64,000 nucleotides of DNA from Alloyangia pacifica. GTDB lineage: Bacteria; Pseudomonadota; Alphaproteobacteria; Rhodobacterales; Rhodobacteraceae. The DNA lies in assembly GCF_020524285.1 (NCBI RefSeq), contig NZ_JAIVKX010000004.1:310001-374000 (forward strand). The letters run 5' to 3'. Under the pieces are notes generated by a model that did no database searches, was not told the DNA's origin, and saw only the letters and a program-made list of their open reading frames with translations. Numbering within the stretch: the stretch's first letter is position 1; the number at the start of each line of letters is the position of its first letter. Shown here piece after piece: positions 1 to 64,000 of the stretch. Made by a program: the position numbers and the translations under genes.

Positions 1-1
1 T

Positions 2-382
2 AAGGCCGAGCAGGAGACCGAGCGCGAGACCTGGCCCGCCGTCTGGCGCGGCTTCCGCGGCCGCTGCCCGAGCTGCGGCAACGGCCCGATCCTGCGCTCC
101 TACCTCAAGGTGCGCGACCATTGCCCGGTCTGCCGCGAAGAGCTGCACCATCACCGCGCCGACGACGGACCGGCCTATCTGACCATCCTCATCGTCGGCC
201 ACATCATGGCGCCGGCGCTGCTCTGGGTGTTCACCACCTGGCGGCCCGAGCCGCTGATCCTGATCACCATCTTCCTTATTGGCTGCATCGGGCTTTCCCT
301 CTACCTTCTGCCGCGACTGAAGGGGGCGATCGTCGGCTTCCAGTGGGCGCGCGAGATGCACGGCTTCTCACGCGAACACTGA
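2..382 (+). CDS. DUF983 family zinc-ribbon membrane protein (5' truncated by window edge)
   Basis: The reading frame is open from the first bases of the window, so the true start lies outside; 126 residues are visible. They show two CxxC pairs (Cys22/Cys25 and Cys41/Cys44 of the visible part) forming a zinc ribbon, then two hydrophobic segments (about 58-80 and 86-106). This cysteine ribbon followed by two membrane spans is the pattern of the DUF983 family, whose function is not established. The downstream NUDIX gene starts 49 bases later on the same strand and may be co-transcribed. Confidence 0.85.
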   Translation, partial: KAEQETERETWPAVWRGFRGRCPSCGNGPILRSYLKVRDHCPVCREELHHHRADDGPAYLTILIVGHIMAPALLWVFTTWRPEPLILITIFLIGCIGLSLYLLPRLKGAIVGFQWAREMHGFSREH

Positions 383-431
383 CACCGCGGCGCGCCTCCC
401 CGACGCAGACACAAGACGCAGGGGAATGCGC

Positions 432-1166
432 ATGAGCAGCGACAAGACAGCCATCCGCGACGCCGCCACGGTGATCGTGCTGCGCGACCGTGACAGCCGC
501 CCCAGCGTGCTGATGGGCCAGCGCGGCGCGGGCGCGGCCTTCATGCCCAACAAGTTCGTCTTTCCCGGCGGCGCGGTGGATGCCGCCGACGCCGAGGTGA
601 AGCTCGCCGCCCCCTTGCCCGCGGTCTGCGCCGCGCGGCTGGCCGAAGACGCCCCCGCGGGCCGCGCCCCGGCGCTGGCGGCAGCGGCGATCCGCGAGCT
701 CTGGGAGGAGACCGGACAGATCCTCGGCTGGCCGGGCAAGTGGCCGGGAGCGCCCGAGGACTGGGAGGGGTTTGCCGAGACCGGTCACCGCCCCGACGCC
801 TCGGCGCTGCAGTTCGTGTTTCGCGCGATCACCCCGCCGGGCCGCCCGCGGCGCTTCGATGCGCGTTTCTTCCTCGTCGATGCCGAGGCGCTGAAATCCG
901 ATCCCGACGATTTCTCCGCCGCCTCGGACGAGCTGTCGCACCTGCAGTGGGTGCCGCTGGAGGAGGTGCGCCGCCTCGACCTGCCCTTCATCACCGAGGT
1001 TGTCCTGGCCGAGGTCTCCGCACGGGTTTCCGACCGACGTGCCCCGAGCTCGGTGCCCTTCTTCCGCAACGACGACGAGGAAAGCCTGTTCCTGCGACTC
1101 AATGGCCGTGCGCCCGGCGCGCCGGACGAGAGCAGGCCGAAGCGTCAGCTGCGGATCAGAAGGTAG
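432..1166 (+). CDS. NUDIX hydrolase with an interrupted Nudix box
   Basis: A 244-residue protein of the NUDIX superfamily, which hydrolyses nucleoside diphosphates linked to another moiety. The catalytic half-motif RELWEETG is clear around residues 85-92, and the FPGG glycines lie about 45 residues earlier, so the Nudix box is split by an Ala/Pro-rich insertion. That arrangement resembles the NUDT7/8/19-like coenzyme A or nucleotide-sugar hydrolases; the substrate cannot be read from sequence. I prefer the ATG at 432 over the in-frame ATG at 426 because the AGGGG ribosome-binding site (420-424) is well spaced only from 432. The 3' end overlaps the opposite-strand gene by 22 bases. Confidence 0.85.
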   Translation: MSSDKTAIRDAATVIVLRDRDSRPSVLMGQRGAGAAFMPNKFVFPGGAVDAADAEVKLAAPLPAVCAARLAEDAPAGRAPALAAAAIRELWEETGQILGWPGKWPGAPEDWEGFAETGHRPDASALQFVFRAITPPGRPRRFDARFFLVDAEALKSDPDDFSAASDELSHLQWVPLEEVRRLDLPFITEVVLAEVSARVSDRRAPSSVPFFRNDDEESLFLRLNGRAPGAPDESRPKRQLRIRR

Positions 1167-1510
1167 TAGGCCCCGGCAAGCAGCGCCGCGAGCAGCGCGA
1201 GGTTGAACATCAGCCCCGCGAGCACCCCCAATTGCCAGTAGCGGCGACGTGCCTTTGCGTCGATCGCTTCGAGGTGACGGGCGAGACGGTCCTCGGCGCG
1301 GGCCAACGCCGGCGTGTCGAGCCGCATGGCGAGCTTGGGATGGCCCGTCATCCCCTGCGCCGCGCGCAGCGTGGCAAGGTCGCGCCGGGCCCACCTCGGC
1401 AGCCGGTGCGCCGCGCGCCGGGCGCGCGCCTCGAAGCTGCCCTTGCCGAGGCCGAGGCGGCTCTCGAACAGCGGCATCAGCCGCGCGCCGATCTTGGGGT
1501 CTGTCTCCAT
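1145..1510 (-). CDS. Small protein with C-terminal membrane anchor, unknown function
   Basis: I do not recognise a family. The 121-residue product is basic and helical (many Arg/Ala/Leu) and ends in one strong hydrophobic segment (about residues 95-117), so it is probably tail-anchored in the inner membrane with its N terminus in the cytoplasm. The ATG at 1510 is chosen because a GGAG lies 9 bases upstream; an in-frame ATG at 1528 has no ribosome-binding site. It converges on the NUDIX gene with a 22-base overlap of the 3' ends. Confidence 0.55.
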   Translation of the reverse strand: METDPKIGARLMPLFESRLGLGKGSFEARARRAAHRLPRWARRDLATLRAAQGMTGHPKLAMRLDTPALARAEDRLARHLEAIDAKARRRYWQLGVLAGLMFNLALLAALLAGAYYLLIRS

Positions 1511-1600
1511 GGCGCAAATCTCCGGCATTTGCCGGCCGCGCGCAAGCGGCCGCCGGCCCGCGCGGGCAAAACGGCAGGATTTTCATCGGGCGTGACGGCC

Positions 1601-1644
1601 AACCTCCTTCGAAGGAGGTTGCAAATCTCTTCGAAGAGATTTGC
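1601..1644. repeat. Two adjacent perfect palindromes sharing a TTCGAA core
   Basis: Positions 1601-1620 (AACCTCCTTCGAAGGAGGTT) form a perfect 20-base palindrome and 1621-1644 form a perfect 24-base palindrome (GCAAATCTC at the left, TTCGAA at the centre, GAGATTTGC at the right). There is no base between them. The sequence that follows, CCCCAGACCCCCGGCGTTTT, resembles the core of the dispersed elements near 29.4 and 44.5 kb. The pair lies in the gap between the divergent membrane-protein and esterase genes. It looks like a dispersed palindromic intergenic element; a strong double cruciform or hairpin could form. Confidence 0.8.
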
Positions 1645-1702
1645 CCCAGACCCCCGGCGTTTTGCTCTTTTCGGTGCCGCGCCTGCGGCCTAGACAGGGC
1701 GC

Positions 1703-2467
1703 ATGCTGAACATGATCCGCCACGGCTCTGCCACCGACCAACCGCCGCTCCTGATCGTCCACGGGCTTTTCGGCTCCGCCCGCAACTGGGGCGTGATCTC
1801 GAAACGGCTCTCGGACCAGCGCGAGGTCATCGCGGTGGACCAGCGCAACCACGGCGAAAGCCCCTGGAGCGACCGCCACGGCTACGAGGACATGGCGGCC
1901 GACCTCGCCGAGGTGATCGAGAGCCTCGGCAGCCGCGCCGACGTGCTGGGCCACTCCATGGGCGGCAAGGCGGCCATGGTGCTGGCGCTGACCCGGCCCG
2001 AGCTGGTCAACCGGGTGATCCTCGCCGACATCGCGCCGGTGACCTACACCCATGACCAGAACCAGAATATCGCTGCCATGCGCACGGTCGACCTGGCCAC
2101 GGTCGAAAAACGCTCGGATGCCACCGACCAGCTCGCAAAGGTGATCGGCGATCCCACCCTGCGCAGCTTCTTCACCCAATCGCTGGACCTGAAGGAAAAG
2201 CGCTGGAAGCTGAATCTCGACGTGCTCGAGGCCGAGATGCCCAAGATCATCGGCTTCCCGGAGATCGAGGGCCGCTTCGAGCGCCCCGCGCTGTTCCTGT
2301 CGGGGGCCGAGTCGGACTACGTCCGGCCCGAGCACCGGGACCGCATCCGCGCGCTGTTCCCGAGTGCGAAATTCGCCAAGCTGCCCGGCTGCGGCCACTG
2401 GCTGCACGCCGAGAAGCCGCGCGAGTTCGAGGCGGCGGTGCGCGCCTTCCTCGATCTTACCGCCTGA
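1703..2467 (+). CDS. Alpha/beta-fold hydrolase (YbfF-like esterase)
   Basis: A 254-residue single-domain alpha/beta hydrolase. The oxyanion-hole HG appears in LLIVHGLFGS (about residue 20), the nucleophile elbow is GHSMGG with Ser85, and the acid and histidine are supplied by the ESDYV and GCGHWLH motifs near residues 205 and 234. Length and the QRNHGESPW segment fit the YbfF/esterase subgroup that acts on short acyl esters or thioesters; the natural substrate is unknown. It stands alone, with a repeat-bearing gap upstream and a 215-base gap downstream. Confidence 0.85.
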   Translation: MLNMIRHGSATDQPPLLIVHGLFGSARNWGVISKRLSDQREVIAVDQRNHGESPWSDRHGYEDMAADLAEVIESLGSRADVLGHSMGGKAAMVLALTRPELVNRVILADIAPVTYTHDQNQNIAAMRTVDLATVEKRSDATDQLAKVIGDPTLRSFFTQSLDLKEKRWKLNLDVLEAEMPKIIGFPEIEGRFERPALFLSGAESDYVRPEHRDRIRALFPSAKFAKLPGCGHWLHAEKPREFEAAVRAFLDLTA

Positions 2468-2593
2468 GACAACCCGATCGGGCGGCGACCGCTGCCCATT
2501 CAACAGGCTGACGCAGCGTCGGATTTTTCTTTTCCGAAGCGGCGCTTTCCTGTTTTGAAATCCCCCGGCTGAGCACTTGCGCGAAGCGCCCCT

Positions 2594-2645
2594 GCGTCCC
2601 TTCTAGTTTCCGAAATGCTTATGTTCCGGACAAGCGAAGGGACGC
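2594..2645. repeat. Long-loop inverted repeat in a 215-base gap
   Basis: GCGTCCCTTC (2594-2603) is perfectly complemented by GAAGGGACGC (2636-2645), leaving a 32-base loop. It lies between the esterase and LysR genes, which converge. There is no T-run, so it is not a standard intrinsic terminator; it may be a folded RNA end or a protein site. Nothing else is recognisable in the gap. Confidence 0.5.
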
Positions 2646-2682
2646 CGTGACCACCGACACTCACAGCTCACACCGCCAGGGC

Positions 2683-3651
2683 TCACTCCCCGTCGAGCAG
2701 ATGCAGCTTGCCCTCGAGCCAGGGCAACTGGCGCTGCGCCGGGGTGATCACCAGCTCGCTGACCAGCTGGCGCATGGTGTGCGCCACGTCGCGCGGCACC
2801 CGGTCGGCCCAGTCGGCGGCGGCGAAGAGCGAGATGGTGCGGGAAAACGGCGTGATCGGCAGCGGGTGCGCCTCGATGCGGTCATGCACGCGGGCGGCGC
2901 GCATGTAACCGAGCGGCGTGGTGATGCCCCAGCCCACGCCGCGGGCCACCAGCGTCATCAGCGACAGGTGCGCCCCGATCTCGAAACGCTCGGCGAACTC
3001 CAGCTTGAGCCGCGACAGATGCGCCTCGATCTGCCGTCCGATCATCTGGTCGCGGTCGTAGCGCAGCATCGGCAGCGCAGACATAAGCGCCTCGGTCCCG
3101 CCCGCCTCGCGCGCCCGGCCGCGCGGCGCCACCAGCAGGAAGGGATCGCGCACCAGCGGGTATTCGATCACGCCCGGCGTGGCGGTTCCGGGGCTGGCAG
3201 CGATGGCGATGTGCAGGTGGCGGTCGACCATCGACTGCATGATCTCATGGCTCGGGGCGGTGACCAGCTTGAAGCGGCAACGGGTCATGTTCTCGGCAAG
3301 GATGGTCACCAACTGCGGCGTCAGGTCGTTGTCGAAATCGTCGATCACCCCGAGGTTGAGCTGCGACAGATGCGTGAGATCCATCACCGTCAGCTCGTTC
3401 TGCGCCAGCCGCAACTGGCCCAGCACCGCCTGCGTCCGGATCAGGAAGGAGCGCCCCGCCGGGGTCAGCTGCATCGGGCGCCGCCCGTGATCCACCAGGT
3501 CGACGCCGAGCGCGCCCTCGAGATTGCGCAGCTGCTGGCTCACCGCCGGCTGGCTCAGCCCCGTGCGTTCGGCCGCCTGCGCCACCGAGCCGTTTGCTGC
3601 CAGCGCCTCGAAAACCTCGAGACCGCGCAGGCTGATCCCCTTCATCAGCAT
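2683..3651 (-). CDS. LysR-family transcriptional regulator
   Basis: An N-terminal winged helix-turn-helix (VFEALAANGSVAQAAERTGLS, then PAVSQQLRNLE, about residues 10-45) is followed by a LysR substrate-binding domain, total 322 residues, the usual family length. The ATG at 3651 is preferred: GAGGA lies 8 bases upstream. A GTG at 3666 and an ATG at 3645 are alternatives. The gene is divergent from the histidinol-dehydrogenase-like gene across about 120 bases, the classic LysR arrangement, so it very likely controls that gene in response to its substrate. The ligand is unknown. Confidence 0.9.
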   Translation of the reverse strand: MLMKGISLRGLEVFEALAANGSVAQAAERTGLSQPAVSQQLRNLEGALGVDLVDHGRRPMQLTPAGRSFLIRTQAVLGQLRLAQNELTVMDLTHLSQLNLGVIDDFDNDLTPQLVTILAENMTRCRFKLVTAPSHEIMQSMVDRHLHIAIAASPGTATPGVIEYPLVRDPFLLVAPRGRAREAGGTEALMSALPMLRYDRDQMIGRQIEAHLSRLKLEFAERFEIGAHLSLMTLVARGVGWGITTPLGYMRAARVHDRIEAHPLPITPFSRTISLFAAADWADRVPRDVAHTMRQLVSELVITPAQRQLPWLEGKLHLLDGE

Positions 3652-3672
3652 AAAGCCATTCCTCACCTGTTG

Positions 3673-3686
3673 CGGGACCTGTCCCG
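3673..3686. promoter_or_regulatory. Palindrome in the LysR/dehydrogenase divergent promoter region
   Basis: CGGGACCTGTCCCG is a perfect 14-base palindrome in the spacer between the divergent LysR regulator and the dehydrogenase gene. The position fits a LysR recognition site, but it does not carry a clear T-N11-A box, so assignment to this regulator is inference. Confidence 0.35.
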
Positions 3687-3770
3687 GTCCGCCGTGCCCT
3701 GCCTCGCCGGGACGATGCCACAGATTCAGCTTTTCCGAAACTCCTCAAGATCAGGCAAGATCCCTTCCCC

Positions 3771-5057
3771 ATGACCGTGACCCATCTCAAGCCCGCCCCG
3801 GGCCTGCCGCCGCAGGCCGCCACCGACACCGCCGATATCGTGCAGATCATGCTCGCCCGGCTGCGCGCCGAGGGCGAGGCGGCAGCGCTCGACTATGCCG
3901 CCCGGCTCGATGGTTGGGACGGCGAGATCGTTCTGCCCGCCGCCAGGCTCGCCGAGGCGCAGCGCGCGCTGCCGGTCACGCTGGTCGAGGACATCGCCTA
4001 TGCCCACGCCAATATCCGCGCCTTTGCCGAGGCGCAGCGGGCCTCGGTTCAGGAGTTCGAGGTCGAGCTGCGTCCCGGGCTGCGCGCCGGGCAGCGGCTG
4101 ATCCCCGTGGGTTGCGCCGGATGCTACGTGCCGGGCGGGCGCTACGCGCATATCGCCTCGGCCCTGATGACCGTGACCACGGCGCGCGCCGCAGGCGTGG
4201 ACCGGGTGATCGCCTGCTCGCCGCCGGGCAAGGAGGGCCTGCCGCCCGCGATCCTGCACGCGCTGCATGTGGCGGGCGCGGATGAAGTGCTGGCGCTCGG
4301 CGGGGTGCAGGGCATCGCGGCCATGGCCTTCGGGCTCTTCGGCCTGCCGCAGGCGGATATCCTCGCCGGGCCCGGGAATCAGTTCGTCGCCGAAGCCAAG
4401 CGGCAGCTTTTTGGACCGGTGGGGATTGACATGGTGGCGGGGCCGACCGACGTGATGATCCTGGCCGATTCCAGCGCCGACCCCGAGCTGGTGGCGCTGG
4501 ACCTGCTGGGACAGGCCGAGCATGGCGGCAATTCGCCGGTCTGGCTGGCCACCGATCACCGCCCGCTGGCCGAGCGGGTGCTCGCCCGCCTGCCGGGGCT
4601 GGCCGAGACCTTGCCCGAGCCCAACCGCACCGCCGCCCGCGAGGCCTGGGCGCAGCTCGGCGAGGTGATGCTCTGCGGCAGCCGCGAGGAGATGGCCGCC
4701 CTCGCCGACCGCTATGCCCCCGAGCACCTGCACGTTCAGGCGCGCGACCTGGCGTGGTGGCGGCAACGGCTGCGCGCCTATGGCTCGCTGTTTCTCGGGG
4801 CAGAGACCACCGTGGCCTTCGGCGACAAGGCCGCCGGGCCGAACCACGTGCTGCCCACGGGTCGCGCCGCGCGGCACACCGGCGGGCTGTCAGTGCACAA
4901 GTTCCTCAAATGCGTCACATGGCAGGAGGCGGCGCCCGAGGCCCTGCCCGACCTCGCCCGTGCCAGCGCCGGGATCAGCCGTGCCGAGGGCATGGAAGGC
5001 CATGCCCGCAGCGCCGAGGCGCGGCTGGCGCAGAAACCCTGCCGGGCGGCGGGCTGA
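3771..5057 (+). CDS. Histidinol-dehydrogenase paralogue, sulfopropanediol-3-dehydrogenase-like
   Basis: A 428-residue NAD-dependent, zinc-containing dehydrogenase of the HisD fold. All HisD zinc and catalytic positions appear to be kept: Gln248 and His251 (GQAEHG), Glu318-His319 (APEHLH), Asp352 (FGDKAAGPNHVLPT) and His411 (EGMEGHARS). It is not in a his operon and is paired with its own divergent LysR regulator. The N-terminal half (AGCYVPGGRYAHIASALM, ACSPPGKEGLPPAI) reads more like the HpsN subfamily, which oxidises 2,3-dihydroxypropane-1-sulfonate to sulfolactate, than like biosynthetic HisD. I therefore infer oxidation of a small polyol or hydroxy acid, perhaps a sulfonate; no sulfolactate-degrading genes are adjacent. 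Confidence 0.75.
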   Translation: MTVTHLKPAPGLPPQAATDTADIVQIMLARLRAEGEAAALDYAARLDGWDGEIVLPAARLAEAQRALPVTLVEDIAYAHANIRAFAEAQRASVQEFEVELRPGLRAGQRLIPVGCAGCYVPGGRYAHIASALMTVTTARAAGVDRVIACSPPGKEGLPPAILHALHVAGADEVLALGGVQGIAAMAFGLFGLPQADILAGPGNQFVAEAKRQLFGPVGIDMVAGPTDVMILADSSADPELVALDLLGQAEHGGNSPVWLATDHRPLAERVLARLPGLAETLPEPNRTAAREAWAQLGEVMLCGSREEMAALADRYAPEHLHVQARDLAWWRQRLRAYGSLFLGAETTVAFGDKAAGPNHVLPTGRAARHTGGLSVHKFLKCVTWQEAAPEALPDLARASAGISRAEGMEGHARSAEARLAQKPCRAAG

Positions 5058-5094
5058 GGATCGAGGTGGATCGCCGGGCTCAGGGCCCGCTACG

Positions 5095-5424
5095 TCAGAG
5101 ACCGGTGCACATGCGCTCGGCGCGCGACACGAAGGCCGAGTAGCGGCGCCAGAAGTCCCGGTCGGAGTTGCGGTCCGACTGGCGCACTTCCTGCGCCGAG
5201 TGCGGGTCGCGGTAGAAGCGCACCGCGCGGCGCTGGTCGCCGCCGCTCAACTCGTCATCCGCGGCCGCCTGGATGCAGCCGCAGAGCGCGTCGTTGCGGG
5301 CCTTGCGATCCGAGGACATGCAGGCCTTGCTGACCGGTCCCGTCGCGTAATACCTGCCGGAGTTCGAACCGCCACCGCAGCCCGCCACCAGCGCCAGAAT
5401 CGTCACCAGGTAAATCGGTTTCAT
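5095..5424 (-). CDS. Small lipoprotein, conserved in Rhodobacteraceae
   Basis: A 109-residue lipoprotein: basic start, hydrophobic stretch and lipobox LVAGC (Cys16) followed by a Gly/Ser linker. The mature part has four further cysteines, including CGCIQAAAD, and a C-terminal Arg/Asp-rich stretch. I recall homologues of this type being labelled 'arginine transporter' in Rhodobacteraceae; nothing in the sequence supports transport. Likely an envelope-attached protein of unknown role. Confidence 0.65.
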   Translation of the reverse strand: MKPIYLVTILALVAGCGGGSNSGRYYATGPVSKACMSSDRKARNDALCGCIQAAADDELSGGDQRRAVRFYRDPHSAQEVRQSDRNSDRDFWRRYSAFVSRAERMCTGL

Positions 5425-5852
5425 CCGCCTGCTCTCTCACTGCCCTTTGCGCCGCGGGTCTTGCGCCCGCGCTTTCGGAATTTGACCAAGAATGCCCCAA
5501 GCGCGCGACGGTTTCAATTCACCGATTCGTTGCTGGACAGGCGCTGCCGCAACGCTAGGCGCCGCGCGGGATCACGCGCGGAGGAAGAAGTTGCAGAAGG
5601 GGCGCTGCCTCTTTTTGCCTGCGGCCAATTCACCCCGGCGTATCTGGCCGGCGTATTTGGAAGGGGAAGTCGGGCGCGGGGCGGAACGGGAAAGCGCCCG
5701 GTTGCAGCGCGGTGGCCCCCGTTCCGGCAAGGCTGCGCCGGTGTCTCGGGCGGGCGGAAGCGCGGATGCGGGCGGCACTTCGGCGCGGCGATGCCGCCTG
5801 CCCTTCGATCCGGCTTGACCGGACGCCAAAAGCCTTACATATCGGGCCAATC
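5425..5852. other. 428-base gap upstream of lepA with a probable promoter
   Basis: No gene was found here. The right end carries a plausible promoter for lepA: TTGACC at 5815-5820 and TACATA at 5836-5841 (15-base spacer, on the short side), only about 11 bases before the start codon, which implies a very short leader. The middle (about 5600-5680) holds a degenerate relative of the CCCGGGATATTT element, seen as GGCGTATTTGGAAGGGGAAG. Confidence 0.45.
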
Positions 5853-7655
5853 ATGACCGATCTCGCGCATATCCGTAACTTCTCCATCGTCGCCCACATC
5901 GACCACGGGAAATCCACCCTGGCCGACCGGCTGATCCAGCTCACCGGCACCGTCGCCGAACGCGACATGCAGGAGCAAATGCTCGACTCGATGGATATCG
6001 AGCGCGAGCGGGGCATCACCATCAAGGCCAACACCGTCCGCATCGAATATCCGGCGCAGGACGGCGAGACCTACGTGTTGAACCTCATCGACACGCCCGG
6101 CCATGTCGACTTCGCCTATGAGGTCGCGCGCTCGATGCACGCGGTCGAGGGCTCGCTGCTGGTGGTCGACGCCACCCAGGGGGTCGAGGCGCAGACGCTG
6201 GCGAACGTGTACACGGCGATCGACGCCGACCACGAGATCGTGCCGGTTCTGAACAAGGTCGACCTGCCCGCGGCGGAACCCGACCGGGTGAAGGAACAGA
6301 TCGAGGACGTGATCGGCATCGACGCCTCCAACGCCTGCCTGATCTCGGCCAAGACCGGCATCGGCATCCCCGATGTGCTGGAAGCCATCGTGCAGCGCCT
6401 GCCCGCCCCGGCGGAAGGCGACCGCAACAAGCCGCTGAAGGCGATGCTGGTGGATTCCAAGTACGACCAGTACCTCGGCGTGATCTGTATCGTGCGGATC
6501 ATCGACGGCGTGCTGAAAAAGGGCGACCGCATCCGCATGATGAAGACGGGCGGCACCTATGATGTCGACGACGTCGGCGTCTACCGCCCCAAGATGACCA
6601 ACGTGAAGGAGCTCGGCCCGGGCGAGATCGGCTATCTCAACGCCTCGATCAAGCAGGTCCGCGACACCCGCGTCGGTGACACGATCACCCACGAGAAAAA
6701 GCAATGCGCCGAGCCGCTGCCGGGCTTCAAACCCTCGGTGCCGGTGGTCTTCTGCGGCCTCTTCCCGGTCGATGCGAACGACTTCGAGGACATGCGCGAC
6801 GCCATCGAGAAGCTGGCGCTGAACGACGCGTCGTTCACCTTCGAGATGGAAACCTCGGCGGCGCTCGGCTTCGGCTTCCGTTGCGGCTTCCTCGGGCTGC
6901 TGCACCTCGAGGTGATCCGCGACCGTCTCGAGCGCGAGTATGGCATCGACCTGATCACCACCGCGCCGTCGGTGATCTACCACCTCTACACCAAGGACGG
7001 CGAGCGCCGCGACCTGCACAACCCCGCCGACATGCCCGACATGTCGACCGTGGACCACATCCAGGAGCCGCGCATCAAGGCCACCATCATGGTGCCCGAT
7101 GAGTATCTCGGCGACGTGCTCAAGCTCTGCCAGGAGCGCCGCGGCATCCAGATGGACCTGACCTATGTCGGCGGCCGCGCGATGACCGTCTACGACCTGC
7201 CGCTCAACGAGGTGGTGTTCGACTTCTACGACCGGCTGAAGTCGGTGACCAAGGGCTACGCCTCGTTCGACTACGAGATGATCGGCTACCGCGAGGACAA
7301 CCTCGTGAAGATGTCGATCCTGGTGAACGACGAGCCGGTGGACGCGCTGGCCATGATGGTGCACCGCGAGCGCGCCGAGATGCGCGGCCGCGCCATGTGC
7401 GAGAAGCTCAAAGAGCTGATCCCGCGCCACATGTTCAAGATCCCGATCCAGGCGGCGATCGGCGGCAAGGTGATCGCGCGCGAGACCCTGTCGGCGATGC
7501 GCAAGGACGTGACCGCCAAGTGCTACGGCGGCGACGCCACCCGGAAAAAGAAGCTGCTCGAGAAGCAGAAGGCCGGCAAGAAGAAGATGCGGCAGTTCGG
7601 CAAGGTCGAAATCCCGCAGGAGGCCTTCATCTCCGCACTCAAGATGGACAGCTGA
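5853..7655 (+). CDS. lepA: Elongation factor 4 (LepA), ribosome back-translocating GTPase
   Basis: A 600-residue translational GTPase. The G1 loop AHIDHGKST (residues 12-20), DTPGHVDF (G3) and NKVDLP (G4) are present, and the C-terminal LepA-specific domain is seen in [23 protein letters not shown]. The protein acts on stalled or mistranslocated ribosomes. The ATG at 5853 gives the standard [20 protein letters not shown] start; the frame is open further upstream but those residues do not belong to the family. Ends in its own terminator. Confidence 0.98.
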
Positions 7656-7685
7656 TCCGGGCAATCCGGGTTCGCAGCAGATGGC

Positions 7686-7713
7686 AGGCCGGGGCAGATG
7701 CGCCCCGGCCTTT
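7686..7713 (+). terminator. Intrinsic terminator of lepA
   Basis: AGGCCGGGGC (7686-7695) pairs with GCCCCGGCCT (7702-7711) around a six-base loop, followed by a short T stretch. Confidence 0.7.
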
Positions 7714-7784
7714 CACGTTGGGGCCTTTCTCGTTGCGGCGTGCGTGCCCCCCTCTTCACCGCATATCCGCATGGGAGCTTTCCG

Positions 7785-8597
7785 ATGCCCGCACCGAAGA
7801 CATCTCTCGCAGCGCTGATGCTGCTGGTTTCCGCCCCGTCCCTCTCGGCCGCGATCTGCGACTACCGGCCGAGCCGGCTGGTCGGCGACACGGTGAGCGG
7901 CGCGGCGGCCGCCGCCACCGGCGCGGTCGCGCAGGTTACTGGTCACGTCACGGGCCAGCACCGCGGAGACGGCGGCTTCTACACGCTGGTCAATGCCACC
8001 AACGGGCTCACGCTGCTGAGCGGCAAGCTCGCGGCCTCGGGCGGCGCAGCGGGGCTGCTGGAGGGCGGCAGCGCAGCGGCGGCGGCGGCCATGGCCAACC
8101 CGATGGTCTGGGTCCCGGCGCTGATCCTTGGTGCCGGAGGCGCAGGCTACGAGGCGACCTGCGCCTATTTCGTCGACGAACGGATCACCGATTACGAGCA
8201 CGTGCTGATGATCATGCGCGACTTCGAGGCGCATTCCGACCCGAGCTACTTCCGGCTCGAAGAGGACACGCTGAACCCCTTCATCGAGATCCACGACGAG
8301 GCGGGCACCCGTGCCACCTATCGCATCGAGGATCTCTACATCGTCGACGGCATGCTCAAGCACCGCAACTGGGGGCCGAACCGCAAGATCGGCCGGGTTG
8401 TCTTTGTGCCCAACGACGCGCCCAGCGAGGCTGTGCCCGAGGGATCGGTGGTCGAGATGCCGGCGCCGGCTGTGACGACGCCCGATGTGGCGGCCACCGA
8501 GGCCCCGGCCCTCGAGCGGCCGGCCACGGAACCCGCAATGCCAAGCGCGCCCGCCGCAGCTGCCGCGCCCGTCGCGGACGAGCCCGCAACCGAGTAG
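7785..8597 (+). CDS. Secreted or envelope protein, unknown function
   Basis: The 270-residue product starts with a signal peptide (cleavage likely after ALSAA, about residue 22). A Gly/Ala-rich hydrophobic region follows (about 35-120, including AAAAAMANPMVWVPALILGAGGAGY), then a charged beta-rich domain (VDERITDYEHVLMIMRDFEAH) and a Pro/Ala/Glu-rich disordered tail of about 60 residues. The start at 7785 has GGGAG 7 bases upstream. I do not recognise the family. It shares a bidirectional terminator with the convergent DUF4168 gene. Confidence 0.6.
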   Translation: MPAPKTSLAALMLLVSAPSLSAAICDYRPSRLVGDTVSGAAAAATGAVAQVTGHVTGQHRGDGGFYTLVNATNGLTLLSGKLAASGGAAGLLEGGSAAAAAAMANPMVWVPALILGAGGAGYEATCAYFVDERITDYEHVLMIMRDFEAHSDPSYFRLEEDTLNPFIEIHDEAGTRATYRIEDLYIVDGMLKHRNWGPNRKIGRVVFVPNDAPSEAVPEGSVVEMPAPAVTTPDVAATEAPALERPATEPAMPSAPAAAAAPVADEPATE

Positions 8598-8620
8598 AGC
8601 GCCAGACACCCCAACGAAAA

Positions 8621-8644
8621 GAGCCGCCCCCGAGGGGGCGGCTC
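8621..8644. terminator. Bidirectional terminator between convergent genes
   Basis: GAGCCGCCCCC and GGGGGCGGCTC form a perfect 11-base stem with a two-base centre, preceded by AACGAAAA on the plus strand, which supplies a T-run for the minus-strand gene. Confidence 0.75.
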
Positions 8645-8668
8645 CAGGATGACCGTGTATGAGGGGGA

Positions 8669-9091
8669 TCACTCGGTCATCGTCTCGGGACCGGCGGGCG
8701 CGCGCTCTTGCAGCATCGCGAGGATGCGCTCGTTGAGCTCGGGGTCGGCCTGCGCCGCCTGGCCGATCTGGTTGTAGGTGTTCACGTCCATGCCCTCGGT
8801 CTCGTTGACCGCGTCGGCCATTTCGGCCTGGGCTTGCTCGACCAGCGCCTGCTTGCCCTCGGGCTCTTCCTCGGCGTCGATCTGGGTCATGTAGTCCTGC
8901 TGGACCGCCTGAACCTGCGACGCCGCGTCGACGAAGGCGCTCAGCTGCTCTTCGCTGAACTCCAGCGATGGTGCGGCGGGGGCCTCGACAGGCGCTTCGG
9001 GAGTCGCGGTCTGGGCCATCACCGGTGCCATGGGCGCGGCGACGAGAGCTGCGATGACGGTCGACTTAAGCAGGGTGCTCTTGAGGTTCAT
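8669..9091 (-). CDS. DUF4168 domain exported protein
   Basis: A 140-residue protein with a signal peptide (ALVAAPMAPVMAQ, cleavage near residue 26), a short Pro/Glu/Ala linker and a helical domain FSEEQLSAFVDAASQVQAV ending in NQIGQAAQADPELNERI, the pattern of DUF4168. The family is periplasmic and uncharacterised. The start at 9091 has AGGAGA six bases upstream; the frame runs on to 9298 but those residues are low-complexity and lack a ribosome-binding site. Confidence 0.8.
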   Translation of the reverse strand: MNLKSTLLKSTVIAALVAAPMAPVMAQTATPEAPVEAPAAPSLEFSEEQLSAFVDAASQVQAVQQDYMTQIDAEEEPEGKQALVEQAQAEMADAVNETEGMDVNTYNQIGQAAQADPELNERILAMLQERAPAGPETMTE

Positions 9092-9378
9092 AGAAGTCTC
9101 CTTCCGTGGGTCTTGGCGCGGGAGCATCCCGCGACTTCTCCCCAGAGCTAGGTGGGCCCGGTCGCTGCCGCAATGCGGCGAGGCGAAATCTGCGCGTGCA
9201 GGCAGGGACTTGCCGGGATCGTCCCACAAAGGCAGCGGTGAGCCGCCCGCCAAATTCGCCCCGCGGAACCCCGCCGGACAATCAGCGCCGAAAGGCAAGG
9301 ATGCGCCTGTCGCATCACCCGTGCGTGAGCCGCCCTTTTCCCGTGCTACACTCTATCCCGTTCAAGGGAGGATGACTC

Positions 9379-9621
9379 ATGAAACATCTTGCCGCCGCGC
9401 TGGCGCTCTGCCTTGCCGCATCACCCGCCCTCGCCTTTCACTGCCCCGCCGACATGTCGAAGATCGACGCCGCACTCGACGCGGGCCCCGAGCTATCCGA
9501 TGCGGAGCTTGCCCGCGTCCGGCAGCTGCGCGCCGAGGGAGCACGTCTGCACGCCGCCGGGCAGCACCAGCAATCGGTCGACACGTTGGCCGAGGCCATG
9601 CGGATCCTCGGCATCCAGTGA
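9379..9621 (+). CDS. Small periplasmic protein
   Basis: Eighty residues: signal peptide (LAAALALCLAASPALA, cleavage before Phe20) and a mature part of about 60 residues with one Cys and helices ELSDAELARVRQLRAEGARLHAAG that resemble a single TPR-like hairpin. GGGAGGA lies 7 bases before the ATG. A TACACT hexamer 28 bases upstream of the start may be its -10 element. Function unknown; it is divergent from the DUF4168 gene. Confidence 0.65.
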   Translation: MKHLAAALALCLAASPALAFHCPADMSKIDAALDAGPELSDAELARVRQLRAEGARLHAAGQHQQSVDTLAEAMRILGIQ

Positions 9622-9744
9622 CCCGAGATCGCCCCGGGCGCGCGACGGAAAGCGACGAAACCCCTTCCTCCTCAGCCGCTTCGGGTCCATGGTGAACCCC
9701 TACGGCCCGCCGCGCCGGGCCGCCGCAGATGCAGGGAGGGCATC

Positions 9745-10404
9745 TTGGACCCACGCGCCGCCACAACCGTCTACGCCCGCTGGGCGCCGATCTACGACCA
9801 GACCTTCGGGGCAATCACCCAGGCCGCCCGCCGCGCCGCCGTGCGCAAGGTCACCGGCCCGGAGGGCGCGAAGGTGCTCGAGGTCGGCGTCGGCACCGGC
9901 CTGTCCCTGCCGCTCTTGCCGCGCCACATGCGTATCACCGGTGTCGACTACAGCGCCGAGATGCTCGCGCAGGCCCGGCGCCGGGTGGCGCGCATGAACC
10001 TGCCCCACATCGAGTCGCTGCAGCAGATGGACGCGCGCCAGCTCGGCTTTGCGGATGCCAGCTTCGACCGGGTGGTGGCGATGCACATGATCTCGGTGGT
10101 GCCCGAGCCCGAGCGGGTGATGCGCGAGATGGTCCGGGTGCTGAAACCGGGCGGGCAGCTCATCATGTCGAACCACTTCGCCCGCAAGCAGGGGCCGCTG
10201 GCACATCTGTCGCGCCGCACCGCGAAACTCGCCGACCGCATCGGCTGGCATTCGGATTTCGACATCTCGGTGGTGCTGGACACGCCCGGGCTGAGACTGC
10301 TCGAACGCCGCGCCCTGCCACCGGTGGGGATGATGACGCTGCTTGTGCTGGAGCGCACCGATGCCGTGCCGCCGGCGAACAGCCCGGTGCGGCCGAGCGC
10401 CTGA
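9745..10404 (+). CDS. pmtA: Phosphatidylethanolamine N-methyltransferase (PmtA-type)
   Basis: A 219-residue class I SAM-dependent methyltransferase. Motif I is VLEVGVGTGLSLP (residues 44-56), followed by GVDYSAEML and VLKPGGQLIMSNHF. The opening VYARWAPIYDQTFGAIT and the small size match the Rhodobacter-type PmtA that methylates phosphatidylethanolamine on the way to phosphatidylcholine. The start is a TTG at 9745 with GGGAGGG five bases upstream; no in-frame ATG exists nearby. It ends beside a 14-base tandem repeat array. Confidence 0.85.
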   Translation: MDPRAATTVYARWAPIYDQTFGAITQAARRAAVRKVTGPEGAKVLEVGVGTGLSLPLLPRHMRITGVDYSAEMLAQARRRVARMNLPHIESLQQMDARQLGFADASFDRVVAMHMISVVPEPERVMREMVRVLKPGGQLIMSNHFARKQGPLAHLSRRTAKLADRIGWHSDFDISVVLDTPGLRLLERRALPPVGMMTLLVLERTDAVPPANSPVRPSA

Positions 10405-10425
10405 GCTTCCAGATCAGGTGAGCAC

Positions 10426-10492
10426 GATCAGACCGGCACGATCAGACCGGCGCAACCAAACCGGCGCGATCAGACCGGCGCGCGATCAGGCC
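10426..10492. repeat. 14-base tandem repeat array at the pmtA/SDR junction
   Basis: Four units of consensus GATCAGACCGGCGC lie at 10426-10439, 10440-10453, 10454-10467 (degenerate) and 10468-10481, followed by a partial copy that runs into the stop codon of the minus-strand SDR gene. A weaker copy (AGATCAGGTGAGCAC) precedes the array. Probably replication slippage at a gene end; no spacers, so not CRISPR. Confidence 0.85.
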
Positions 10493-11253
10493 AGCATCTG
10501 CCCGTCGCCGCAGACCGAGACCGCCTGCCCCGAGATCGTCCGTCCCCGCGGGCTCGCAAGAAAGAGGATCTGATCGGCGATCTGCTGCGGCGTCACGTAT
10601 TCCTTGAGCGAGGTGTAGGAAAATGCCGCCGCCTCGACCTCGTCGAAGCTCTTGCCGAGCCGCTGCGCCTTGGCCTCGAGCACCCGACGCTGGCGGTCCC
10701 CGGCGACGATGCCCGGCAGGATCGCATTGGCGCGGATGCCGTCCTTGCCCAACTCGATCGACAGCGACTTGGTAAAGCCGATCACCCCCCATTTCGCCGC
10801 CGCATAAGGTGTGCGCAGCGCGAAGCCCACCCGCCCCGCCATCGACGAGAGGTTGAGGATCGAGGCATTGCCACTGGCGCGCAGCGCGGGCACCGCGTGA
10901 CGCACGCAGTGGAACTGCGAGGTGAGGCAGACCGAGAGGCAGCGCTCCCAGTCCTCCGGCGCGATCTCTTCCACCGGGCTTGTCGGCCCGGCGATCCCGG
11001 CGTTGTTGACCAGCACGTCGAGCCCGCCGAGGTCGGCGATGGCCGCCTGCATGAAGGTCTCTATCTGCCCGGCATCGGAGACGTCGCAGCGCTGCTGCCA
11101 CACCTCGGGCGGCAGCCCTGCCAGCGCGGCCGCGTCGATGTCGCAGGTCGCGACGCTGGCGCCCTCGGCGAGGAACCCCTCGACGATCGCCCGCCCGATG
11201 CCCTGCGCCCCGGCGGTGACGATGACCCGCGCGCCCTCGAGACCCAGATTCAC
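10486..11253 (-). CDS. SDR-family NAD(P)-dependent oxidoreductase
   Basis: A classical 255-residue short-chain dehydrogenase. The glycine-rich loop is TAGAQGIG (13-20), Asp37-Ile-Asp39 after the second strand suggests NAD(H) preference, NNAG is at about 83-86, and the Ser and YAAAK catalytic residues are near 136 and 149. It overlaps the upstream GntR gene by four bases (ATGA), so the two are translationally coupled. With the divergent BKACE enzyme it could oxidise a 3-hydroxy acid to the beta-keto acid that BKACE cleaves; the substrate is unknown. Confidence 0.85.
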   Translation of the reverse strand: MNLGLEGARVIVTAGAQGIGRAIVEGFLAEGASVATCDIDAAALAGLPPEVWQQRCDVSDAGQIETFMQAAIADLGGLDVLVNNAGIAGPTSPVEEIAPEDWERCLSVCLTSQFHCVRHAVPALRASGNASILNLSSMAGRVGFALRTPYAAAKWGVIGFTKSLSIELGKDGIRANAILPGIVAGDRQRRVLEAKAQRLGKSFDEVEAAAFSYTSLKEYVTPQQIADQILFLASPRGRTISGQAVSVCGDGQMLA

Positions 11254-11990
11254 GGCAGGATCCTCCGGCGGCTGTCCTCCATCTCCTCGGCGGCATAGGC
11301 GCGGATCAGCTCGGCGGCGACGCGGATGTCCTCGGTCACCGCCTGCGCCGCCGCCGCGCCGTCGCGGAGGCGCAGCGCCTCGCAGAGCTGGCGGTGGTGG
11401 GCGCGCGAGTGGTGGGTGCGCGAGCGGCCGAGTTCCTCTTCCACCGGCATCTCCGCCTGCACCCCGATATCGTAGTTGATGATCGGCCCGGCCTTCAGCC
11501 AGAGCATCGTGATCACCTCCATCAATATCTGCGAGCCCGCGGCGCGATAGAGCGCGAAATGCAGGTCCTTGTTGGCCGCCACCGCCTCTGGGCTGCCGTA
11601 GGCCGTGTCGAGCAACGCCTCGAAGCGCTCGGCCAGCTGCAGGATCTCCTCGATCTGCTCCGGCGTGGCGCGGTCGGCGGCGAGCCGCGCGGCCTGCGCC
11701 TCGGCGAGGATGCGCATCTCGGTGAGATCGGCGAATTCCTCGGCGCTCATCAACGGCACCTGCACCGCGCGTTTCGGCTCGACCAGCAGCGCCCCGCCCG
11801 CGGCGAGCCGGCTCACCGCCTCGCGTACCGGCATCATCGAGACACCCAGACGCTCCGCGAGATCGCGCAGCGAGATGCGGTCGCGCGGCTTGAGCTGCCC
11901 CGAGAGCAGCATCTCGCTGAGGGTTTCATGCACCTGTTCTGACAGTGTGCGGGGGCGCGCCTCCGGCGGCCGCTCGTGAGTTTCAACCAT
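11250..11990 (-). CDS. GntR-family regulator, FCD subfamily
   Basis: A 246-residue regulator with an N-terminal winged helix (LSEQVHETLSEMLLSGQL, LRDLAERLGVSMMPVREAVSRL, residues 16-62) and a C-terminal all-helical FCD ligand domain ending in HHRQLCEALRLRDGAAAAQAV. FCD regulators bind small organic acids through a metal. The gene is divergent from BKACE and upstream of the SDR, so it probably controls both through the inverted sites at 12037-12142. Confidence 0.88.
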   Translation of the reverse strand: MVETHERPPEARPRTLSEQVHETLSEMLLSGQLKPRDRISLRDLAERLGVSMMPVREAVSRLAAGGALLVEPKRAVQVPLMSAEEFADLTEMRILAEAQAARLAADRATPEQIEEILQLAERFEALLDTAYGSPEAVAANKDLHFALYRAAGSQILMEVITMLWLKAGPIINYDIGVQAEMPVEEELGRSRTHHSRAHHRQLCEALRLRDGAAAAQAVTEDIRVAAELIRAYAAEEMEDSRRRILP

Positions 11991-12036
11991 TTTCCCCGGC
12001 TCTCCCCGTTGACTCTTTGCGAGTCCTTCTGCAACT

Positions 12037-12142
12037 GTGATCTCAGATCACACCAGAACGGGCAAGACCGCAACCGTTGATCCCGCGGCAAGGGAGGAAT
12101 GACTGCCACGGGAACTCGGGTCACCAGAATCTGGTGTGATCT
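12037..12142. promoter_or_regulatory. Paired operator sites between GntR and BKACE genes
   Basis: GTGATCTCAGATCAC (12037-12051) is a perfect palindrome about a central C. AGATCACACCAGA (12045-12057) recurs as its exact inverse TCTGGTGTGATCT at 12130-12142, 72 bases away, and the second site includes the palindrome ACCAGAATCTGGT (12124-12136). A TTGACT hexamer at 12009-12014 lies just upstream of the first site. Two matched sites in a divergent promoter suggest cooperative or looping control by the adjacent GntR protein. Confidence 0.6.
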
Positions 12143-12254
12143 TTGCACCATAGCCGCTGCAGGCCTGAAGGGGGAGGATCACAATGCATCTGAAACAGGA
12201 CCATGTCCGTCCACCGGCCCGCCCGGCGCCGCGGACCTGAGCCGGGACAGCAGC

Positions 12255-13184
12255 ATGGCAAAGACCCGCAAGGTGATCGTGACCTGCGCCGTGACCGGCG
12301 CGATCCACACCCCCTCGATGTCGCAATACCTGCCGGTCTCCGCCTCGGAGATCGCCGAGGCCGCCATCGGTGCCGCCGAGGCGGGCGCCGCGGTGGTGCA
12401 CCTGCATGCCCGCGATCCGAGGGACGGCCGCCCCGACCAGACGCCCGAGGCCTTCACGCCCTTCCTGCAGGTGATCAAGCAGGCCTCGAACGTGGTGGTG
12501 AACATCACCACCGGCGGCGCCCCGACGATGACCATCGAGGAGCGCATCTGCCCGGCTCAGACCCACCGGCCCGAGATCGCCTCGCTCAACATGGGCTCGA
12601 TGAACTTCGGCCTGTTCCCGATGCTGCAGCGCTTCCCGGACCTCGAGCACCAGTGGGAGCGCGACTACGTCGGCAACAAGGACATCATCTTCAACAACAG
12701 CTTCGGGCAGATCGAGCATATCGTCACCACGCTCGGCGCGCTCGGCACCCGCTTCGAATTCGAGTGCTACGACACGGCGCATCTCTACAACCTCAAGCAC
12801 TTCCTCGATCAGGGGCTGGTGAAGGGACCGCTGTTCATCCAGACCGTCTTTGGCCTGATGGGCGGGATTGGCGCGCATCCGGACGACGTGCTGCACATGA
12901 AGCGCACCGCGGACCGGCTCTTCGGTGACCAGTACCGCTGGTCGGTGCTCGGCGCCGGGAAGAACCAGTTGCCCATTGCCGCCATGGCCGCCGCGATGGG
13001 CGGGCACGTGCGCGTCGGGCTCGAGGATTCGCTCTGGGCCGGACCGGGGCAGCTGGCGCGCAGCAACGCCGAGCAGGTGGCCAAGGCGCGGCAGATCATC
13101 GAGGGGCTGGGCCTGGAGCTGGCGACGCCGGAAGAGGCCCGCGAGATCCTCGACACGAAAGGCGCGGAGGCGGTCGGTTTCTGA
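12255..13184 (+). CDS. Beta-keto acid cleavage enzyme (BKACE, DUF849)
   Basis: A 309-residue TIM-barrel enzyme. The zinc histidines are in VVHLHARD (His49, His51), with NITTGGAP, SLNMGSMNFG, GLMGGIGAHPDD and GLEDSLW all typical of the family. BKACE enzymes react a beta-keto acid with acetyl-CoA to give acetoacetate and a new CoA ester. The Glu after TGA in the lysine-fermentation enzyme Kce is replaced here (TGAIHTPSMS), so it is not the 3-keto-5-aminohexanoate enzyme. Carnitine-derived dehydrocarnitine is one possible substrate, but the usual carnitine dehydrogenase is not adjacent. Followed by a terminator. Confidence 0.88.
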   Translation: MAKTRKVIVTCAVTGAIHTPSMSQYLPVSASEIAEAAIGAAEAGAAVVHLHARDPRDGRPDQTPEAFTPFLQVIKQASNVVVNITTGGAPTMTIEERICPAQTHRPEIASLNMGSMNFGLFPMLQRFPDLEHQWERDYVGNKDIIFNNSFGQIEHIVTTLGALGTRFEFECYDTAHLYNLKHFLDQGLVKGPLFIQTVFGLMGGIGAHPDDVLHMKRTADRLFGDQYRWSVLGAGKNQLPIAAMAAAMGGHVRVGLEDSLWAGPGQLARSNAEQVAKARQIIEGLGLELATPEEAREILDTKGAEAVGF

Positions 13185-13233
13185 GCCGGTCCCGCGCGGT
13201 CATCCCCCCGGGAGAGAAGCATGCTCCCAGACT

Positions 13234-13270
13234 GCCCCCGTCGCCCCTCATAGCGCCGGGGGCTCTTTTT
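13234..13270 (+). terminator. Intrinsic terminator of the BKACE gene
   Basis: GCCCCCGTCGC (13234-13244) and GCGCCGGGGGC (13253-13263) form an 11-base stem with one mismatch, followed by TCTTTTTG. Confidence 0.8.
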
Positions 13271-13324
13271 GTCTGGTTCAGTGAACCGAGCCGCGCGGAA
13301 TCAAGGTCGAAGGCCGCCGGGCAA

Positions 13325-13437
13325 GCGCCAGCCCGTCCCGGCGGGTTGGCGCACTTGCCACCGGGCACCGCGTTCGGACGGCACACGGAGTTGGCTGGAA
13401 TAAAGTGCTGACTACAATCGTCTTGGCGCCACCCTAG
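13325..13437 (+). repeat. Dispersed ~115-bp intergenic element, copy 1
   Basis: Begins with the self-complementary block GCGCCAGCCCG...CGGGTTGGCGC, contains GGAATAAAGTGCTGAC near 13398-13412 and ends with GGCGCCACCC. The same ordered blocks occur inverted at 22393-22508. No ORF inside. Confidence 0.7.
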
Positions 13438-13474
13438 GGGCAGGCTCCCGCCCGACGCACGTAGCCCCCTGCCC

Positions 13475-14347
13475 TCAGGGTTTCCGGAACAGCCGCGTCA
13501 GCTCGAACAGCTGGTCCAACCGCTCGAACCGCTCGCGCGCATCGGGCCAGCGTTCCTCCTGCGCAGCGGCGACCAGCGCCTCGACCAGCGACAGGGTGGA
13601 GATGTTCGAATCCCAGGCCGAGGGGATCTCGACCCAGCAGTTGAACGCATGCTCGGCGACGCTGGCGATCGGGCTCGACCACTGGTCGGTGATCAGGATC
13701 ACGTGCATTCCGCGCGCCGCGGCGATCTCGGCCAGCCGCTGCAGGTTGTCCTCGTAGCGGCGGATGTCGAAGATCAGCAGAGTGTCGCCCTCCTCCATGT
13801 CCAGCACGTAGTGCGGCCATGTGGCGGACGACGAGGTCAGATGGGTGACCCGCGCCCGGATCGCCTGGAAATGGGTGAAGGCATATTCCGCCAGCGAGCG
13901 GGTGATCCGCCCGCCGACCACGTAGAGCCGCCCCTCGGTCGAGGCCAGCCGCTTCGCCGCCGCGTCGAACTGCGCGGCGTCGATATTGGTGAAGGTCTGC
14001 CGCAGGTTCTGCGTCACCGCCTCGGCGAAGCGGTTGAGCAGGTGCGACTCCGGCGCCTCCGAGGCCCAGACCGCGCGCCGCGCCTCGGGGCCCGAGACCT
14101 TGGCCTGCAGCTCCGAGAGCAGCGCCGCGTGAAAGGCCGGGTAGCCCTTGAACCCCAGCTTCTGCACCATCCGCGCGACGGTGGGCGTCGACACACCGGC
14201 GTTCGATGCAGCCGCGGTGATCGAGGCGATCCCCGCGCCGGGGTAATCGTCGAGCAGCGCCTGCGCGAACTTGCGCTCGGAATTTGTCAGCTGCGCGTAA
14301 TGCTCGCGGATGAGCTGGCGCACGGTGCCGGACGGGCTGGTGTCCAC
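13475..14347 (-). CDS. RpiR-family transcriptional regulator (HTH + SIS domain)
   Basis: A 290-residue regulator with an N-terminal RpiR helix-turn-helix (ITAAASNAGVSTPTVARMVQ, about residues 43-62) and a C-terminal SIS domain (RLYVVGGRITRSLAEYAF, LIFDIRRYEDNLQRLAEIA, VILITDQWSSPI), the fold that senses phosphosugars or other polar ligands. Start is a GTG at 14347 with AAGGGA five bases upstream. It is divergent from the amidohydrolase-TRAP-GS operon and is the likely regulator of it. Confidence 0.88.
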   Translation of the reverse strand: MDTSPSGTVRQLIREHYAQLTNSERKFAQALLDDYPGAGIASITAAASNAGVSTPTVARMVQKLGFKGYPAFHAALLSELQAKVSGPEARRAVWASEAPESHLLNRFAEAVTQNLRQTFTNIDAAQFDAAAKRLASTEGRLYVVGGRITRSLAEYAFTHFQAIRARVTHLTSSSATWPHYVLDMEEGDTLLIFDIRRYEDNLQRLAEIAAARGMHVILITDQWSSPIASVAEHAFNCWVEIPSAWDSNISTLSLVEALVAAAQEERWPDARERFERLDQLFELTRLFRKP

Positions 14348-14427
14348 GGGCGTCCCTTCGTCTCCGGTCCAAAATTTGAGCAGATTTCGGCACCACTTAG
14401 CGGCAGGTCACATCCGCCGAAATCCTC

Positions 14428-14477
14428 TTTGGAAAATTATTGACGCATTATCCATCGCGTGGAAAGGTTTTTCCAAA
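14428..14477. promoter_or_regulatory. Promoter and inverted operator of the amidohydrolase-TRAP operon
   Basis: TTTGGAAAA (14428-14436) is matched by its exact inverse TTTTCCAAA (14469-14477). Between them lies TTGACG (14440-14445), a good -35 element; the -10 17 bases downstream would be the weak AAAGGT. The AT-rich inverted repeat flanking the promoter is the natural candidate for RpiR binding. Confidence 0.5.
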
Positions 14478-14492
14478 CGCGAGGAGGCAGAC

Positions 14493-15266
14493 GTGTCGCA
14501 GGAAGACGCCAGTGCATTTGAAGTGAGCAGAGCCCTCGGCAAGGGACCGGCACTGTTTCTCTGCGAGCATGCTTCGAACAGGATTCCCGCGCGCTACGAC
14601 GGGCTCGGCCTGCACGAGGAAGACCAGCGCAGCCACGCCGCCTGGGATCCGGGTGCGCTGGCACTGGCGCAACGGATGGCCGAGGCGCTCGACGCGCCGC
14701 TGGTCGCTGGCACGGTCTCGCGCCTCGTCTACGACCTGAACCGCCCGCCCGAGGCCGTCTCGGCCATGCCCGGCAAGACCGAGACGGTGGACGTTCCGGG
14801 CAACATCGACCTCTCGCCCGAGGAGCGCGCCCACCGCACCCGCGAGATCTACGACCCCTTCTGCGCCGCGGTGACCGGCACCGTGGTGACCCGCAAGACC
14901 CTGGGCACGCCCTTTGCCCTGATCACCGTGCACAGCTTCACGCCGACCTGGTTCGACATTCCCCGCGAGGTCGAGATCGGCATCCTGCACGACGCGGACA
15001 GCCGCCTTGCCGACTACATGCTCGACGAGGCAACCCGCCTGCCCGGCCGCCGCATCGCGCGCAACGATCCCTACGGTCCAGAGGACGGCGTGACCCATTC
15101 GCTGAAACTGCACGGCATCGAAAACGGGCTGCCGAACGTGATGATCGAAGTGCGCAACGACCTGCTCGCCGACGAGACCGGGATCGAGATGATCGCCGGG
15201 GAACTGCTGACCCTGCTGCGCCCGGCGCTGGCGGGTCTTGGACTGATGGAGGCCGGACATGCCTGA
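14493..15266 (+). CDS. N-formylglutamate amidohydrolase-fold enzyme
   Basis: A 257-residue enzyme of the FGase family (PF05013): LCEHASNRIPARYDGLGL, HAAWDPGALALA, VYDLNRPPEAVSAMPGK and ALITVHSFTP are family hallmarks. These metal-dependent amidohydrolases release glutamate from an amide. No hut genes are present, so histidine breakdown is not its context. Given the ligase and two dehydrogenases in the same operon I infer hydrolysis of a glutamyl amide. The start is a GTG at 14493 with GAGGAGG five bases upstream; a longer open frame upstream is in the promoter. It overlaps dctQ by eight bases. Confidence 0.85.
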   Translation: MSQEDASAFEVSRALGKGPALFLCEHASNRIPARYDGLGLHEEDQRSHAAWDPGALALAQRMAEALDAPLVAGTVSRLVYDLNRPPEAVSAMPGKTETVDVPGNIDLSPEERAHRTREIYDPFCAAVTGTVVTRKTLGTPFALITVHSFTPTWFDIPREVEIGILHDADSRLADYMLDEATRLPGRRIARNDPYGPEDGVTHSLKLHGIENGLPNVMIEVRNDLLADETGIEMIAGELLTLLRPALAGLGLMEAGHA

Positions 15267-15855
15267 GGCCATGGTCTGTTACGTGCGGATAATCGACAAG
15301 ATGAATCGCGCCATCGGGCGCTTCGCCATGTACCTGCTCTTTGCGCTGATCGGCGTGCTGATCTGGTCCTCGGTGTCCAAGACCTTCTTCACCCCCACGC
15401 TCTGGACGCTGGAGACGGCGCAATTCATCATGGTCGCCTACTACGTGCTGGGCGGCCCCTACTCGATCCAGATGGGATCGAACGTGCGGATGGACTTCTT
15501 CTACGGCGACTGGTCGCCGCGCCGCCGCGCCATCGTCGACGTGATCACCATCTGGTTCCTGCTGTTCTACCTCGGCGTGCTGCTCTGGGGGGCGATCAGC
15601 TCCACCGCCTACAGCTTCGGCTATTTCGGCACCGAGCCCTTCAAGTTCTTCGGCGAGCTGATCTGGGCCTTCGTCACCGGCGGGCCCGACGCGGCGGGCG
15701 AGCTGATGGGCTATCTGGAACGCAGCCCGAGCGCCTGGCGCCCCTACGTCTGGCCGGTGAAGGTCATCCTGTGCTTCGGCGTCACGCTGATGATTTTGCA
15801 ATGCGTCGCCGAGTTCTTCCGCGACATCGCCCGCATCCGCGGAGAGGACATCTGA
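15259..15855 (+). CDS. dctQ: TRAP transporter small membrane subunit
   Basis: A 198-residue four-helix membrane protein (spans about 18-40, 55-75, 92-115 and 160-185) of the DctQ type, partner of the DctM channel. It is longer than many DctQ proteins because of an insertion (FGYFGTEPFKFFGELIWAFV, then TGGPDAAGEL) before the last helix. GGAGG lies six bases before the ATG, inside the end of the amidohydrolase gene; its stop overlaps the start of dctM by one base. Confidence 0.88.
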   Translation: MPEAMVCYVRIIDKMNRAIGRFAMYLLFALIGVLIWSSVSKTFFTPTLWTLETAQFIMVAYYVLGGPYSIQMGSNVRMDFFYGDWSPRRRAIVDVITIWFLLFYLGVLLWGAISSTAYSFGYFGTEPFKFFGELIWAFVTGGPDAAGELMGYLERSPSAWRPYVWPVKVILCFGVTLMILQCVAEFFRDIARIRGEDI

Positions 15856-17180
15856 TGTCGCAAGACCTGATCGCAATCGTCATGTTCTCGGGCATGCTGG
15901 GCCTGCTGCTGACAGGGCAGCGCGTGTTCGGTGCCATCGGGTTCGTCGCCGTCGTGGCCGCGCTGTGCCTGTGGGGCGACCGGGGCGGCTTCGACCTGGG
16001 CTTTGCCGCCTCGATCAAGCTGATGAAATGGTACCCGCTGCTAACCCTGCCGATGTTCATCTTCATGGGCTACGTGCTGTCGGAATCGAAGATCGCCGAC
16101 GACCTCTACAAGATGTTCCACGTCTGGATGGGCGGCCTCTCGGGGGGCCTCGCGGTGGGCACCATCGGGCTGATGGTGCTGATCTCGGCAATGAACGGCC
16201 TGTCCGTGGCGGGCATGGCCATCGGCGCGACCATCGCCCTGCCCGAACTGCTGAAGCGCGGCTACGACAAGCGCATGGTCACGGGGGTGATCCAGGCGGG
16301 ATCGAGCTTGGGCATCCTCGTGCCGCCCTCGGTGGTGCTGGTGCTCTACGCGATGATCGCCCGCCAGCCGGTGGGTCAGCTCTGGCTCGCGGGCATCATT
16401 CCGGGGCTCATCATGGCGGCGGCCTTCATCGTCTACATCGTCATCCGCTGCAAGCTGAACCCCGAACTGGGTCCGATCCTGCCCAAGGCCGACCGCGACA
16501 TTCCCATGGCCGAGAAGCTGCGCCTGCTGCGCGCCGGGCTGCTGCCTCTGGTGATCTTCTTCGTGATGATGGTGCCCTTCGTGCGCGGCTGGACCTCGCT
16601 GGTGGAAAGTTCGGCCATCGGCGCCGTCGCCGCCTTCGTCGCCGCGGTCATCAAGGGCCGGATGACCCGCGAGGTCTTCGAGAACTCGGTGCGCAACACG
16701 CTCGGCGTGTCGTGCATGTTCATGTGGATCATCCTCGCCGCCCTCGCCTTCGGCGCGGTCTTCGACGGGCTCGGCGCGGTCAGCGCCATCGAGGAGCTGT
16801 TCACCGAGAAGCTTGGCCTGTCCCCCTGGATGATCCTCATCCTGATGCAGCTGAGCTTCATCGTCATGGGCACCTTCCTCGACGACACGGCGATGCTGGT
16901 GATCGTGGCCCCGCTCTACGTGCCGCTGGTCGGACACCTCGGGTTCGACCTTGTGTGGTACGGTGTGCTCTACACCATCACCTGCCAGATCGCCTACATG
17001 ACCCCGCCCTTCGGCTACAACCTCTTCCTGATGCGCGCCATGGCCCCGCCGCAGATCGGCCTGCGCGACATCTACACCTCGATCATCCCCTTCGTGGCGG
17101 TGATGACCGTGGTGCTCGCCATCATCATGATCTTCCCCGAGCTGGCCCTGTGGCTGCCGGACCTCGTCTACCAGAACTAA
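15855..17180 (+). CDS. dctM: TRAP transporter large permease subunit
   Basis: A 441-residue protein with about twelve membrane spans, including the DctM signatures PMFIFMGYVLSESKIADDLY, GSSLGILVPPSVVLVLYAMI and the C-terminal DDTAMLVIVAPLYVPLV. It is the sodium-coupled channel half of the TRAP transporter. The start overlaps the dctQ stop (TGATG). Confidence 0.92.
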   Translation: MSQDLIAIVMFSGMLGLLLTGQRVFGAIGFVAVVAALCLWGDRGGFDLGFAASIKLMKWYPLLTLPMFIFMGYVLSESKIADDLYKMFHVWMGGLSGGLAVGTIGLMVLISAMNGLSVAGMAIGATIALPELLKRGYDKRMVTGVIQAGSSLGILVPPSVVLVLYAMIARQPVGQLWLAGIIPGLIMAAAFIVYIVIRCKLNPELGPILPKADRDIPMAEKLRLLRAGLLPLVIFFVMMVPFVRGWTSLVESSAIGAVAAFVAAVIKGRMTREVFENSVRNTLGVSCMFMWIILAALAFGAVFDGLGAVSAIEELFTEKLGLSPWMILILMQLSFIVMGTFLDDTAMLVIVAPLYVPLVGHLGFDLVWYGVLYTITCQIAYMTPPFGYNLFLMRAMAPPQIGLRDIYTSIIPFVAVMTVVLAIIMIFPELALWLPDLVYQN

Positions 17181-17237
17181 CAACGAGACCCCCGCAAAGA
17201 GGGGCACAGACCTCAACCACGCAACAGGAGAGACAAG

Positions 17238-18275
17238 ATGACACTGACACGACGCAAGATCCTGAGCGGTGCCGCACTGGCCGCTCCGGCTGCGCTCGCG
17301 GCGCCCTCCATCGGCCGCGCGCAGGAGCCGATCAAGTGGCGCTTCCAGACCTACGCGGGTGCCGCCCTCGGCGAACAGGTGACCAAGCCGATCGTCGACT
17401 ACATCAACACTGCCGCCCAGGGCGAGCTGGAGATCGAGCTCTACTACGCCGACCAGATCGTGCCCACCGGCGAGCTGTTCCAGGCGCTGCAGCGCGGCAC
17501 TATCGACGCCGTGCACTCGGATGACGACTCCATGGCGTCGCCGACCCCGATGCGCGTCTTCGGCGGCTACTTCCCGTTCGCCACCAAGCACATCCTCGAC
17601 GTGCCGGTGCTCTTCGAGCAATACGGGCTCGCCGACATCTGGCGCTCGGAATACGAGAAGGTCGGCGTGACCTGGCTTTCCGCTGCCGGTCAGGATCCGT
17701 GCAACTTCAACACCAAGAAAGAGATCACCAGCCTTGCCGATCTCGACGGGCTGAAGCTCTACACCTTCCCCACCGCGGGCCGCTTCCTGAGCCAGTTCGG
17801 CGTGGTGCCGGTGAACATCCCCTACGAGGATGCCGAGGTCGCGGTGCAGACCGGCGAGCTCGATGGCATGGCCTGGTCGGGCATCACCGAGGACTACACC
17901 GTCGGCTGGGCGAACGTCACCGACTACTTCCTGACCAACAACATCTCGGGTGCCTGGATCGGCTCGATCTTCGTCAACCAGCAGCGTTGGGCCGACCTGC
18001 CCGAGCACCTCAAGACGCTGGTGATGTCGGCGATCAAGGCCGCCGACACCTACCGCAACCAGTGGTACTGGGGCGGCGAGGCCAAGCTGCGCGCCACCGG
18101 CGACAAGCTGCAGCTGCGCTCGGTGCCGCCGGAAGAATGGGCCGAGGTCGAGAACGCCGCCAAGGAGTTCTGGAAGGAGATCGCCCAGGAAAGCGAAATC
18201 CACGCCAAGGTCGTCTCGATCTTCGAGGAGTACAACGGCGTCATCAACCAGGCGGGCCCGCCCTACACCTTCTGA
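17238..18275 (+). CDS. dctP: TRAP transporter substrate-binding protein, atypical ligand site
   Basis: A 345-residue periplasmic DctP-type receptor with a twin-arginine-like leader (TRRKILSGAALAAPAALAAP, cleavage near AQ29). The central LADLDGLKL-YTFPT aligns with the motif GLK-(I/L)-R-x-P in which nearly all DctP proteins have an arginine that binds the ligand carboxylate; here that position is Tyr175. I infer that the ligand is not a simple carboxylate, consistent with an amine or alcohol. AGGAGA lies upstream of the ATG. A strong hairpin follows the gene, as often seen where the receptor must be made in excess. Confidence 0.88.
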   Translation: MTLTRRKILSGAALAAPAALAAPSIGRAQEPIKWRFQTYAGAALGEQVTKPIVDYINTAAQGELEIELYYADQIVPTGELFQALQRGTIDAVHSDDDSMASPTPMRVFGGYFPFATKHILDVPVLFEQYGLADIWRSEYEKVGVTWLSAAGQDPCNFNTKKEITSLADLDGLKLYTFPTAGRFLSQFGVVPVNIPYEDAEVAVQTGELDGMAWSGITEDYTVGWANVTDYFLTNNISGAWIGSIFVNQQRWADLPEHLKTLVMSAIKAADTYRNQWYWGGEAKLRATGDKLQLRSVPPEEWAEVENAAKEFWKEIAQESEIHAKVVSIFEEYNGVINQAGPPYTF

Positions 18276-18296
18276 GGCCAGATGCCCTAGCGACAC

Positions 18297-18327
18297 CCGG
18301 CCTCCGCGCAGCTTGCGCGGGGGCCGG
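18297..18327 (+). terminator. Hairpin between dctP and the glutamine-synthetase-like gene
   Basis: CCGGCCTCCGCGCA and TGCGCGGGGGCCGG pair over 14 bases (one G-T) around GCT. There is no T-run, so it more probably stabilises or partly attenuates the message than ends it. Confidence 0.55.
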
Positions 18328-18402
18328 ACCTGTAGAAGAGTTTGATCAAATCTCCGCGCCCGCCGCGCGGCCCAAGGACAAGACCAGCAAGGAGCACGCG
18401 GA

Positions 18403-19767
18403 ATGACCGCCCCCCTGACCTTAGACGACCTGAAGAACGCCGCCGCTTCCGGCGAGATCGATACCGTCCTCGTGTGCGTGGTGGACATGCAGGGCCGTCT
18501 GCAGGGCAAGCGCTTCCATGTCTCCAACTTCCTCGAGCATGCGATCGAGGAGACGCATTGCTGCAACTACCTCTTCGCCACCGACCTGGTGATGAGCACC
18601 CCCGAGGGCTTCGCCTCCACGAGCTGGGCCTCGGGCTATGGCGACTACGTGATGAAGCCCGACCTCGCGACGCTGCGCCGCGTGCCCTGGCTCGAGGGCA
18701 CCGCGATGATCCTCTGCGACGTGATGGACCACCACACCCACGCGCCGGTGCCGGAATCCCCGCGCCAGATGCTGCAGAAGCAGATCGCCCGCGCCGAGGC
18801 CATGGGCCTCACGCCGATGATGGCAACCGAGCTGGAATTTTTCCTCTACGCCCGCTCCTACGACGAGATCCGCCACAGCGGCTGGCGCGATCTGGAAACC
18901 CTCTCGCCCTACAACCAGGACTATTCCATCCAGCTCACCAGCCGCGAGGAATACGTCATGCGCCCGGTGCGCAACCACCTCTACGCCATGGGCGTGCCGG
19001 TGGAATGCAGCAAGGGCGAGGCCGAGCACGGCCAGGAAGAGCTGAACATCCGCTACGCCGACGCGCTGACCTGTGCCGACCACCACGCGATCTCCAAGCA
19101 CGCGGTCAAGGAAATCGCCCACCAGCAGGGCCACGGAGCGACCTTCATGGCGAAGTGGCAGGCCGACAAGGTCGGCAGCGCGGCGCATATCCACCAGTCG
19201 TTGTTCAAGGGGACGGAAAACGCCTTCTACGACAAGGACGGCGCGCATTGCATGTCGCAGACCATGAAGCACTACGTTGCGGGCCTGCTGAAATACGCCC
19301 CCGAGGTGACGCTCTTCATGGCGCCCTACATCAACAGCTACAAGCGCTTCGCTCCCGGCACCTTCGCGCCCACCAAGACCGCCTGGTCGGTGGACAACCG
19401 CACCGCCGGCTTCCGTCTCGTCGGCGAGGATACCAAGGGCGTGCGCATCGAGTGCCGCATTCCCGGCTCGGACATGAACCCCTACCTCGCCTGCGCCGCG
19501 CAGCTTGCTGCAGGGCTTGCCGGGATCGAAGAGAAGCTGGAGCTGCCCTCCCCCGCCCAGGGCGACGTCTACGGCATGGATGACGTGCCGGACGTGCCGA
19601 ACACCCTGCGCGCCGCGATCGACGCCTTTGCCGGCTCGGACATGCTGCGCGCCGCCTTCGGCGAGGATGTCATCGAGCATTTTGCCCATGCCGCCCGGAT
19701 CGAGCAGGAAGACTTCGACCGCGCGGTCACCGACTACGAGCTGGCGCGCGGCTTCGAGCGCGCCTGA
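18403..19767 (+). CDS. Glutamine-synthetase-like gamma-glutamyl ligase
   Basis: A 454-residue GS-fold ligase. Metal and ATP site residues are kept: ELEFF (143-147), ECSKGEAEHGQEELN (201-215), SAAHIHQSL with His262/His264, KRFAPGTFAPTKTAWSVDNR, and RIECRIPGSDMNPYLA. It has GlnT/PuuA-like rather than GlnA features and lies in a catabolic operon, so it probably joins glutamate to an amine to make a gamma-glutamyl amide instead of making glutamine. The start at 18403 follows GGAGCACGCGGA. Eleven bases separate it from the aldehyde dehydrogenase. Confidence 0.85.
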   Translation: MTAPLTLDDLKNAAASGEIDTVLVCVVDMQGRLQGKRFHVSNFLEHAIEETHCCNYLFATDLVMSTPEGFASTSWASGYGDYVMKPDLATLRRVPWLEGTAMILCDVMDHHTHAPVPESPRQMLQKQIARAEAMGLTPMMATELEFFLYARSYDEIRHSGWRDLETLSPYNQDYSIQLTSREEYVMRPVRNHLYAMGVPVECSKGEAEHGQEELNIRYADALTCADHHAISKHAVKEIAHQQGHGATFMAKWQADKVGSAAHIHQSLFKGTENAFYDKDGAHCMSQTMKHYVAGLLKYAPEVTLFMAPYINSYKRFAPGTFAPTKTAWSVDNRTAGFRLVGEDTKGVRIECRIPGSDMNPYLACAAQLAAGLAGIEEKLELPSPAQGDVYGMDDVPDVPNTLRAAIDAFAGSDMLRAAFGEDVIEHFAHAARIEQEDFDRAVTDYELARGFERA

Positions 19768-19777
19768 GGAGGCTCTC

Positions 19778-21157
19778 ATGACGACACTGAACAACATTTC
19801 CCCCATCGACGGCTCGGTCTTCGCCTCGCGCGAGACGCTGCCCCTCGACATGGCGCGCGAAGCCGCGAAATCGGCTCGCGCCGCACAGGCCGCATGGGCC
19901 GCCCGCCCGCTGGCCGAGCGCGTCGAGCTGGTGATGAAGGGCGTCGCCGAGATCGGCGCGCAGAACGAGGCGATCGTGCCCGAGCTGGCGCAGATGATGG
20001 GCCGGCCGGTCCGCTACGGCGGCGAGTTCGGCGGCTTCAACGAGCGCGCCTCCTACATGGCCGAGATCGCCGAGGGCGCGCTGGCCGACATAGAGGTCGG
20101 CGACAACGCCACCTTCAAGCGCTACATCAAGCGCGTGCCGCATGGCGTGGTCTTCGTGGTCTCGCCCTGGAACTACCCCTATATGACCGCGATCAACACC
20201 GTTGCCCCGGCACTCATCGCCGGCAACACCGTGGTGCTGAAGGGCGCGACGCAGACGCTGCTGGTCGGCGAGCGGCTGGCCAACGCCTTCCACAAGGCCG
20301 GCGTGCCCGAGGCGGTGTTCCAGAACCTCTATCTCGACCATGACACGACCTCGGCGCTGATCGCCGAGGGCGCCTTCAATTTCGTCAACTTCACCGGCTC
20401 TGTCGGCGGCGGCAAGGCCATCGAGCGCGCCGCGGCGGGCACCTTCACCGGGCTCGGGCTCGAGCTCGGCGGCAAGGATCCGGGCTACGTGATGGAGGAC
20501 GCGGATGTGGAGGCCGCGGTCGACACGCTGATCGACGGCGCCATGTTCAACTCCGGCCAGTGCTGCTGCGGCATCGAGCGCATCTACGTGCACGAGAGCC
20601 TCTTCGACGCCTTCGTCGAGAAGGCCGTGGCAGTGGTGAAGGGCTACAAGCTCGGCAACCCGCTCGACACGGAGACCACCATCGGCCCGATGGCCAACGT
20701 CCGCTTTGCGCAGGAGGTTCGCGCGCAGATCAAGGAGGCGCTGGAGATGGGGGCCAAGGCCCATATCGACACCTTCCCCGAGGACGACGGCGCCGCCTAC
20801 CTGACGCCGCAGATTCTGACGAACGTGACCCACGAGATGCGCGTCATGCGCGACGAGAGTTTCGGCCCGGTCGTCGGCATCATGAAGGTGAAGGACGACG
20901 CCGAAGCGATTGCCCTGATGAACGACAGCCCCTTCGGCCTCACCGCCTCGCTTTGGACGCAGGACGTGGCGCGTGCGCAGAAGGTCGGCGACGCCATCGA
21001 GACCGGCACCGTCTTCATGAACCGCGCCGACTACCTCGATCCCGGCCTGTGCTGGACCGGCTGCAAGCAGACCGGGCGCGGCGGCGGCCTGTCGGTCATC
21101 GGCTACCACAACCTCACCCGCCCAAAATCCTACCATCTCAAGAAGGTGACGAAATGA
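19778..21157 (+). CDS. NAD(P)-dependent aldehyde dehydrogenase
   Basis: A 459-residue aldehyde dehydrogenase. The catalytic cysteine is Cys263 in NSGQCCCGIER, the general base Glu229 in ELGGKDPGY, and VVFVVSPWNYPYM and NFTGSVGGGK line the cofactor site. Three successive cysteines (262-264) are unusual but occur in the family. In the proposed pathway it oxidises the aldehyde formed by the neighbouring alcohol dehydrogenase. GAGGAGG lies seven bases before the ATG. Its stop overlaps the next start (ATGA). Confidence 0.9.
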   Translation: MTTLNNISPIDGSVFASRETLPLDMAREAAKSARAAQAAWAARPLAERVELVMKGVAEIGAQNEAIVPELAQMMGRPVRYGGEFGGFNERASYMAEIAEGALADIEVGDNATFKRYIKRVPHGVVFVVSPWNYPYMTAINTVAPALIAGNTVVLKGATQTLLVGERLANAFHKAGVPEAVFQNLYLDHDTTSALIAEGAFNFVNFTGSVGGGKAIERAAAGTFTGLGLELGGKDPGYVMEDADVEAAVDTLIDGAMFNSGQCCCGIERIYVHESLFDAFVEKAVAVVKGYKLGNPLDTETTIGPMANVRFAQEVRAQIKEALEMGAKAHIDTFPEDDGAAYLTPQILTNVTHEMRVMRDESFGPVVGIMKVKDDAEAIALMNDSPFGLTASLWTQDVARAQKVGDAIETGTVFMNRADYLDPGLCWTGCKQTGRGGGLSVIGYHNLTRPKSYHLKKVTK

Positions 21158-22299
21158 GCCTCACCGCCAATTGGTCCTACCCTACCGCCATCAAGTTCGG
21201 CGCGGGCCGCATCGCGGAACTGCCCGCCGCCTGCGCGCAGGCCGGCATCACCAGGCCGCTGCTGGTCACCGACCGCGGCCTCGCCGCGCTGCCGGTCACC
21301 GAGAGCACCATCGCCGTGCTTGAAACCGCCGGCCTGCATTGCGGTCTTTTCTCGGATGTCGATCCCAACCCCAACGAGCGCAACCTCGCCGCGGGCGTCG
21401 CGGCCTACAACGCGGGCGGCTACGACGGGGTCATCGCCTTCGGCGGCGGCTCCGGCCTCGACCTCGGCAAATGCGTGGCCTTCATGGCAGGTCAGACCCG
21501 GCCGGTCTGGGATTTCGAGGACATCGGTGACTGGTGGACCCGCGCCGATGCCGACGCCATCGCCCCCATCGTCGCCGTGCCGACCACCGCTGGCACCGGC
21601 TCGGAGGTCGGGCGCGCGGGCGTTCTGACCAACTCCGAGACCCACGAGAAGAAGATCATCTTCCACCCCAAGATGCTTCCTGCCGTGGTGATCTGCGACC
21701 CCGAACTGACTGTCGGCATGCCCAAAGCGATCACCGCCGGCACCGGGCTCGACGCCTTTGCGCATTGCGTCGAGGCCTTCTCCTCGCCGCACTACCACCC
21801 GATGAGCCAGGGCATCGCGCTCGAGGGCATGCGGCTCGTGATCGAGTACCTGCCCCGCGCCTATGCCGACGGCACCGACATTGAGGCCCGCGCCCAGATG
21901 ATGAGCGCCGCGGCCATGGGCGCCACCGCCTTCCAGAAGGGCCTCGGCGCGATCCACGCGATGAGCCACCCCATCGGCGCACACTTCGGCACCCATCACG
22001 GCACCACCAATGCCGTCTGCATGCCCGCCGTGCTGAAGTTCAACGCGGACGCCATCCGCGACCGCTTCGACACCGCGGCAAGCTATCTCGGCATCGAGGG
22101 CGGCTTCGACGGCTTCTGCGCCTTCGTGGACCAATTCAACGACAGCCTCGGCGTGCCCAAGGGGCTGACCGCGCTCGGCGTGACCGAAGAGTCGATCCCC
22201 GAGCTGGTGAAAGGCGCGATCAAGGATCCGTCCTGCGGCGGCAACCCGATCGAGCTGACCGAAGAGAACCTCGAGGCGCTGTTCCGCGCCGCGATGTGA
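21154..22299 (+). CDS. Iron-containing alcohol dehydrogenase
   Basis: A 381-residue group III alcohol dehydrogenase. GGGSGLDLGK (97-106) binds NAD(P), and the metal ligands are Asp200, His204, His268 and His282 with the family spacing. It is translationally coupled to the aldehyde dehydrogenase by a four-base overlap, which argues that they act in sequence on the same carbon: alcohol to aldehyde to acid. Last gene of the operon, followed by a terminator. Confidence 0.9.
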   Translation: MSLTANWSYPTAIKFGAGRIAELPAACAQAGITRPLLVTDRGLAALPVTESTIAVLETAGLHCGLFSDVDPNPNERNLAAGVAAYNAGGYDGVIAFGGGSGLDLGKCVAFMAGQTRPVWDFEDIGDWWTRADADAIAPIVAVPTTAGTGSEVGRAGVLTNSETHEKKIIFHPKMLPAVVICDPELTVGMPKAITAGTGLDAFAHCVEAFSSPHYHPMSQGIALEGMRLVIEYLPRAYADGTDIEARAQMMSAAAMGATAFQKGLGAIHAMSHPIGAHFGTHHGTTNAVCMPAVLKFNADAIRDRFDTAASYLGIEGGFDGFCAFVDQFNDSLGVPKGLTALGVTEESIPELVKGAIKDPSCGGNPIELTEENLEALFRAAM

Positions 22300-22320
22300 G
22301 GCTCTTGATTTGAGCAACGC

Positions 22321-22348
22321 GGGCCGGGGCGCAAACTCCGGCCCTTTT
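22321..22348 (+). terminator. Terminator of the amidohydrolase-TRAP-GS-ALDH-ADH operon
   Basis: GGGCCGG (22321-22327) and CCGGCCC (22338-22344) with a ten-base loop, followed by TTTT. Confidence 0.75.
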
Positions 22349-22392
22349 CGTCTCCGGGCGACGGGAGCAGGCGCCGGGCGAGCGCCGGCCCG

Positions 22393-22508
22393 TGGGATGG
22401 CGCCGCCACATTTGAGGTCAGCGCTTTATTCCGGCCAAGCCCGGAAGACACTCGAACCTCGTGCTTAATGACCAAAGCGCCAGCCCGCCGGGACGGGCCG
22501 GCGCTCAC
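22393..22508 (-). repeat. Dispersed ~115-bp intergenic element, copy 2 (inverted)
   Basis: Read on the minus strand it shows the same ordered blocks as the copy at 13325-13437: GCGCCGGCCCGTCCCGGCGG, CTGGCGC, GGAATAAAGCGCTGAC and GGCGCCATCCC, with diverged bases between. Sits just past the end of the catabolic operon; copy 1 sits just before its regulator, so the two copies bracket the island. Confidence 0.7.
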
Positions 22509-22531
22509 GACACTCTCTTCGCCGTCTCCAC

Positions 22532-22567
22532 ACATTGCGCTACACTGGACACATTGCGCTACACTGG
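22532..22567 (+). repeat. 17-base direct repeat overlapping a probable promoter
   Basis: ACATTGCGCTACACTGG occurs at 22532-22548 and again at 22551-22567. Each copy carries TTGCGC and TACACT hexamers that look like promoter halves. The duplication lies just upstream of the DinB-like gene and may give it two overlapping -10 elements. Confidence 0.7.
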
Positions 22568-22592
22568 CGCCACCCACCGGGAGGATCCGCCC

Positions 22593-23117
22593 ATGCATGC
22601 GCCCACGCCCTTCACCCTCATGGCCCGCAACAACGCCTGGGCGAACGAGACGCTCTACACCGTGCTCGCGGCGCTCACCGAGGAGGAGTTCACCGACCCG
22701 CGCCCGGGTTTCTTCCCCTCGCTCAGCCAGACGATGAACCACATACTGCTGGTGGATCTCTACTACATCGACGCGCTGGAGCGCGGCGGGCTCGGACTCT
22801 CGCTCTACAACCGCGCGCAGATCGACGACCCGGCGCAGCTCGCGGAGATGCAGGCCGCGACCGACCTGCGCCTGCTCGCGCTCTGCGAGGCGCTCACCCC
22901 CGCCATGCTGCACGAGGAACGGCTCACCCAACGCCGCTCCGGCCCGGTGCACGAAAAGGTCGAGCCGTTGCTCCTGCACCTCTTTCAGCACCAGATACAC
23001 CATCGCGGCCAGGCGCATGTGCAGTTGCAGGACACCGGCTACGCACCGCCGCAACTCGACGATTTCTACCTCGAGCACGGCCGCGTCGCCTCGGCCAAGG
23101 CCTGGTTCCCGCACTAG
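22593..23117 (+). CDS. DinB-family four-helix metalloprotein
   Basis: A 174-residue DinB/YfiT-like protein. The presumed metal histidines are in MNHILLVDLYYID (about residue 48) and HQIHHRGQAHVQL (about 130-138). Members bind a divalent metal and many are thiol transferases or have no known role; the name reflects DNA-damage induction of a Bacillus member. GGGAGGA lies seven bases before the ATG at 22593. Confidence 0.8.
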   Translation: MHAPTPFTLMARNNAWANETLYTVLAALTEEEFTDPRPGFFPSLSQTMNHILLVDLYYIDALERGGLGLSLYNRAQIDDPAQLAEMQAATDLRLLALCEALTPAMLHEERLTQRRSGPVHEKVEPLLLHLFQHQIHHRGQAHVQLQDTGYAPPQLDDFYLEHGRVASAKAWFPH

Positions 23118-23193
23118 GCCCCGGCGTCACATATCGCACCCAACCACCGCGGCGCTCTCGCCCCGGGCCGCGCGCCGTGGTATCCGCCGCGCA

Positions 23194-24216
23194 ATGACGC
23201 TCCTACCCTTCCTGTCCCGCCACGCCCGCTGGCTGATGCTGATCGGCCTCGCCGTCGGCATTGCCCTGCCGCAGCTGGCGCAGTTCGTGCGGCCCTGGCT
23301 GTCCGAGCTGGTGGCGGTGATGCTTTTCGCCGCCGCCCTGCGCATCGGCCCGCGTGCGGCGCTCGGTGCCATCCGCGACCTGCGCGGCTCGATCGGCGCG
23401 CTGCTGGTCTTCCAGCTTCTCTGCCCAATGGCCCTGATCGGACTCGCCGCTGCCGCCGGCCTGCTGGCCAGCCCCGCGGCGCTGGCGCTGATCCTGATGC
23501 TGGCCGCCGCGCCCCTGGCCAGCAGCCCGAACCTGACGCTGATGGTCGGCGGCGATCCCGGTCCGGCGCTGCGCATGCTGATCCTCGGCATGCTGATCCT
23601 GCCCACCACCACGCTGCCCGTCTTCGCGCTGCTGCCCGCTTTCGGCGGTGCGGCGGGCATTTTCGGTGCCGCGCTGAAGCTCCTCGCGGTGATCCTTGCG
23701 GCGACCGGGCTGGCCTTCGCGCTGCGCCCGCGTCTCCTGCCAGCCCCCGGCCCCACGGCCCTGGCGCAGATCGACGGCGCCTCGGCGCTGCTGATGACGG
23801 TCATCGTGCTCGCCCTCACCTCCGAGATCCGTCCTGCCCTTCTGGAGCGCCCGCTGGAACTGCTGGGCTGGATGGCGCTGGCCTTCCTGGCCAACCTCGG
23901 CCCGCAGATGCTGACCCTCTGGCTGCGCGCCCGCGGCGGACGCAGCGAAGCGTTGGAGGCGCTGGCGATGATTTCCGGGAACCGCAACATCGGGCTCTTC
24001 CTCGCCGCGCTGCCCGCCACGGTGACCGACCCGCTGCTGCTGTTCATCGGCTGTTACCAGGTGCCGATGTTCCTGACACCGCTGATCATGACACCGCTCT
24101 ACCGCCGCGCCCGCCGCCGCGCAGCAGAGGCCGCCCCCGGGCTTGGCTTCGCCGGTGAGCACGCTATCACAGGCGCAGAGAACGGAGACCGCAATGCCCC
24201 TGAATCCCGCCGATGA
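23194..24216 (+). CDS. BASS-like ten-helix transporter (putative)
   Basis: A 340-residue membrane protein with about ten hydrophobic spans. The motif MISGNRNIGLFLAALP near residue 260 and the paired-repeat layout recall the bile acid:sodium symporter/arsenite-permease superfamily. The N-terminal start at 23194 is chosen because earlier in-frame codons lie in the intergenic region. It overlaps the FAD oxidase start by 23 bases, so the two are probably one operon and may handle the same organic acid. Substrate unknown. Confidence 0.6.
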   Translation: MTLLPFLSRHARWLMLIGLAVGIALPQLAQFVRPWLSELVAVMLFAAALRIGPRAALGAIRDLRGSIGALLVFQLLCPMALIGLAAAAGLLASPAALALILMLAAAPLASSPNLTLMVGGDPGPALRMLILGMLILPTTTLPVFALLPAFGGAAGIFGAALKLLAVILAATGLAFALRPRLLPAPGPTALAQIDGASALLMTVIVLALTSEIRPALLERPLELLGWMALAFLANLGPQMLTLWLRARGGRSEALEALAMISGNRNIGLFLAALPATVTDPLLLFIGCYQVPMFLTPLIMTPLYRRARRRAAEAAPGLGFAGEHAITGAENGDRNAPESRR

Positions 24217-25609
24217 CGCCTTTGCCGAGACCCTGAGCCGCGCGCTGCCCGGCGGCACGCTGCGCCGCGCCGAGCCGCGCTACCTCGAAGAGCCGCGGGG
24301 ACGCTGGCAAGGAATCTCGGGCTGGGTGGCGCTGCCGCGCAACGTCGAGGAGGTCTCGGCCATCGTCCGCGCCTGCAACGACGCCCGTGTCGGCCTGCTG
24401 CCCTATGGTGGCGGCACCGGGCTCGTTGGCGGGCAGATCGCCCCCGAGGGCCCCGCCCCGCTGGTCCTCTCGCTCGAGCGCATGTCGGCGGTCCGCGCCA
24501 CCTACCCCGAGGAAAACGTGCTGGTGGCCGAGGCCGGCGCAGTGCTGGCCGACGTGCAGGCCGCGGCGCTGGAGGCAAACCGACTCTTCCCGCTCTCGCT
24601 CGCCTCCGAAGGCACGGCGCGCATCGGCGGGCTGCTCTCGACCAACGCCGGCGGCGTCAACGTACTGCGCTACGGCAACGCGCGCGAGCAGGTGCTGGGG
24701 CTCGATGCGGTGCTGCCCGACGGGACGATCTGGCACGGGCTGAAACGCCTGCGCAAGGACAACACCGGCTACGACCTGCGCGGGCTGCTGCTCGGCGCCG
24801 AGGGCACGCTGGGGGTGATCACCGCCGCTGCGCTGAAGCTCTCGCCGGTGCCCGCCGCCACCGCCACCGCGCTGCTGGCCGTGGAAAGCCCCGCCGCCGC
24901 GTTGTCGCTGCTGGCACTCGCCCGCGACCAGCTCGGCGAGATGGTCAGCGCCTTCGAGCTGATCGGCCGCATGGGGTTCCGCTTCCTCGCCGAGGCGCTG
25001 CCCGAGGTGCGCCAGCCCTTCGCCGAGGCCCCCGCCTGGTGCGTGCTGGTGGAGCTCGGCCTCGCGCAGGGCATGGACCCCGAGGGCGCGCTTGAGACCC
25101 TCTTCACCGCGGGCATGGAGGCCGGGCTCATCAGCGACGGGCTGGTGGCCCAATCCGAGGCCCAGGCCCTGCAGTTCTGGGAGATCCGCGAGCGCATCCC
25201 CGAGGCCAACCGCCACATCGGGGCCATCGCCAGCCACGATGTCTCGCTGCCGCTGAGCGTCCTGCCCGCCTTCATCGACACCGGCCTGGAGCGGCTCGCG
25301 CAGGTCGGCGATTTCCGGGTGAACTGCTTCGGCCACCTTGGCGACGGCAACCTGCACTACAACGTCTTCCCGCCGCAGGGCCGGAAGAAACAGGACTACC
25401 TGGACGTGCGCGCCGGGGTGCAGCGCTGCGTGCACGATCTGGTCAACGAGATGGGCGGCTCGGTCAGCGCCGAGCACGGCATCGGGCGGCTGAAGGTCGA
25501 TGATCTGGAGCGCTATTCGGATCCCGCCAAGCTGGCGGCGATGCGGGCCATCAAGGCGGCGCTCGACCCGAAGGGGATCATGAACCCCGGCGCGGTGATC
25601 CGCGCCTGA
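24194..25609 (+). CDS. FAD-linked D-2-hydroxyacid dehydrogenase (GlcD/D2HGDH-like)
   Basis: A 471-residue oxidoreductase with a PCMH FAD-binding domain (LLPYGGGTGLVGGQ, residues 72-85; ARIGGLLSTNAGG, 142-154) and a C-terminal FAD-linked oxidase domain ending FGHLGDGNLHYN and SVSAEHGIGRLK. These enzymes oxidise D-2-hydroxy acids such as D-lactate or D-2-hydroxyglutarate and pass electrons onward. No iron-sulfur partner (GlcF-like) is adjacent. Overlaps the upstream transporter gene. Confidence 0.85.
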   Translation: MPLNPADDAFAETLSRALPGGTLRRAEPRYLEEPRGRWQGISGWVALPRNVEEVSAIVRACNDARVGLLPYGGGTGLVGGQIAPEGPAPLVLSLERMSAVRATYPEENVLVAEAGAVLADVQAAALEANRLFPLSLASEGTARIGGLLSTNAGGVNVLRYGNAREQVLGLDAVLPDGTIWHGLKRLRKDNTGYDLRGLLLGAEGTLGVITAAALKLSPVPAATATALLAVESPAAALSLLALARDQLGEMVSAFELIGRMGFRFLAEALPEVRQPFAEAPAWCVLVELGLAQGMDPEGALETLFTAGMEAGLISDGLVAQSEAQALQFWEIRERIPEANRHIGAIASHDVSLPLSVLPAFIDTGLERLAQVGDFRVNCFGHLGDGNLHYNVFPPQGRKKQDYLDVRAGVQRCVHDLVNEMGGSVSAEHGIGRLKVDDLERYSDPAKLAAMRAIKAALDPKGIMNPGAVIRA

Positions 25610-25627
25610 CAGCCGCAGACCTGACAG

Positions 25628-25650
25628 CGGGGCGGCGCAGCGCCGCCCCG
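25628..25650. terminator. Terminator between convergent genes
   Basis: CGGGGCGGCG (25628-25637) pairs perfectly with CGCCGCCCCG (25641-25650) around a three-base loop. Confidence 0.65.
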
Positions 25651-25657
25651 GCGCTCT

Positions 25658-25987
25658 TCACGCGGGCGACTTGTACGCCTGCGCCGCGCTGCCGGCCTTC
25701 TTCTGTATCTCCATCAGCTCGTCGGCCGAGAACGCCCGGACGGTCTGGATATTGCTCACCATGCCCGAGGCCCCGACGCCCATCAGGCTGGCCAGCAGGT
25801 CGTGCACGTCGCTCGTCTCGACGATCACCATCCAGTCGGTCGGGCCGGTCGTGGCGTAGTAGGACAGCATCTTGCCGCCCGATGCCTCGACGACCGAGCG
25901 CGCCCCCTCGGCGCGGTCGCTGGGATTGGCGATCATGCCCTTCAAGGCCGCCGCCGTGTAGCACCCTGTCACTATGAATATCGGCAT
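25658..25987 (-). CDS. GYD-domain protein
   Basis: A 109-residue ferredoxin-like small protein: MPIFIVTGCYTAAALKGMIA, GGKMLSYYATTGPTDWMVIV and a C-terminal helix match the GYD domain, whose members are uncharacterised. The start at 25987 has GGGAGGA seven bases upstream; an upstream in-frame extension lacks one. Confidence 0.8.
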   Translation of the reverse strand: MPIFIVTGCYTAAALKGMIANPSDRAEGARSVVEASGGKMLSYYATTGPTDWMVIVETSDVHDLLASLMGVGASGMVSNIQTVRAFSADELMEIQKKAGSAAQAYKSPA

Positions 25988-26121
25988 AACGAGTCCTCCC
26001 GGGTAGGATCCTCGGGTCGTCCTCTGCACCACGCAGGCCGGTCCGGCCCGCATCCTCCCGGTCACAGGATACCACAGGCTGCCGGATCGGCGGTGACCTG
26101 AAGCGTGTCAGATGCCGAGGC

Positions 26122-26541
26122 TCAGCCGCACGAGCGGCTGCCGGTGCGCGCGGCGCGTTCCGAGCGGATCACCTCGAGCCCTTCCTCGACCGCGGTGCCC
26201 GAGTAGACCGCCGCGTCGACGGTGACGTCATCCCGTGCGTTGCGCTCGCGCAGAACCCGCGCCGCATCCATGGTCCTGCCCGCGTTGCGCAATACCACCA
26301 CGCGCTGCAGCTCGGTCGTGCTGGTGCTGCCGCCCTGCGCCGCCTCGGCGCCGTCGAGGGCGACCAGCGCCTCCTCGTGCCGGCACGCGATGGCGAGCTC
26401 CGTCACCTCGGAGAACACCAGCGGCGAGACATTGGGGGCGGCGGGCGGCGGCGCCGAATGGGTGCAGGCGGCCAGCAGGAGCGGCCCGAGGACCATGCAG
26501 GCCGGCACGCCGGCAATCCGGGACAGGAGGGGCATGGACAT
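26122..26541 (-). CDS. Predicted lipoprotein, unknown function
   Basis: A 139-residue protein with lipobox LLAAC (Cys26), a Pro/Ala linker and a helical domain (VTELAIACRHEEALVALDGA, TTELQRVVVLRNAGRTMDAA) resembling two TPR-like hairpins. The mature part has a second Cys (near 53) and a C-terminal Cys. GAAGGA precedes the ATG at 26541. Family not recognised. Confidence 0.6.
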   Translation of the reverse strand: MSMPLLSRIAGVPACMVLGPLLLAACTHSAPPPAAPNVSPLVFSEVTELAIACRHEEALVALDGAEAAQGGSTSTTELQRVVVLRNAGRTMDAARVLRERNARDDVTVDAAVYSGTAVEEGLEVIRSERAARTGSRSCG

Positions 26542-26594
26542 GGTCGGTTCCTTCTCTGAGATTGTCCTGCGGCACGCATCACGCGGGAGCGCAT

Positions 26595-26624
26595 CGGATC
26601 ATACTGCATCATACCGGATCATAG
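26595..26624. repeat. Three 10-base tandem repeats
   Basis: CGGATCATAC, TGCATCATAC and CGGATCATAG in tandem, in the 236-base gap between the lipoprotein gene and the 3' end of gnd. Nothing else was recognised in that gap. Confidence 0.75.
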
Positions 26625-26777
26625 CGGGCCTCGCCCATCCGCGCAGCCGATCGCTCGATGCTGCGCAGGTTTCGCGCCCAGTTCAAGGCTTTGGGCGCCC
26701 GCGGCACCGGGTCGGCGCGCAGGCGTGGCCCGGCTACACCGCTGCGTGCGCTGCCCCGTCCGCGCCACGGGCGCGCG

Positions 26778-28178
26778 TCAGCCCCACCACGGGCCGTGGT
26801 GCACGTCCTTGCCATCGACGCGGTCGAAGCCGTGACGCCCGAAGAAGTCGCGCTGCGCCTGGATCAGCGCGGCGGTGCCGCGCGGCTGGCGCAGCGTGTC
26901 CCAGAACGACAGCGCGGCGCCGAGCACCGGCAGCGGGTAGCCCGCCGCGATGGCCTCCGACACCAGCCGCCGCAGCGCCGGGATGCCGCGCTCGAGCACC
27001 GGTGCGAAGCGCGGCGCGAGGAAGAGCTGGCCCTCGGGCGGGCTCTCGCGGAAGGCGTCGGCGATGTCATCGAGCAGCCGCGCCCGGATGATGCAGCCGG
27101 CGCGCCAGATCTCGGCGATACGCGCGAAATCGAGCTGCCAGTCGTATTCGGCCGAGGCGGCGGCGAGGATGCGGAAGCCCTGCGCGTACTCGAGGATGCG
27201 CGCCGCCAGCAGCGCCGCTTCCAGTTCCTCGACGTCCGGCGTGAACCCGCTGCGGTCCGCCCCGAGCGTCGCGCCCGCGACCTCGCGCAGGTCCTTCTCC
27301 GCCGACCACGCCCGCGCCGCGACGGCGCCCTCGATCATCGTTGCCGACTGCCCGAGCTTCACCGCCTCGATGGCGGTCCAGCGGCCCGTGCCCTTCTGCC
27401 CGGCCTTGTCGAGGATGGCGTCCACCATCGGCCCATCGCCCTGCGGGTCGTCGTAGGACAGCACCTTGCCGGTGATCTCGAAAAGGTAGCTCTCCAGCGC
27501 CCCCTCGTTCCAGCGCGCGAACTGCGCGCCGATCTCGGCGGGCGAGTGCCCCGCGCCGTGGCGCAGCAGGTCGTAGACCTCGGCGATCATCTGCATGTCG
27601 GCATATTCGATGCCGTTGTGCACGGTCTTGACGAAGTGCCCCGCACCATCGGGGCCCATGCGGTCAGCGCAGGGCGCGCCGTCGAACTGCGCGGCGATCT
27701 TCGACAGGATCGGTTGCAGACCGGCCCAGCTTTCCTCGGAGCCGCCGAACATCATCGACGGGCCATGCCGCGCGCCGTCCTCGCCGCCCGAGACCCCGAG
27801 GCCGACGAAATGCAGCCCGTGTTCGGCGAGCTGCGCGCTGCGCGCACGGGTGGCATGGAAATCGGCGTTGCCCGCGTCGATCACCGTGTCGCCCTCCGAC
27901 AGCAGCGGGATCACCTGCTCGAGGAAGGCATCCATCGGCGCGGTCGACGGGATCATCGCCAGCAGCAGTCGCGGCTCGGGCAATGCGTCGATCAGCCCCT
28001 CGAGCGTGTCCAGAGCGGTGACGTGATCCGCAAACGGCGCGGCCCGGGTCACGAATTCTGCAATCGGCTCCGGGCTGCGGTTCGACACCGCGATGTCGAT
28101 GCCACTGTCGGCCATGTTGAGCGCCAGCGCCGCCCCCATCGTGCCCAATCCGTAAATGCCGATCTGCGGGTCTGCCAT
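26778..28178 (-). CDS. gnd: 6-phosphogluconate dehydrogenase (decarboxylating)
   Basis: A 466-residue 6PGDH of normal length. The NADP loop is IYGLGTMGAALA (7-18), and the signature LGVSGGEDGARHGPSMMFGG and catalytic segment HFVKTVHNGIEYADMQMI are intact, as is the C-terminal RDFFGRHGFDRVD. It oxidises 6-phosphogluconate to ribulose-5-phosphate, CO2 and NADPH. AGGAGG lies six bases before the ATG at 28178; a longer frame to 28349 runs through a terminator and is not used. Confidence 0.95.
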   Translation of the reverse strand: MADPQIGIYGLGTMGAALALNMADSGIDIAVSNRSPEPIAEFVTRAAPFADHVTALDTLEGLIDALPEPRLLLAMIPSTAPMDAFLEQVIPLLSEGDTVIDAGNADFHATRARSAQLAEHGLHFVGLGVSGGEDGARHGPSMMFGGSEESWAGLQPILSKIAAQFDGAPCADRMGPDGAGHFVKTVHNGIEYADMQMIAEVYDLLRHGAGHSPAEIGAQFARWNEGALESYLFEITGKVLSYDDPQGDGPMVDAILDKAGQKGTGRWTAIEAVKLGQSATMIEGAVAARAWSAEKDLREVAGATLGADRSGFTPDVEELEAALLAARILEYAQGFRILAAASAEYDWQLDFARIAEIWRAGCIIRARLLDDIADAFRESPPEGQLFLAPRFAPVLERGIPALRRLVSEAIAAGYPLPVLGAALSFWDTLRQPRGTAALIQAQRDFFGRHGFDRVDGKDVHHGPWWG

Positions 28179-28307
28179 GCCAGCCTCCTGTGTCTCTACC
28201 GCGAAAGCTAGCGATAACAGGCGCCAAGGCAAGCTGGCGACCCGCGCGTCCATCGCACAGGCGCTGTGCATCCTCGATACGCAGGGAGGCACCGCCCCCT
28301 GACACCA

Positions 28308-28343
28308 AAGAAGCCGGGCGCTGCCGCCCGGCTTCTTCTTTTT
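28308..28343. terminator. Terminator downstream of argF
   Basis: AAGAAGCCGGGCG and CGCCCGGCTTCTT form a perfect 13-base stem with loop CTGC. A CTTTTT run follows on the plus strand and a short T-run on the minus strand; by position it ends the argD-argF message. Confidence 0.85.
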
Positions 28344-28407
28344 CAACATGCGCCCGGGCGAGACCCGCCGCCAGGCGGGCAGGGCCGGAGTCCCCCACGC
28401 CCCCGGC

Positions 28408-29334
28408 TCAGCCGCCGAGGCACCAGCGCATGATCGCCTTCTGCGCGTGCAAACGGTTCTCCGCCTCGTCCCAGATCACCGACTGCGGTCCGTCCATGAC
28501 CTCCGAGGTGACTTCCTCGCCGCGGTGCGCCGGCAGGCAGTGCATGAAGAGCGCGTCCTTGCCGGCGGCTTCCATCAGCTTCTCGTTCACCTGGTAGGGG
28601 CGCAGCATGTTGTGGCGGCGTTCCTTGGCGCTCTGCGCGTCATGCATCGACACCCAGGTGTCGGCGACCACGAGATCGGCGCCCTCGACCGCCTTGAAGG
28701 GATCCCGCTCGATGGTGATGGTGGCGCCTTCGTTGCGCGCATGGCCGACGAATTCCATCTCGGGATCGAGCTGCACCGGGCCGGTGAAGGTCAGGTCGAA
28801 GCCGAAGCGTCCGGCGGCATGCAGGAAGGACGAGCAGACGTTGTTGCCGTCGCCGCACCAGACGACCTTCTTGCCCTTGATCGGGCCGCGGTGCTCCTCG
28901 AAGGTGAGGATGTCGGCCATGATCTGGCACGGGTGGGTCCGGTCGGTCAGCCCGTTGATCACCGGCACCGTCGCGAATTCCGCCATCTCGGTCAGCACCG
29001 CCTCGTCGAAGGTGCGGATCATGATCATGTCGACGAAGCGCGACAGCACCCGGGCGGTGTCGGCGATGGTCTCGCCGTGGCCGAGCTGCATGTCGTTGCC
29101 CGAGAGCACCATGGTCTGCCCGCCCATCTGGCGCACGCCGACGTCGAAGGAGACACGCGTCCGGGTCGAGGGCTTCTCGAAGATCAGCGCCACCATGCGC
29201 CCGGCGAGCGGCGTCTCGTCATCGGCCATCGCCTTGGGGCGGCCGTTGCGGCTGTCCTTGATCGCCTTGGCGGTGTCGATGATCGCCCGCAGGTCGGCCG
29301 GGTCGGTTTTGTGGATGTCGAGGAAGTGGTTCAT
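28408..29334 (-). CDS. argF: Ornithine carbamoyltransferase
   Basis: A 308-residue enzyme making citrulline from ornithine and carbamoyl phosphate. Carbamoyl-phosphate loop STRTRVSF (about 55-62), HPCQIMAD (about 134), ornithine-loop DTWVSM and the [11 protein letters not shown] motif near 267 are intact. It follows argD on the same strand, separated by 95 bases that contain a dispersed repeat; the two probably form an arginine operon. Confidence 0.97.
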
Positions 29335-29366
29335 CTGTCGGGTCTTTTTTGTTGGGCCGGAGACCT

Positions 29367-29428
29367 GGGGGCGCTGCCCCCGCCCGCCTCTCGGCGGGCG
29401 CCCCCGGGATATTTCGGCCTAGAAGAAA
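29367..29428 (+). repeat. CCCGGGATATTT modular element, copy 1
   Basis: Three parts in order: GGGGGCGCTGCCCC hairpin, GCCCGCCTCTCGGCGGGC hairpin, and the core CCCCGGGATATTTCGG followed by CCTAGAAGAAA. It lies between argD and argF and abuts the argD stop codon. Confidence 0.8.
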
Positions 29429-29429
29429 C

Positions 29430-30608
29430 TCAGGCGGCGGCCTCCAGGGCCGAGGCGGTGGCGTCGAGGCGATCGACCGCCTCGGCGATCTCCTCCTCGG
29501 TGATGGTCAGCGGCGGCAGCAGGCGCACGACGTTGTCCGCCGCGGGCACGGTGATCACCAGCTTGTCGTAGCCGGCCTTGACGAAATCCGCCGGGGCGAT
29601 CTTCGTCTTGAGGCCGATCATCAGGCCCTGGCCGCGGACCGCCTCGAAGATCTCCGGATGCGCGGCGACGAGCCCCTCGAGCTTCTGGTTCAGCAGCCCG
29701 GCCTTGCGGCTCACCTCATCTAGGAAGCCGTCCTCGGTCAGCACGTCCATCACCGCGCCGCCGACGGCACAGCCGAGCGGGTTGCCGCCATAGGTCGAAC
29801 CATGGGTGCCGACGGTCATGCCGGAGGCCGCCTCTTCGGTGGCCAGCACCGCGCCGAGCGGGAAGCCGCCGCCGATGCCCTTGGCGACCATCATGATATC
29901 GGGCGTGATGCCGGCGTATTCATGGGCAAACAGGCGCCCGGTCCGACCCATGCCGCATTGCACTTCGTCGAGGATCAGCAGGACCTGCTTGTCGTCGCAG
30001 AGCTTGCGCAGCGCCTTGAGCTGATCGTCTGCCAGCGGGCGGATGCCGCCCTCGCCCTGGATCGGCTCGATCAGGATGGCGCCGGTCTTCGCGTCGATGG
30101 CCGCCTCGATCGCCTCCAAGTCGCCGAACGGCAGGTGCTTGAACCCCGGCAGGATCGGGCCGAAGCCCTTGACCATCTTCTCGCTGCCCGCCGCGGCGAT
30201 GCCCGCCGAGGAGCGGCCGTGGAACGAGCCGGTGAAGGCGATGATGTCGGTCTTCTCGGGCGCGCCCTTCTCGTACCAGTACTTGCGCGCCATCTTCACC
30301 GCCAGCTCGCAGCTCTCGGTGCCCGAGTTGGTGAAGAAGACGGTGTCGGCAAAGGTCGCGGCCACGAGCTTGTCGGCCAGCGCCTGCTGCTGCGGGATCT
30401 CGTAGAGGTTCGAGACGTGCCAGAGCTTGTTCGCCTGCTCGGTCAGCGCCGCCACCAGCGCCGGATGCGCGTGGCCGAGCGCATTCACCGCGATGCCGCT
30501 GCCGAGGTCGAGAAAGCGTCGTCCGTCCTCCTCGATCAACCAGCAGCCTTCACCCTTCACGAAATGAAGGGGCGCGCGCGAATAGGTCGGCAGGACGGAG
30601 GGGATCAT
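29430..30608 (-). CDS. argD: Acetylornithine aminotransferase
   Basis: A 392-residue class III PLP aminotransferase. TNSGTESCELAVKMAR binds phosphate, the PLP aspartate is in LILDEVQCGMGRTG and the Schiff-base lysine in MMVAKGIGGGFPLGA. It transaminates N-acetylglutamate semialdehyde in arginine synthesis and may also act on succinyldiaminopimelate. The ATG at 30608 has AGAGGAAG upstream; an in-frame start at 30659 has none. Confidence 0.95.
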   Translation of the reverse strand: MIPSVLPTYSRAPLHFVKGEGCWLIEEDGRRFLDLGSGIAVNALGHAHPALVAALTEQANKLWHVSNLYEIPQQQALADKLVAATFADTVFFTNSGTESCELAVKMARKYWYEKGAPEKTDIIAFTGSFHGRSSAGIAAAGSEKMVKGFGPILPGFKHLPFGDLEAIEAAIDAKTGAILIEPIQGEGGIRPLADDQLKALRKLCDDKQVLLILDEVQCGMGRTGRLFAHEYAGITPDIMMVAKGIGGGFPLGAVLATEEAASGMTVGTHGSTYGGNPLGCAVGGAVMDVLTEDGFLDEVSRKAGLLNQKLEGLVAAHPEIFEAVRGQGLMIGLKTKIAPADFVKAGYDKLVITVPAADNVVRLLPPLTITEEEIAEAVDRLDATASALEAAA

Positions 30609-30730
30609 TGCGGCTTCCTCTGCGATGAGGCCCGATTGGTGCCAAGGGCCCGGGGCCAAGTCAAGTTTTCAAGGGGGTGTCTGACGGACAAACGAACAGG
30701 CGCGCCCGAATTGGGCACGGAAGGAGGAGC

Positions 30731-30763
30731 TCAGGCTCGTCGGATTCGGATCGCTTGCGTCAT
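30731..30763 (-). CDS. Candidate arginine leader peptide upstream of argD
   Basis: A ten-codon ORF, MTQAIRIRRA, with three Arg codons (all CGA, separated only by one Ile), lies about 120 bases before the argD start on the same strand. The hairpin GCCC-AATTC-GGGC (minus strand) follows it. The ribosome-binding site is weak (AAGAG). It could act as an arginine-sensing leader, but a short Arg-containing ORF can arise by chance in GC-rich DNA. Confidence 0.3.
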   Translation of the reverse strand: MTQAIRIRRA

Positions 30764-30813
30764 GCGCAGGCTCTTGCCGGGTTTCCCGGCGTAAATCAAG
30801 CACCTTGCGCGGA

Positions 30814-31584
30814 TCAGCCGGCAAAAGGGTCGTCCGGGTAGCCGACGCCCATCAGGTAGAGCCCGTCCGGCGGGCAGACCGGCCCGCAATCGGCACGGTC
30901 AGCGGCCTCGAGCGCGGTCTTCACCTCGGCCGGCGCCCAGCTGCCCGCGCCGACCCGCTCCAGCGTGCCGACGATCGAGCGCACCTGGTTGTGCAGGAAG
31001 CTGCGGGCGCGCAGATGGAAATGGTACTCGGTGCCCGCGCCGGTCTCGACCTGCTCGATGCGGCATTCGTCCAGCGTCTTCACCGGCGAGGCGGCCTGGC
31101 ACATGGTCGAGCGGAAGGTGGTGAAATCATGCAGGCCGATGAGATGCGCCGCGCCCTCGCGCATCGCCTCGAGCGACAGAGGGGACATCACCCGCCAGAC
31201 CTGCCCCTTTTCCAGCGTCGAAGGCGCGCGGCGCACCAGCACCCGGAAGAGATACCGCCGCTCCATCGCCGAGAAGCGCGCGTGCCAGTCGTCGCCCACC
31301 GCGGCGCAGGCGCGGATCGCCACCGGCGCGGGCTTGAGGTGGAAGTTCAGCGCCTCGCCGAGGCGGAACGGGTCCCAGACCTTCTCCATGTCGCAATGCG
31401 CCACCTGTCCGCGGGCGTGCACGCCCGCGTCGGTGCGCCCGGCGGCGGCGATGGTGTGCGCGCGCGTCTCGAGTTTGCCGAGCGCAGACTCGATCGCCCC
31501 CTGCACCGAGGGTTGATCCGCCTGACGCTGCCAGCCCGCGAAGGGCCCGCCGTCATATTCCACCAAAAGCGCGTATCTGGGCAT
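30814..31584 (-). CDS. truA: tRNA pseudouridine synthase A
   Basis: A 256-residue TruA. The catalytic aspartate is in [17 protein letters not shown] (about residues 47-63), and YLFRVLVRR and [17 protein letters not shown] are typical. It converts uridines 38-40 of the tRNA anticodon stem to pseudouridine. The start at 31584 follows AAGGGGCGGGC. A GCCGGG-AAA-CCCGGC hairpin (30776-30790) lies just past its stop. Confidence 0.95.
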
Positions 31585-31637
31585 GCCCGCCCCTTAGCGC
31601 GGCGCCGCGCCCCCATCAATCCCCGAGAGAGGCCGCA

Positions 31638-31700
31638 TCTTCGTCTAGATCCAAATATCCCGGGGTGAATGCGCCGCAGGCGAAGAGGGGCAGCGCCCCT
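31638..31700 (-). repeat. CCCGGGATATTT modular element, copy 2 (inverted)
   Basis: On the minus strand: GGGGCGCTGCCCC, a variable GC-rich stem, then CCCCGGGATATTTGGATC and TAGACGAAGA. It lies between the divergent truA and ycjX genes. Confidence 0.75.
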
Positions 31701-31795
31701 GCCCTGTCCCCCGTTCCGCGACGCTTGCCCGCAGCACTGGCAACCCGCGCCCTGCGCCTCTATCTCTAGGGAAACGCAGAACGAGGGGCGCCACC

Positions 31796-33223
31796 TTGGT
31801 CATCGGAACCATCGCCGACACGCTCACCCGCGGGGTCGGCAACGTCACCGACACGCTGTCGGAAACCTTCTTCGAGCCGGTCGTGCGCATCGGTGTGACC
31901 GGGCTGTCGCGCGCCGGCAAGACCGTCTTCATCACCTCGCTGGTCGCCAACCTGCTCGACCGCGGGCGGATGCCGCAGCTCGCCGCCGAGGCGGAATCGC
32001 GCATCCTCACCGCCTACCTGCAGCCGCAGCCCGACGACACCGTGGCCCGCTTCGACTACGAGAGCCATCTTGCCGCGCTCACCGCGCGCGAGCCGCGCTG
32101 GCCCGACAGCACCCGCGCCGTCTCGGAGCTGCGGCTCTCGCTCAAGGTGCGCCCCACCGGCATGCTGGCCGGGCTGCAGGGGCCGCGCACGGTGCATCTC
32201 GACATCGTCGACTATCCCGGCGAGTGGCTGCTCGACCTCGGCCTGCTGGACCAGAGCTTCGAGCGCTGGACCGAGAAGACGCTGAAGCGCCTGCCGCAGC
32301 GGCCCGGCTCTGAGCCCTTCCTGGCGCTGCTCGGCGGCGTCGATCCCAACGAGGAGTTCTCAGAGCCCAAGGCCAAGGCGCTCGCCGAGGCCTTCACCGG
32401 CGCGCTGCACATGGCGCGCGAGGCGGGGTTCTCCGACTGCACCCCCGGGCGCTTTTTGCTGCCCGGCGAGAAGGCCGGCAGCCCGGCGCTGACCTTCGCG
32501 CCAATGCCGAAACCGGAAAATCCCGCCCGCCGGGGCCTCTGGCGCGAGATGGAACGGCGCTTCGAGGCCTACAAGGCGCAGATCGTGAAGCCCTTCTTCC
32601 GCGATCACTTCTCGCGCATCGACCGGCAGATCGTGCTGGTGGACGCGCTCGGCGCGATCCACGCCGGACCGCCCGCGCTCGACGACCTGCGGCGTACGAT
32701 GGCGGGCATCCTCAAGGCCTTCCGCCCCGGCTCCAACGCCTGGCTGACGCAGCTCCTGCGCGGGCGACGGGTAGAGAAAATCCTCTTTGCCGCGACCAAG
32801 GCCGACCACCTGCACCACAGCCAGCACGCGCGGCTCACCGCGATCATGGAGGCGCTGACCCGCGAGGCGCGCGACCGGGCGCGCTTCGCCGGGGCCGAGA
32901 CCTCGGCCATGTCGATCGCCGCGCTGCGCGCCACGGTCGAGCAGACGCTGCCGCACAACGGCAGCGAGCTCGACTGCGTGCGCGGCACGCTGCTGAACCC
33001 CGACGGCTCGCGCGGGCGGCAGGCGGCCTTCTACCCCGGCGCGCTGCCCGAGGATCCGTCGCACCTGCTGACTCCGGCCCGCGAGGGCGCGGAGGGATGG
33101 CTCGACGCCGATTACGAGATCATGCGCTTCGCGCCGGCGCCGCTGACGCTGAAACCCGGCGAGGGCCCGCCGCACATCCGCCTCGACCGCGCCGCGCAGT
33201 TCCTCGTGGGGGACCGGCTGTGA
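31796..33223 (+). CDS. ycjX: YcjX/DUF463 family P-loop ATPase or GTPase
   Basis: A 475-residue nucleotide-binding protein. The P-loop is GLSRAGKT (about 36-43), with LDIVDYPGEWLLDL and VLVDALGAIH further on; these are YcjX family motifs. In gamma-proteobacteria ycjX pairs with ycjF and responds to envelope stress; the biochemical role is unknown. The start is a TTG at 31796 preceded by AGGGG. Its stop overlaps the GNAT start by four bases. Confidence 0.85.
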   Translation: MVIGTIADTLTRGVGNVTDTLSETFFEPVVRIGVTGLSRAGKTVFITSLVANLLDRGRMPQLAAEAESRILTAYLQPQPDDTVARFDYESHLAALTAREPRWPDSTRAVSELRLSLKVRPTGMLAGLQGPRTVHLDIVDYPGEWLLDLGLLDQSFERWTEKTLKRLPQRPGSEPFLALLGGVDPNEEFSEPKAKALAEAFTGALHMAREAGFSDCTPGRFLLPGEKAGSPALTFAPMPKPENPARRGLWREMERRFEAYKAQIVKPFFRDHFSRIDRQIVLVDALGAIHAGPPALDDLRRTMAGILKAFRPGSNAWLTQLLRGRRVEKILFAATKADHLHHSQHARLTAIMEALTREARDRARFAGAETSAMSIAALRATVEQTLPHNGSELDCVRGTLLNPDGSRGRQAAFYPGALPEDPSHLLTPAREGAEGWLDADYEIMRFAPAPLTLKPGEGPPHIRLDRAAQFLVGDRL

Positions 33224-33702
33224 GCCCGCTGTTGCGCCCCGCCCGCCCCACCGACGCCGGCAGCCTCGGCGCGATGATCACAAGCGCCGTCGAGGCCCAT
33301 GCCTGGAAGCCCCTGCTGCACAGCGGCGCCGAGGATATTGCCCACGCCGGGTCGATGATCGAAAGGGGCTGGGTCACCGTGGCCGAGGGTGGCGCAGGCG
33401 AAGTGCTCGGCTTCCTCGCCCGCGAGGCCACCTACATACATGCGCTCTTCGTCGCCCCCGGCTCCCAGGGCCGCGGCATCGGCCGGGCGCTCCTGCAAGA
33501 CGCCCAGCGCGCCGCACCCCGGCTCGAACTCTGGACCTTCGTCGCCAACACCCGCGCCCAGCGCTTTTACGAGCGCGCGGGTTTTGCCGTGACAAAGCGC
33601 GGCGATGGCTCGGCCAACGAGGAAGGCCTGCCCGATCTTCTCTACGTCTGGGAGGCCCCCGGCATCGGGACCGCCCCCCGCAGCATGGAGGCCCGCGCAT
33701 GA
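33220..33702 (+). CDS. GNAT-family N-acetyltransferase
   Basis: A 160-residue GNAT enzyme. The acetyl-CoA loop is FVAPGSQGRGIGRALLQDA (about 75-93), followed by LWTFVANTRAQRFYERAGF, the usual substrate-side end. It starts with GTG at 33220 and overlaps both neighbours by four bases (ycjX stop and ycjF start), so it is fully embedded in the operon. Substrate unknown. Confidence 0.88.
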   Translation: MSPLLRPARPTDAGSLGAMITSAVEAHAWKPLLHSGAEDIAHAGSMIERGWVTVAEGGAGEVLGFLAREATYIHALFVAPGSQGRGIGRALLQDAQRAAPRLELWTFVANTRAQRFYERAGFAVTKRGDGSANEEGLPDLLYVWEAPGIGTAPRSMEARA

Positions 33703-34733
33703 GCGATCTCCCCCCCGGCGGCCCGCGCAAGCAGGGTCCGATCCTGTTCGATCTCGACGAGGCGCAGCCGGCCCTCACCCCCTCCGAGGCGCCGCCGGTG
33801 CCCGAACCCAACCTGCCGAATCCGCAAGGTCAGGCGATGACCACCGCGGCGGCGCTGGCCGCCCGGCGCCCGTCGAAGCTGGCGCGCTGGTTCTGGGCGC
33901 TGGCCGGCACGCTGATCTCCGCCCTGATCTCCATCGCCGCCTGGCGCTTCGCCACCGATCTCATCGCCTCGGTGCCGCTGCTCGGCCTTGCCGTGTCGGT
34001 GCTGATGGCGCTGGTGGTGCTGGTCGGGCTTGCCATCGTGGTCAAGGAAATCGCCGCCATCTCGCGGCTGGCCAAGGTCGACGCGCTGCACCGGGCCGCC
34101 GATGCGGCGCTGGCCGCGGAGGACCTCAAGGCCGCGCGCAAGGTGGTCGATCAGCTCTCGAGCCTCTACGCCGGGCGCGAGGACACCCGCTGGGGCCGCG
34201 AGCGGCTGAAGGAGCGCGGCGCCGAGGTTTTCGACGCCTCGGGGCTGATCGGATTGGCCGAGACCGAGCTGCTGGCGCCGCTGGATGCCGCCGCCCGGCG
34301 CGAGGTCGAGGCTTCGGCGCGGCAGGTGGCGACGGTGACCGCGCTGGTGCCGCTGGCGCTGGCCGACGTGATCGCGGCGCTCTCGTCCAACCTGCGGATG
34401 ATCCGCCGCATCGCCGAGATCTACGGCGGGCGCTCGGGCACGCTCGGAAGCTGGCGTCTGACGCGGGCGGTGATGTCGCATCTCGTCGCGACCGGCGCGG
34501 TGGCCGTGGGCGACGACATGCTCGAGCCGGTGCTCGGCGGCGGCATCCTCGGCAAGCTCTCGCGCCGCTTCGGCGAGGGGCTGGTGAACGGCGCGCTGAC
34601 GGCGCGGGTCGGCGTCGCGGCCATCGAGGTCTGCCGCCCCCTGCCCTTCACCCGCCGCAAGCGCCCCTCGGTGCGCGAGATCATCCGCACCGCGCTGGCG
34701 GGCTTCGTGATCAAGGAGACCGGCAAGGGCTGA
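33699..34733 (+). CDS. YcjF-like membrane protein (TIGR01620/DUF697)
   Basis: A 344-residue inner-membrane protein. After a Pro-rich cytoplasmic N terminus come two spans (about 67-90 and 97-122) and a C-terminal DUF697 domain with VTALVPLALADVIAALSSNL and a positively charged end. It is the partner of YcjX in many proteobacteria. Starts inside the end of the GNAT gene. Confidence 0.82.
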   Translation: MSDLPPGGPRKQGPILFDLDEAQPALTPSEAPPVPEPNLPNPQGQAMTTAAALAARRPSKLARWFWALAGTLISALISIAAWRFATDLIASVPLLGLAVSVLMALVVLVGLAIVVKEIAAISRLAKVDALHRAADAALAAEDLKAARKVVDQLSSLYAGREDTRWGRERLKERGAEVFDASGLIGLAETELLAPLDAAARREVEASARQVATVTALVPLALADVIAALSSNLRMIRRIAEIYGGRSGTLGSWRLTRAVMSHLVATGAVAVGDDMLEPVLGGGILGKLSRRFGEGLVNGALTARVGVAAIEVCRPLPFTRRKRPSVREIIRTALAGFVIKETGKG

Positions 34734-34751
34734 GGCGTCGCGTTTCGGGCA

Positions 34752-34796
34752 ATTTGATCCGGCCCGATTTGATCCGGGCCGATTTGATCAGGGACA
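34752..34796. repeat. Three 15-base tandem repeats
   Basis: ATTTGATCCGGCCCG, ATTTGATCCGGGCCG and ATTTGATCAGGGACA in tandem, between the ycjF-like gene and the VIT gene. Confidence 0.85.
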
Positions 34797-34849
34797 AGGC
34801 GCGCTTGGCGCGGCATGGTCAGGCTCGTGCCGCAAGCAGGAGCCAGCCG

Positions 34850-35548
34850 ATGACCCGCCAGCCCGATGATGCCAGCGATCTTCCCCAGCCCGACGGCCAC
34901 GGCCGCCTGCGGGACGTCGTCTACGGCGCCATCGACGGATCGGTCACCACATTCGCCATTGTCGCCGGTGTCGCGGGCGCGGAGCTGTCGCCCTACATCA
35001 TCCTTGCCCTCGGCTTTGCCAACGTGCTGGCCGACGGCTTCTCCATGGCGGCGGGCAACTACTCCGGCACCAAGGCCGAGCTCGACGATCTGCGCCGCCT
35101 GCAGCAGCTCGAGCGGCGGCGGATCGCCTCCGAGCCGGAGACCGCACGCCGCGACCTGCGGAGGCAGCTGGCACGGCAGGGGCTGTCGGGAGAGGTGCTC
35201 GAGGCCGCCGCGGCGCAGATCGCCTCGGACCCGGCGCATTGGAGCCGCCAGTTGCTGGCGGGCGATCACGGGCTGTCGGAGATCGACCCGCAGCCGATGC
35301 GCGCCGCGCTGGCCACCTTTGCCGCCTTCCTCGCCGCCGGGCTGGTGCCGATGCTGCCTTTCGTGCTGGCGCTGGAGAATGCCCTCGCCACCGCCACCGG
35401 GCTCACCATGGCGAGCTTCTTCGCCATCGGCGCCTACAAGAGTCGCTGGTCGCTGACCCCTTGGTGGCGCTCCGGACTCGAGACGATGGCCATTGGCGGG
35501 GTGGCCGCGGGGCTGGCCTTTGCGGTTGGACGGCTCTTCGCGCTCTAG
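34850..35548 (+). CDS. VIT1/CCC1 family metal transporter
   Basis: A 232-residue membrane protein. RDVVYGAIDGSVTTFAIVAGV (about 20-40) and NVLADGFSMAAGNY are the conserved first two helices of the vacuolar iron transporter family; three more spans follow a charged cytoplasmic loop with Glu/Arg-rich helices that bind metal. It probably moves Fe2+ or Mn2+ out of the cytoplasm. The ATG at 34850 follows AGGAGCC. Confidence 0.9.
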   Translation: MTRQPDDASDLPQPDGHGRLRDVVYGAIDGSVTTFAIVAGVAGAELSPYIILALGFANVLADGFSMAAGNYSGTKAELDDLRRLQQLERRRIASEPETARRDLRRQLARQGLSGEVLEAAAAQIASDPAHWSRQLLAGDHGLSEIDPQPMRAALATFAAFLAAGLVPMLPFVLALENALATATGLTMASFFAIGAYKSRWSLTPWWRSGLETMAIGGVAAGLAFAVGRLFAL

Positions 35549-35570
35549 GCGCCGCGCGGTCCACAGGCAA

Positions 35571-35598
35571 GGAACCGACCAGACGGAACCGACCAGCG
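35571..35598. repeat. 14-base direct duplication
   Basis: GGAACCGACCAGAC is followed directly by GGAACCGACCAGCG, just after the VIT gene. No gene was found in the 190 bases between that gene and the small membrane protein. Confidence 0.75.
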
Positions 35599-35739
35599 CC
35601 ACATAAGGAGTTTTCGCGCGGCGCTGGCCGGAAGACGCCCCGATACCAGGGGCTTGGCGGGAGGAAACCCTCGCCCGGACCATCCGTGAGTGGCAGCGGG
35701 TCCGATCTTCAGGGCGAGGACTACAACAGGACGCCGGCC

Positions 35740-36033
35740 CTAATAGGCTGGCGCTACAGCGGGCGCAGCGGTTTCGGTCCCTCCGCTCCAGCCCGATGCG
35801 GAGCCGCCGGCTCCGCTTCCCGGGGCGGCGGGGGACTCACTGGCCCCACCAACCCTCAGGGTTCCGACCCCGACCACCAGGCCGAGGATCATCAGGACCG
35901 CGATCAGCAGGCCGCCGGTGAGCGTTCCGGCGCTTTCCGCTGGGCACGTGTCCGCCAAGCTCATTGCAGTCTCGGACCGCAGGTCCGAGCCGTAAGGGCT
36001 GTTTTGGTGCAGCCCGGAGTCACGATAGGCCAT
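35740..36033 (-). CDS. Small single-span membrane protein, unknown function
   Basis: Ninety-seven residues: a polar N terminus (MAYRDSGLHQNSPYGSD), one hydrophobic segment (LTGGLLIAVLMILGLVVGVG, about residues 39-58) and a Gly/Ala/Pro/Ser-rich tail that is probably disordered. GGAGG lies five bases before the ATG at 36033. It occurs between two multi-repeat spacers and I recognise no family. Confidence 0.55.
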   Translation of the reverse strand: MAYRDSGLHQNSPYGSDLRSETAMSLADTCPAESAGTLTGGLLIAVLMILGLVVGVGTLRVGGASESPAAPGSGAGGSASGWSGGTETAAPAVAPAY

Positions 36034-36336
36034 AACGCCTCCACGGGTTCGGATGCGCGCCGGGTACCAGTTGAGTGTCGGGAGGGGCGCCGCATTTGCG
36101 GTACAAAACCCGATCCACCGGCAAAGATCCTGCAAATCCGGCGCGCGCGCGGATTCTGGCGCGGTGCCGCCGGAGCCCGCGGCGGCGTTGGCGCATCCTC
36201 GCCACCGCGCGAGGGAACCGGCGGCGCCGCGCCGGTTTTCCCCGCGCCGCGAGGTGGATTTCCGCGCATTTCCCCAGCGTCAACGGGCTGCGCGCAACCA
36301 CTGGACCATCGCGAGTCGGATGCCTATAAGGCGCCC
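36034..36336. other. Upstream part of the 440-base ileS spacer
   Basis: No gene was found. It contains a terminator-like hairpin (36216-36239: AACCGGCG, six-base loop, CGCCGGTT, then TT) on the plus strand with no recognised plus-strand gene before it for about 670 bases. A possible ileS promoter, CTGGAC (36301-36306) and CTATAA (36324-36329) with a 17-base spacer, lies at the right end; transcription would start near 36336. Confidence 0.4.
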
Positions 36337-36387
36337 ATGATGCCCCGCAATGCGATCATCATTCGAATTACATGCCCGGCGCTCTGA
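36337..36387 (+). CDS. Isoleucine-rich leader peptide of ileS (candidate)
   Basis: A 16-codon ORF encodes MMPRNAIIIRITCPAL: four of sixteen residues are isoleucine, three in a row (ATC ATC ATT) and a fourth two codons on (ATT). It ends 86 bases before the ileS start. The stop codon begins at the last base of the left arm of a hairpin (36375-36404). AAGG lies five bases before the first ATG, although the candidate promoter would make the message almost leaderless. The layout matches ribosome-mediated attenuation in which isoleucyl-tRNA supply controls ileS. Confidence 0.5.
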   Translation: MMPRNAIIIRITCPAL

Positions 36388-36404
36388 TCAATAGAGCCGC
36401 CGGG
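36375..36404 (+). promoter_or_regulatory. Hairpin overlapping the ileS leader stop codon
   Basis: CCCGGCGCTCT (36375-36385) pairs with AGAGCCGCCGGG (36393-36404): eleven base pairs, one bulged C, a seven-base loop. The left arm begins five bases after the last Ile codon, so a ribosome stalled on the Ile codons would affect whether it forms. No T-run follows and I found no clear competing stem, so the mechanism is open. Confidence 0.5.
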
Positions 36405-36473
36405 ACAAGGCGTATGGACCGCCGCGCCGACCTTTCTCAGACATCTCCGACATAACTTCCGGGACCGCAGAAC

Positions 36474-39458
36474 ATGTGCGCCGACACCACCACCCAGACG
36501 CCTGACTACAAGGACACGCTGAACCTTCCGAAGACCGACTTCCCGATGCGCGCGGGCCTGCCCAAGCGCGAGCCCGAGTGGCTGGAACGGTGGGCGAAGA
36601 TCGGCGTCTACGACCGCCTCCGCGACAAGGCCGAGGACGGCTCGCGCACGCCCTTCACGCTGCACGACGGCCCGCCCTACGCCAACGGTCACCTGCACAT
36701 CGGCCACGCGCTGAACAAGACGATCAAGGACATGATCGTGCGCTCGCACCAGATGATGGGGCATGACGCGCGCTACGTGCCCGGCTGGGACTGCCACGGC
36801 CTGCCGATCGAGTGGAAGATCGAAGAGCAGTACCGCAAGAAGGGCAAGAACAAGGACGAGGTGCCGGTCATCGACTTCCGGCAGGAATGCCGCAAGTTCG
36901 CCGAAGGCTGGGTCGACATCCAGCGCGAGGAGTTCAAGCGCCTCGGCATCACCGGCAACTGGGACGATCCCTACCTCACCATGGCGTTTCACGCCGAGCG
37001 GGTGATCGCGGAAGAGTTCCAGAAGTTCCTGATGAACGGCACGCTCTACCAGGGCTCGAAGCCGGTCATGTGGTCGCCTGTCGAGAAGACCGCGCTGGCC
37101 GAAGCCGAGATCGAGTACCACGACCACAAGTCGCACACGATCTGGGTGCCGTTCGAGATCGTCTCGGGTGGCCACGTGGCACTGCCGCAGGGCGAGGATG
37201 ACGACTACGCGGGCGCCGACACCGAGCTGCTGGCCGAGGGGCTGCACAAGGCGCGCGTGGTAATCTGGACCACCACCCCCTGGACCATCCCCTCGAACAA
37301 GGCCATCGCCTTCAATCCCGCCATCGAATACGGCCTCTACGAGGTCACCGGCACGCCCGAGGAATGCTGGTGCTCGGTCGGCGATCTCTACGTCGTGGCC
37401 GACAAGCTGGCCGGCGACGTGTTCAAATCCGCGCGCCTCGAGCCCGGGATGTACGCCCGCAAGCGCGGCGTCTCGGCGGACGAGCTGTCGAGCCTCACCC
37501 TCGCCCACCCCTTCGCCGGCCTCGACGGCGCCGAGGGCTTCTGGGACTACGAGGTGCCGATGATCGACGGCGAGCACGTGACCGACGACGCGGGCACCGG
37601 CTTCGTGCACACCGCACCTTCGCACGGCGCCGACGACTATGAGTGCTTCGTCAAGCGCAACTGGATCGACCGGATGACCCACAACGTGGGCGAAGAGTCC
37701 GAGTTCCTGCCGCATGTGCCGTTCTTCGCCGGGCTGACCGTCTTTGACCACAAGGGCAAGGAAGGCAAGGCCAACGGGGCCGTGATCGCCAAGCTGGTCG
37801 AGGCGGGCGGCATCATCGCGCGCGGCCGCGTCACCCACTCCTACCCGCACAGCTGGCGCTCCAAGGCGCCGGTGATCTTCCGCAACACGCCGCAGTGGTT
37901 CGCCGCCATCGACCGCGACGTGAACGACGGGCAGGACGCGAACGGCAAGACCATCCGCGACCGCGCCCTCACCTGCATCGATCAGGTGAAATGGACGCCG
38001 CAGTCGGGCCGCAACCGTCTCTACTCGATGATGGAAGCCCGTCCGGACTGGGTGCTCTCGCGCCAGCGCGCCTGGGGCGTGCCGTTGACCTGCTTCACCA
38101 AGAAGGGCGCGCTGCCCACCGACGAGGGCTTCCTGCTGCGCGATCCCGAGGTCAACGCCCGCATTTGCGACGCCTTCGAGACCGAAGGCGCCGACTGCTG
38201 GTACGCCGAAGGCGCGAAGGAGCGCTTCCTCGGTGCGGGCTACAACGCCGATGAATGGGAGCAGGTCTACGACGTGCTCGACGTGTGGTTCGATAGCGGC
38301 TCGACCCATGCCTTCGTGCTGCGCGACCGCGCCGACGGCACCAAGGACGGCATCGCCGACGTCTACATGGAGGGCACCGACCAGCACCGCGGCTGGTTCC
38401 ACAGCTCGCTGCTGCAGTCGGTCGGCACCACCGGTCACGCGCCCTACCGCAACGTGGTCACCCATGGCTTCACGCTGGACGAGAAGGGCAACAAGATGTC
38501 CAAATCCCTCGGCAACACCATCGTGCCCGAAGAGGTGATCAAGCAGTACGGCGCCGACATCCTGCGCCTCTGGGTCGCCCAGACCGACTACACCGCCGAC
38601 CAGCGCATCGGGCCGGAGATCCTCAAGGGCGTGGCCGACGGCTACCGCCGCCTGCGCAACACCATGCGCTTCATGCTCGGCGCGCTCGGCCACTTCGAGG
38701 AGAGCGACCGGGTCGAAGCCGCCGACATGCCCGAGCTGGAGCGCTGGGTGCTGCACCGCCTTGCCGAGCTGGATGACGTGGTGCGCGAGGGCTACCGCGC
38801 CTATGACTTCCAGCACGTGTTCCAGCAGGTCTTCACCTTCTGCACCGTGGATCTGTCGGCCCTCTACTTCGACATCCGCAAGGACGCGCTCTACTGCGAC
38901 GGCGACACCCCCCGTCGCAAGGCCGCGCGCACGGTCATGGACCTGCTGTTCCACCGGCTGACCACCTGGCTCGCGCCGGTGCTGCCCTTCACCATGGAAG
39001 ACGTCTGGCTCGACCGCTTCCCGGGCGAGGACAGCTCGGTGCACCTGCAGGACTTCCCCGCCACGCCGCCCGCGTGGCGCGATGCCGCGCTGGCCGAGAA
39101 GTGGGGCAAAGTCCGCCAGGCCCGCCGCGCGGTCACCGCGGCGCTGGAAATCCAGCGCACCGAGAAGGTCATCGGCGCCTCGCTCGAGGCCTTCCCGGTG
39201 GTGCATGTCGAGGATGCGGAGATGTTGGAGGCGCTGAAATCGGTGGCCTTCGAGGACATCTGCATCACCTCGGACATCGCGCTGACCGCCGACCCGGCGC
39301 CGGCCGAGGCCTTCCGCATGGCCGATGTGCCGAACGTCGGCGTGGTCTTCGAGAAGGCCGAGGGTGAGAAGTGCCAGCGCTGCTGGAAGATCCTGCCCGA
39401 CGTCGGAACCCACAGCCACGCATCCACCTGCGCCCGCTGCGACGAGGCACTGGGCTAA
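36474..39458 (+). CDS. ileS: Isoleucyl-tRNA synthetase
   Basis: A 994-residue class I synthetase. HIGH is present as HLHIGHALN (about 73-81) and the second signature as KMSKSLGN (about 677); the CP1 editing domain lies between (WTTTPWTIPSNKAIAF, TGFVHTAPSHGADDY). The C-terminal zinc knuckle CQRCW...CARC is intact. It charges tRNA-Ile. No strong ribosome-binding site precedes the ATG. The 440-base spacer upstream carries an Ile-rich leader. Confidence 0.97.
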   Translation: MCADTTTQTPDYKDTLNLPKTDFPMRAGLPKREPEWLERWAKIGVYDRLRDKAEDGSRTPFTLHDGPPYANGHLHIGHALNKTIKDMIVRSHQMMGHDARYVPGWDCHGLPIEWKIEEQYRKKGKNKDEVPVIDFRQECRKFAEGWVDIQREEFKRLGITGNWDDPYLTMAFHAERVIAEEFQKFLMNGTLYQGSKPVMWSPVEKTALAEAEIEYHDHKSHTIWVPFEIVSGGHVALPQGEDDDYAGADTELLAEGLHKARVVIWTTTPWTIPSNKAIAFNPAIEYGLYEVTGTPEECWCSVGDLYVVADKLAGDVFKSARLEPGMYARKRGVSADELSSLTLAHPFAGLDGAEGFWDYEVPMIDGEHVTDDAGTGFVHTAPSHGADDYECFVKRNWIDRMTHNVGEESEFLPHVPFFAGLTVFDHKGKEGKANGAVIAKLVEAGGIIARGRVTHSYPHSWRSKAPVIFRNTPQWFAAIDRDVNDGQDANGKTIRDRALTCIDQVKWTPQSGRNRLYSMMEARPDWVLSRQRAWGVPLTCFTKKGALPTDEGFLLRDPEVNARICDAFETEGADCWYAEGAKERFLGAGYNADEWEQVYDVLDVWFDSGSTHAFVLRDRADGTKDGIADVYMEGTDQHRGWFHSSLLQSVGTTGHAPYRNVVTHGFTLDEKGNKMSKSLGNTIVPEEVIKQYGADILRLWVAQTDYTADQRIGPEILKGVADGYRRLRNTMRFMLGALGHFEESDRVEAADMPELERWVLHRLAELDDVVREGYRAYDFQHVFQQVFTFCTVDLSALYFDIRKDALYCDGDTPRRKAARTVMDLLFHRLTTWLAPVLPFTMEDVWLDRFPGEDSSVHLQDFPATPPAWRDAALAEKWGKVRQARRAVTAALEIQRTEKVIGASLEAFPVVHVEDAEMLEALKSVAFEDICITSDIALTADPAPAEAFRMADVPNVGVVFEKAEGEKCQRCWKILPDVGTHSHASTCARCDEALG

Positions 39459-39518
39459 GGCCCTCTGCTCCGTGCCGCTGCGGCGGCACGGACGAGAGGT
39501 GAGACTCTAAGAAAAGAC

Positions 39519-39549
39519 GAAAGGGCTGCGCGGATCGCGCGGCCCTTTT
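39519..39549 (+). terminator. Terminator of ileS
   Basis: AAAGGGCTGCGCG and CGCGCGGCCCTTT pair over 13 bases (one G-T) around GAT, then TT. Confidence 0.8.
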
Positions 39550-39568
39550 GCGTGACGGGCCAGCCGGC

Positions 39569-40183
39569 TCAGTTCCCCGCCCGGCGCATCATCATCTCGT
39601 GGACCGCCTGCATGCCGCGCGCCGCCATGTCGGAGACCTCGGCGGCATGGATCTGCAACGCGGCGACCATCTCCGGATCCTCCGAGGTCTGGGTGACGAT
39701 GATTCCGGACTCGGCCACCTCGATCTGCGTGTCGATCGCCTCGGGCCGGGCGAAGAAGATGTCGAGCGTCGGGCTCTGGATGAAGACCTGCGGGTCGTCT
39801 CCCGCCTCGACCCGCCCGAGCATCCCCGTGACATGGCCGATCAGCACGTCCATCACCTCGGGGTCCGAGGAGCGGGTGACGGTCCTTATGCCGTCCGGCA
39901 GGTTGGTCACCTCGCGGGAAAAGGTCCGGAAGTTGCGGAACATGGTCGCCAGCTCGGCGCTCTCTTCAGGGCTGGCGTTGCGCCCGTGCAGGCCGGGCAT
40001 ATTGACCTCGTCATGGCCCGTGCCGTCGGCGCCGTGGCCGTGCATCATGCCGCCGCCCATACCTCCGCCCATGCCGGGGCCGTGCGTCTGAGCCGCGGCG
40101 CTGCCGGCACCCAGAAGCACCGCAGCAACGGACAGTGCGCGGGCCGGACGCAGGACCGATGAAAACATTGCAAAGGACTGCAT
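39569..40183 (-). CDS. Conserved exported His/Met-rich protein
   Basis: A 204-residue secreted protein. The signal peptide ends ...AGSAAA near residue 30. The mature protein starts with a Gly/Met/His stretch (HGPGMGGGMGGGMMHGHG) that could bind metal, then a conserved domain (MPGLHGRNASPEESAELATM, VTRSSDPEVMDVLIGHVTGM, MAARGMQAVHEMMM). I recall such proteins in Rhizobiales and Rhodobacterales, sometimes near copper or heavy-metal genes; function is unknown. GGGAGAGA lies upstream of the ATG. Confidence 0.65.
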   Translation of the reverse strand: MQSFAMFSSVLRPARALSVAAVLLGAGSAAAQTHGPGMGGGMGGGMMHGHGADGTGHDEVNMPGLHGRNASPEESAELATMFRNFRTFSREVTNLPDGIRTVTRSSDPEVMDVLIGHVTGMLGRVEAGDDPQVFIQSPTLDIFFARPEAIDTQIEVAESGIIVTQTSEDPEMVAALQIHAAEVSDMAARGMQAVHEMMMRRAGN

Positions 40184-40297
40184 CGGCTCTCTCCCATAGC
40201 GTGCACCCCATGGATACAGCCAAGGCAGGCCGCGACCAAACCTTATATGCGTTATCACGCATCTGTTCCCAGAACCCGGCGGACACCGCCCCATAAA

Positions 40298-40323
40298 GCA
40301 AAAGGCGCCCCCTGCGGGACGCC
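40298..40323 (-). terminator. Terminator of the PagL-like gene
   Basis: On the minus strand GGCGTCCC, loop GCAGG, GGGCGCC, then TTTTGC; seven base pairs with one bulge. Confidence 0.65.
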
Positions 40324-40350
40324 CCTAGTTTCGCCGCCATGCCATGGGCG

Positions 40351-40872
40351 TCAGCGGGTCGGAATGCTGACCCGAAGCTGCACCGTTTCAACCCCGGGGT
40401 TGTCACCGTAGATCTCGGCGTTGGAGCGGTGATCGTAGCTCAGGCCGACGCGCCAGCCGCGCGCCGTCTCGTAGCCCAGCTCGATCCCCGAGCGGAACTC
40501 GATCGGGCCGCCGAGATCGAAGCCACCGTTGTCGAAGTAGAGCCCCGGCATCGCGTGCAGCTCCGCGTAGAACGGGCTGTATCCGAGGTTCATCTTGTAG
40601 GTCGCCCCGTAGCCGATCCAGCTTTCGCCGTCCTCGCTCACCGACACGCCCACCGCCGTCCCGAAGGGGCCGTACATGCGGCCGAAATCGTAGCGCAGGT
40701 AAGCCTCGGCCTTGGTGTCCGCCTGGCGATCGACCCATTGCCCCATCGAGAAGGCGGCGCGCGGCTGGGTCTCGCTCGGGCCGAGACAGCCGTTCGACGT
40801 GCCGCAGTGGTTGACCCCCATGTCGGTCAGGCCGCCGATCAGCATGAGCACTGCAAAGGTTCCGTTGGCCAT
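40351..40872 (-). CDS. pagL: PagL-type lipid A 3-O-deacylase
   Basis: A 173-residue outer-membrane beta-barrel. The active-site triad is recognisable: His148 and Ser150 in YDHRSNA and Glu162 in NPGVET. The +2 and +12 spacing equals that of the His-Ser-Glu triad in Pseudomonas PagL. Amphipathic strands (ESWIGYGATYKMNLGY, IELGYETARGWRVGLSYDH) form the barrel. It removes the 3-O acyl chain of lipid A. AGGAGGG lies five bases before the ATG. Confidence 0.75.
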   Translation of the reverse strand: MANGTFAVLMLIGGLTDMGVNHCGTSNGCLGPSETQPRAAFSMGQWVDRQADTKAEAYLRYDFGRMYGPFGTAVGVSVSEDGESWIGYGATYKMNLGYSPFYAELHAMPGLYFDNGGFDLGGPIEFRSGIELGYETARGWRVGLSYDHRSNAEIYGDNPGVETVQLRVSIPTR

Positions 40873-41003
40873 TCTGCCCTCCTGTCCGTCGCGACACAGG
40901 CCGCGCTCTTATTGTACCGGGGCTTGCATGGCGCAGGAACACGGCGCTGTCCACCCGGGGCCCCAGACAGGGCGCGCGCCGCATCCGCCGCGCAACAGCG
41001 CGC

Positions 41004-41459
41004 TCAGCGTGACAGCTGGCCCAGCAGCCCCTCGGCCGCGATCTCGACAAGGTCCAGCGCCCCGTCGAAATCCCTCGTGAAATAAGGGTCCGGCACCTCC
41101 GTCGCGCCGGTCTGCGGCGCGTAATCGGTGAAGAGCGCCAGCCGCGCCTTGCCGCCCGCGGGACGGATCGCCTCGAGGTTGGCCATGTTCGAGCCGTCCA
41201 TCGCCACGATCAAATCGAAGTGATGAAAGTCCTCCGGCGTCACCTGTCGCGCCCGCAGCCCCGACAGGTCGTAGCCCCGTGCCTTCGCCGCCCGCTGCAT
41301 CGGACCATAGGGCGCCTCGCCCACGTGCCAGTCGCCGGTGCCGGCGCTGTCGATCTCCAGCGGCAGCGCCCGCGCCTCGGCCATGGCGCGCAGCACCCCC
41401 TCGGCCGAGGGCGACCGGCAGATATTGCCCAGACAGACAAAGAGGATACGGTGGGTCAT
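41004..41459 (-). CDS. Low-molecular-weight protein-tyrosine phosphatase
   Basis: A 151-residue phosphatase. The P-loop CLGNICRS places the nucleophile at Cys9 and Arg15, and the general acid is in VPDPYF near residue 120. Such enzymes dephosphorylate tyrosine kinases or other phosphotyrosine proteins, often in exopolysaccharide control, but no kinase is adjacent. AGGAGA lies six bases before the ATG at 41459. Confidence 0.93.
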   Translation of the reverse strand: MTHRILFVCLGNICRSPSAEGVLRAMAEARALPLEIDSAGTGDWHVGEAPYGPMQRAAKARGYDLSGLRARQVTPEDFHHFDLIVAMDGSNMANLEAIRPAGGKARLALFTDYAPQTGATEVPDPYFTRDFDGALDLVEIAAEGLLGQLSR

Positions 41460-41589
41460 GCGGGTCTCCTTCCAGATCCGTGATAGCGCGAAGGCGCCCG
41501 GGATACAAAGCGGCCGGCGCAGCACCGCGGATCGGATAGGCAATCCCGCCAGACACGCAGGCGGACACGAAGGCAGACAAGGGGCAGCA

Positions 41590-42300
41590 ATGGCAGCGCA
41601 GGGCAGCACCGCAGAGAAGATCGTCATCCTCACCGGCGCCGGGATTTCCGCCGAAAGCGGGCTCGGCACCTTCCGCGACGAGGGCGGCCTCTGGGCCCAG
41701 CACCGGATCGAGGACGTGGCCACCCCCGAGGGCTTCGCCCGCAACCCGCAGCTTGTGCACGATTTCTACAACGCCCGCCGCGCGCAGGCCGCAAAGGCCG
41801 CGCCCAATGCCGCCCATGCCGCGCTGGCGCGGCTGCAGAAGGAGCACCCCGGCGAGGTCATCCTCGTCACCCAGAACGTCGACGGGCTGCATGAAAAGGC
41901 CGGGGCCGAGGCGATCCACATGCACGGCGTGCTCGACGGCGCGCTCTGCGCCGCCTGCGGCGCGCGGTGGCAAGCGCCGCTGGTCATGGGCCCCGCGGAT
42001 GGCTGCCCGGAATGCGCCCGCCCGGCGACCCGCCCCGACATCGTCTGGTTCGGCGAGATGCCCTACTTCATGGACGAGATCGCCGAGCACCTCGAGAGCT
42101 GCGACCTCTTCGCCGCAATCGGCACCTCGGGGCAAGTCTACCCGGCGGCGGGATTCGTCCAGGAGGCGGCCTATGCCGGGGCGCATACGGTGGAGCTGAA
42201 TCTCAGCGACAGCGACACCTCGCACAGCTTCGCCGAACACCGGGTCGGTCCGGCCAGCCGGCTCGTTCCGCTCTGGGTCGAAGAGCTCCTGGCGCGCTAG
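41590..42300 (+). CDS. cobB: Sirtuin NAD-dependent protein deacylase
   Basis: A 236-residue sirtuin. TGAGISAESGLGTFRD (15-30) and QNVDGLHEKAG (about 93-103) bind NAD, HMHG holds the catalytic His, and CAAC...CPEC bind zinc. It removes acyl groups (acetyl, succinyl) from lysines. It is divergent from the tyrosine phosphatase gene. Confidence 0.93.
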   Translation: MAAQGSTAEKIVILTGAGISAESGLGTFRDEGGLWAQHRIEDVATPEGFARNPQLVHDFYNARRAQAAKAAPNAAHAALARLQKEHPGEVILVTQNVDGLHEKAGAEAIHMHGVLDGALCAACGARWQAPLVMGPADGCPECARPATRPDIVWFGEMPYFMDEIAEHLESCDLFAAIGTSGQVYPAAGFVQEAAYAGAHTVELNLSDSDTSHSFAEHRVGPASRLVPLWVEELLAR

Positions 42301-42302
42301 GC

Positions 42303-42734
42303 TCAGCGGCTCAGATCGACCGGCACCTCGACGCGAATCTCCCCTGCCCGCTCGAAGGTCAGCAGGAGATCGAGCGTCGCGCCCTGTTCGAGCGGTTCCG
42401 ACAAACCCATGAGCATCACATGGTCGCCGCCGCGGGCGAGGGCATGGCTGCCGCCGGAGGGAATCACCACGCCGCCCTCATGGCCGGTCATGGTCATCAC
42501 CCCGCCATCGCTCTCGGAGCTGCCATGCAGCATGGTCTTCGCGGCGATTCCGGCGCTGGCGGCGAGCAGCCGGTCATCCTCGGCGCCGTCGTTGCGCAGC
42601 ACCATGTAGACCGCGGCGGAGCTCGCGGCGGGCATCGCGGCCCAGACGTGGGCGTCTTCTACAAGAATATCTGCAAGCCCCGGTCCCGCTGTGGACAGCG
42701 CCAGTACGGCCGCGGCAAGAAACTTCAGGCGCAT
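42303..42734 (-). CDS. PCu(A)C-type periplasmic copper chaperone
   Basis: A 143-residue exported protein; signal peptide ends near residue 21 (STAGPGLA). The copper ligands are in KTMLHGSSESDGGVMTM and HALARGGDHVMLM, the H-M...H-M pattern of PCu(A)C proteins that deliver Cu(I) to cytochrome oxidase. No Sco gene is adjacent. GGGAGGA lies upstream of the ATG. Its 3' end lies two bases past the sirtuin stop. Confidence 0.88.
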   Translation of the reverse strand: MRLKFLAAAVLALSTAGPGLADILVEDAHVWAAMPAASSAAVYMVLRNDGAEDDRLLAASAGIAAKTMLHGSSESDGGVMTMTGHEGGVVIPSGGSHALARGGDHVMLMGLSEPLEQGATLDLLLTFERAGEIRVEVPVDLSR

Positions 42735-42872
42735 TCTCAGCTATCCTCCCCAAGTGAGCGCAATGCTTGGGGATTCGTGGACCATCCACAAGGCTACCGC
42801 AAGGGCATCCCATGTGGACAATACATGTGTAGCCGCCGCGCCGCAGCACGGAAAACCTGCGTCAATGCAATG

Positions 42873-42915
42873 AAAGCAAAAGAAAACAGCCCCGGAGCGC
42901 GGGGCTCCGGGGCTG
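42873..42915 (-). terminator. Terminator of rpmB
   Basis: CAGCCCCGGAG and CTCCGGGGCTG form a perfect 11-base stem with a seven-base loop. On the minus strand it is followed by a T-rich run (TTTTCTTTTGCTTTC). Confidence 0.9.
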
Positions 42916-42936
42916 TGGAAATCTCTGTGGGCAGGA

Positions 42937-43227
42937 TCAGGCCTGAGCGGCCTGTGCCTTCGCGATTTCTTTCTTCACTTTCAGGGCATTGGCGCTGAGT
43001 TCGACGTCCTTCGCCTTGGCGAGGAACTTGTCGAGGCCACCACGGTGGTCGACCGAACGCAGGGCCGAAGCCGAGATGCGCAGTTTGACGCCGCGGCCGA
43101 GGGTCTCGGACTGCAGGGTCACATCATTCAGGTTCGGCAGAAAGCGACGCTTGGTCTTGTTGTTGGCGTGGCTCACGTTGTGGCCCGTCATCGGGCCTTT
43201 GCCGGTCAGTTCGCATACGCGCGACAT
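42937..43227 (-). CDS. rpmB: 50S ribosomal protein L28
   Basis: A 96-residue L28: [20 protein letters not shown] and [16 protein letters not shown] are diagnostic. It has a single N-terminal Cys instead of the zinc-binding set of four found in some L28 paralogues. Monocistronic with its own strong terminator. Confidence 0.97.
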
Positions 43228-43276
43228 TGGGTCCATTCCTTCATGTCTCGGGGCGAAAGCGGGCCTTCCGCCAATA

Positions 43277-43303
43277 TCAAAGGGCGCCGCTTTCACAGCG
43301 CCC
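43277..43303 (-). terminator. Probable terminator between meaB and rpmB
   Basis: On the minus strand GGGCGC, a ten-base loop, GCGCCC, then TTTG. Short stem, so confidence is modest. Confidence 0.45.
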
Positions 43304-43344
43304 GGAATCTGGTCGGGCTTCTCTAGCTCCAAGCCCCATCGACG

Positions 43345-44340
43345 TCAAGGGCCCTTGCCGGCAAAGCCCCGCAGATAGGTGTGCAGGATTTCCTCGGCCG
43401 CGCGGGCCGGGCTCAGCCCGCCCTCTTCGACCTGCCGTGCGAGCGCCTCCATGGCGCCGCGCACGGGCTCCTGCCGCAGCCGCGCGAGCAGCCCCTCGCG
43501 CACCTCGGCCTCGAACCAGTGGCGCGCCTGCTCGGCCCGCCGCGCGGTGAACTGCCCGGCCTCGCGCCGCCAATCCGCCAGCGCCTGCATCTCCTCCCAG
43601 GCCCGCGCCAACCCCGACTCCTCCAGCGCCGAGACGGTCAGCGCCTTGGGAAAGCCCTCGGGGTCCTGCGGACGTTTGCGCAAGAGCCGCAGCGCCCCGG
43701 CGTAATCGGCGCAGGTGCGGGTGGCGGCGCCCTTCAGCTCGCCGTCGGCCTTGTTGACGAGGATGATGTCGGCGCTCTCCATGATGCCGCGTTTCACCCC
43801 CTGCAACTCGTCGCCGCCGGCGGGGGCCAGCAGCAGCAGGAAGAGATCGGACATGTCGGCCACCATGGTCTCGGACTGGCCGACGCCCACGGTCTCGATC
43901 AGGATCACGTCGAAGCCCGCCGCCTCGCACAGACCGATGGCCTCGCGCGTGCGCCGCGCCACGCCGCCCAGCTGCGACTGCGCCGGCGAGGGCCGGATGA
44001 AGGCATTGCGGTCGCGCGACAGCCGCTCCATCCGGGTCTTGTCGCCGAGGATCGACCCGCCCGAACGCGCCGAGGAGGGATCCACCGCCAGCACCGCCAC
44101 CTTGAGACCCTGCGCGGTCAGCATCATGCCGAAGGTCTCGATGAAGGTGGACTTGCCCACGCCCGGCGTGCCCGAAAGCCCGATCCGCAGCCCCTGGCGG
44201 CCACTGCCGCGCAAACGATCAAGCAAGGCCGTCGCCTGCGCCCGGTGATCGGCCCGCCCGCTTTCCACAAGCGTGATCGCCCGCGCCAGCGCCCGCCGCT
44301 CGCCCGCCTCGATGCGCGCCGCCAGATCCTCGATATCCAT
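43345..44340 (-). CDS. meaB: MeaB/ArgK family G-protein chaperone
   Basis: A 331-residue G3E-class GTPase. The P-loop is GTPGVGKST (57-65), with [28 protein letters not shown] and VNKAD as further signatures. MeaB protects and reloads adenosylcobalamin in methylmalonyl-CoA (or ethylmalonyl-CoA) mutase. No mutase gene is in the window. GGAGCGAGG precedes the ATG. Confidence 0.93.
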
Positions 44341-44400
44341 GCCACCTCGCTCCGTTTGCCCCGATTTGCGCCGCCCGCGCCGGCAATGTCCACCCGCCGG

Positions 44401-44463
44401 GTCTTTCTTCTAGGCAAAAATATCCCGGGGGAGCCGCCCCGGGCGGCGGGGGCGGAGCCCCTT
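44401..44463 (-). repeat. CCCGGGATATTT modular element, copy 3 (inverted)
   Basis: On the minus strand GGGGCTCCGCCCCC, a CGCC...GGCG stem, then CCCCGGGATATTTTTG and CCTAGAAGAAA. Lies upstream of meaB, facing copy 4. Confidence 0.78.
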
Positions 44464-44545
44464 TCGGCGCCGCGCCCGTGTCTGCCGCCGGCATAGGGAG
44501 CGCCCCGCCTGCCGCGGGCCAAGGACCGCAGACAAAAGAACAGGA

Positions 44546-44606
44546 GGGGCTCTGCCCCCGAGGCGCTGCGCGCCTCTCCCCCGGGATATTTGGACCCAGA
44601 AGAAGG
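44546..44606 (+). repeat. CCCGGGATATTT modular element, copy 4
   Basis: GGGGCTCTGCCCC hairpin, GAGGCGCTGCGCGCCTC hairpin, then CCCCGGGATATTTGGA and CCCAGAAGAAGG, abutting the hrpB stop codon. With copy 3 it makes an inverted pair about 80 bases apart. Confidence 0.8.
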
Positions 44607-44608
44607 GC

Positions 44609-47050
44609 TCAGGTGCCGCGGGGCTTGGCGCGCAGCGTGGGGTCGGCCTCGCGCGGGTCCTCCGGCCAGGGGTGGCGCGGGTATTGCGCCTTCATGTCCT
44701 TTCGCACGTCGGCGTAGGAGCCTTGCCAGAAGCCCGGCAGGTCCATGGTGGTCTGCACCGGGCGCCGGGCGGGCGAGAGCAGCGTCACCCGCAGCGGCAG
44801 CTTGCCGACCATCGGGTGCGTGCGCTGGCCGAACATCTCCTGGATGCGCAGGGTGATCTCGGGGTGCTCACCGGAGTAGTCGATGGGAATCTCGCGCCCG
44901 AGCGGCGTGGTGAACTTGCCCGGAACCTTGGCGTCGAGTGCCTGCATCTGGCCCCAGTCCAGCCGCGCGCGCAGCGCCGGAAGCAGGTCGAAGCGCTTCC
45001 AGTCCTCGGCACTCTTCACGCCGCCCAGGAAGGGCAGCAGCCAGTCCTCGATCCCGGCAACCAGCGCCTCGGACCCCATGTCCGGCAGGTCGAGGCCCGC
45101 GGCGCGGCCGATCTCCACCCGGGCGCAGAAGCGGCGGGCGGCGTCCGAGTGCGGAATCCCGAGGTCCCTCACGCCATCCAGCATTGCCAGCGCGACAGCC
45201 TCGGCCGGGGCGTCCTTCCATTGCCGGTCATCCAGTGCCAGCACGCCGAAGCGCTCCTGTCGCCGGGCGATCACCCGGCGGTCGCGCTTGGACCATTCGC
45301 AGACGTCGTGCCAGCCGATCTGCTCGGCGAAGAGCCCGCGCAGCTCCGACTCGGCGATGGGAATGGCCTGGCGGATGCGCGCCTCGCGCGGGTTGCCGTC
45401 GGTGTCGGTGACCACGATGAGCCGGGTCTGCGCCAGCGGGTCGGCCTCGTCCATCACCGCGCCCTTGCCGCCCGAGAGCTGGTAGCGCGGCGCATCGCCC
45501 TTGCGGCGCAGCCCGATGCGGTCGGGATAGGCAAGCGCCGCCTGCGCGGCGGGCGACAGCCGCTCGCCCTGCCCCTGTCCGGCGGCGCGCGACAGACGTT
45601 TCGCCTCCTGCTTGATGCGCTCGAGCGCGGCGCGGGTGACCTCATAGGGGCGGCTCTCGGTGAAGCGGCGCAGGTCGCGGATGGCTTCGAGGCGGTAGCT
45701 CAGGTCGGACGGCGCGCCGCGCAGCGGGTCGCGCTCGGCCAGCAGCGCGGCGAGCGGCGCGGCCTCGGGGCCGGCGAGGCTGAGCATATGCGCCAGGCGC
45801 GGGTGCAGCGGCAGCCGGGCGAGCTGCCTGCCATGGGCGGTGATGCGCCCCTCGCCATCGAGCGCGCCGAGCATCTGCAGCAGGGCCTGCGCCTCGGCAA
45901 AGGCGCCCGGATGCGGCGCGGTGAGGAAGGGCAGGTCTTCGGGCGTGGCGCCCCAGAGCGCCAGTTCCAGCGCGAGGCCGGCAAGGTCGGCCGTCTCGAT
46001 CTCGGCCGGCGGAAAGGCCTGAAGCGCGCCCTCCTCGCCCCTCGTCCAGAGCTTGTAGGCAATGCCCTCGGCGACGCGACCGCCGCGGCCGGCGCGCTGC
46101 GTGGCCTCGGCGCGGGTGACCTTTTCCGTCACCAGCCGCGACATGCCCGATCCGGGATCGAAGCGCGCGCGCCGGGCGCGGCCGCCGTCGATCACCACGC
46201 GGATGTCCTCGATGGTCAGCGAGGTCTCGGCGATGGAGGTGGCCAGCACCAGCTTGCGGCCCTGCGTTTCGGGGCGGATCGCGGCGCGCTGCGCGCCGAA
46301 CTCCATGGCGCCGAAGAGCGGGCGAATGGTGATGTGTTTCGGCAGGCGTCCTTTCAGCAGCCCCTCGGTGCGGCGAATCTCGCCCTCGCCCGGCAGGAAG
46401 GCCAGCAGCCCCCCCTCGGTCTCGGAGACGGCCTGCACGATGAGATCGGCCATCGCCTGCTCGAAGCGTTGGGTCTTGGGCACCGAGCAGTCGAGCCAGC
46501 GCGACTCCACCGGGAAGCTGCGCCCCTCGGAGGTGACGACCGGCGCCTGCATCAGCTCGCCCACCGGCCCGGCGTCGAGCGTGGCGGACATGGCGAGCAG
46601 GAGCAGGTCGTCGCGCAGGGCCCCGGCGATCTCGAGGCAGAGCGCGAGACCGAGGTCGGCATTGAGCGAGCGCTCGTGGAATTCGTCGAAGATCACCGCG
46701 CCCACGTCCGACAGCTCGGGATCGGACTGGATCATGCGCGTGAGAATGCCCTCGGTCACCACCTCGATGCGGGTCGCCTTGGAGGTCTTGCTCTCGCCGC
46801 GAATGCGGTAGCCGATGGTCTCGCCCGGCGCCTCGCCCAGCGTCTCGGCCATGCGCGTGGCGGCGGCGCGGGCGGCGAGCCGGCGCGGCTCGAGCATGAC
46901 GATGCGGCCCGGCGTCAGCCCCGCCTCGAGCATGGCGAGCGGCACGCGGGTGGTCTTGCCCGCGCCCGGCGGCGCCTGCAGCACGGCGCGGCCCCGCGTG
47001 CGCAGGGCAGAAATGAGCTCGGGAAGGGCGGCGTCGATGGGCAGTTTCAT
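44609..47050 (-). CDS. hrpB: ATP-dependent helicase HrpB
   Basis: An 813-residue DEAH-box helicase: Walker A PPGAGKTTRVP (26-36), DEFHERS motif II near 125, SATLD, then HELICc with FLPGEGEIRR and QRAGRGGR. The C-terminal HrpB-specific region (LPFLGGVKSAEDWKRFDLLPAL) is present. Its biological role is unclear in most bacteria. The 3' end abuts a dispersed repeat. Confidence 0.95.
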   Translation of the reverse strand: MKLPIDAALPELISALRTRGRAVLQAPPGAGKTTRVPLAMLEAGLTPGRIVMLEPRRLAARAAATRMAETLGEAPGETIGYRIRGESKTSKATRIEVVTEGILTRMIQSDPELSDVGAVIFDEFHERSLNADLGLALCLEIAGALRDDLLLLAMSATLDAGPVGELMQAPVVTSEGRSFPVESRWLDCSVPKTQRFEQAMADLIVQAVSETEGGLLAFLPGEGEIRRTEGLLKGRLPKHITIRPLFGAMEFGAQRAAIRPETQGRKLVLATSIAETSLTIEDIRVVIDGGRARRARFDPGSGMSRLVTEKVTRAEATQRAGRGGRVAEGIAYKLWTRGEEGALQAFPPAEIETADLAGLALELALWGATPEDLPFLTAPHPGAFAEAQALLQMLGALDGEGRITAHGRQLARLPLHPRLAHMLSLAGPEAAPLAALLAERDPLRGAPSDLSYRLEAIRDLRRFTESRPYEVTRAALERIKQEAKRLSRAAGQGQGERLSPAAQAALAYPDRIGLRRKGDAPRYQLSGGKGAVMDEADPLAQTRLIVVTDTDGNPREARIRQAIPIAESELRGLFAEQIGWHDVCEWSKRDRRVIARRQERFGVLALDDRQWKDAPAEAVALAMLDGVRDLGIPHSDAARRFCARVEIGRAAGLDLPDMGSEALVAGIEDWLLPFLGGVKSAEDWKRFDLLPALRARLDWGQMQALDAKVPGKFTTPLGREIPIDYSGEHPEITLRIQEMFGQRTHPMVGKLPLRVTLLSPARRPVQTTMDLPGFWQGSYADVRKDMKAQYPRHPWPEDPREADPTLRAKPRGT

Positions 47051-47097
47051 GCGCGAGGTTATGCGGGATCGCGGGCGTGGCGTCGAGGGGCGGGACT

Positions 47098-47139
47098 TGG
47101 GGGCTCGGCCCTCGCCGGGGTTCGTCTGCCTAGAAGAAA
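47098..47139 (+). repeat. Decayed copy of the CCCGGGATATTT element
   Basis: Only the CCTAGAAGAAA end and part of the GC arms remain (GGGGGCTCGG, CGCCGGGGTTCGTCTG); the ATATTT core is lost. It lies 10 bases past the stop codon of the transglycosylase gene. Confidence 0.5.
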
Positions 47140-47149
47140 GCGCCGGCCT

Positions 47150-48010
47150 TCAGTTGGAGGCGACGCGGAAGACGCAGCCGTCGGAGATGAGCTGCGGCGG
47201 GGTCAGGCACAGGCCCTTGGCGACGGTGAAGGCGGCGAGCACCTTGGGCACGTAGTCGCGGGTCTCGGCAAAGGGCGGCACGCCCTGATATTTCGGGATC
47301 GAGTTTTCGCCGGCATTGTAGCCCGCGAGCACGAGGATCGGGTCGCCGTCGAAACGCTCCATGAGAAAGTCGAGGAAGGCCACGCCGCCGCGGATGTTCT
47401 GCACCGGATCGAGCGCATTGGCGACTCCGAAGCGGGCCGCGGTCGCGGGCATCAGTTGCATGAGGCCCTGCGCCCCTGCCCGGCTGACCGCATCGCTGCG
47501 CCCGCCGGATTCCACCGCCATCACGGCCAGCGCCAGCGCCGGCGAGACGCGGGTGCCCACCGTCGCCTTGAGCAGTTCGATACCGTAGCCAGACGCGATG
47601 TCCTGCAGGTGCTGCAGCCGCGGCGCCCCCACCCCGGTGCCGACCGGGGGCTTGCCGAGGCTGAGCAGCGCAGGCTCGAGCCGCCCCGGCCCGGAGGCCG
47701 AAAGTTCCGGCGAGACCGCCTGCCAGAACCAGTCGTAGCTGCCTGTCCCCTCGGCGCGCCCGGGCGTCCCCGAAGATCCGGGCGTGTCTGCGGCACCGGC
47801 CTGCGGCAGCGGCAGCGGTTTCGGCGGCGGGGCGACGATCTGTACCGTGATGCGCTTCTTCGTCCCCGGTTTCGGAGGGGTCACACGCTTGGGCTCGAAC
47901 TCGGGAAAGGGCGGCGGGCTCTGCGCCGGCAGCGGGCTCGCCAAGAGCACCATTCCCGCGACAAGCGCGGAGGCCCGAAGAAGGGGATGTCGGAGCGCAC
48001 CTGTGGTCAC
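47150..48010 (-). CDS. Lytic transglycosylase (SLT domain)
   Basis: A 286-residue exported protein. A signal peptide (LLRASALVAGMVLLASPLPA) leads to a Pro-rich linker and a C-terminal SLT domain: catalytic Glu in MAVESGGRSDAV, then AQGLMQLMPATA and LAGYNAGENSI. It cleaves peptidoglycan glycan strands. The best start is a GTG at 48010 with GAGG upstream, placing a signal peptide at the N terminus; the frame extends to 48337 but those residues are Arg/Gly-rich noise. It is divergent from the pilin gene and could open the wall for the pilus, though that is inference. Confidence 0.85.
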   Translation of the reverse strand: MTTGALRHPLLRASALVAGMVLLASPLPAQSPPPFPEFEPKRVTPPKPGTKKRITVQIVAPPPKPLPLPQAGAADTPGSSGTPGRAEGTGSYDWFWQAVSPELSASGPGRLEPALLSLGKPPVGTGVGAPRLQHLQDIASGYGIELLKATVGTRVSPALALAVMAVESGGRSDAVSRAGAQGLMQLMPATAARFGVANALDPVQNIRGGVAFLDFLMERFDGDPILVLAGYNAGENSIPKYQGVPPFAETRDYVPKVLAAFTVAKGLCLTPPQLISDGCVFRVASN

Positions 48011-48521
48011 TGCTGCCTCGCTTGCCTCGCCGGACCCTTGGCCGGCACCTGGCCCGGCATTTGGTCTGGCTTCTGATCTGCCTCTTCCCGGGCCCGCCTG
48101 CTGGCAGGGGACCGGATGCTGCCATCGCCCGGATCTCCGCCCGGGTCGCAGCGACCTAATGTCCGCGCGAAACGCCGCCCGGGCACCTCGCAGTGGATTG
48201 GAAACGAGTCTCGCACAGATTGAACAGACAACCAAGATTCTCCGCGAAACGCGCAAAAAATGCTGCCCGAACAGCGACTTCCGGCGTGGTTTTGCCAGAT
48301 TGCGCCCGCCGAATGAAGACTTTTCAATAATAATCAACTACTTAATGGAATGTCCCAAAAAACTTTACGGACTGCAAAAACAATCCGATTCCGCCAAAGT
48401 CCCGCCTCATTCCGACGGCTTATTGAGGTCAGGCCGCGAGGGACAGGGTTGTGAGAGAGCCCGACAGATCACCCCGAAACGGTTGATGAGAGAGATCAAA
48501 CTGGATTTACGGAGAGACACA
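48011..48521. promoter_or_regulatory. 511-base divergent region upstream of the pilin gene
   Basis: The stretch at about 48230-48420 is clearly richer in A and T than the rest of the window (for example TTTTCAATAATAATCAACTA), as expected of a strong or protein-controlled promoter region. I cannot place -35/-10 or sigma-54 elements with confidence. No gene was found. Confidence 0.45.
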
Positions 48522-48719
48522 ATGCTGAAATTCATCAAAACCTTCCGCAACGACGAAGATGGCGCAGTCACCGTGGACTGGGTCGTGCTGACCGCCGCCG
48601 TGGTCGCCATGGCAGCCGGCGCCTACTCGCTGATCAGCAGCAACATGACCACCGCGCTCGAGAACGTCGGCACCAGCCTGTCCTCTGCCGCCAGCGGCAC
48701 GTTCCCCACCGAAGAGTAA
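48522..48719 (+). CDS. Flp-family type IVb pilin
   Basis: A 65-residue prepilin: short basic leader, Gly14 as the cleavage residue, then AVTVDWVVLTAAVVAMAAG as the hydrophobic filament helix. At +5 of the mature protein, where most Flp pilins have Glu, there is Asp19, followed by Trp instead of Tyr. GGAGAG lies upstream of the ATG. A terminator directly follows, so the pilin can be transcribed separately and in excess of the assembly genes. Confidence 0.85.
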   Translation: MLKFIKTFRNDEDGAVTVDWVVLTAAVVAMAAGAYSLISSNMTTALENVGTSLSSAASGTFPTEE

Positions 48720-48760
48720 TAGCCGGACGCCCGACAACGAACGGGTCTCCACGGCCAGCG

Positions 48761-48797
48761 ATGCCGCCGCCGGACCAAGGTCCAGCGGCGGCATTTT
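48761..48797 (+). terminator. Terminator after the pilin gene
   Basis: ATGCCGCCGC (48761-48770) and GCGGCGGCAT (48785-48794) form a perfect ten-base stem with a 14-base loop, followed by TTT. The rest of the gap to cpaB shows no gene. Confidence 0.75.
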
Positions 48798-49009
48798 CCT
48801 TGGCGGATGGTATCACGGCAGCGTGCACGCTAGGCCTCCTGCCTGGCGCAATTACGTCACTCACGAGACCTCAATCCGCCGCCATGAAGGCCCAGAACCG
48901 GCCATCTTTCACCACAATCCGGGCGTAGCATCGTCATTGGACGCGCGAGGGAAACCGGCGCACGGGAAATGCGACGGGCCGGCCCGGCCCCCATTCGAGA
49001 GGGACAGAC

Positions 49010-49867
49010 ATGCGACTGGTATTCGGACTGGTTCTGATCGCGGGGCTCGGCCTGGCCGGCTTCGCCGTCTACTTGGCCCAGAACTACATCGGCGCCTATC
49101 AGACGGCGCTGCAGGAAGAGCGCAAGAAAACCGTGGACGCCGTGCCCACGAAGCAGATCTACGTCACCACCCGCGCCATCGCGCACGGCCAGATCATCAC
49201 CCCCGAGGACGTCCGGCTCGCGCCCTGGCCGGTGGAAATCCTGCCGCAGGACGCCTTTGCCGCCGATGCCGACCTCTTCAAGGAGGGTGACCTGCCCCGC
49301 GTCGCGATGCGCCCGCTCGAGAAGTTCGAAGCCGTGGTGCCGACCAAGGTCAGCGAGCCCGGCGGCGATGCCGGGCTGACCTCGCGACTCGAGAAGGGTC
49401 AGCGCGCCTTTGCCATCAAGGTCGACGTGCACACCGGCGTGTCCGGCTTCCTGCGCCCCGGCGACCGGGTCGATGTCTACTGGACCGGGCGCATGCCGAC
49501 CGAGGATGGCTCCCGCGCCCGTGGCGAGTTCACCAAGCTGATCCAGGCCGGCGTCCGGCTGATCGCCATCGACCAGACCTCCGACATGGAAGATTCCGAC
49601 GTGAACATCGCCCGCTCGGTCACCGTGGCCGCCAGCCCGCAGGAGATCGCCTCGCTGGCGCAGGCGCAGAGTACCGGCCGACTGTCGCTGTCGCTGATGA
49701 ACGCCAACGACCAGACCGTCGCCGATGTCATCGAGGTCGACCAGCGCGTGATGCTCGGGCTCGAGCTTCCCGAGGAGCAGAAGAAAACCGCGATCGCCCA
49801 GACCTGCACCACCCGCGTGCGGCGCGGCGGCGAAGTGGCCGAGATTCCGATCCCCTGCACGAACTGA
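49010..49867 (+). CDS. cpaB: Tad/Cpa pilus assembly protein CpaB (RcpC)
   Basis: A 285-residue protein with an N-terminal membrane anchor (LVFGLVLIAGLGLAGFAVYL), a SAF domain (VTTRAIAHGQIITPEDVRL, about 50-68) and a CpaB domain with GFLRPGDRVDVYWTG. It sits in the periplasm and is thought to steady the secretin. AGAGGGA lies six bases before the ATG. First gene of the assembly operon. Confidence 0.9.
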   Translation: MRLVFGLVLIAGLGLAGFAVYLAQNYIGAYQTALQEERKKTVDAVPTKQIYVTTRAIAHGQIITPEDVRLAPWPVEILPQDAFAADADLFKEGDLPRVAMRPLEKFEAVVPTKVSEPGGDAGLTSRLEKGQRAFAIKVDVHTGVSGFLRPGDRVDVYWTGRMPTEDGSRARGEFTKLIQAGVRLIAIDQTSDMEDSDVNIARSVTVAASPQEIASLAQAQSTGRLSLSLMNANDQTVADVIEVDQRVMLGLELPEEQKKTAIAQTCTTRVRRGGEVAEIPIPCTN

Positions 49868-49894
49868 CCCGGAATCAACAGCTTGCACAGACGA

Positions 49895-49931
49895 CAGGAA
49901 ACGGGGCGCCAGCTTGGCGCCCCGTTTCCTG
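49895..49931 (+). terminator. Perfect 17-bp hairpin between cpaB and cpaC
   Basis: Positions 49895-49911 and 49915-49931 are exact inverse complements (CAGGAAACGGGGCG...), with the loop GCT. No T-run follows. It may attenuate transcription or separate messages. Confidence 0.7.
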
Positions 49932-50082
49932 TTGCATCATCCTGCAGCGTTGTTGCGCTGGATCCACAACAGGCGACACCGCGAAGTCATTGATTCTTGC
50001 ATGGAAACAGGTTTCCGCGCAGACTGCTCGCAAAGGCGGGCGCCACGACCCGCTCCCGAGGCGTGATCGAAAGGCAGGTCAC

Positions 50083-51501
50083 ATGAAAGCTGACAATTTC
50101 CTCAAGGCGGCCCTTCTGGGGCTGGCGCTGAGCGTGACTGCCCTCCCCCCGAGCGCGCAGGCCGACAATCTGCGGGTCGTGCGGACCGGCACGGAAAGCA
50201 CGCTGAACGTGCCGATGAACCGCGCCGTGGTGGTCGAAAGCGACTCGCCCTTCGCGGAGCTCTCCATCGCCAACCCCGCGATCGCCGACATCTCGTCGCT
50301 GTCGGACCGGACCATCTACGTCCTCGGCAAGACGCCCGGCACGACGACGCTGACAATTCTCGACGAGAACGGCCGGCTGATCACCAATGTCGACGTGCGC
50401 GTCGCGGCGGATGTCACCGAGTTCAAGGAACGCCTGCGGCAGATCCTTCCGGGCGAGAACATCGAGGTGCGCACCGCCAATGACGGCATCGTGCTGTCCG
50501 GCACCGTCTCCAGCACCCAGAAGCTCGACCGTGCGCTGGACCTTGCACAGCGCTATGCACCCGAGCGGGTGTCGAACCTGATGTCGGTCGCCGGCGTGCA
50601 GCAGGTCATGCTCAAGGTGCGCTTTGCCGAGATGCAGCGCTCGGTCGCCAAGACCCTGCGCAGCTCGCTGTCGCTCAGCGGCGACCTGCTTGGCGGCGAC
50701 CTGGGGCTGAGCTCCGAAACCGGCACCTGGATCGACGGCGACAACGCCCTCGGCTCGGCGGTGGACGTCGCCGATGGCACCGAGGGTGCCGCGGTCTTCG
50801 GCTTCAACGCCGGCGGGCTCGAGGTGGGCATCCTGCTCGAGGCGCTCGAATCCAAGGGCGTGGTCCGCACGCTGGCCGAACCCAACCTGACCGCCCTTTC
50901 CGGGCAGGAGGCGAAGTTCCTCGCGGGCGGCGAATACCCCGTCCCTGTCGCGCAGGACGAAGGCACGATCTCAGTCGACTTCAAACCGTTCGGCGTCGAG
51001 CTGAACTTCATCCCGCGGGTTGTCGACGGCGACCTGATCAACCTCGAGCTGCAGGCCGCGGTCTCCTCGATCGACACCACCAACGGTGTCGACACCGACC
51101 AGATCCGCGTCGATGCCTTCCGCCGCCGCGAAACCTCGACCACCGTCGAAATGCGCGACGGCGAGAGCTTTGCCATCGCCGGCCTGCTGCAGGACGATTT
51201 CACCGACCTGAACGGTCAGGTGCCCTGGCTGGGCGACGTGCCGGTACTCGGCGCGCTGTTCCGCAGCGCCGAGTACAGCCGCCAGCAATCCGAACTGGTG
51301 ATCATCGTGACACCGCACCTGGTGACCCCGACCCGCGGCCAGGCGCTTGCCCTGCCGACCGACCGGGTGAAGCCGCCCTCCGAGCGCGACCTGTTCCTCT
51401 ATGGCCGCACCGCCGCCGAGGGCAGCCGCCCGGTGAAGGGCGCGGCCGGCGAGGTCGCCAAGCAGGATTTCAACGGCTCCTACGGCTATGTGATGGATTG
51501 A
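50083..51501 (+). CDS. cpaC: Tad/Cpa outer-membrane secretin CpaC (RcpA)
   Basis: A 472-residue secretin. Signal peptide ends at SAQA (about 27); a BON-like/N-domain (VDVRVAADVTEFKERL, GIVLSGTVSS) precedes the secretin core (VRTLAEPNLTALSGQEAKFL, VPWLGDVPVLGALFRS, ELVIIVTPHLV). It forms the pore for the pilus. I prefer ATG 50083 with AAGGCAGG upstream over an in-frame ATG at 49990. Confidence 0.95.
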   Translation: MKADNFLKAALLGLALSVTALPPSAQADNLRVVRTGTESTLNVPMNRAVVVESDSPFAELSIANPAIADISSLSDRTIYVLGKTPGTTTLTILDENGRLITNVDVRVAADVTEFKERLRQILPGENIEVRTANDGIVLSGTVSSTQKLDRALDLAQRYAPERVSNLMSVAGVQQVMLKVRFAEMQRSVAKTLRSSLSLSGDLLGGDLGLSSETGTWIDGDNALGSAVDVADGTEGAAVFGFNAGGLEVGILLEALESKGVVRTLAEPNLTALSGQEAKFLAGGEYPVPVAQDEGTISVDFKPFGVELNFIPRVVDGDLINLELQAAVSSIDTTNGVDTDQIRVDAFRRRETSTTVEMRDGESFAIAGLLQDDFTDLNGQVPWLGDVPVLGALFRSAEYSRQQSELVIIVTPHLVTPTRGQALALPTDRVKPPSERDLFLYGRTAAEGSRPVKGAAGEVAKQDFNGSYGYVMD

Positions 51502-51505
51502 CCCG

Positions 51506-52171
51506 ATGCAGGCACGCAAGCAAAACACCGGCCTTTCCATGATCCGCGCCACGGGCGCAGCCGCGGGCCTTGCCCTGCTCGCCGCCTGCTCGGCGCAGGA
51601 AAGCGGTTCGGGCGTGGATGACGGCGCCTTCGGCAACGCCACGATGACCAACACGCTGGTGATGACCGGTCAGCAAGGCTACGTGCACGACCTCTCGGCC
51701 CGCTTTGCGGCGGAAGTGCCCAGCATGGTCAACTTCGCCTTCAACAGCAGCCTGCTCGACGCTTCGGCGCAGGCTGTGCTGCGCCGCCAGGCCGACTGGA
51801 TCCGCCAGTTTCCGGAAGTGCGCTTCCGCGTCTACGGCCATACCGACCTCGTGGGCAGCAGCAGCTACAACAAGGCGCTCGGCCTGCGCCGCGCCCAGGC
51901 CGTGGTCGGCTACCTATCGACGCTCGGGATTTCCCGCAGCCGCCTCGAGGCGGTGGTATCCTTCGGCGAGACCCAGCCGCTCGTCGTCACCGAGGGCCGC
52001 GAACGCCGCAACCGGCGCACGGTGACCGAGGTTTCGGGATTCGTCGCGAACCACCCGTCGCTGCTTGATGGAAAGTATGCCGAGGTGATCTATCGCGAGT
52101 ATGTGCGCAGCGCTCAACCCGCGACTGTGCTCAGCGGAACATCACTCTCGCAAGACGGCGGCGGCTCCTAA
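51506..52171 (+). CDS. OmpA-family lipoprotein of the Tad locus
   Basis: A 221-residue lipoprotein: lipobox LLAAC (Cys28), then an OmpA/MotB domain (VYGHTDLVGSSSYNKALGLRR, about 109-129) that binds peptidoglycan. It lies in the position where cpaD (secretin pilotin) is found in other Tad loci, and may serve to anchor the secretin. Four bases separate it from cpaC. Confidence 0.82.
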   Translation: MQARKQNTGLSMIRATGAAAGLALLAACSAQESGSGVDDGAFGNATMTNTLVMTGQQGYVHDLSARFAAEVPSMVNFAFNSSLLDASAQAVLRRQADWIRQFPEVRFRVYGHTDLVGSSSYNKALGLRRAQAVVGYLSTLGISRSRLEAVVSFGETQPLVVTEGRERRNRRTVTEVSGFVANHPSLLDGKYAEVIYREYVRSAQPATVLSGTSLSQDGGGS

Positions 52172-52373
52172 CAGCCGCCCCGTCATCGTCCGACAATACC
52201 GTACAATTACGATTTTTCGGACAAAATGTTGCCCCACTTGACCGACATTTTCTGCTTCAGCGGGTCGCTCCCGGCACGACCTTCGAGTCGGGGGGACGAG
52301 CGGCGGACGTGGTGTGTGTTGTCGTGATGCGCGTCCCTGCCACCGCCCCCGCGAGAGGCAAAGGACAAGAACA

Positions 52374-53624
52374 ATGACCACCATTCCCGAGCAGCAGCCC
52401 GCCCCTGCCCCGATCCTGGCCTGCACCGTCAGCCGCGACGTGCAGACCTTCGACCTGCTCATCGAGGACATGGAAGAGCTGCTCGGCGAGGCCTGGGGGG
52501 ACCTCGGCTTCGAGGATGCGGTGACCTTCCTCGGTCAGCCCGACGCGGCCTCGCTGGAATTCATCGCCCTCGCCATCGACAGCGAAGACGAGGATAACCT
52601 TCCGCTGCTCGGCCAGGTCATCGCCGCCGCCACCGCACGCGACATCAAGGTGGTGCTGATCGCCGAGGACGTGACCCCGGCCTCGCTCCACAAGCTGCTG
52701 CGCGGCGGCGCCGACGAGTTCGCCCCCTACCCGCTGCCCGAGGGCGAGCTGGAATCGGCGGTGACGCGGCTGCGCGCCCGCGCCGAGGCCGCGCGCCTCG
52801 CGGCCATCCCCGCAGAGCCGGAGGCGCCGGTGAAGCTCAAGGGCGGCGGCGACGGCGTCCTGATCGCCGCCCAGGGCCTCTGCGGCGGCTGCGGTGCCAC
52901 GACCTTCGCGATGAATCTCGCCTGGGAACTGGCGACGGTGCGCAAGGACAGCGCCCCGCGGGTCTGCCTGATCGACCTCGGCCTGCAGTTCGGCACCATC
53001 GCCACTTACCTCGACCTGCCGCGACGCGACGCGGTCTTCGAGCTGCTGAGCGATATCCCCAACATGGACGGCGACAGCTTCGGCCAGGCCCTGCAGCGCT
53101 ACGACGACACGCTCAGCGTGCTCACCGCCCCGCCGGACCTGCTGCCGCTCGACATGCTCTCGGCCGAAGAGGTGAAGACGCTGCTCGACACCGCGCGCGA
53201 GCATTTTGACTTCGTCGTGGTCGACATGCCCACGACGATCACCCATTGGACCGAGACGGTGCTGTCCGACGCGCAGGTCTACTTCGCGCTGATCGAGCTC
53301 GACATGCGCTCTGCGCAGAATGCCCTGCGCCTGAAGCGCGCGCTGCAATCCGAGGACCTGCCCTTCGAAAAGCTGCGCTTCGCGCTGAACCGCGCGCCGA
53401 AGTTCACCGATCTGCAGGGCAAGACCCGCGCCAAGCGCATGGCCGAGGGTCTCGGCATCGAGATCGGCCTGCACCTGCCCGACGGCGGACGGCAGGTTCA
53501 GATGGGCGGCGACAATGGCCTGCCGCTGGCCAAGCAGGCGGGCAAGAACCCGCTGCGCAAGGAAATCGCCAAGCTGGCCGGCGAGCTTTACGCCATCGGC
53601 CAGTCGGATGCGGAAGCCGCGTGA
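52374..53624 (+). CDS. cpaE: Tad/Cpa localisation ATPase-like protein CpaE (TadZ)
   Basis: A 416-residue protein with an N-terminal receiver-like domain (1-135) and a ParA/MinD-like domain. The P-loop region reads AQGLCGGCGATTFAMNLAW: both lysines of the MinD-type loop are missing, as often in CpaE/TadZ, so ATP hydrolysis is doubtful. It positions the pilus machine at the pole. The ATG at 52374 follows AAAGGACAAG. The 200-base gap upstream shows no gene. Confidence 0.9.
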   Translation: MTTIPEQQPAPAPILACTVSRDVQTFDLLIEDMEELLGEAWGDLGFEDAVTFLGQPDAASLEFIALAIDSEDEDNLPLLGQVIAAATARDIKVVLIAEDVTPASLHKLLRGGADEFAPYPLPEGELESAVTRLRARAEAARLAAIPAEPEAPVKLKGGGDGVLIAAQGLCGGCGATTFAMNLAWELATVRKDSAPRVCLIDLGLQFGTIATYLDLPRRDAVFELLSDIPNMDGDSFGQALQRYDDTLSVLTAPPDLLPLDMLSAEEVKTLLDTAREHFDFVVVDMPTTITHWTETVLSDAQVYFALIELDMRSAQNALRLKRALQSEDLPFEKLRFALNRAPKFTDLQGKTRAKRMAEGLGIEIGLHLPDGGRQVQMGGDNGLPLAKQAGKNPLRKEIAKLAGELYAIGQSDAEAA

Positions 53625-53636
53625 TAGGAGCCCGCA

Positions 53637-55079
53637 ATGTTCTCGCGTTACAAGAAACCCTCCGCCAAGCCGGACACCCCTGCCCCGGTCGAGACCCCGA
53701 AGCCGCAGATGGTGCCGGTCGACACCGTGTCGCGCCCGCAGGCAACGCGGAAACCCACGCCCAAGCGCGCCGCCGAGGCCGCGCCGCAGGATCGTGAGAA
53801 GAAGCGCAAGGAGCGCATGGGCGAGCTGAAGCTCGAACTGCACCGCGCCCTGCTCGACAACCTCAACCTTGCCGCCATCGACCAGGCCAGCGAGGCGGAG
53901 CTGCGCGATGAAATCGCCGCGATCGCCACCGAGACGCTGCAGGACAAGGGCATCGTGCTGAACCGCGACGAGCGCAGCACGCTGAACCAGGAACTCTACG
54001 ACGAGGTCAAAGGGCTCGGCCCGCTCGAGGCGCTGCTCAAGGATGACACCGTCTCGGACATCCTGGTCAACGGCCCGCACCAGATCTTCGTCGAACGCAG
54101 CGGCAAGCTGCAGCTCTCCGACGTGACCTTCAAGGACGAGCGCCACCTGATGCGGATCATCGACAAGATCGTGTCGGCCGTGGGCCGCCGCGTCGATGAA
54201 TCCAATCCCTATGTCGACGCCCGTCTCGCCGACGGTTCGCGCTTCAACGCCATGGTGCCGCCGATCGCCGTCGACGGCTCGCTGGTGTCGATCCGGAAAT
54301 TCAAGAAGGACAAGCTGGGCATCGACGACCTGGTGCAGTTCGGCGCCTTCACCGAGGAGATGGCCGTCTACCTTCAGGCCGCCGTCGCCACCCGCCTCAA
54401 CATCATCGTCTCCGGCGGCACCGGCTCGGGCAAGACCACCACGCTCAACGCCCTGTCGTCCTTCATCGACGATGCCGAGCGCATCCTGACCATCGAGGAC
54501 ACCGCGGAACTGCAGCTGCAGCAGACCCACGTGGGTCGCATGGAAAGCCGCCCGCCGAACGTCGAGGGCAAGGGCGCTGTCACCCCGCGCGACTGTCTGA
54601 AGAACGCGCTGCGGATGCGCCCCGACCGCATCATCGTCGGCGAGACCCGCGGCGAGGAGGTCATCGATATGCTGCAGGCGATGAACACCGGCCACGACGG
54701 CTCGATGACCACGATCCACGCCAACAACCCGCGCGACGGCATCTCCCGTCTCGAGAACATGATCGCCATGGCCGGTGTCGAGATGCCGCTGAAAGCGATG
54801 CGCAGCCAGATTTCCTCGGCCGTGAACGTGCTCGTGCAGGCCAGCCGCCTGCAGGACGGCTCGCGCCGAATGACCTCGATCACCGAGATCACCGGCATGG
54901 AAGGCGACGTGATCTCGATGCAGGAGGTCTTCCGCTATCAGCGCGTCGGCCTCACCCCCGACAACAAGATCATCGGCCATTTCACCGCCACCGGCGTGCG
55001 CAGCCACTACTCCGAGCGCTTCCGCATGTGGGGCTACGATGTGCCGCCCTCGATCTACGAACCCTTCCGGCCGGAGTAA
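53637..55079 (+). CDS. cpaF: Tad/Cpa secretion ATPase CpaF (TadA)
   Basis: A 480-residue secretion ATPase that powers pilus extension and probably retraction. The Walker A loop is GGTGSGKTT (about 260-268), with Asp box ILTIEDTAELQ, Walker B MRPDRIIVGETRG and His box TGHDGSMTTIHANN. An approximately 55-residue Pro/Lys-rich N-terminal extension precedes the N-terminal domain. AGGAGC lies before the ATG. Confidence 0.97.
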   Translation: MFSRYKKPSAKPDTPAPVETPKPQMVPVDTVSRPQATRKPTPKRAAEAAPQDREKKRKERMGELKLELHRALLDNLNLAAIDQASEAELRDEIAAIATETLQDKGIVLNRDERSTLNQELYDEVKGLGPLEALLKDDTVSDILVNGPHQIFVERSGKLQLSDVTFKDERHLMRIIDKIVSAVGRRVDESNPYVDARLADGSRFNAMVPPIAVDGSLVSIRKFKKDKLGIDDLVQFGAFTEEMAVYLQAAVATRLNIIVSGGTGSGKTTTLNALSSFIDDAERILTIEDTAELQLQQTHVGRMESRPPNVEGKGAVTPRDCLKNALRMRPDRIIVGETRGEEVIDMLQAMNTGHDGSMTTIHANNPRDGISRLENMIAMAGVEMPLKAMRSQISSAVNVLVQASRLQDGSRRMTSITEITGMEGDVISMQEVFRYQRVGLTPDNKIIGHFTATGVRSHYSERFRMWGYDVPPSIYEPFRPE

Positions 55080-55082
55080 GCC

Positions 55083-56048
55083 ATGCTCACCGCAGAACCG
55101 ATCATCTACGGGCTGATCTTCATCGGCGTGCTGGTGCTGGTCGAGGGCGTCTACCTCGTCGCCTTCGGCAAATCGATCCGGCTCAACAACAAGGTCAACC
55201 GCCGGCTGGACATGCTGAGCAAGAACACCTCCCGCGAGGATGTTCTGGCGACGCTCCGCAAGGAGATGGACCAGCATACCAACAACCGCGGCATCCCGCT
55301 CTACTCGCTGCTGGCCGACCGGGCGCAGAAGGCGGCGCTCGCCTTCACGCCGCAGCAGCTGATCCTCATCATGATCGGCGTCAGCGTCTTTGCCTTCTTC
55401 GCGCTGACCGTCGGGACCGAGACCTCGCTGCCGGTGCGGCTGGTGATGGGCATCCTGATCGGCGTCGGCGGCGTCTACATGTGGGTCAACGGCAAGGCCA
55501 AGAAGCGTCTCGCCCTGATCGAGGAGCAACTGCCCGACGCGGTCGAACTGATGGTGCGCAGCCTGCGCGTCGGCTACCCGTTCAGCTCGGCGATCAGCAT
55601 CGTCTCCAAGGAGATCAAGGATCCGCTGGCCACCGAGTTCGGGGTGATCTCGGACGAGGCGACCTATGGCCGCGACATCGGCGAGGCGCTCAAGCACATG
55701 GCGGAACGGCTCGACATGCAGGATCTGCGCTTCCTTGCGGTGGCGGTCAGCATCCAGCAGCAGTCGGGCGGCAACCTCGCCGAGATTCTCGAGGGCCTGG
55801 CCAAGGTGATCCGCGCCCGCTTCCGGCTGTTCCGCCGGGTGAAGGCGATCACCGCCGAGGCGCAATGGTCCGGCAAGTTCCTCTCGGGTTTCCCCGTCTT
55901 CGTGCTGCTCGCGATCCAGGTGCTGGACCCGCACTACTACGACGAGGTGCTCGACCACCCGTTCTTCATCCCCGCCTGTTTCGCCGTGGCCGTCTTCCTG
56001 GTTCTGAACCTGATCGTCATGCGCATCCTGGTGAACATCAAAGTCTGA
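55083..56048 (+). CDS. tadB: Tad platform protein TadB
   Basis: A 321-residue inner-membrane protein with a type II secretion F domain (EEQLPDAVELMVRSLRVGYPF, about 147-168; AVSIQQQSGGNLAEILE, about 220-236) and about four spans. With TadC it forms the platform on which CpaF acts. Starts three bases after the cpaF stop, so co-translated. Confidence 0.93.
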   Translation: MLTAEPIIYGLIFIGVLVLVEGVYLVAFGKSIRLNNKVNRRLDMLSKNTSREDVLATLRKEMDQHTNNRGIPLYSLLADRAQKAALAFTPQQLILIMIGVSVFAFFALTVGTETSLPVRLVMGILIGVGGVYMWVNGKAKKRLALIEEQLPDAVELMVRSLRVGYPFSSAISIVSKEIKDPLATEFGVISDEATYGRDIGEALKHMAERLDMQDLRFLAVAVSIQQQSGGNLAEILEGLAKVIRARFRLFRRVKAITAEAQWSGKFLSGFPVFVLLAIQVLDPHYYDEVLDHPFFIPACFAVAVFLVLNLIVMRILVNIKV

Positions 56049-56058
56049 GGAGCATGCC

Positions 56059-57027
56059 ATGCTCGATACCCTCAACGCCCTGATCACCGCAAAGCTCGGC
56101 CCCGCCGGCCCGCTGCTGGTGGTTGCCGGCCTCGCCTTCCTGCTGATCCTCGCAAGCATCCCGCTTATGCTGCGTTCGCGTCCCGATCCCATGGACAAGC
56201 TGCGCGAGACCGCGCGGCAGAAGATGGAGAAGGACACCCGCGCCGTGCTGCGCGACACCAAGCGCAACGAGAAGCTGAACCGCTACGCGCAGTATCTTGA
56301 GCCGACCACCGAAGAGGAACTCGGCGCGGTCCGCAAGAAGCTGATGCAGGCCGGCTATCGCAGCCGCGACTCAGTGCGGCTCTACTATCTCGCGCAGATG
56401 TTGCTCGGCCTCGGCCTGCTCGCCGTGGGCTCGCTTTACTACCTGCTGGTGCTCGACACGCCCGAGACGCCGCTTACGACCAAGCTGATGTGGATGCTCG
56501 GGCCCGGCGCCGCCGGCTACCTCGCACCCAAGTACTGGATCACGCGCCGCGTCGAGGAGCGCCGCCAGCAGATCGAGGAAGGCTTCCCCGACGCGCTCGA
56601 CATGATGCTCGTCTGTGTCGAGGCGGGCCAGTCGCTGGACCAGTCGATCAACCGCGTCGCCAAAGAGCTGCACGCCTCCTATCCCGCGCTGGCCGATGAG
56701 TTCGAAATCGTCTGCCACGAGCTGAAGGCGGGCAAGGACAAGGCCAGCGTGCTTGCCGACATGGGCGACCGCTGCGGGGTGAACGATGTGTCGTCCTTCG
56801 TGATCGTGCTCAACCAGGCGGCAAGCTTCGGCACCTCGATCGCCGACGCCCTGCGAGTCTACGCCGGCGAGATGCGTGACAAAAGGGTCATGCGCGCCGA
56901 GGAAAAGGCAAACAAGCTGCCGACAAAGATGACGCTCACCACTATGATGCTGACGGTGCCCCCGTTGATGATCATCCTCGTCGGACCGTCGATCGTGGGC
57001 CTCGGCCAGTTCAGCGCCAACTTCTAG
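56059..57027 (+). CDS. tadC: Tad platform protein TadC
   Basis: A 322-residue partner of TadB with the T2SSF signature (IEEGFPDALDMMLVCVEAGQ, FVIVLNQAASFGTSIADAL) and about four spans. GAGGAG lies upstream of the ATG. Confidence 0.93.
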   Translation: MLDTLNALITAKLGPAGPLLVVAGLAFLLILASIPLMLRSRPDPMDKLRETARQKMEKDTRAVLRDTKRNEKLNRYAQYLEPTTEEELGAVRKKLMQAGYRSRDSVRLYYLAQMLLGLGLLAVGSLYYLLVLDTPETPLTTKLMWMLGPGAAGYLAPKYWITRRVEERRQQIEEGFPDALDMMLVCVEAGQSLDQSINRVAKELHASYPALADEFEIVCHELKAGKDKASVLADMGDRCGVNDVSSFVIVLNQAASFGTSIADALRVYAGEMRDKRVMRAEEKANKLPTKMTLTTMMLTVPPLMIILVGPSIVGLGQFSANF

Positions 57028-57037
57028 ACCCGGCAGA

Positions 57038-57625
57038 ATGAATCCACGTCCAGTTTGTGCCACCGTCGCCCTGCTCTGCCTGGCCGCCTGTTCCACGGGC
57101 GGCCTTGGTGGTTTCGGCGCGCCCGAGACGCTGGAGCAACAGGACGGCACGCCCTTCGCACCGACGCTCGATCCGAGCGGTCAGGAGGTGGACCAACTGC
57201 TCGTCGGGCACCGGCTGATGCAGGCGGGCGAGTCGGAGCTTGCGCTCGAGGCCTATACCCGCGCCGCGGGCACCCACGGGCTCACCGCAGAGGTGCTCAG
57301 CTCGCTCGGCTCCGCCAACCTCGCCCTCGGAAGGCTCGGGCAGGCCGAGACGTTGCTTCGCCGCGCCGTGGAGGTCGAGCCGACCTGGCCCGAGGCGTGG
57401 AACAATCTCGGCGTGGCGCTGATGAACAGTGGCCAGACATCGGAGGCCGCCGAGATTTTCCGTCGCGCCTATGCCCTCGACAACGGAGAAAGTGACGCAA
57501 TTCGCGACAATCTGCGCTTGGCGCTCGCAAAGCGCGACGATACCGGTTATGATCCGGCGCAAAATCAAGACTATAGGCTGGTCCGCCGGGGCAGCGGAAG
57601 TTTCCTTATCCGGCGCAACGACTGA
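57038..57625 (+). CDS. tadD: TPR lipoprotein TadD (first copy)
   Basis: A 195-residue lipoprotein: lipobox LAAC (Cys18), then three TPR hairpins (GESELALEAYTRAAG, GRLGQAETLLRRAVEVEP, GQTSEAAEIFRRAYALD). It is the pilotin-like Tad lipoprotein that helps the secretin assemble. A second TadD-like gene follows directly. Confidence 0.85.
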   Translation: MNPRPVCATVALLCLAACSTGGLGGFGAPETLEQQDGTPFAPTLDPSGQEVDQLLVGHRLMQAGESELALEAYTRAAGTHGLTAEVLSSLGSANLALGRLGQAETLLRRAVEVEPTWPEAWNNLGVALMNSGQTSEAAEIFRRAYALDNGESDAIRDNLRLALAKRDDTGYDPAQNQDYRLVRRGSGSFLIRRND

Positions 57626-57687
57626 GACCGCAAAAGCGGCGCAGACAGGCCAGCGCAAGAGGTAAGAGCAGCAAGAGGACGCAGGAA

Positions 57688-58548
57688 ATGCGCCACCCGA
57701 ATGTTTTGATCGCCCTCGCGGCGGGTATTCTGGCCCTGTCCGCCTGTGGCAAGGATATCGACAAGGACGCGGTGGATCGCGAATTTTCCGGCGTCAACGC
57801 CATCGACGGTGCCGGGCTGACCGAGGTCATGCTTTCCGCGGGCGATCCCGACGAGGCCGTGGCCTATTTCTCGCGCAGCGCCGAACAGGATCCCTCCCGC
57901 ATCGACTTCCAGCGCGGGCTGGCCAAATCTCTGGTGCGCGCCAAGCGTTACCCCGAGGCCACCAGCGCCTGGACCCAGGTCATCGCCCACGAGGGCTCGA
58001 CCAGCGACGACCAGGTCTCGCTCGCGGACGCGCTGATCCGCAACAACAACTGGGACCGCGCCGAGCAGGTGCTCGACGGCATCCCCCCCACCCACGAGAC
58101 CTTCCAGCGCTACCGGCTCGAAGCGATGATCGCCGACAGCCACCAGGAGTGGAAGAAGGCGGACAGCTTCTACGAGGTCGCCTCCGGGCTGACCACCAAG
58201 CCGGCCTCGGTGCTGAACAACTGGGGCTACTCCAAGCTTTCGCGCGGCGATTATGCCGATGCGGAACGGCTGTTTTCAGATGCCATCCGCCACGATCCCA
58301 AGCTCTTCACCGCCAAGAACAATCTGGTTCTGGCACGCGGCGCGCAGGGCAACTATACGCTGCCGGTGGTGCAGATGACGCAGGTCGAGCGGGCCGAGCT
58401 GCTGCAGACGCTGGGCCTTGCCGCGGTCAAGCGCGGCGACGTCGAGATCGGCAAGGGGCTGTTGCGCGACGCGCTGGAGACCCACCCGCAGCACTTCGAA
58501 GCCGCCGCCCGCGCCCTCGACGCGCTGGAAGGCCCGGTCACGAACTGA
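57688..58548 (+). CDS. TPR lipoprotein, TadD-like (second copy)
   Basis: A 286-residue lipoprotein with lipobox ALSAC (Cys20) and about five TPR units through residue 270 (PDEAVAYFSRSAEQDPSRID, GDYADAERLFSDAIRHDPKL, GDVEIGKGLLRDALETHPQH). Longer than the preceding TadD. CAGGAA precedes the ATG. Confidence 0.82.
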   Translation: MRHPNVLIALAAGILALSACGKDIDKDAVDREFSGVNAIDGAGLTEVMLSAGDPDEAVAYFSRSAEQDPSRIDFQRGLAKSLVRAKRYPEATSAWTQVIAHEGSTSDDQVSLADALIRNNNWDRAEQVLDGIPPTHETFQRYRLEAMIADSHQEWKKADSFYEVASGLTTKPASVLNNWGYSKLSRGDYADAERLFSDAIRHDPKLFTAKNNLVLARGAQGNYTLPVVQMTQVERAELLQTLGLAAVKRGDVEIGKGLLRDALETHPQHFEAAARALDALEGPVTN

Positions 58549-58558
58549 GGCGTCAGAC

Positions 58559-59068
58559 ATGTTGGTGATCTCCGCAACCGCCGCGATCTGGTTCCTGCCC
58601 CCGGTCCTGGCGGTCTGCCTCTGGGTCTGCTTCACCGACATGAAATACATGCGGATACTCAACAAGGCGGTGATCTGCCTCTTCGCGATCTTCGTGGTCG
58701 TCGGGCCCATCGTGCTGCCGCTGGACATCTACGCCTGGCGTTATCTTCAGATGCTCGCGGTGCTGGTTGCCGGGATCGCGCTCAACGCCGGCGGCGCCGT
58801 CGGCGCGGGGGATGCCAAGTTCGCCGCCGCCGCCGCGCCCTTCATCCACCTCGGGGATCTGCGTTTCGTCATGGCGCTCTTTGCCGCGACACTGCTCGCG
58901 GCCTTCACCAGCCACAGGCTGATACGCGCCACACCGCTGCGCCGGCTCGCCCCCGACTGGAAGAGCTGGGAGAGCGGAAGCCGCTTTCCCATGGGGCTGG
59001 CGCTGGCCGGCACCCTGGCGCTCTACCTGGTGCTCGGCGCGCTCTACGGCGCGGCGCCGACGCCCTAG
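58559..59068 (+). CDS. Tad prepilin peptidase (TadV/CpaA)
   Basis: A 169-residue membrane aspartic peptidase with about five spans. The catalytic aspartates are Asp27 (CFTDMKYMRILN) and Asp85 in the GAGDAK motif (82-87). It removes the leader from the Flp prepilin. Last gene of the Tad cluster. Its stop codon overlaps the stop of the opposing proC gene. Confidence 0.88.
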   Translation: MLVISATAAIWFLPPVLAVCLWVCFTDMKYMRILNKAVICLFAIFVVVGPIVLPLDIYAWRYLQMLAVLVAGIALNAGGAVGAGDAKFAAAAAPFIHLGDLRFVMALFAATLLAAFTSHRLIRATPLRRLAPDWKSWESGSRFPMGLALAGTLALYLVLGALYGAAPTP

Positions 59069-59850
59069 CCCGCGATCTCGCGCGTGCGGGCGACCGCGGC
59101 GTCGAGCCCCCTGTCCACCACGCCCTGCAACCCGGCGTCCTGCAGTGCCAGCAGCCCCGCCGCGGTGGTCCCCGCGTAGTCGACCATCTCCTGCACGTGC
59201 TGCTGCGGTGTCGGCGCCTCCTGCGCCAGCATCTCGCCCGAGGCCAGGAACAGCTGCCGCACCGCCATGTCCGCGACCTCGGGGGCAACGCCCCGCCGCG
59301 CCGCATAGTCCGCCATCGCCGCCGCAAATTGCGCGACGAAGCCTGGCACCGGGCCGGTCATCGCGGTGAAGATCTCGATCTGCGACTCGTCCGCGACCTC
59401 CGCCGCCTTGCCGCAGGCGCCCAGGAGTTCGGTCACCCGCGTGCCATCGTCGGTCGAGACCTCGCCGCACCAGGGCGAGAAGGCCAGCCGCCGCGCCGCC
59501 GCCGGACTCGACATCGCCCGCACCACGCGCGTGGCGCCCGTGTGTTCGGCGATCCGCGCCCGCGACACCCCCGCCATCACCGAGATCACCAGCGCGCCCG
59601 AGGCATCGATCCGCAGCGCCTCGAACAGCGCCGGCGGCACCGACAGAATCACCACTTCGCAGGCCGCGGCCAGCGCCTGCGCGTCGGCGGTCACCTGCAC
59701 CGCCTCGGGCAGATCGCCCCGCGCGCCCGAGCGGTTGGCGACCCACAGCGCCCCGGGAGGCACCACGCCGCTGTCCAGAAAGGCGGTCACCATACTCCGC
59801 CCCAGCATGCCCGTCCCGCCGATCACCCCGACCGTCATTCCATCCGTCAT
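59065..59850 (-). CDS. proC: Pyrroline-5-carboxylate reductase-like
   Basis: A 261-residue ProC-family reductase: GVIGGTGMLG (8-17), then VVILSVPPALFEAL, AMSSPAAARR and AMTGPVPGFVAQFAAAMADYA. It makes proline from pyrroline-5-carboxylate with NAD(P)H, though the AMSSPAA stretch departs from the usual AMPNTPA, so a paralogue acting on a related imine is possible. AGGAGA lies before the ATG at 59850. It converges on tadV with a four-base overlap inside CTAG. Confidence 0.8.
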   Translation of the reverse strand: MTDGMTVGVIGGTGMLGRSMVTAFLDSGVVPPGALWVANRSGARGDLPEAVQVTADAQALAAACEVVILSVPPALFEALRIDASGALVISVMAGVSRARIAEHTGATRVVRAMSSPAAARRLAFSPWCGEVSTDDGTRVTELLGACGKAAEVADESQIEIFTAMTGPVPGFVAQFAAAMADYAARRGVAPEVADMAVRQLFLASGEMLAQEAPTPQQHVQEMVDYAGTTAAGLLALQDAGLQGVVDRGLDAAVARTREIAG

Positions 59851-60069
59851 CGCGCTCTCCTGTTCGTTCCCGGCAGCCTCCCCCACCCACCGCTTTCGCG
59901 CAAGCCGCCCCGGCAATTCCCGCGCCGAGACAAGCTCTTGCCACAATGCTGGAGTTTCCTGAGCCGCAACAACGCGGGCCATGGCGCCGGACTGGCTCCG
60001 GACCACGACACGCCCCTTGGCGCACCCGAGCAACACACCCGAGCAGGACAGAGACAGGGCAGAGCACCG

Positions 60070-61377
60070 ATGAACATGCAGACCTCCGGCGTGATCGCGC
60101 CCCCGGCCCCGAAGCGCCTCGAAGACATGGTCCTGCCGCGCACCATGATGCGCGACATCGTCCTCAAGACGCTGTTCCGCAAGAACACCAACGTGGTCAG
60201 CGATCTCGCGCAGGCGATCTGCCTGCCGATCGTCATCACCCAGGAACTCGTCGACCTGGCCCGCGGCCAAGGGCTGATCGAGGCGATGGGCACCCGTGGC
60301 GACGCGGTCAGCAGCGAGATGCACTACCAGCTCACCGACAGCGGCAGGGCGCGCGCCCTCGACGCGCTGTCGCAGTCCGAATACTTCGGCCCGATGCCGG
60401 TGCCGCTCTCGGCCTACCGCGAACAGGTGCAGCGCCAGTCGATCCGCAATATCCAGGTCACCCGCGAGGCGCTGACCGGCGCCATGGGTCACCTCGTGCT
60501 GCCGCCCGACCTGCTCTCGCATCTGGGTCCGGCGGTGAGCGCGGGCCGCTCGATCCTGATGTACGGCCCGCCGGGCAACGGTAAGTCCTCGATCTCCAAC
60601 GGCATCCGCGAAGCCCTGGGCGACCGCATCTACGTGCCGCGCGCCATCGAGTATTCCGGCCAGGTCATCACCGTCTACGATCCCATCGTGCACAATGCTG
60701 CCGAGACCGAGATCGAGGATCCGACCCGCCTGCGCCGTACCACGCGCTTCGACACCCGCTATGTGCTTTGCGACAGGCCCACGGTGATCACCGGCGGCGA
60801 GCTGTCGCTCGACATGCTCGATCTGGTCTACAACCCGACCGCGCGCACCTACCAGGCGCCGCTACAGCTCAAGTCCACCGGCGGCCTCTTCATCGTCGAC
60901 GACCTTGGCCGCCAGGCCGAGCCGCCGCAGAAACTGGTCAACCGCTGGATCGTGCCGCTGGAGGAAAGCAAGGATATCCTTGCCCTGCAGTCGGGCGAGA
61001 AATTCGAGGTGCCCTTCGACACGCTGGTGATCTTCTCGACCAACTTCCACCCCAACGAGATCTTCGACAAGGCGGCGCTGCGCCGGATCTTCTTCAAGAT
61101 CAAGATCGACGGGCCGAACCAGCAGGACTTCCTGAAGATCTTCGCCATGGTCGCGCGCAAGAAGCAGATGGGGCTCGACGAGGACTCGCTCGTCTACCTG
61201 CTGAAAAGCAAGTATCCGACCATCGACAACGTCTACGCCAACTACCAGCCGGTGTTTCTCATCGACCAGATGAAGGCCATCTGCGACTTCGAAGGCTGGC
61301 CGCACAAGATGACCCGCGAGCTGGTCGACCGGGCCTGGGCGAACCTCTTCGTGCGTGACGAAACCATCGTGAAATGA
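60070..61377 (+). CDS. AAA-family ATPase with N-terminal winged helix
   Basis: A 435-residue ATPase. Residues about 20-100 look like a winged helix (VSDLAQAICLPIVITQELVD, LARGQGLIEAMG, YQLTDSGRARALDAL). The AAA core follows: Walker A GPPGNGKSS (about 166-174), Walker B GLFIVDDLGRQ (about 270-280), and LRRIFFKIKID as sensor/arginine region. It resembles the MoxR-like ATPases in fold. The locus follows the Tad cluster with only proC between. An anchoring or regulatory role is inference; target unknown. Confidence 0.75.
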   Translation: MNMQTSGVIAPPAPKRLEDMVLPRTMMRDIVLKTLFRKNTNVVSDLAQAICLPIVITQELVDLARGQGLIEAMGTRGDAVSSEMHYQLTDSGRARALDALSQSEYFGPMPVPLSAYREQVQRQSIRNIQVTREALTGAMGHLVLPPDLLSHLGPAVSAGRSILMYGPPGNGKSSISNGIREALGDRIYVPRAIEYSGQVITVYDPIVHNAAETEIEDPTRLRRTTRFDTRYVLCDRPTVITGGELSLDMLDLVYNPTARTYQAPLQLKSTGGLFIVDDLGRQAEPPQKLVNRWIVPLEESKDILALQSGEKFEVPFDTLVIFSTNFHPNEIFDKAALRRIFFKIKIDGPNQQDFLKIFAMVARKKQMGLDEDSLVYLLKSKYPTIDNVYANYQPVFLIDQMKAICDFEGWPHKMTRELVDRAWANLFVRDETIVK

Positions 61378-61427
61378 GGCCCCGGGAGGGGGTGCGAAAT
61401 TTCCGCCACGGCAGGTGATTTTTCCGC

Positions 61428-61456
61428 TTGACCCTCCCGGCCCATAACCATATTCA
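61428..61456 (+). promoter_or_regulatory. Promoter of the tRNA-Met gene
   Basis: TTGACC (61428-61433) and TATTCA (61451-61456) are separated by 17 bases, and the tRNA starts 14 bases after the -10 element. Confidence 0.7.
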
Positions 61457-61469
61457 GCGCTCACTTCTT

Positions 61470-61546
61470 GGCGGAGTAGCTCAGTTGGTTAGAGCAGCGG
61501 AATCATAATCCGCGTGTCGGGGGTTCAAGTCCCTCCTCCGCTACCA
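61470..61546 (+). tRNA. tRNA-Met (CAT), elongator
   Basis: Seventy-seven bases fold into a cloverleaf: acceptor GGCGGAG/CTCCGCT (one G-T pair), D-stem GCTC/GAGC, anticodon stem GCGGA/TCCGC with loop ATCATAA and anticodon CAT, T-arm GGGGG-TTCAAGT-CCCTC, discriminator A and encoded CCA. The body resembles the elongator tRNA-Met of alphaproteobacteria more than initiator tRNA (no three G-C pairs in the anticodon stem) or the tRNA-Ile that carries lysidine. Confidence 0.93.
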
Positions 61547-61685
61547 GAAGTCCCCCATCATCGACAAGACTACCCGATCTATAGGGGATAGCGCCTTTGG
61601 GCGTCCTTGAGTCGTTCCTGGGTCATGGCCACAGGAAAACGCGCGCCGAGGCGCGCGCCGGGTCTCGTCTGCAAGTCGGGCCAGG

Positions 61686-63074
61686 TCAGCCCGGCGGATG
61701 CAGCCCGAAGCTGCGCTCCAGCACCTCGCCTGCCTCGAGACACAAGTCCTCGCGCCAGGGCGGCGCGACCAGCTGCACGCCCGAGGGCACGCCCGCCTCC
61801 ACCCCGGAACAGACCGACAGCGCCGGAAGGCCGAGCAGCGGGATCCCGATCTGCGGCACCTGGGCCTCCCACAGGCGCGCGATGGCCTCGGGGCCATTCA
61901 GGTCTTCATCCTGCGCGAAGGGCAGCGCGGCGGAGACCGGCATCAGCACGAGCGGGTAGTCAACGAGGAAGGCGCGCCACGCCCGGATCAGCCGCGCGCG
62001 GCGGCTGAACAGCTCGCTGAACTTCGCAAGGTCGATGCCCCGCGCCCGCTCCTCGTAGAAGGACAGCAGCGCGATGGCCCCCGGATCACCCTCGAGCCTT
62101 GCCGCCGCCAGCTTGTCGGAATGCGCGTCCGAGAGCCACAGGTCGATCTGCAGCTCCACCGCCTCGCGGATATCGGGCACCTGCGTCGGCTCCTCGACCT
62201 GCCATCCCGCCTTGCGCAGGACCTCGGCGGCGCGTTCGAGATCGGCGAGGATGCGCGGGTCGGTCGCGATGCCGCCGGGGCGCTTCATCAGCGCCACACG
62301 TGGCACCACGGCAGGACCGGTGAGCGGCACCGGCGCGCTCCAGGGATCGTCGGGCGCATAGCCCGCCATGCCCTCGAGTCCCAGCCGCAGATCATCGACG
62401 CGGCGAGCCAGCGGCCCCGCCACGGCCATGAGCTGCGGGCCGATGGCGCGGTCCGGTCCCGAGTGGTTGAAGGCCGGCACCCGCCCCGGCGTCGGCCGCA
62501 GCCCCTGCACGCCGCAGGCGTAGGCCGGATAGCGGATCGATCCGGCGATGTCGGTGCCATGGGCGATATGCCCCAGCCCCGCCGCCGTGGCCGCCCCGGC
62601 GCCGCCCGACGAGCCGCCGGGTGTCAGATCTGGGTTATGCGGGTTGCTGGTGGTGCCATGCAGCTTGTTGGAACTGAACCAGCGGTAGGAGAAGGCCGGG
62701 CAGTTGGTGCGCCCCACCACGATGGCCCCCTGCGCGCGCATATTGCGCAGGAAGGGGCTGTCCTCGGTGGCGATCAGGTCCTTGGCCAGCGTCGTGCCAT
62801 TGGTGGTGGCATAGCCCTTCTGGTCGGCGATCACCTTGACCGTCACCGGCACGCCTGCCAGCGCGCCGCCCTCGTCGCCCGCGGCGATGCGGGCATCGAG
62901 CGCCTCGGCGTCGCGCATGGCCTCCTCTCCGGTGTCCTGCACGATGGCATTGATGCCGGGGTTCAGCCGCGCCACCCGGTCGAGCGTGGCGCGGGTCACC
63001 TCGGCCGCCTTCAGCGTGCCGGCGCGGACGCGGACGGCGAGCTCGCGGGCGGTGAGGTCGTTGGGGTCTGTCAT
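61686..63074 (-). CDS. Amidase (amidase-signature family)
   Basis: A 462-residue amidase. The Ser-cisSer-Lys triad is present: Lys in VPVTVKVIADQKG (about residue 76), Ser in GGSSGGAGAA (about 152) and Ser in GTDIAGSIRYPA (about 176). It hydrolyses an unknown amide. The start at 63074 lies 16 bases after the end of the ghrA-like gene, so the two probably form an operon; the frame is open further but inside ghrA. Confidence 0.88.
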   Translation of the reverse strand: MTDPNDLTARELAVRVRAGTLKAAEVTRATLDRVARLNPGINAIVQDTGEEAMRDAEALDARIAAGDEGGALAGVPVTVKVIADQKGYATTNGTTLAKDLIATEDSPFLRNMRAQGAIVVGRTNCPAFSYRWFSSNKLHGTTSNPHNPDLTPGGSSGGAGAATAAGLGHIAHGTDIAGSIRYPAYACGVQGLRPTPGRVPAFNHSGPDRAIGPQLMAVAGPLARRVDDLRLGLEGMAGYAPDDPWSAPVPLTGPAVVPRVALMKRPGGIATDPRILADLERAAEVLRKAGWQVEEPTQVPDIREAVELQIDLWLSDAHSDKLAAARLEGDPGAIALLSFYEERARGIDLAKFSELFSRRARLIRAWRAFLVDYPLVLMPVSAALPFAQDEDLNGPEAIARLWEAQVPQIGIPLLGLPALSVCSGVEAGVPSGVQLVAPPWREDLCLEAGEVLERSFGLHPPG

Positions 63075-63090
63075 CAGGCTGGGTCCGGGA

Positions 63091-63984
63091 TCAGAGGGAG
63101 GAAAGCCGCTCGCGGATCGCCCGCACCACGAAGCGGCGCTCGGGGATGCTGGCGACATGCGGGGTGATGAGCACCTTCGGGTGCGCCCAGAGCGGGTGGT
63201 CCTGCGGCAGGGGCTCGGTCTCGAAGACGTCCATCGAGGCCCCCGAGAGGTGCCCGCTGTCGAGCTGCGCAATCAGGTCGTCCTCGACCACCTGCCCGCC
63301 GCGACCCATCTGCACCAGCGCCGCGCCCTGCGGCAGCTTCGACAGGAAGCCTGCATCGATCAGCCCGCGCGTGGCCCCGGTCAGCGGCAGCACGTTCACC
63401 AGGATGTCTGTCCGTGCAAGAAAATCATCCAGCCCGTCGCCGTGGAAATGCGCCACGCCCGGCTCCGCCGGATCGGGCGCGCGGCGCGAATACCCCGCCA
63501 CCGGATAGCCCAGCCCCATCAGACCCTTGGCGATGGCGCGGCCCATGTGGCCGAAGCCCAACACGCCGACGCGGCGATAGGTCGGCGAGAGCCCGGTGAC
63601 CGTGCGCGCCCACTCTCCCCGTTGCTGCTGCGCCACGTAGCGGCCCATGTCGCGGTGGTGCCAGAGCACGTGGAAGGCGGCGAAGCCCGCCATCTGCAGC
63701 GCCTGGTCGGCATCCTCGACCCGGTAGACCGGCACATGCGCGGGGCGCGACGGGCACGCCATGATCGCGTCGGTGCCCGCCCCGGCCGAAAAGATCGCCT
63801 TGAGGCCGGTCATGCCCTCGAAGACATCGTCGGGCGGAATGAAGGTGAAGACGAAATCCACCTGCGCCGGATCCGTGACGTCCTCGCGACGCATCACCGT
63901 CAGCTCGGGCGCATCCTCGGCAAAGATCCCGTTGAAGTGCGGCCAGAGGTCGACGCCGCCGGTCGTCGTGATGACGCCCCTCAT
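63091..63984 (-). CDS. ghrA: GhrA-type glyoxylate/hydroxypyruvate reductase
   Basis: A 297-residue D-2-hydroxyacid dehydrogenase. The NAD(P) loop is VGVLGFGHMGRAIA (about 138-151), followed by LPLTGATRGLID, VQMGRGGQVVEDDL, the catalytic Glu in DVFETEPLP and the His in ITPHVAS. Length and the N-terminal IPPDDVFEGM segment suit GhrA, which reduces glyoxylate and hydroxypyruvate. AAGGCGGG precedes the ATG. It may belong to an operon that starts outside the window. Confidence 0.88.
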   Translation of the reverse strand: MRGVITTTGGVDLWPHFNGIFAEDAPELTVMRREDVTDPAQVDFVFTFIPPDDVFEGMTGLKAIFSAGAGTDAIMACPSRPAHVPVYRVEDADQALQMAGFAAFHVLWHHRDMGRYVAQQQRGEWARTVTGLSPTYRRVGVLGFGHMGRAIAKGLMGLGYPVAGYSRRAPDPAEPGVAHFHGDGLDDFLARTDILVNVLPLTGATRGLIDAGFLSKLPQGAALVQMGRGGQVVEDDLIAQLDSGHLSGASMDVFETEPLPQDHPLWAHPKVLITPHVASIPERRFVVRAIRERLSSL

Positions 63985-64000
63985 GCGGCGCCCGCCTTGG

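Follow-up and report, generated by a model that had tools for sequence, protein, structure and literature searches.

A predicted EtoVWX-type operon for ethanolamine import and catabolism by gamma-glutamylation in Alloyangia pacifica

Introduction

Ethanolamine is a major phospholipid headgroup, and an operon for its uptake and breakdown is a marker for recycling. Westermann et al. (PMC10132767) reported that roughly 5 to 10% of ocean bacteria carry etoX. The same study, published in 2023, documented the ethanolamine operon MED193_10021-10056 of Phaeobacter sp. MED193. In the order of rising locus tags, it comprises RpiR, GGAH (gamma-glutamylglycine amidohydrolase), EtoV, EtoW, EtoX, ETAGA (ethanolamine gamma-glutamylase), GAADDH (gamma-glutamylacetaldehydeamide dehydrogenase) and GETADH (gamma-glutamylethanolamide dehydrogenase). 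According to the available parts of that account (PMC10132767), MED193 EtoX binds ethanolamine with a Kd of 7.9 μM, and five of the eight products (the hydrolase, EtoX, the ligase and both dehydrogenases) were raised on phosphorylethanolamine. The pathway figure is labelled as predicted.

In the case of Chromohalobacter salexigens, the pathway of Vetting et al. (2015) is cited as demonstrated in the accessible text of PMC10132767 and elsewhere as an in silico prediction. GlnA4 of Streptomyces coelicolor was shown to be a gamma-glutamylethanolamide synthetase, and a member of the formylglutamate amidohydrolase family was proposed for the last step in 2019, as were the dehydrogenases (PMC6529630). 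The intermediates of this route are common to the locus described here; unlike that locus, the S. coelicolor cluster, as far as it is laid out in the available portion of PMC6529630, has a predicted short-chain dehydrogenase and is without a TRAP transporter.

The logic of glutamylation, oxidation and hydrolysis is also shared with the Puu pathway of Escherichia coli. There, an amine oxidase carries out the oxidation step and the hydrolase is of the class I amidotransferase type.

The window, i.e., the whole stretch of DNA that was analysed, covers 64 kb out of the 5.73 Mb genome of Alloyangia pacifica. It contains a locus that is a member of the already described operon type, and the pathway has been published in all its parts. 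Our analysis makes small additions: a candidate RpiR operator, a terminator-like hairpin and the presence of eutBC elsewhere in the genome.

Architecture of the Locus

Eight genes, all open frames, occupy positions 13475-22299 of the window as a divergent RpiR gene and a run of seven genes on the + strand. The features are as follows.

13475-14347, - strand: RpiR-family regulator (HTH_6 and SIS domains, Pfam above cut-off), divergent
14460-14475, no strand assigned: candidate RpiR operator TGGAAA-N4-TTTCCA, a perfect inverted repeat
14493-15266, + strand: FGase-family amidohydrolase (PF05013 above cut-off), GTG start
15259-15855, + strand: TRAP small permease DctQ (PF04290 above cut-off), at the EtoV position
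15855-17180, + strand: TRAP large permease DctM (PF06808 above cut-off), at the EtoW position
17238-18275, + strand: TRAP solute-binding protein DctP, corresponding to EtoX (Pfam DctP above cut-off; PDB 4uab/4xf5)
18403-19767, + strand: GS-like gamma-glutamyl ligase, putative ethanolamine glutamylase (Pfam Gln-synt_C above cut-off; PDB 5dm3)
19778-21157, + strand: aldehyde dehydrogenase, ALDH (NCBIfam models below cut-off; PDB matches)
21154-22299, + strand: iron-containing alcohol dehydrogenase, iron-ADH (PDB matches)
22321-22344, + strand: terminator-like hairpin with a T tail, 3′ of the iron-ADH gene, the last of the operon

Adjacent genes of the + strand run overlap or almost abut, with overlaps at FGase/DctQ, DctQ/DctM and ALDH/ADH. 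The hairpin is weak on its own, as a scan for such structures found 9 sites against 3.4 expected. The preliminary description had recognised the FGase, TRAP, GS-like, ALDH and iron-ADH genes with exact bounds at 14493 and 22299, and the divergent regulator that it also named lies just outside them.

The neighbourhoods of 80 loci with a relative of the binding protein, taken from at least 573 candidates by a nearest-relative query, were compared with the window, and a gene was counted as present at 35% identity or more over more than half of its length. All eight genes were found in identical order and orientation in 59 of the 80 loci, which argues that the arrangement is not due to chance. What the preliminary description had called an island is instead a conserved operon. 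The MED193 operon shares the eight gene types and their order with the window, a comparison made by locus tags and annotation only; no difference in gene content is apparent in the available part of that account. The MED193 paper, in the same available part, provides binding and proteome data, to which the candidate operator is added here.

The operon is very probably one of ethanolamine import and catabolism of the EtoVWX/gamma-glutamylation type. For Alloyangia pacifica, we infer every enzyme step, and the regulation, as follows. The TRAP transporter would import ethanolamine, and the GS-like ligase would join it to glutamate at the expense of ATP to give gamma-glutamylethanolamide. The iron-ADH would then oxidise the alcohol to gamma-glutamyl-acetaldehyde, the ALDH would convert the latter to gamma-glutamylglycine, and the FGase-family hydrolase would release glycine and glutamate. 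The preliminary description had arrived at the same order (glutamylate, oxidise the alcohol, oxidise the aldehyde, hydrolyse), which is that of the published MED193 scheme and of the scheme proposed for S. coelicolor, as far as the accessible parts of both accounts go. An unaided reading of raw sequence thus recovered a pathway worked out earlier by structure and proteomics. Of its broader proposal, amino-alcohol or amine breakdown through gamma-glutamyl conjugates, the chemistry stands and the most likely substrate is narrowed to ethanolamine. It had also set the locus apart from Puu by the hydrolase, the ADH and the TRAP importer; all three are present, but the novelty is gone because each is found in published descriptions.

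The Binding Protein and the Substrate

Comparison of the binding protein with PDB sequences gave 477.4 bits for 4uab/4xf5 and 67.1 bits for the next chain. In the alignment with Csal_0678 of C. salexigens, 205 of 320 residues are identical (64%). The Csal_0678/Csal_0679 region is related to the window through the ligase as well, whose best PDB match is 5dm3, which we take to be a C. salexigens protein.

According to the available text of PMC12410723, 4uab is Csal_0678 with ethanolamine. Csal_0678 is described, in the accessible part of PMC4646407, as being without the arginine that TRAP binding proteins use to hold carboxylates. The genome encodes 34 further DctP-family proteins, and 30 of these paralogues were aligned with the binding protein. 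One column has Arg in 28 of the 30, Tyr175 in the window protein and Phe174 (chain count) in Csal_0678; it is presumably the position of the carboxylate-binding arginine. A tyrosine in place of Arg is to be expected as Csal_0678 also does without that arginine, and the window protein is of the Csal_0678 type in this respect. Glu220 of Csal_0678 was described as the amine platform in the available part of the PLoS paper. The near-invariant E207 and E218 of the window protein match E206 and E217 of Csal_0678 by chain count, and either of the two may correspond to Glu220. From the PDB match and the tyrosine in the Arg column, the EtoX-type protein is predicted to bind ethanolamine.

The same chemistry might have another small amino alcohol, such as alaninol or 1-amino-2-propanol, as its main natural substrate and lead to alanine-like products. 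The enzymes and the binding pocket could take a methyl group, and a second PDB entry with a sequence identical to that of 4uab, 4xf5, has a ligand which we take to be an aminopropanol. This reading is unlikely, in view of the ethanolamine complex in 4uab, the high conservation of the binding protein across 81 sequences, and the MED193 homologue, which in the accessible account combines the Kd of 7.9 μM for ethanolamine with induction by phosphorylethanolamine.

A second set of ethanolamine genes is present in this genome. The eutB gene occurs at one place, which is outside the window on contig C26, and eutC adjoins it; neither belongs to the operon. The eutBC pair is a separate ethanolamine route, and therefore the operon may not be the sole one.

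The Ligase, the Dehydrogenases and the Hydrolase

The ligase scored 665.5 bits with 5dm3, followed by 11zs (542 bits) and by glutamine synthetases at 194 bits or less. Assignment as a GlnA or GS III glutamine synthetase was rejected, the scores being far below both NCBIfam equivalog cut-offs (267.7 versus 429.15 bits for GlnA and 241 versus 469.6 bits for GS III). At the position of the DGSS loop, which presumably shapes the ammonium site, the ligase has LFATDL; DGSS itself is retained in the GlnA encoded by this genome.

A route resembling Puu, with putrescine or a different diamine as its substrate, would also employ a GS-like ligase, an ALDH and a hydrolase. Such a route is highly improbable: the ligase reaches 218.6 bits against the cut-off of 650 bits for the NCBIfam model GGputSyn (gamma-glutamylputrescine synthetase), the iron-ADH suits an alcohol and not an amine oxidase step, and the importer belongs to the type that binds ethanolamine.

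Many NCBIfam ALDH models, all below cut-off, together with PDB matches, support the assignment of the ALDH. The iron-ADH matches PDB enzymes of the methanol, propanediol and lactaldehyde type. The latter would oxidise gamma-glutamylethanolamide to the aldehyde, and the former the aldehyde to gamma-glutamylglycine.

The hydrolase fits PF05013 with about 133.5-133.9 bits, well short of the 250.5 and 247.3 bits that the two other FGase proteins of the genome reach with this model. It matches one PDB sequence only, 2odf (Atu2144), with 247.6 bits. C24, H26, D52, H147 and E219, among other residues, are kept across 69 sequences. The protein is a probable gamma-glutamylglycine hydrolase. The score with the HutG model (NCBIfam TIGR02017) is 22 bits against a cut-off of 278.75; together with the two better-fitting proteins elsewhere in the genome, this agrees with the earlier proposal that the FGase fold is not for histidine here. 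That the protein is an N-formylglutamate deformylase, with a merely fortuitous position next to a transporter and dehydrogenases unrelated to it, has the Pfam family name in its favour. It is barely credible given the HutG score and the fact that, of the 80 loci, 71 have an FGase gene adjoining the transporter.

Regulation

The perfect inverted repeat lies between the RpiR and FGase genes. Of the 70 intergenic regions compared, 69 from the loci and one from the window, 18 contain it with up to two mismatches; among shuffled regions, the count was 19 of 1400. Its presence follows the regulator: at this level it occurs in 15 of the 16 regions, counting that of the window, whose RpiR shows 65% identity or more, and in 3 of 54 regions with a more distant RpiR, where other palindromes occur. 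When the spacer was varied from 2 to 6, the number of regions with up to two mismatches was 5, 7, 18, 14 and 4; the count of 14 at spacer 5 probably reflects a T run. Within the window, the repeat with at most one mismatch was found twice against 0.01 expected, the second copy being at 50002. The 5.7 Mb genome has two exact sites, against none for a reversed control pattern; no RpiR context was seen in the stretch surrounding the second exact site (C12:32457). The palindrome was chosen with the window sequence already in view, and the relatives are linked by common ancestry; the operator is therefore a candidate only.

The divergent RpiR is likely to be a local regulator that acts at this site. 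A more specific role is doubtful, namely that it represses or activates the ethanolamine route at its own operator, senses a gamma-glutamyl intermediate through the SIS domain and divides ethanolamine between the operon and EutBC. SIS domains normally bind sugar phosphates. No operator for the RpiR of an ethanolamine operon was found in the available parts of the published accounts.

Variation among Relatives

Over the 80 loci, the individual genes were present as follows: RpiR 68, FGase 71, DctQ 79, DctM 80, DctP 80, GS 74, ALDH 70 and ADH 69. At least seven of the 21 incomplete loci reach a contig end (L016, L026, L027, L029, L043, L055 and L061). Among the genuine departures, the ligase and both dehydrogenases are missing in L031 and L042, and the ALDH in L038 and L059. 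In L084 the RpiR stands at 33% identity, under the 35% threshold. Three loci (L032, L060 and L082) have the transporter only, and no pathway gene was recognised by Pfam in seven frames near it. An FGase match was absent even at an E value of 0.01 in five loci (L044, L048, L057, L062 and L078). Pfam scans of the upstream frames revealed no replacement hydrolase in three of these; they revealed an ABC transporter in L057, a glucanotransferase and a neighbour in L078, and SAICAR synthetase and a zinc ADH in L048. The ORF layout of L062 is that of L057, and L044 is cut by a contig end. The parts of the operon are therefore not inseparable, as the transporter occurs on its own, with the enzymes missing, in L031, L032, L042, L060 and L082, and five loci are without a detectable FGase.

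The loci carry almost exclusively Rhodobacteraceae-type names, with a few others, e.g., Salinarimonas, Oricola and Roseibium. This taxonomy is uninformative on the full range, because only close relatives are retrieved by the query. Of the fetched relatives, Alloyangia mangrovi is the nearest: its binding protein shows 98% identity, and all twelve of the neighbouring genes that were compared follow the order of the window.

Genes Upstream of the Ethanolamine Operon

In the window segment 10486-13184, a BKACE gene is accompanied by an SDR and by a GntR/FCD regulator in divergent orientation.

12255-13184, BKACE gene, scoring 531.9 bits (cut-off 430) against the NCBIfam model '3,5-dioxohexanoate:acetyl-CoA acetone transferase'

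Among the 80 loci encoding relatives of the TRAP binding protein (80 of 573 candidates), BKACE was found close to the ethanolamine operon in two, and GntR and SDR in one. As so few loci have these genes nearby, the group is a module distinct from the ethanolamine operon.

Related Genes in Other Loci and Elsewhere in the Genome

In two of these loci, L057 and L062 (8103-14986 in both), the ethanolamine transporter, ligase and dehydrogenases are all present, and neither an FGase hydrolase nor RpiR was found close to them; their hydrolase may be located elsewhere or belong to another family.

The A. pacifica genome itself encodes a second FGase-family protein (contig C7, 277712-278323, locus L003), which resembles the hydrolase encoded in the window in the regions surrounding the conserved His motifs. 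Two adjacent additional GS-like genes (contig C8, 62164-65265, L121) possibly form another amine glutamylation cluster. The same genome harbors eutB and eutC on contig C26, close to genes for an SBP_bac_5 protein and an amidase, a possible second ethanolamine route.

L119 / L120 on contig C26, EutB at 47464-48750
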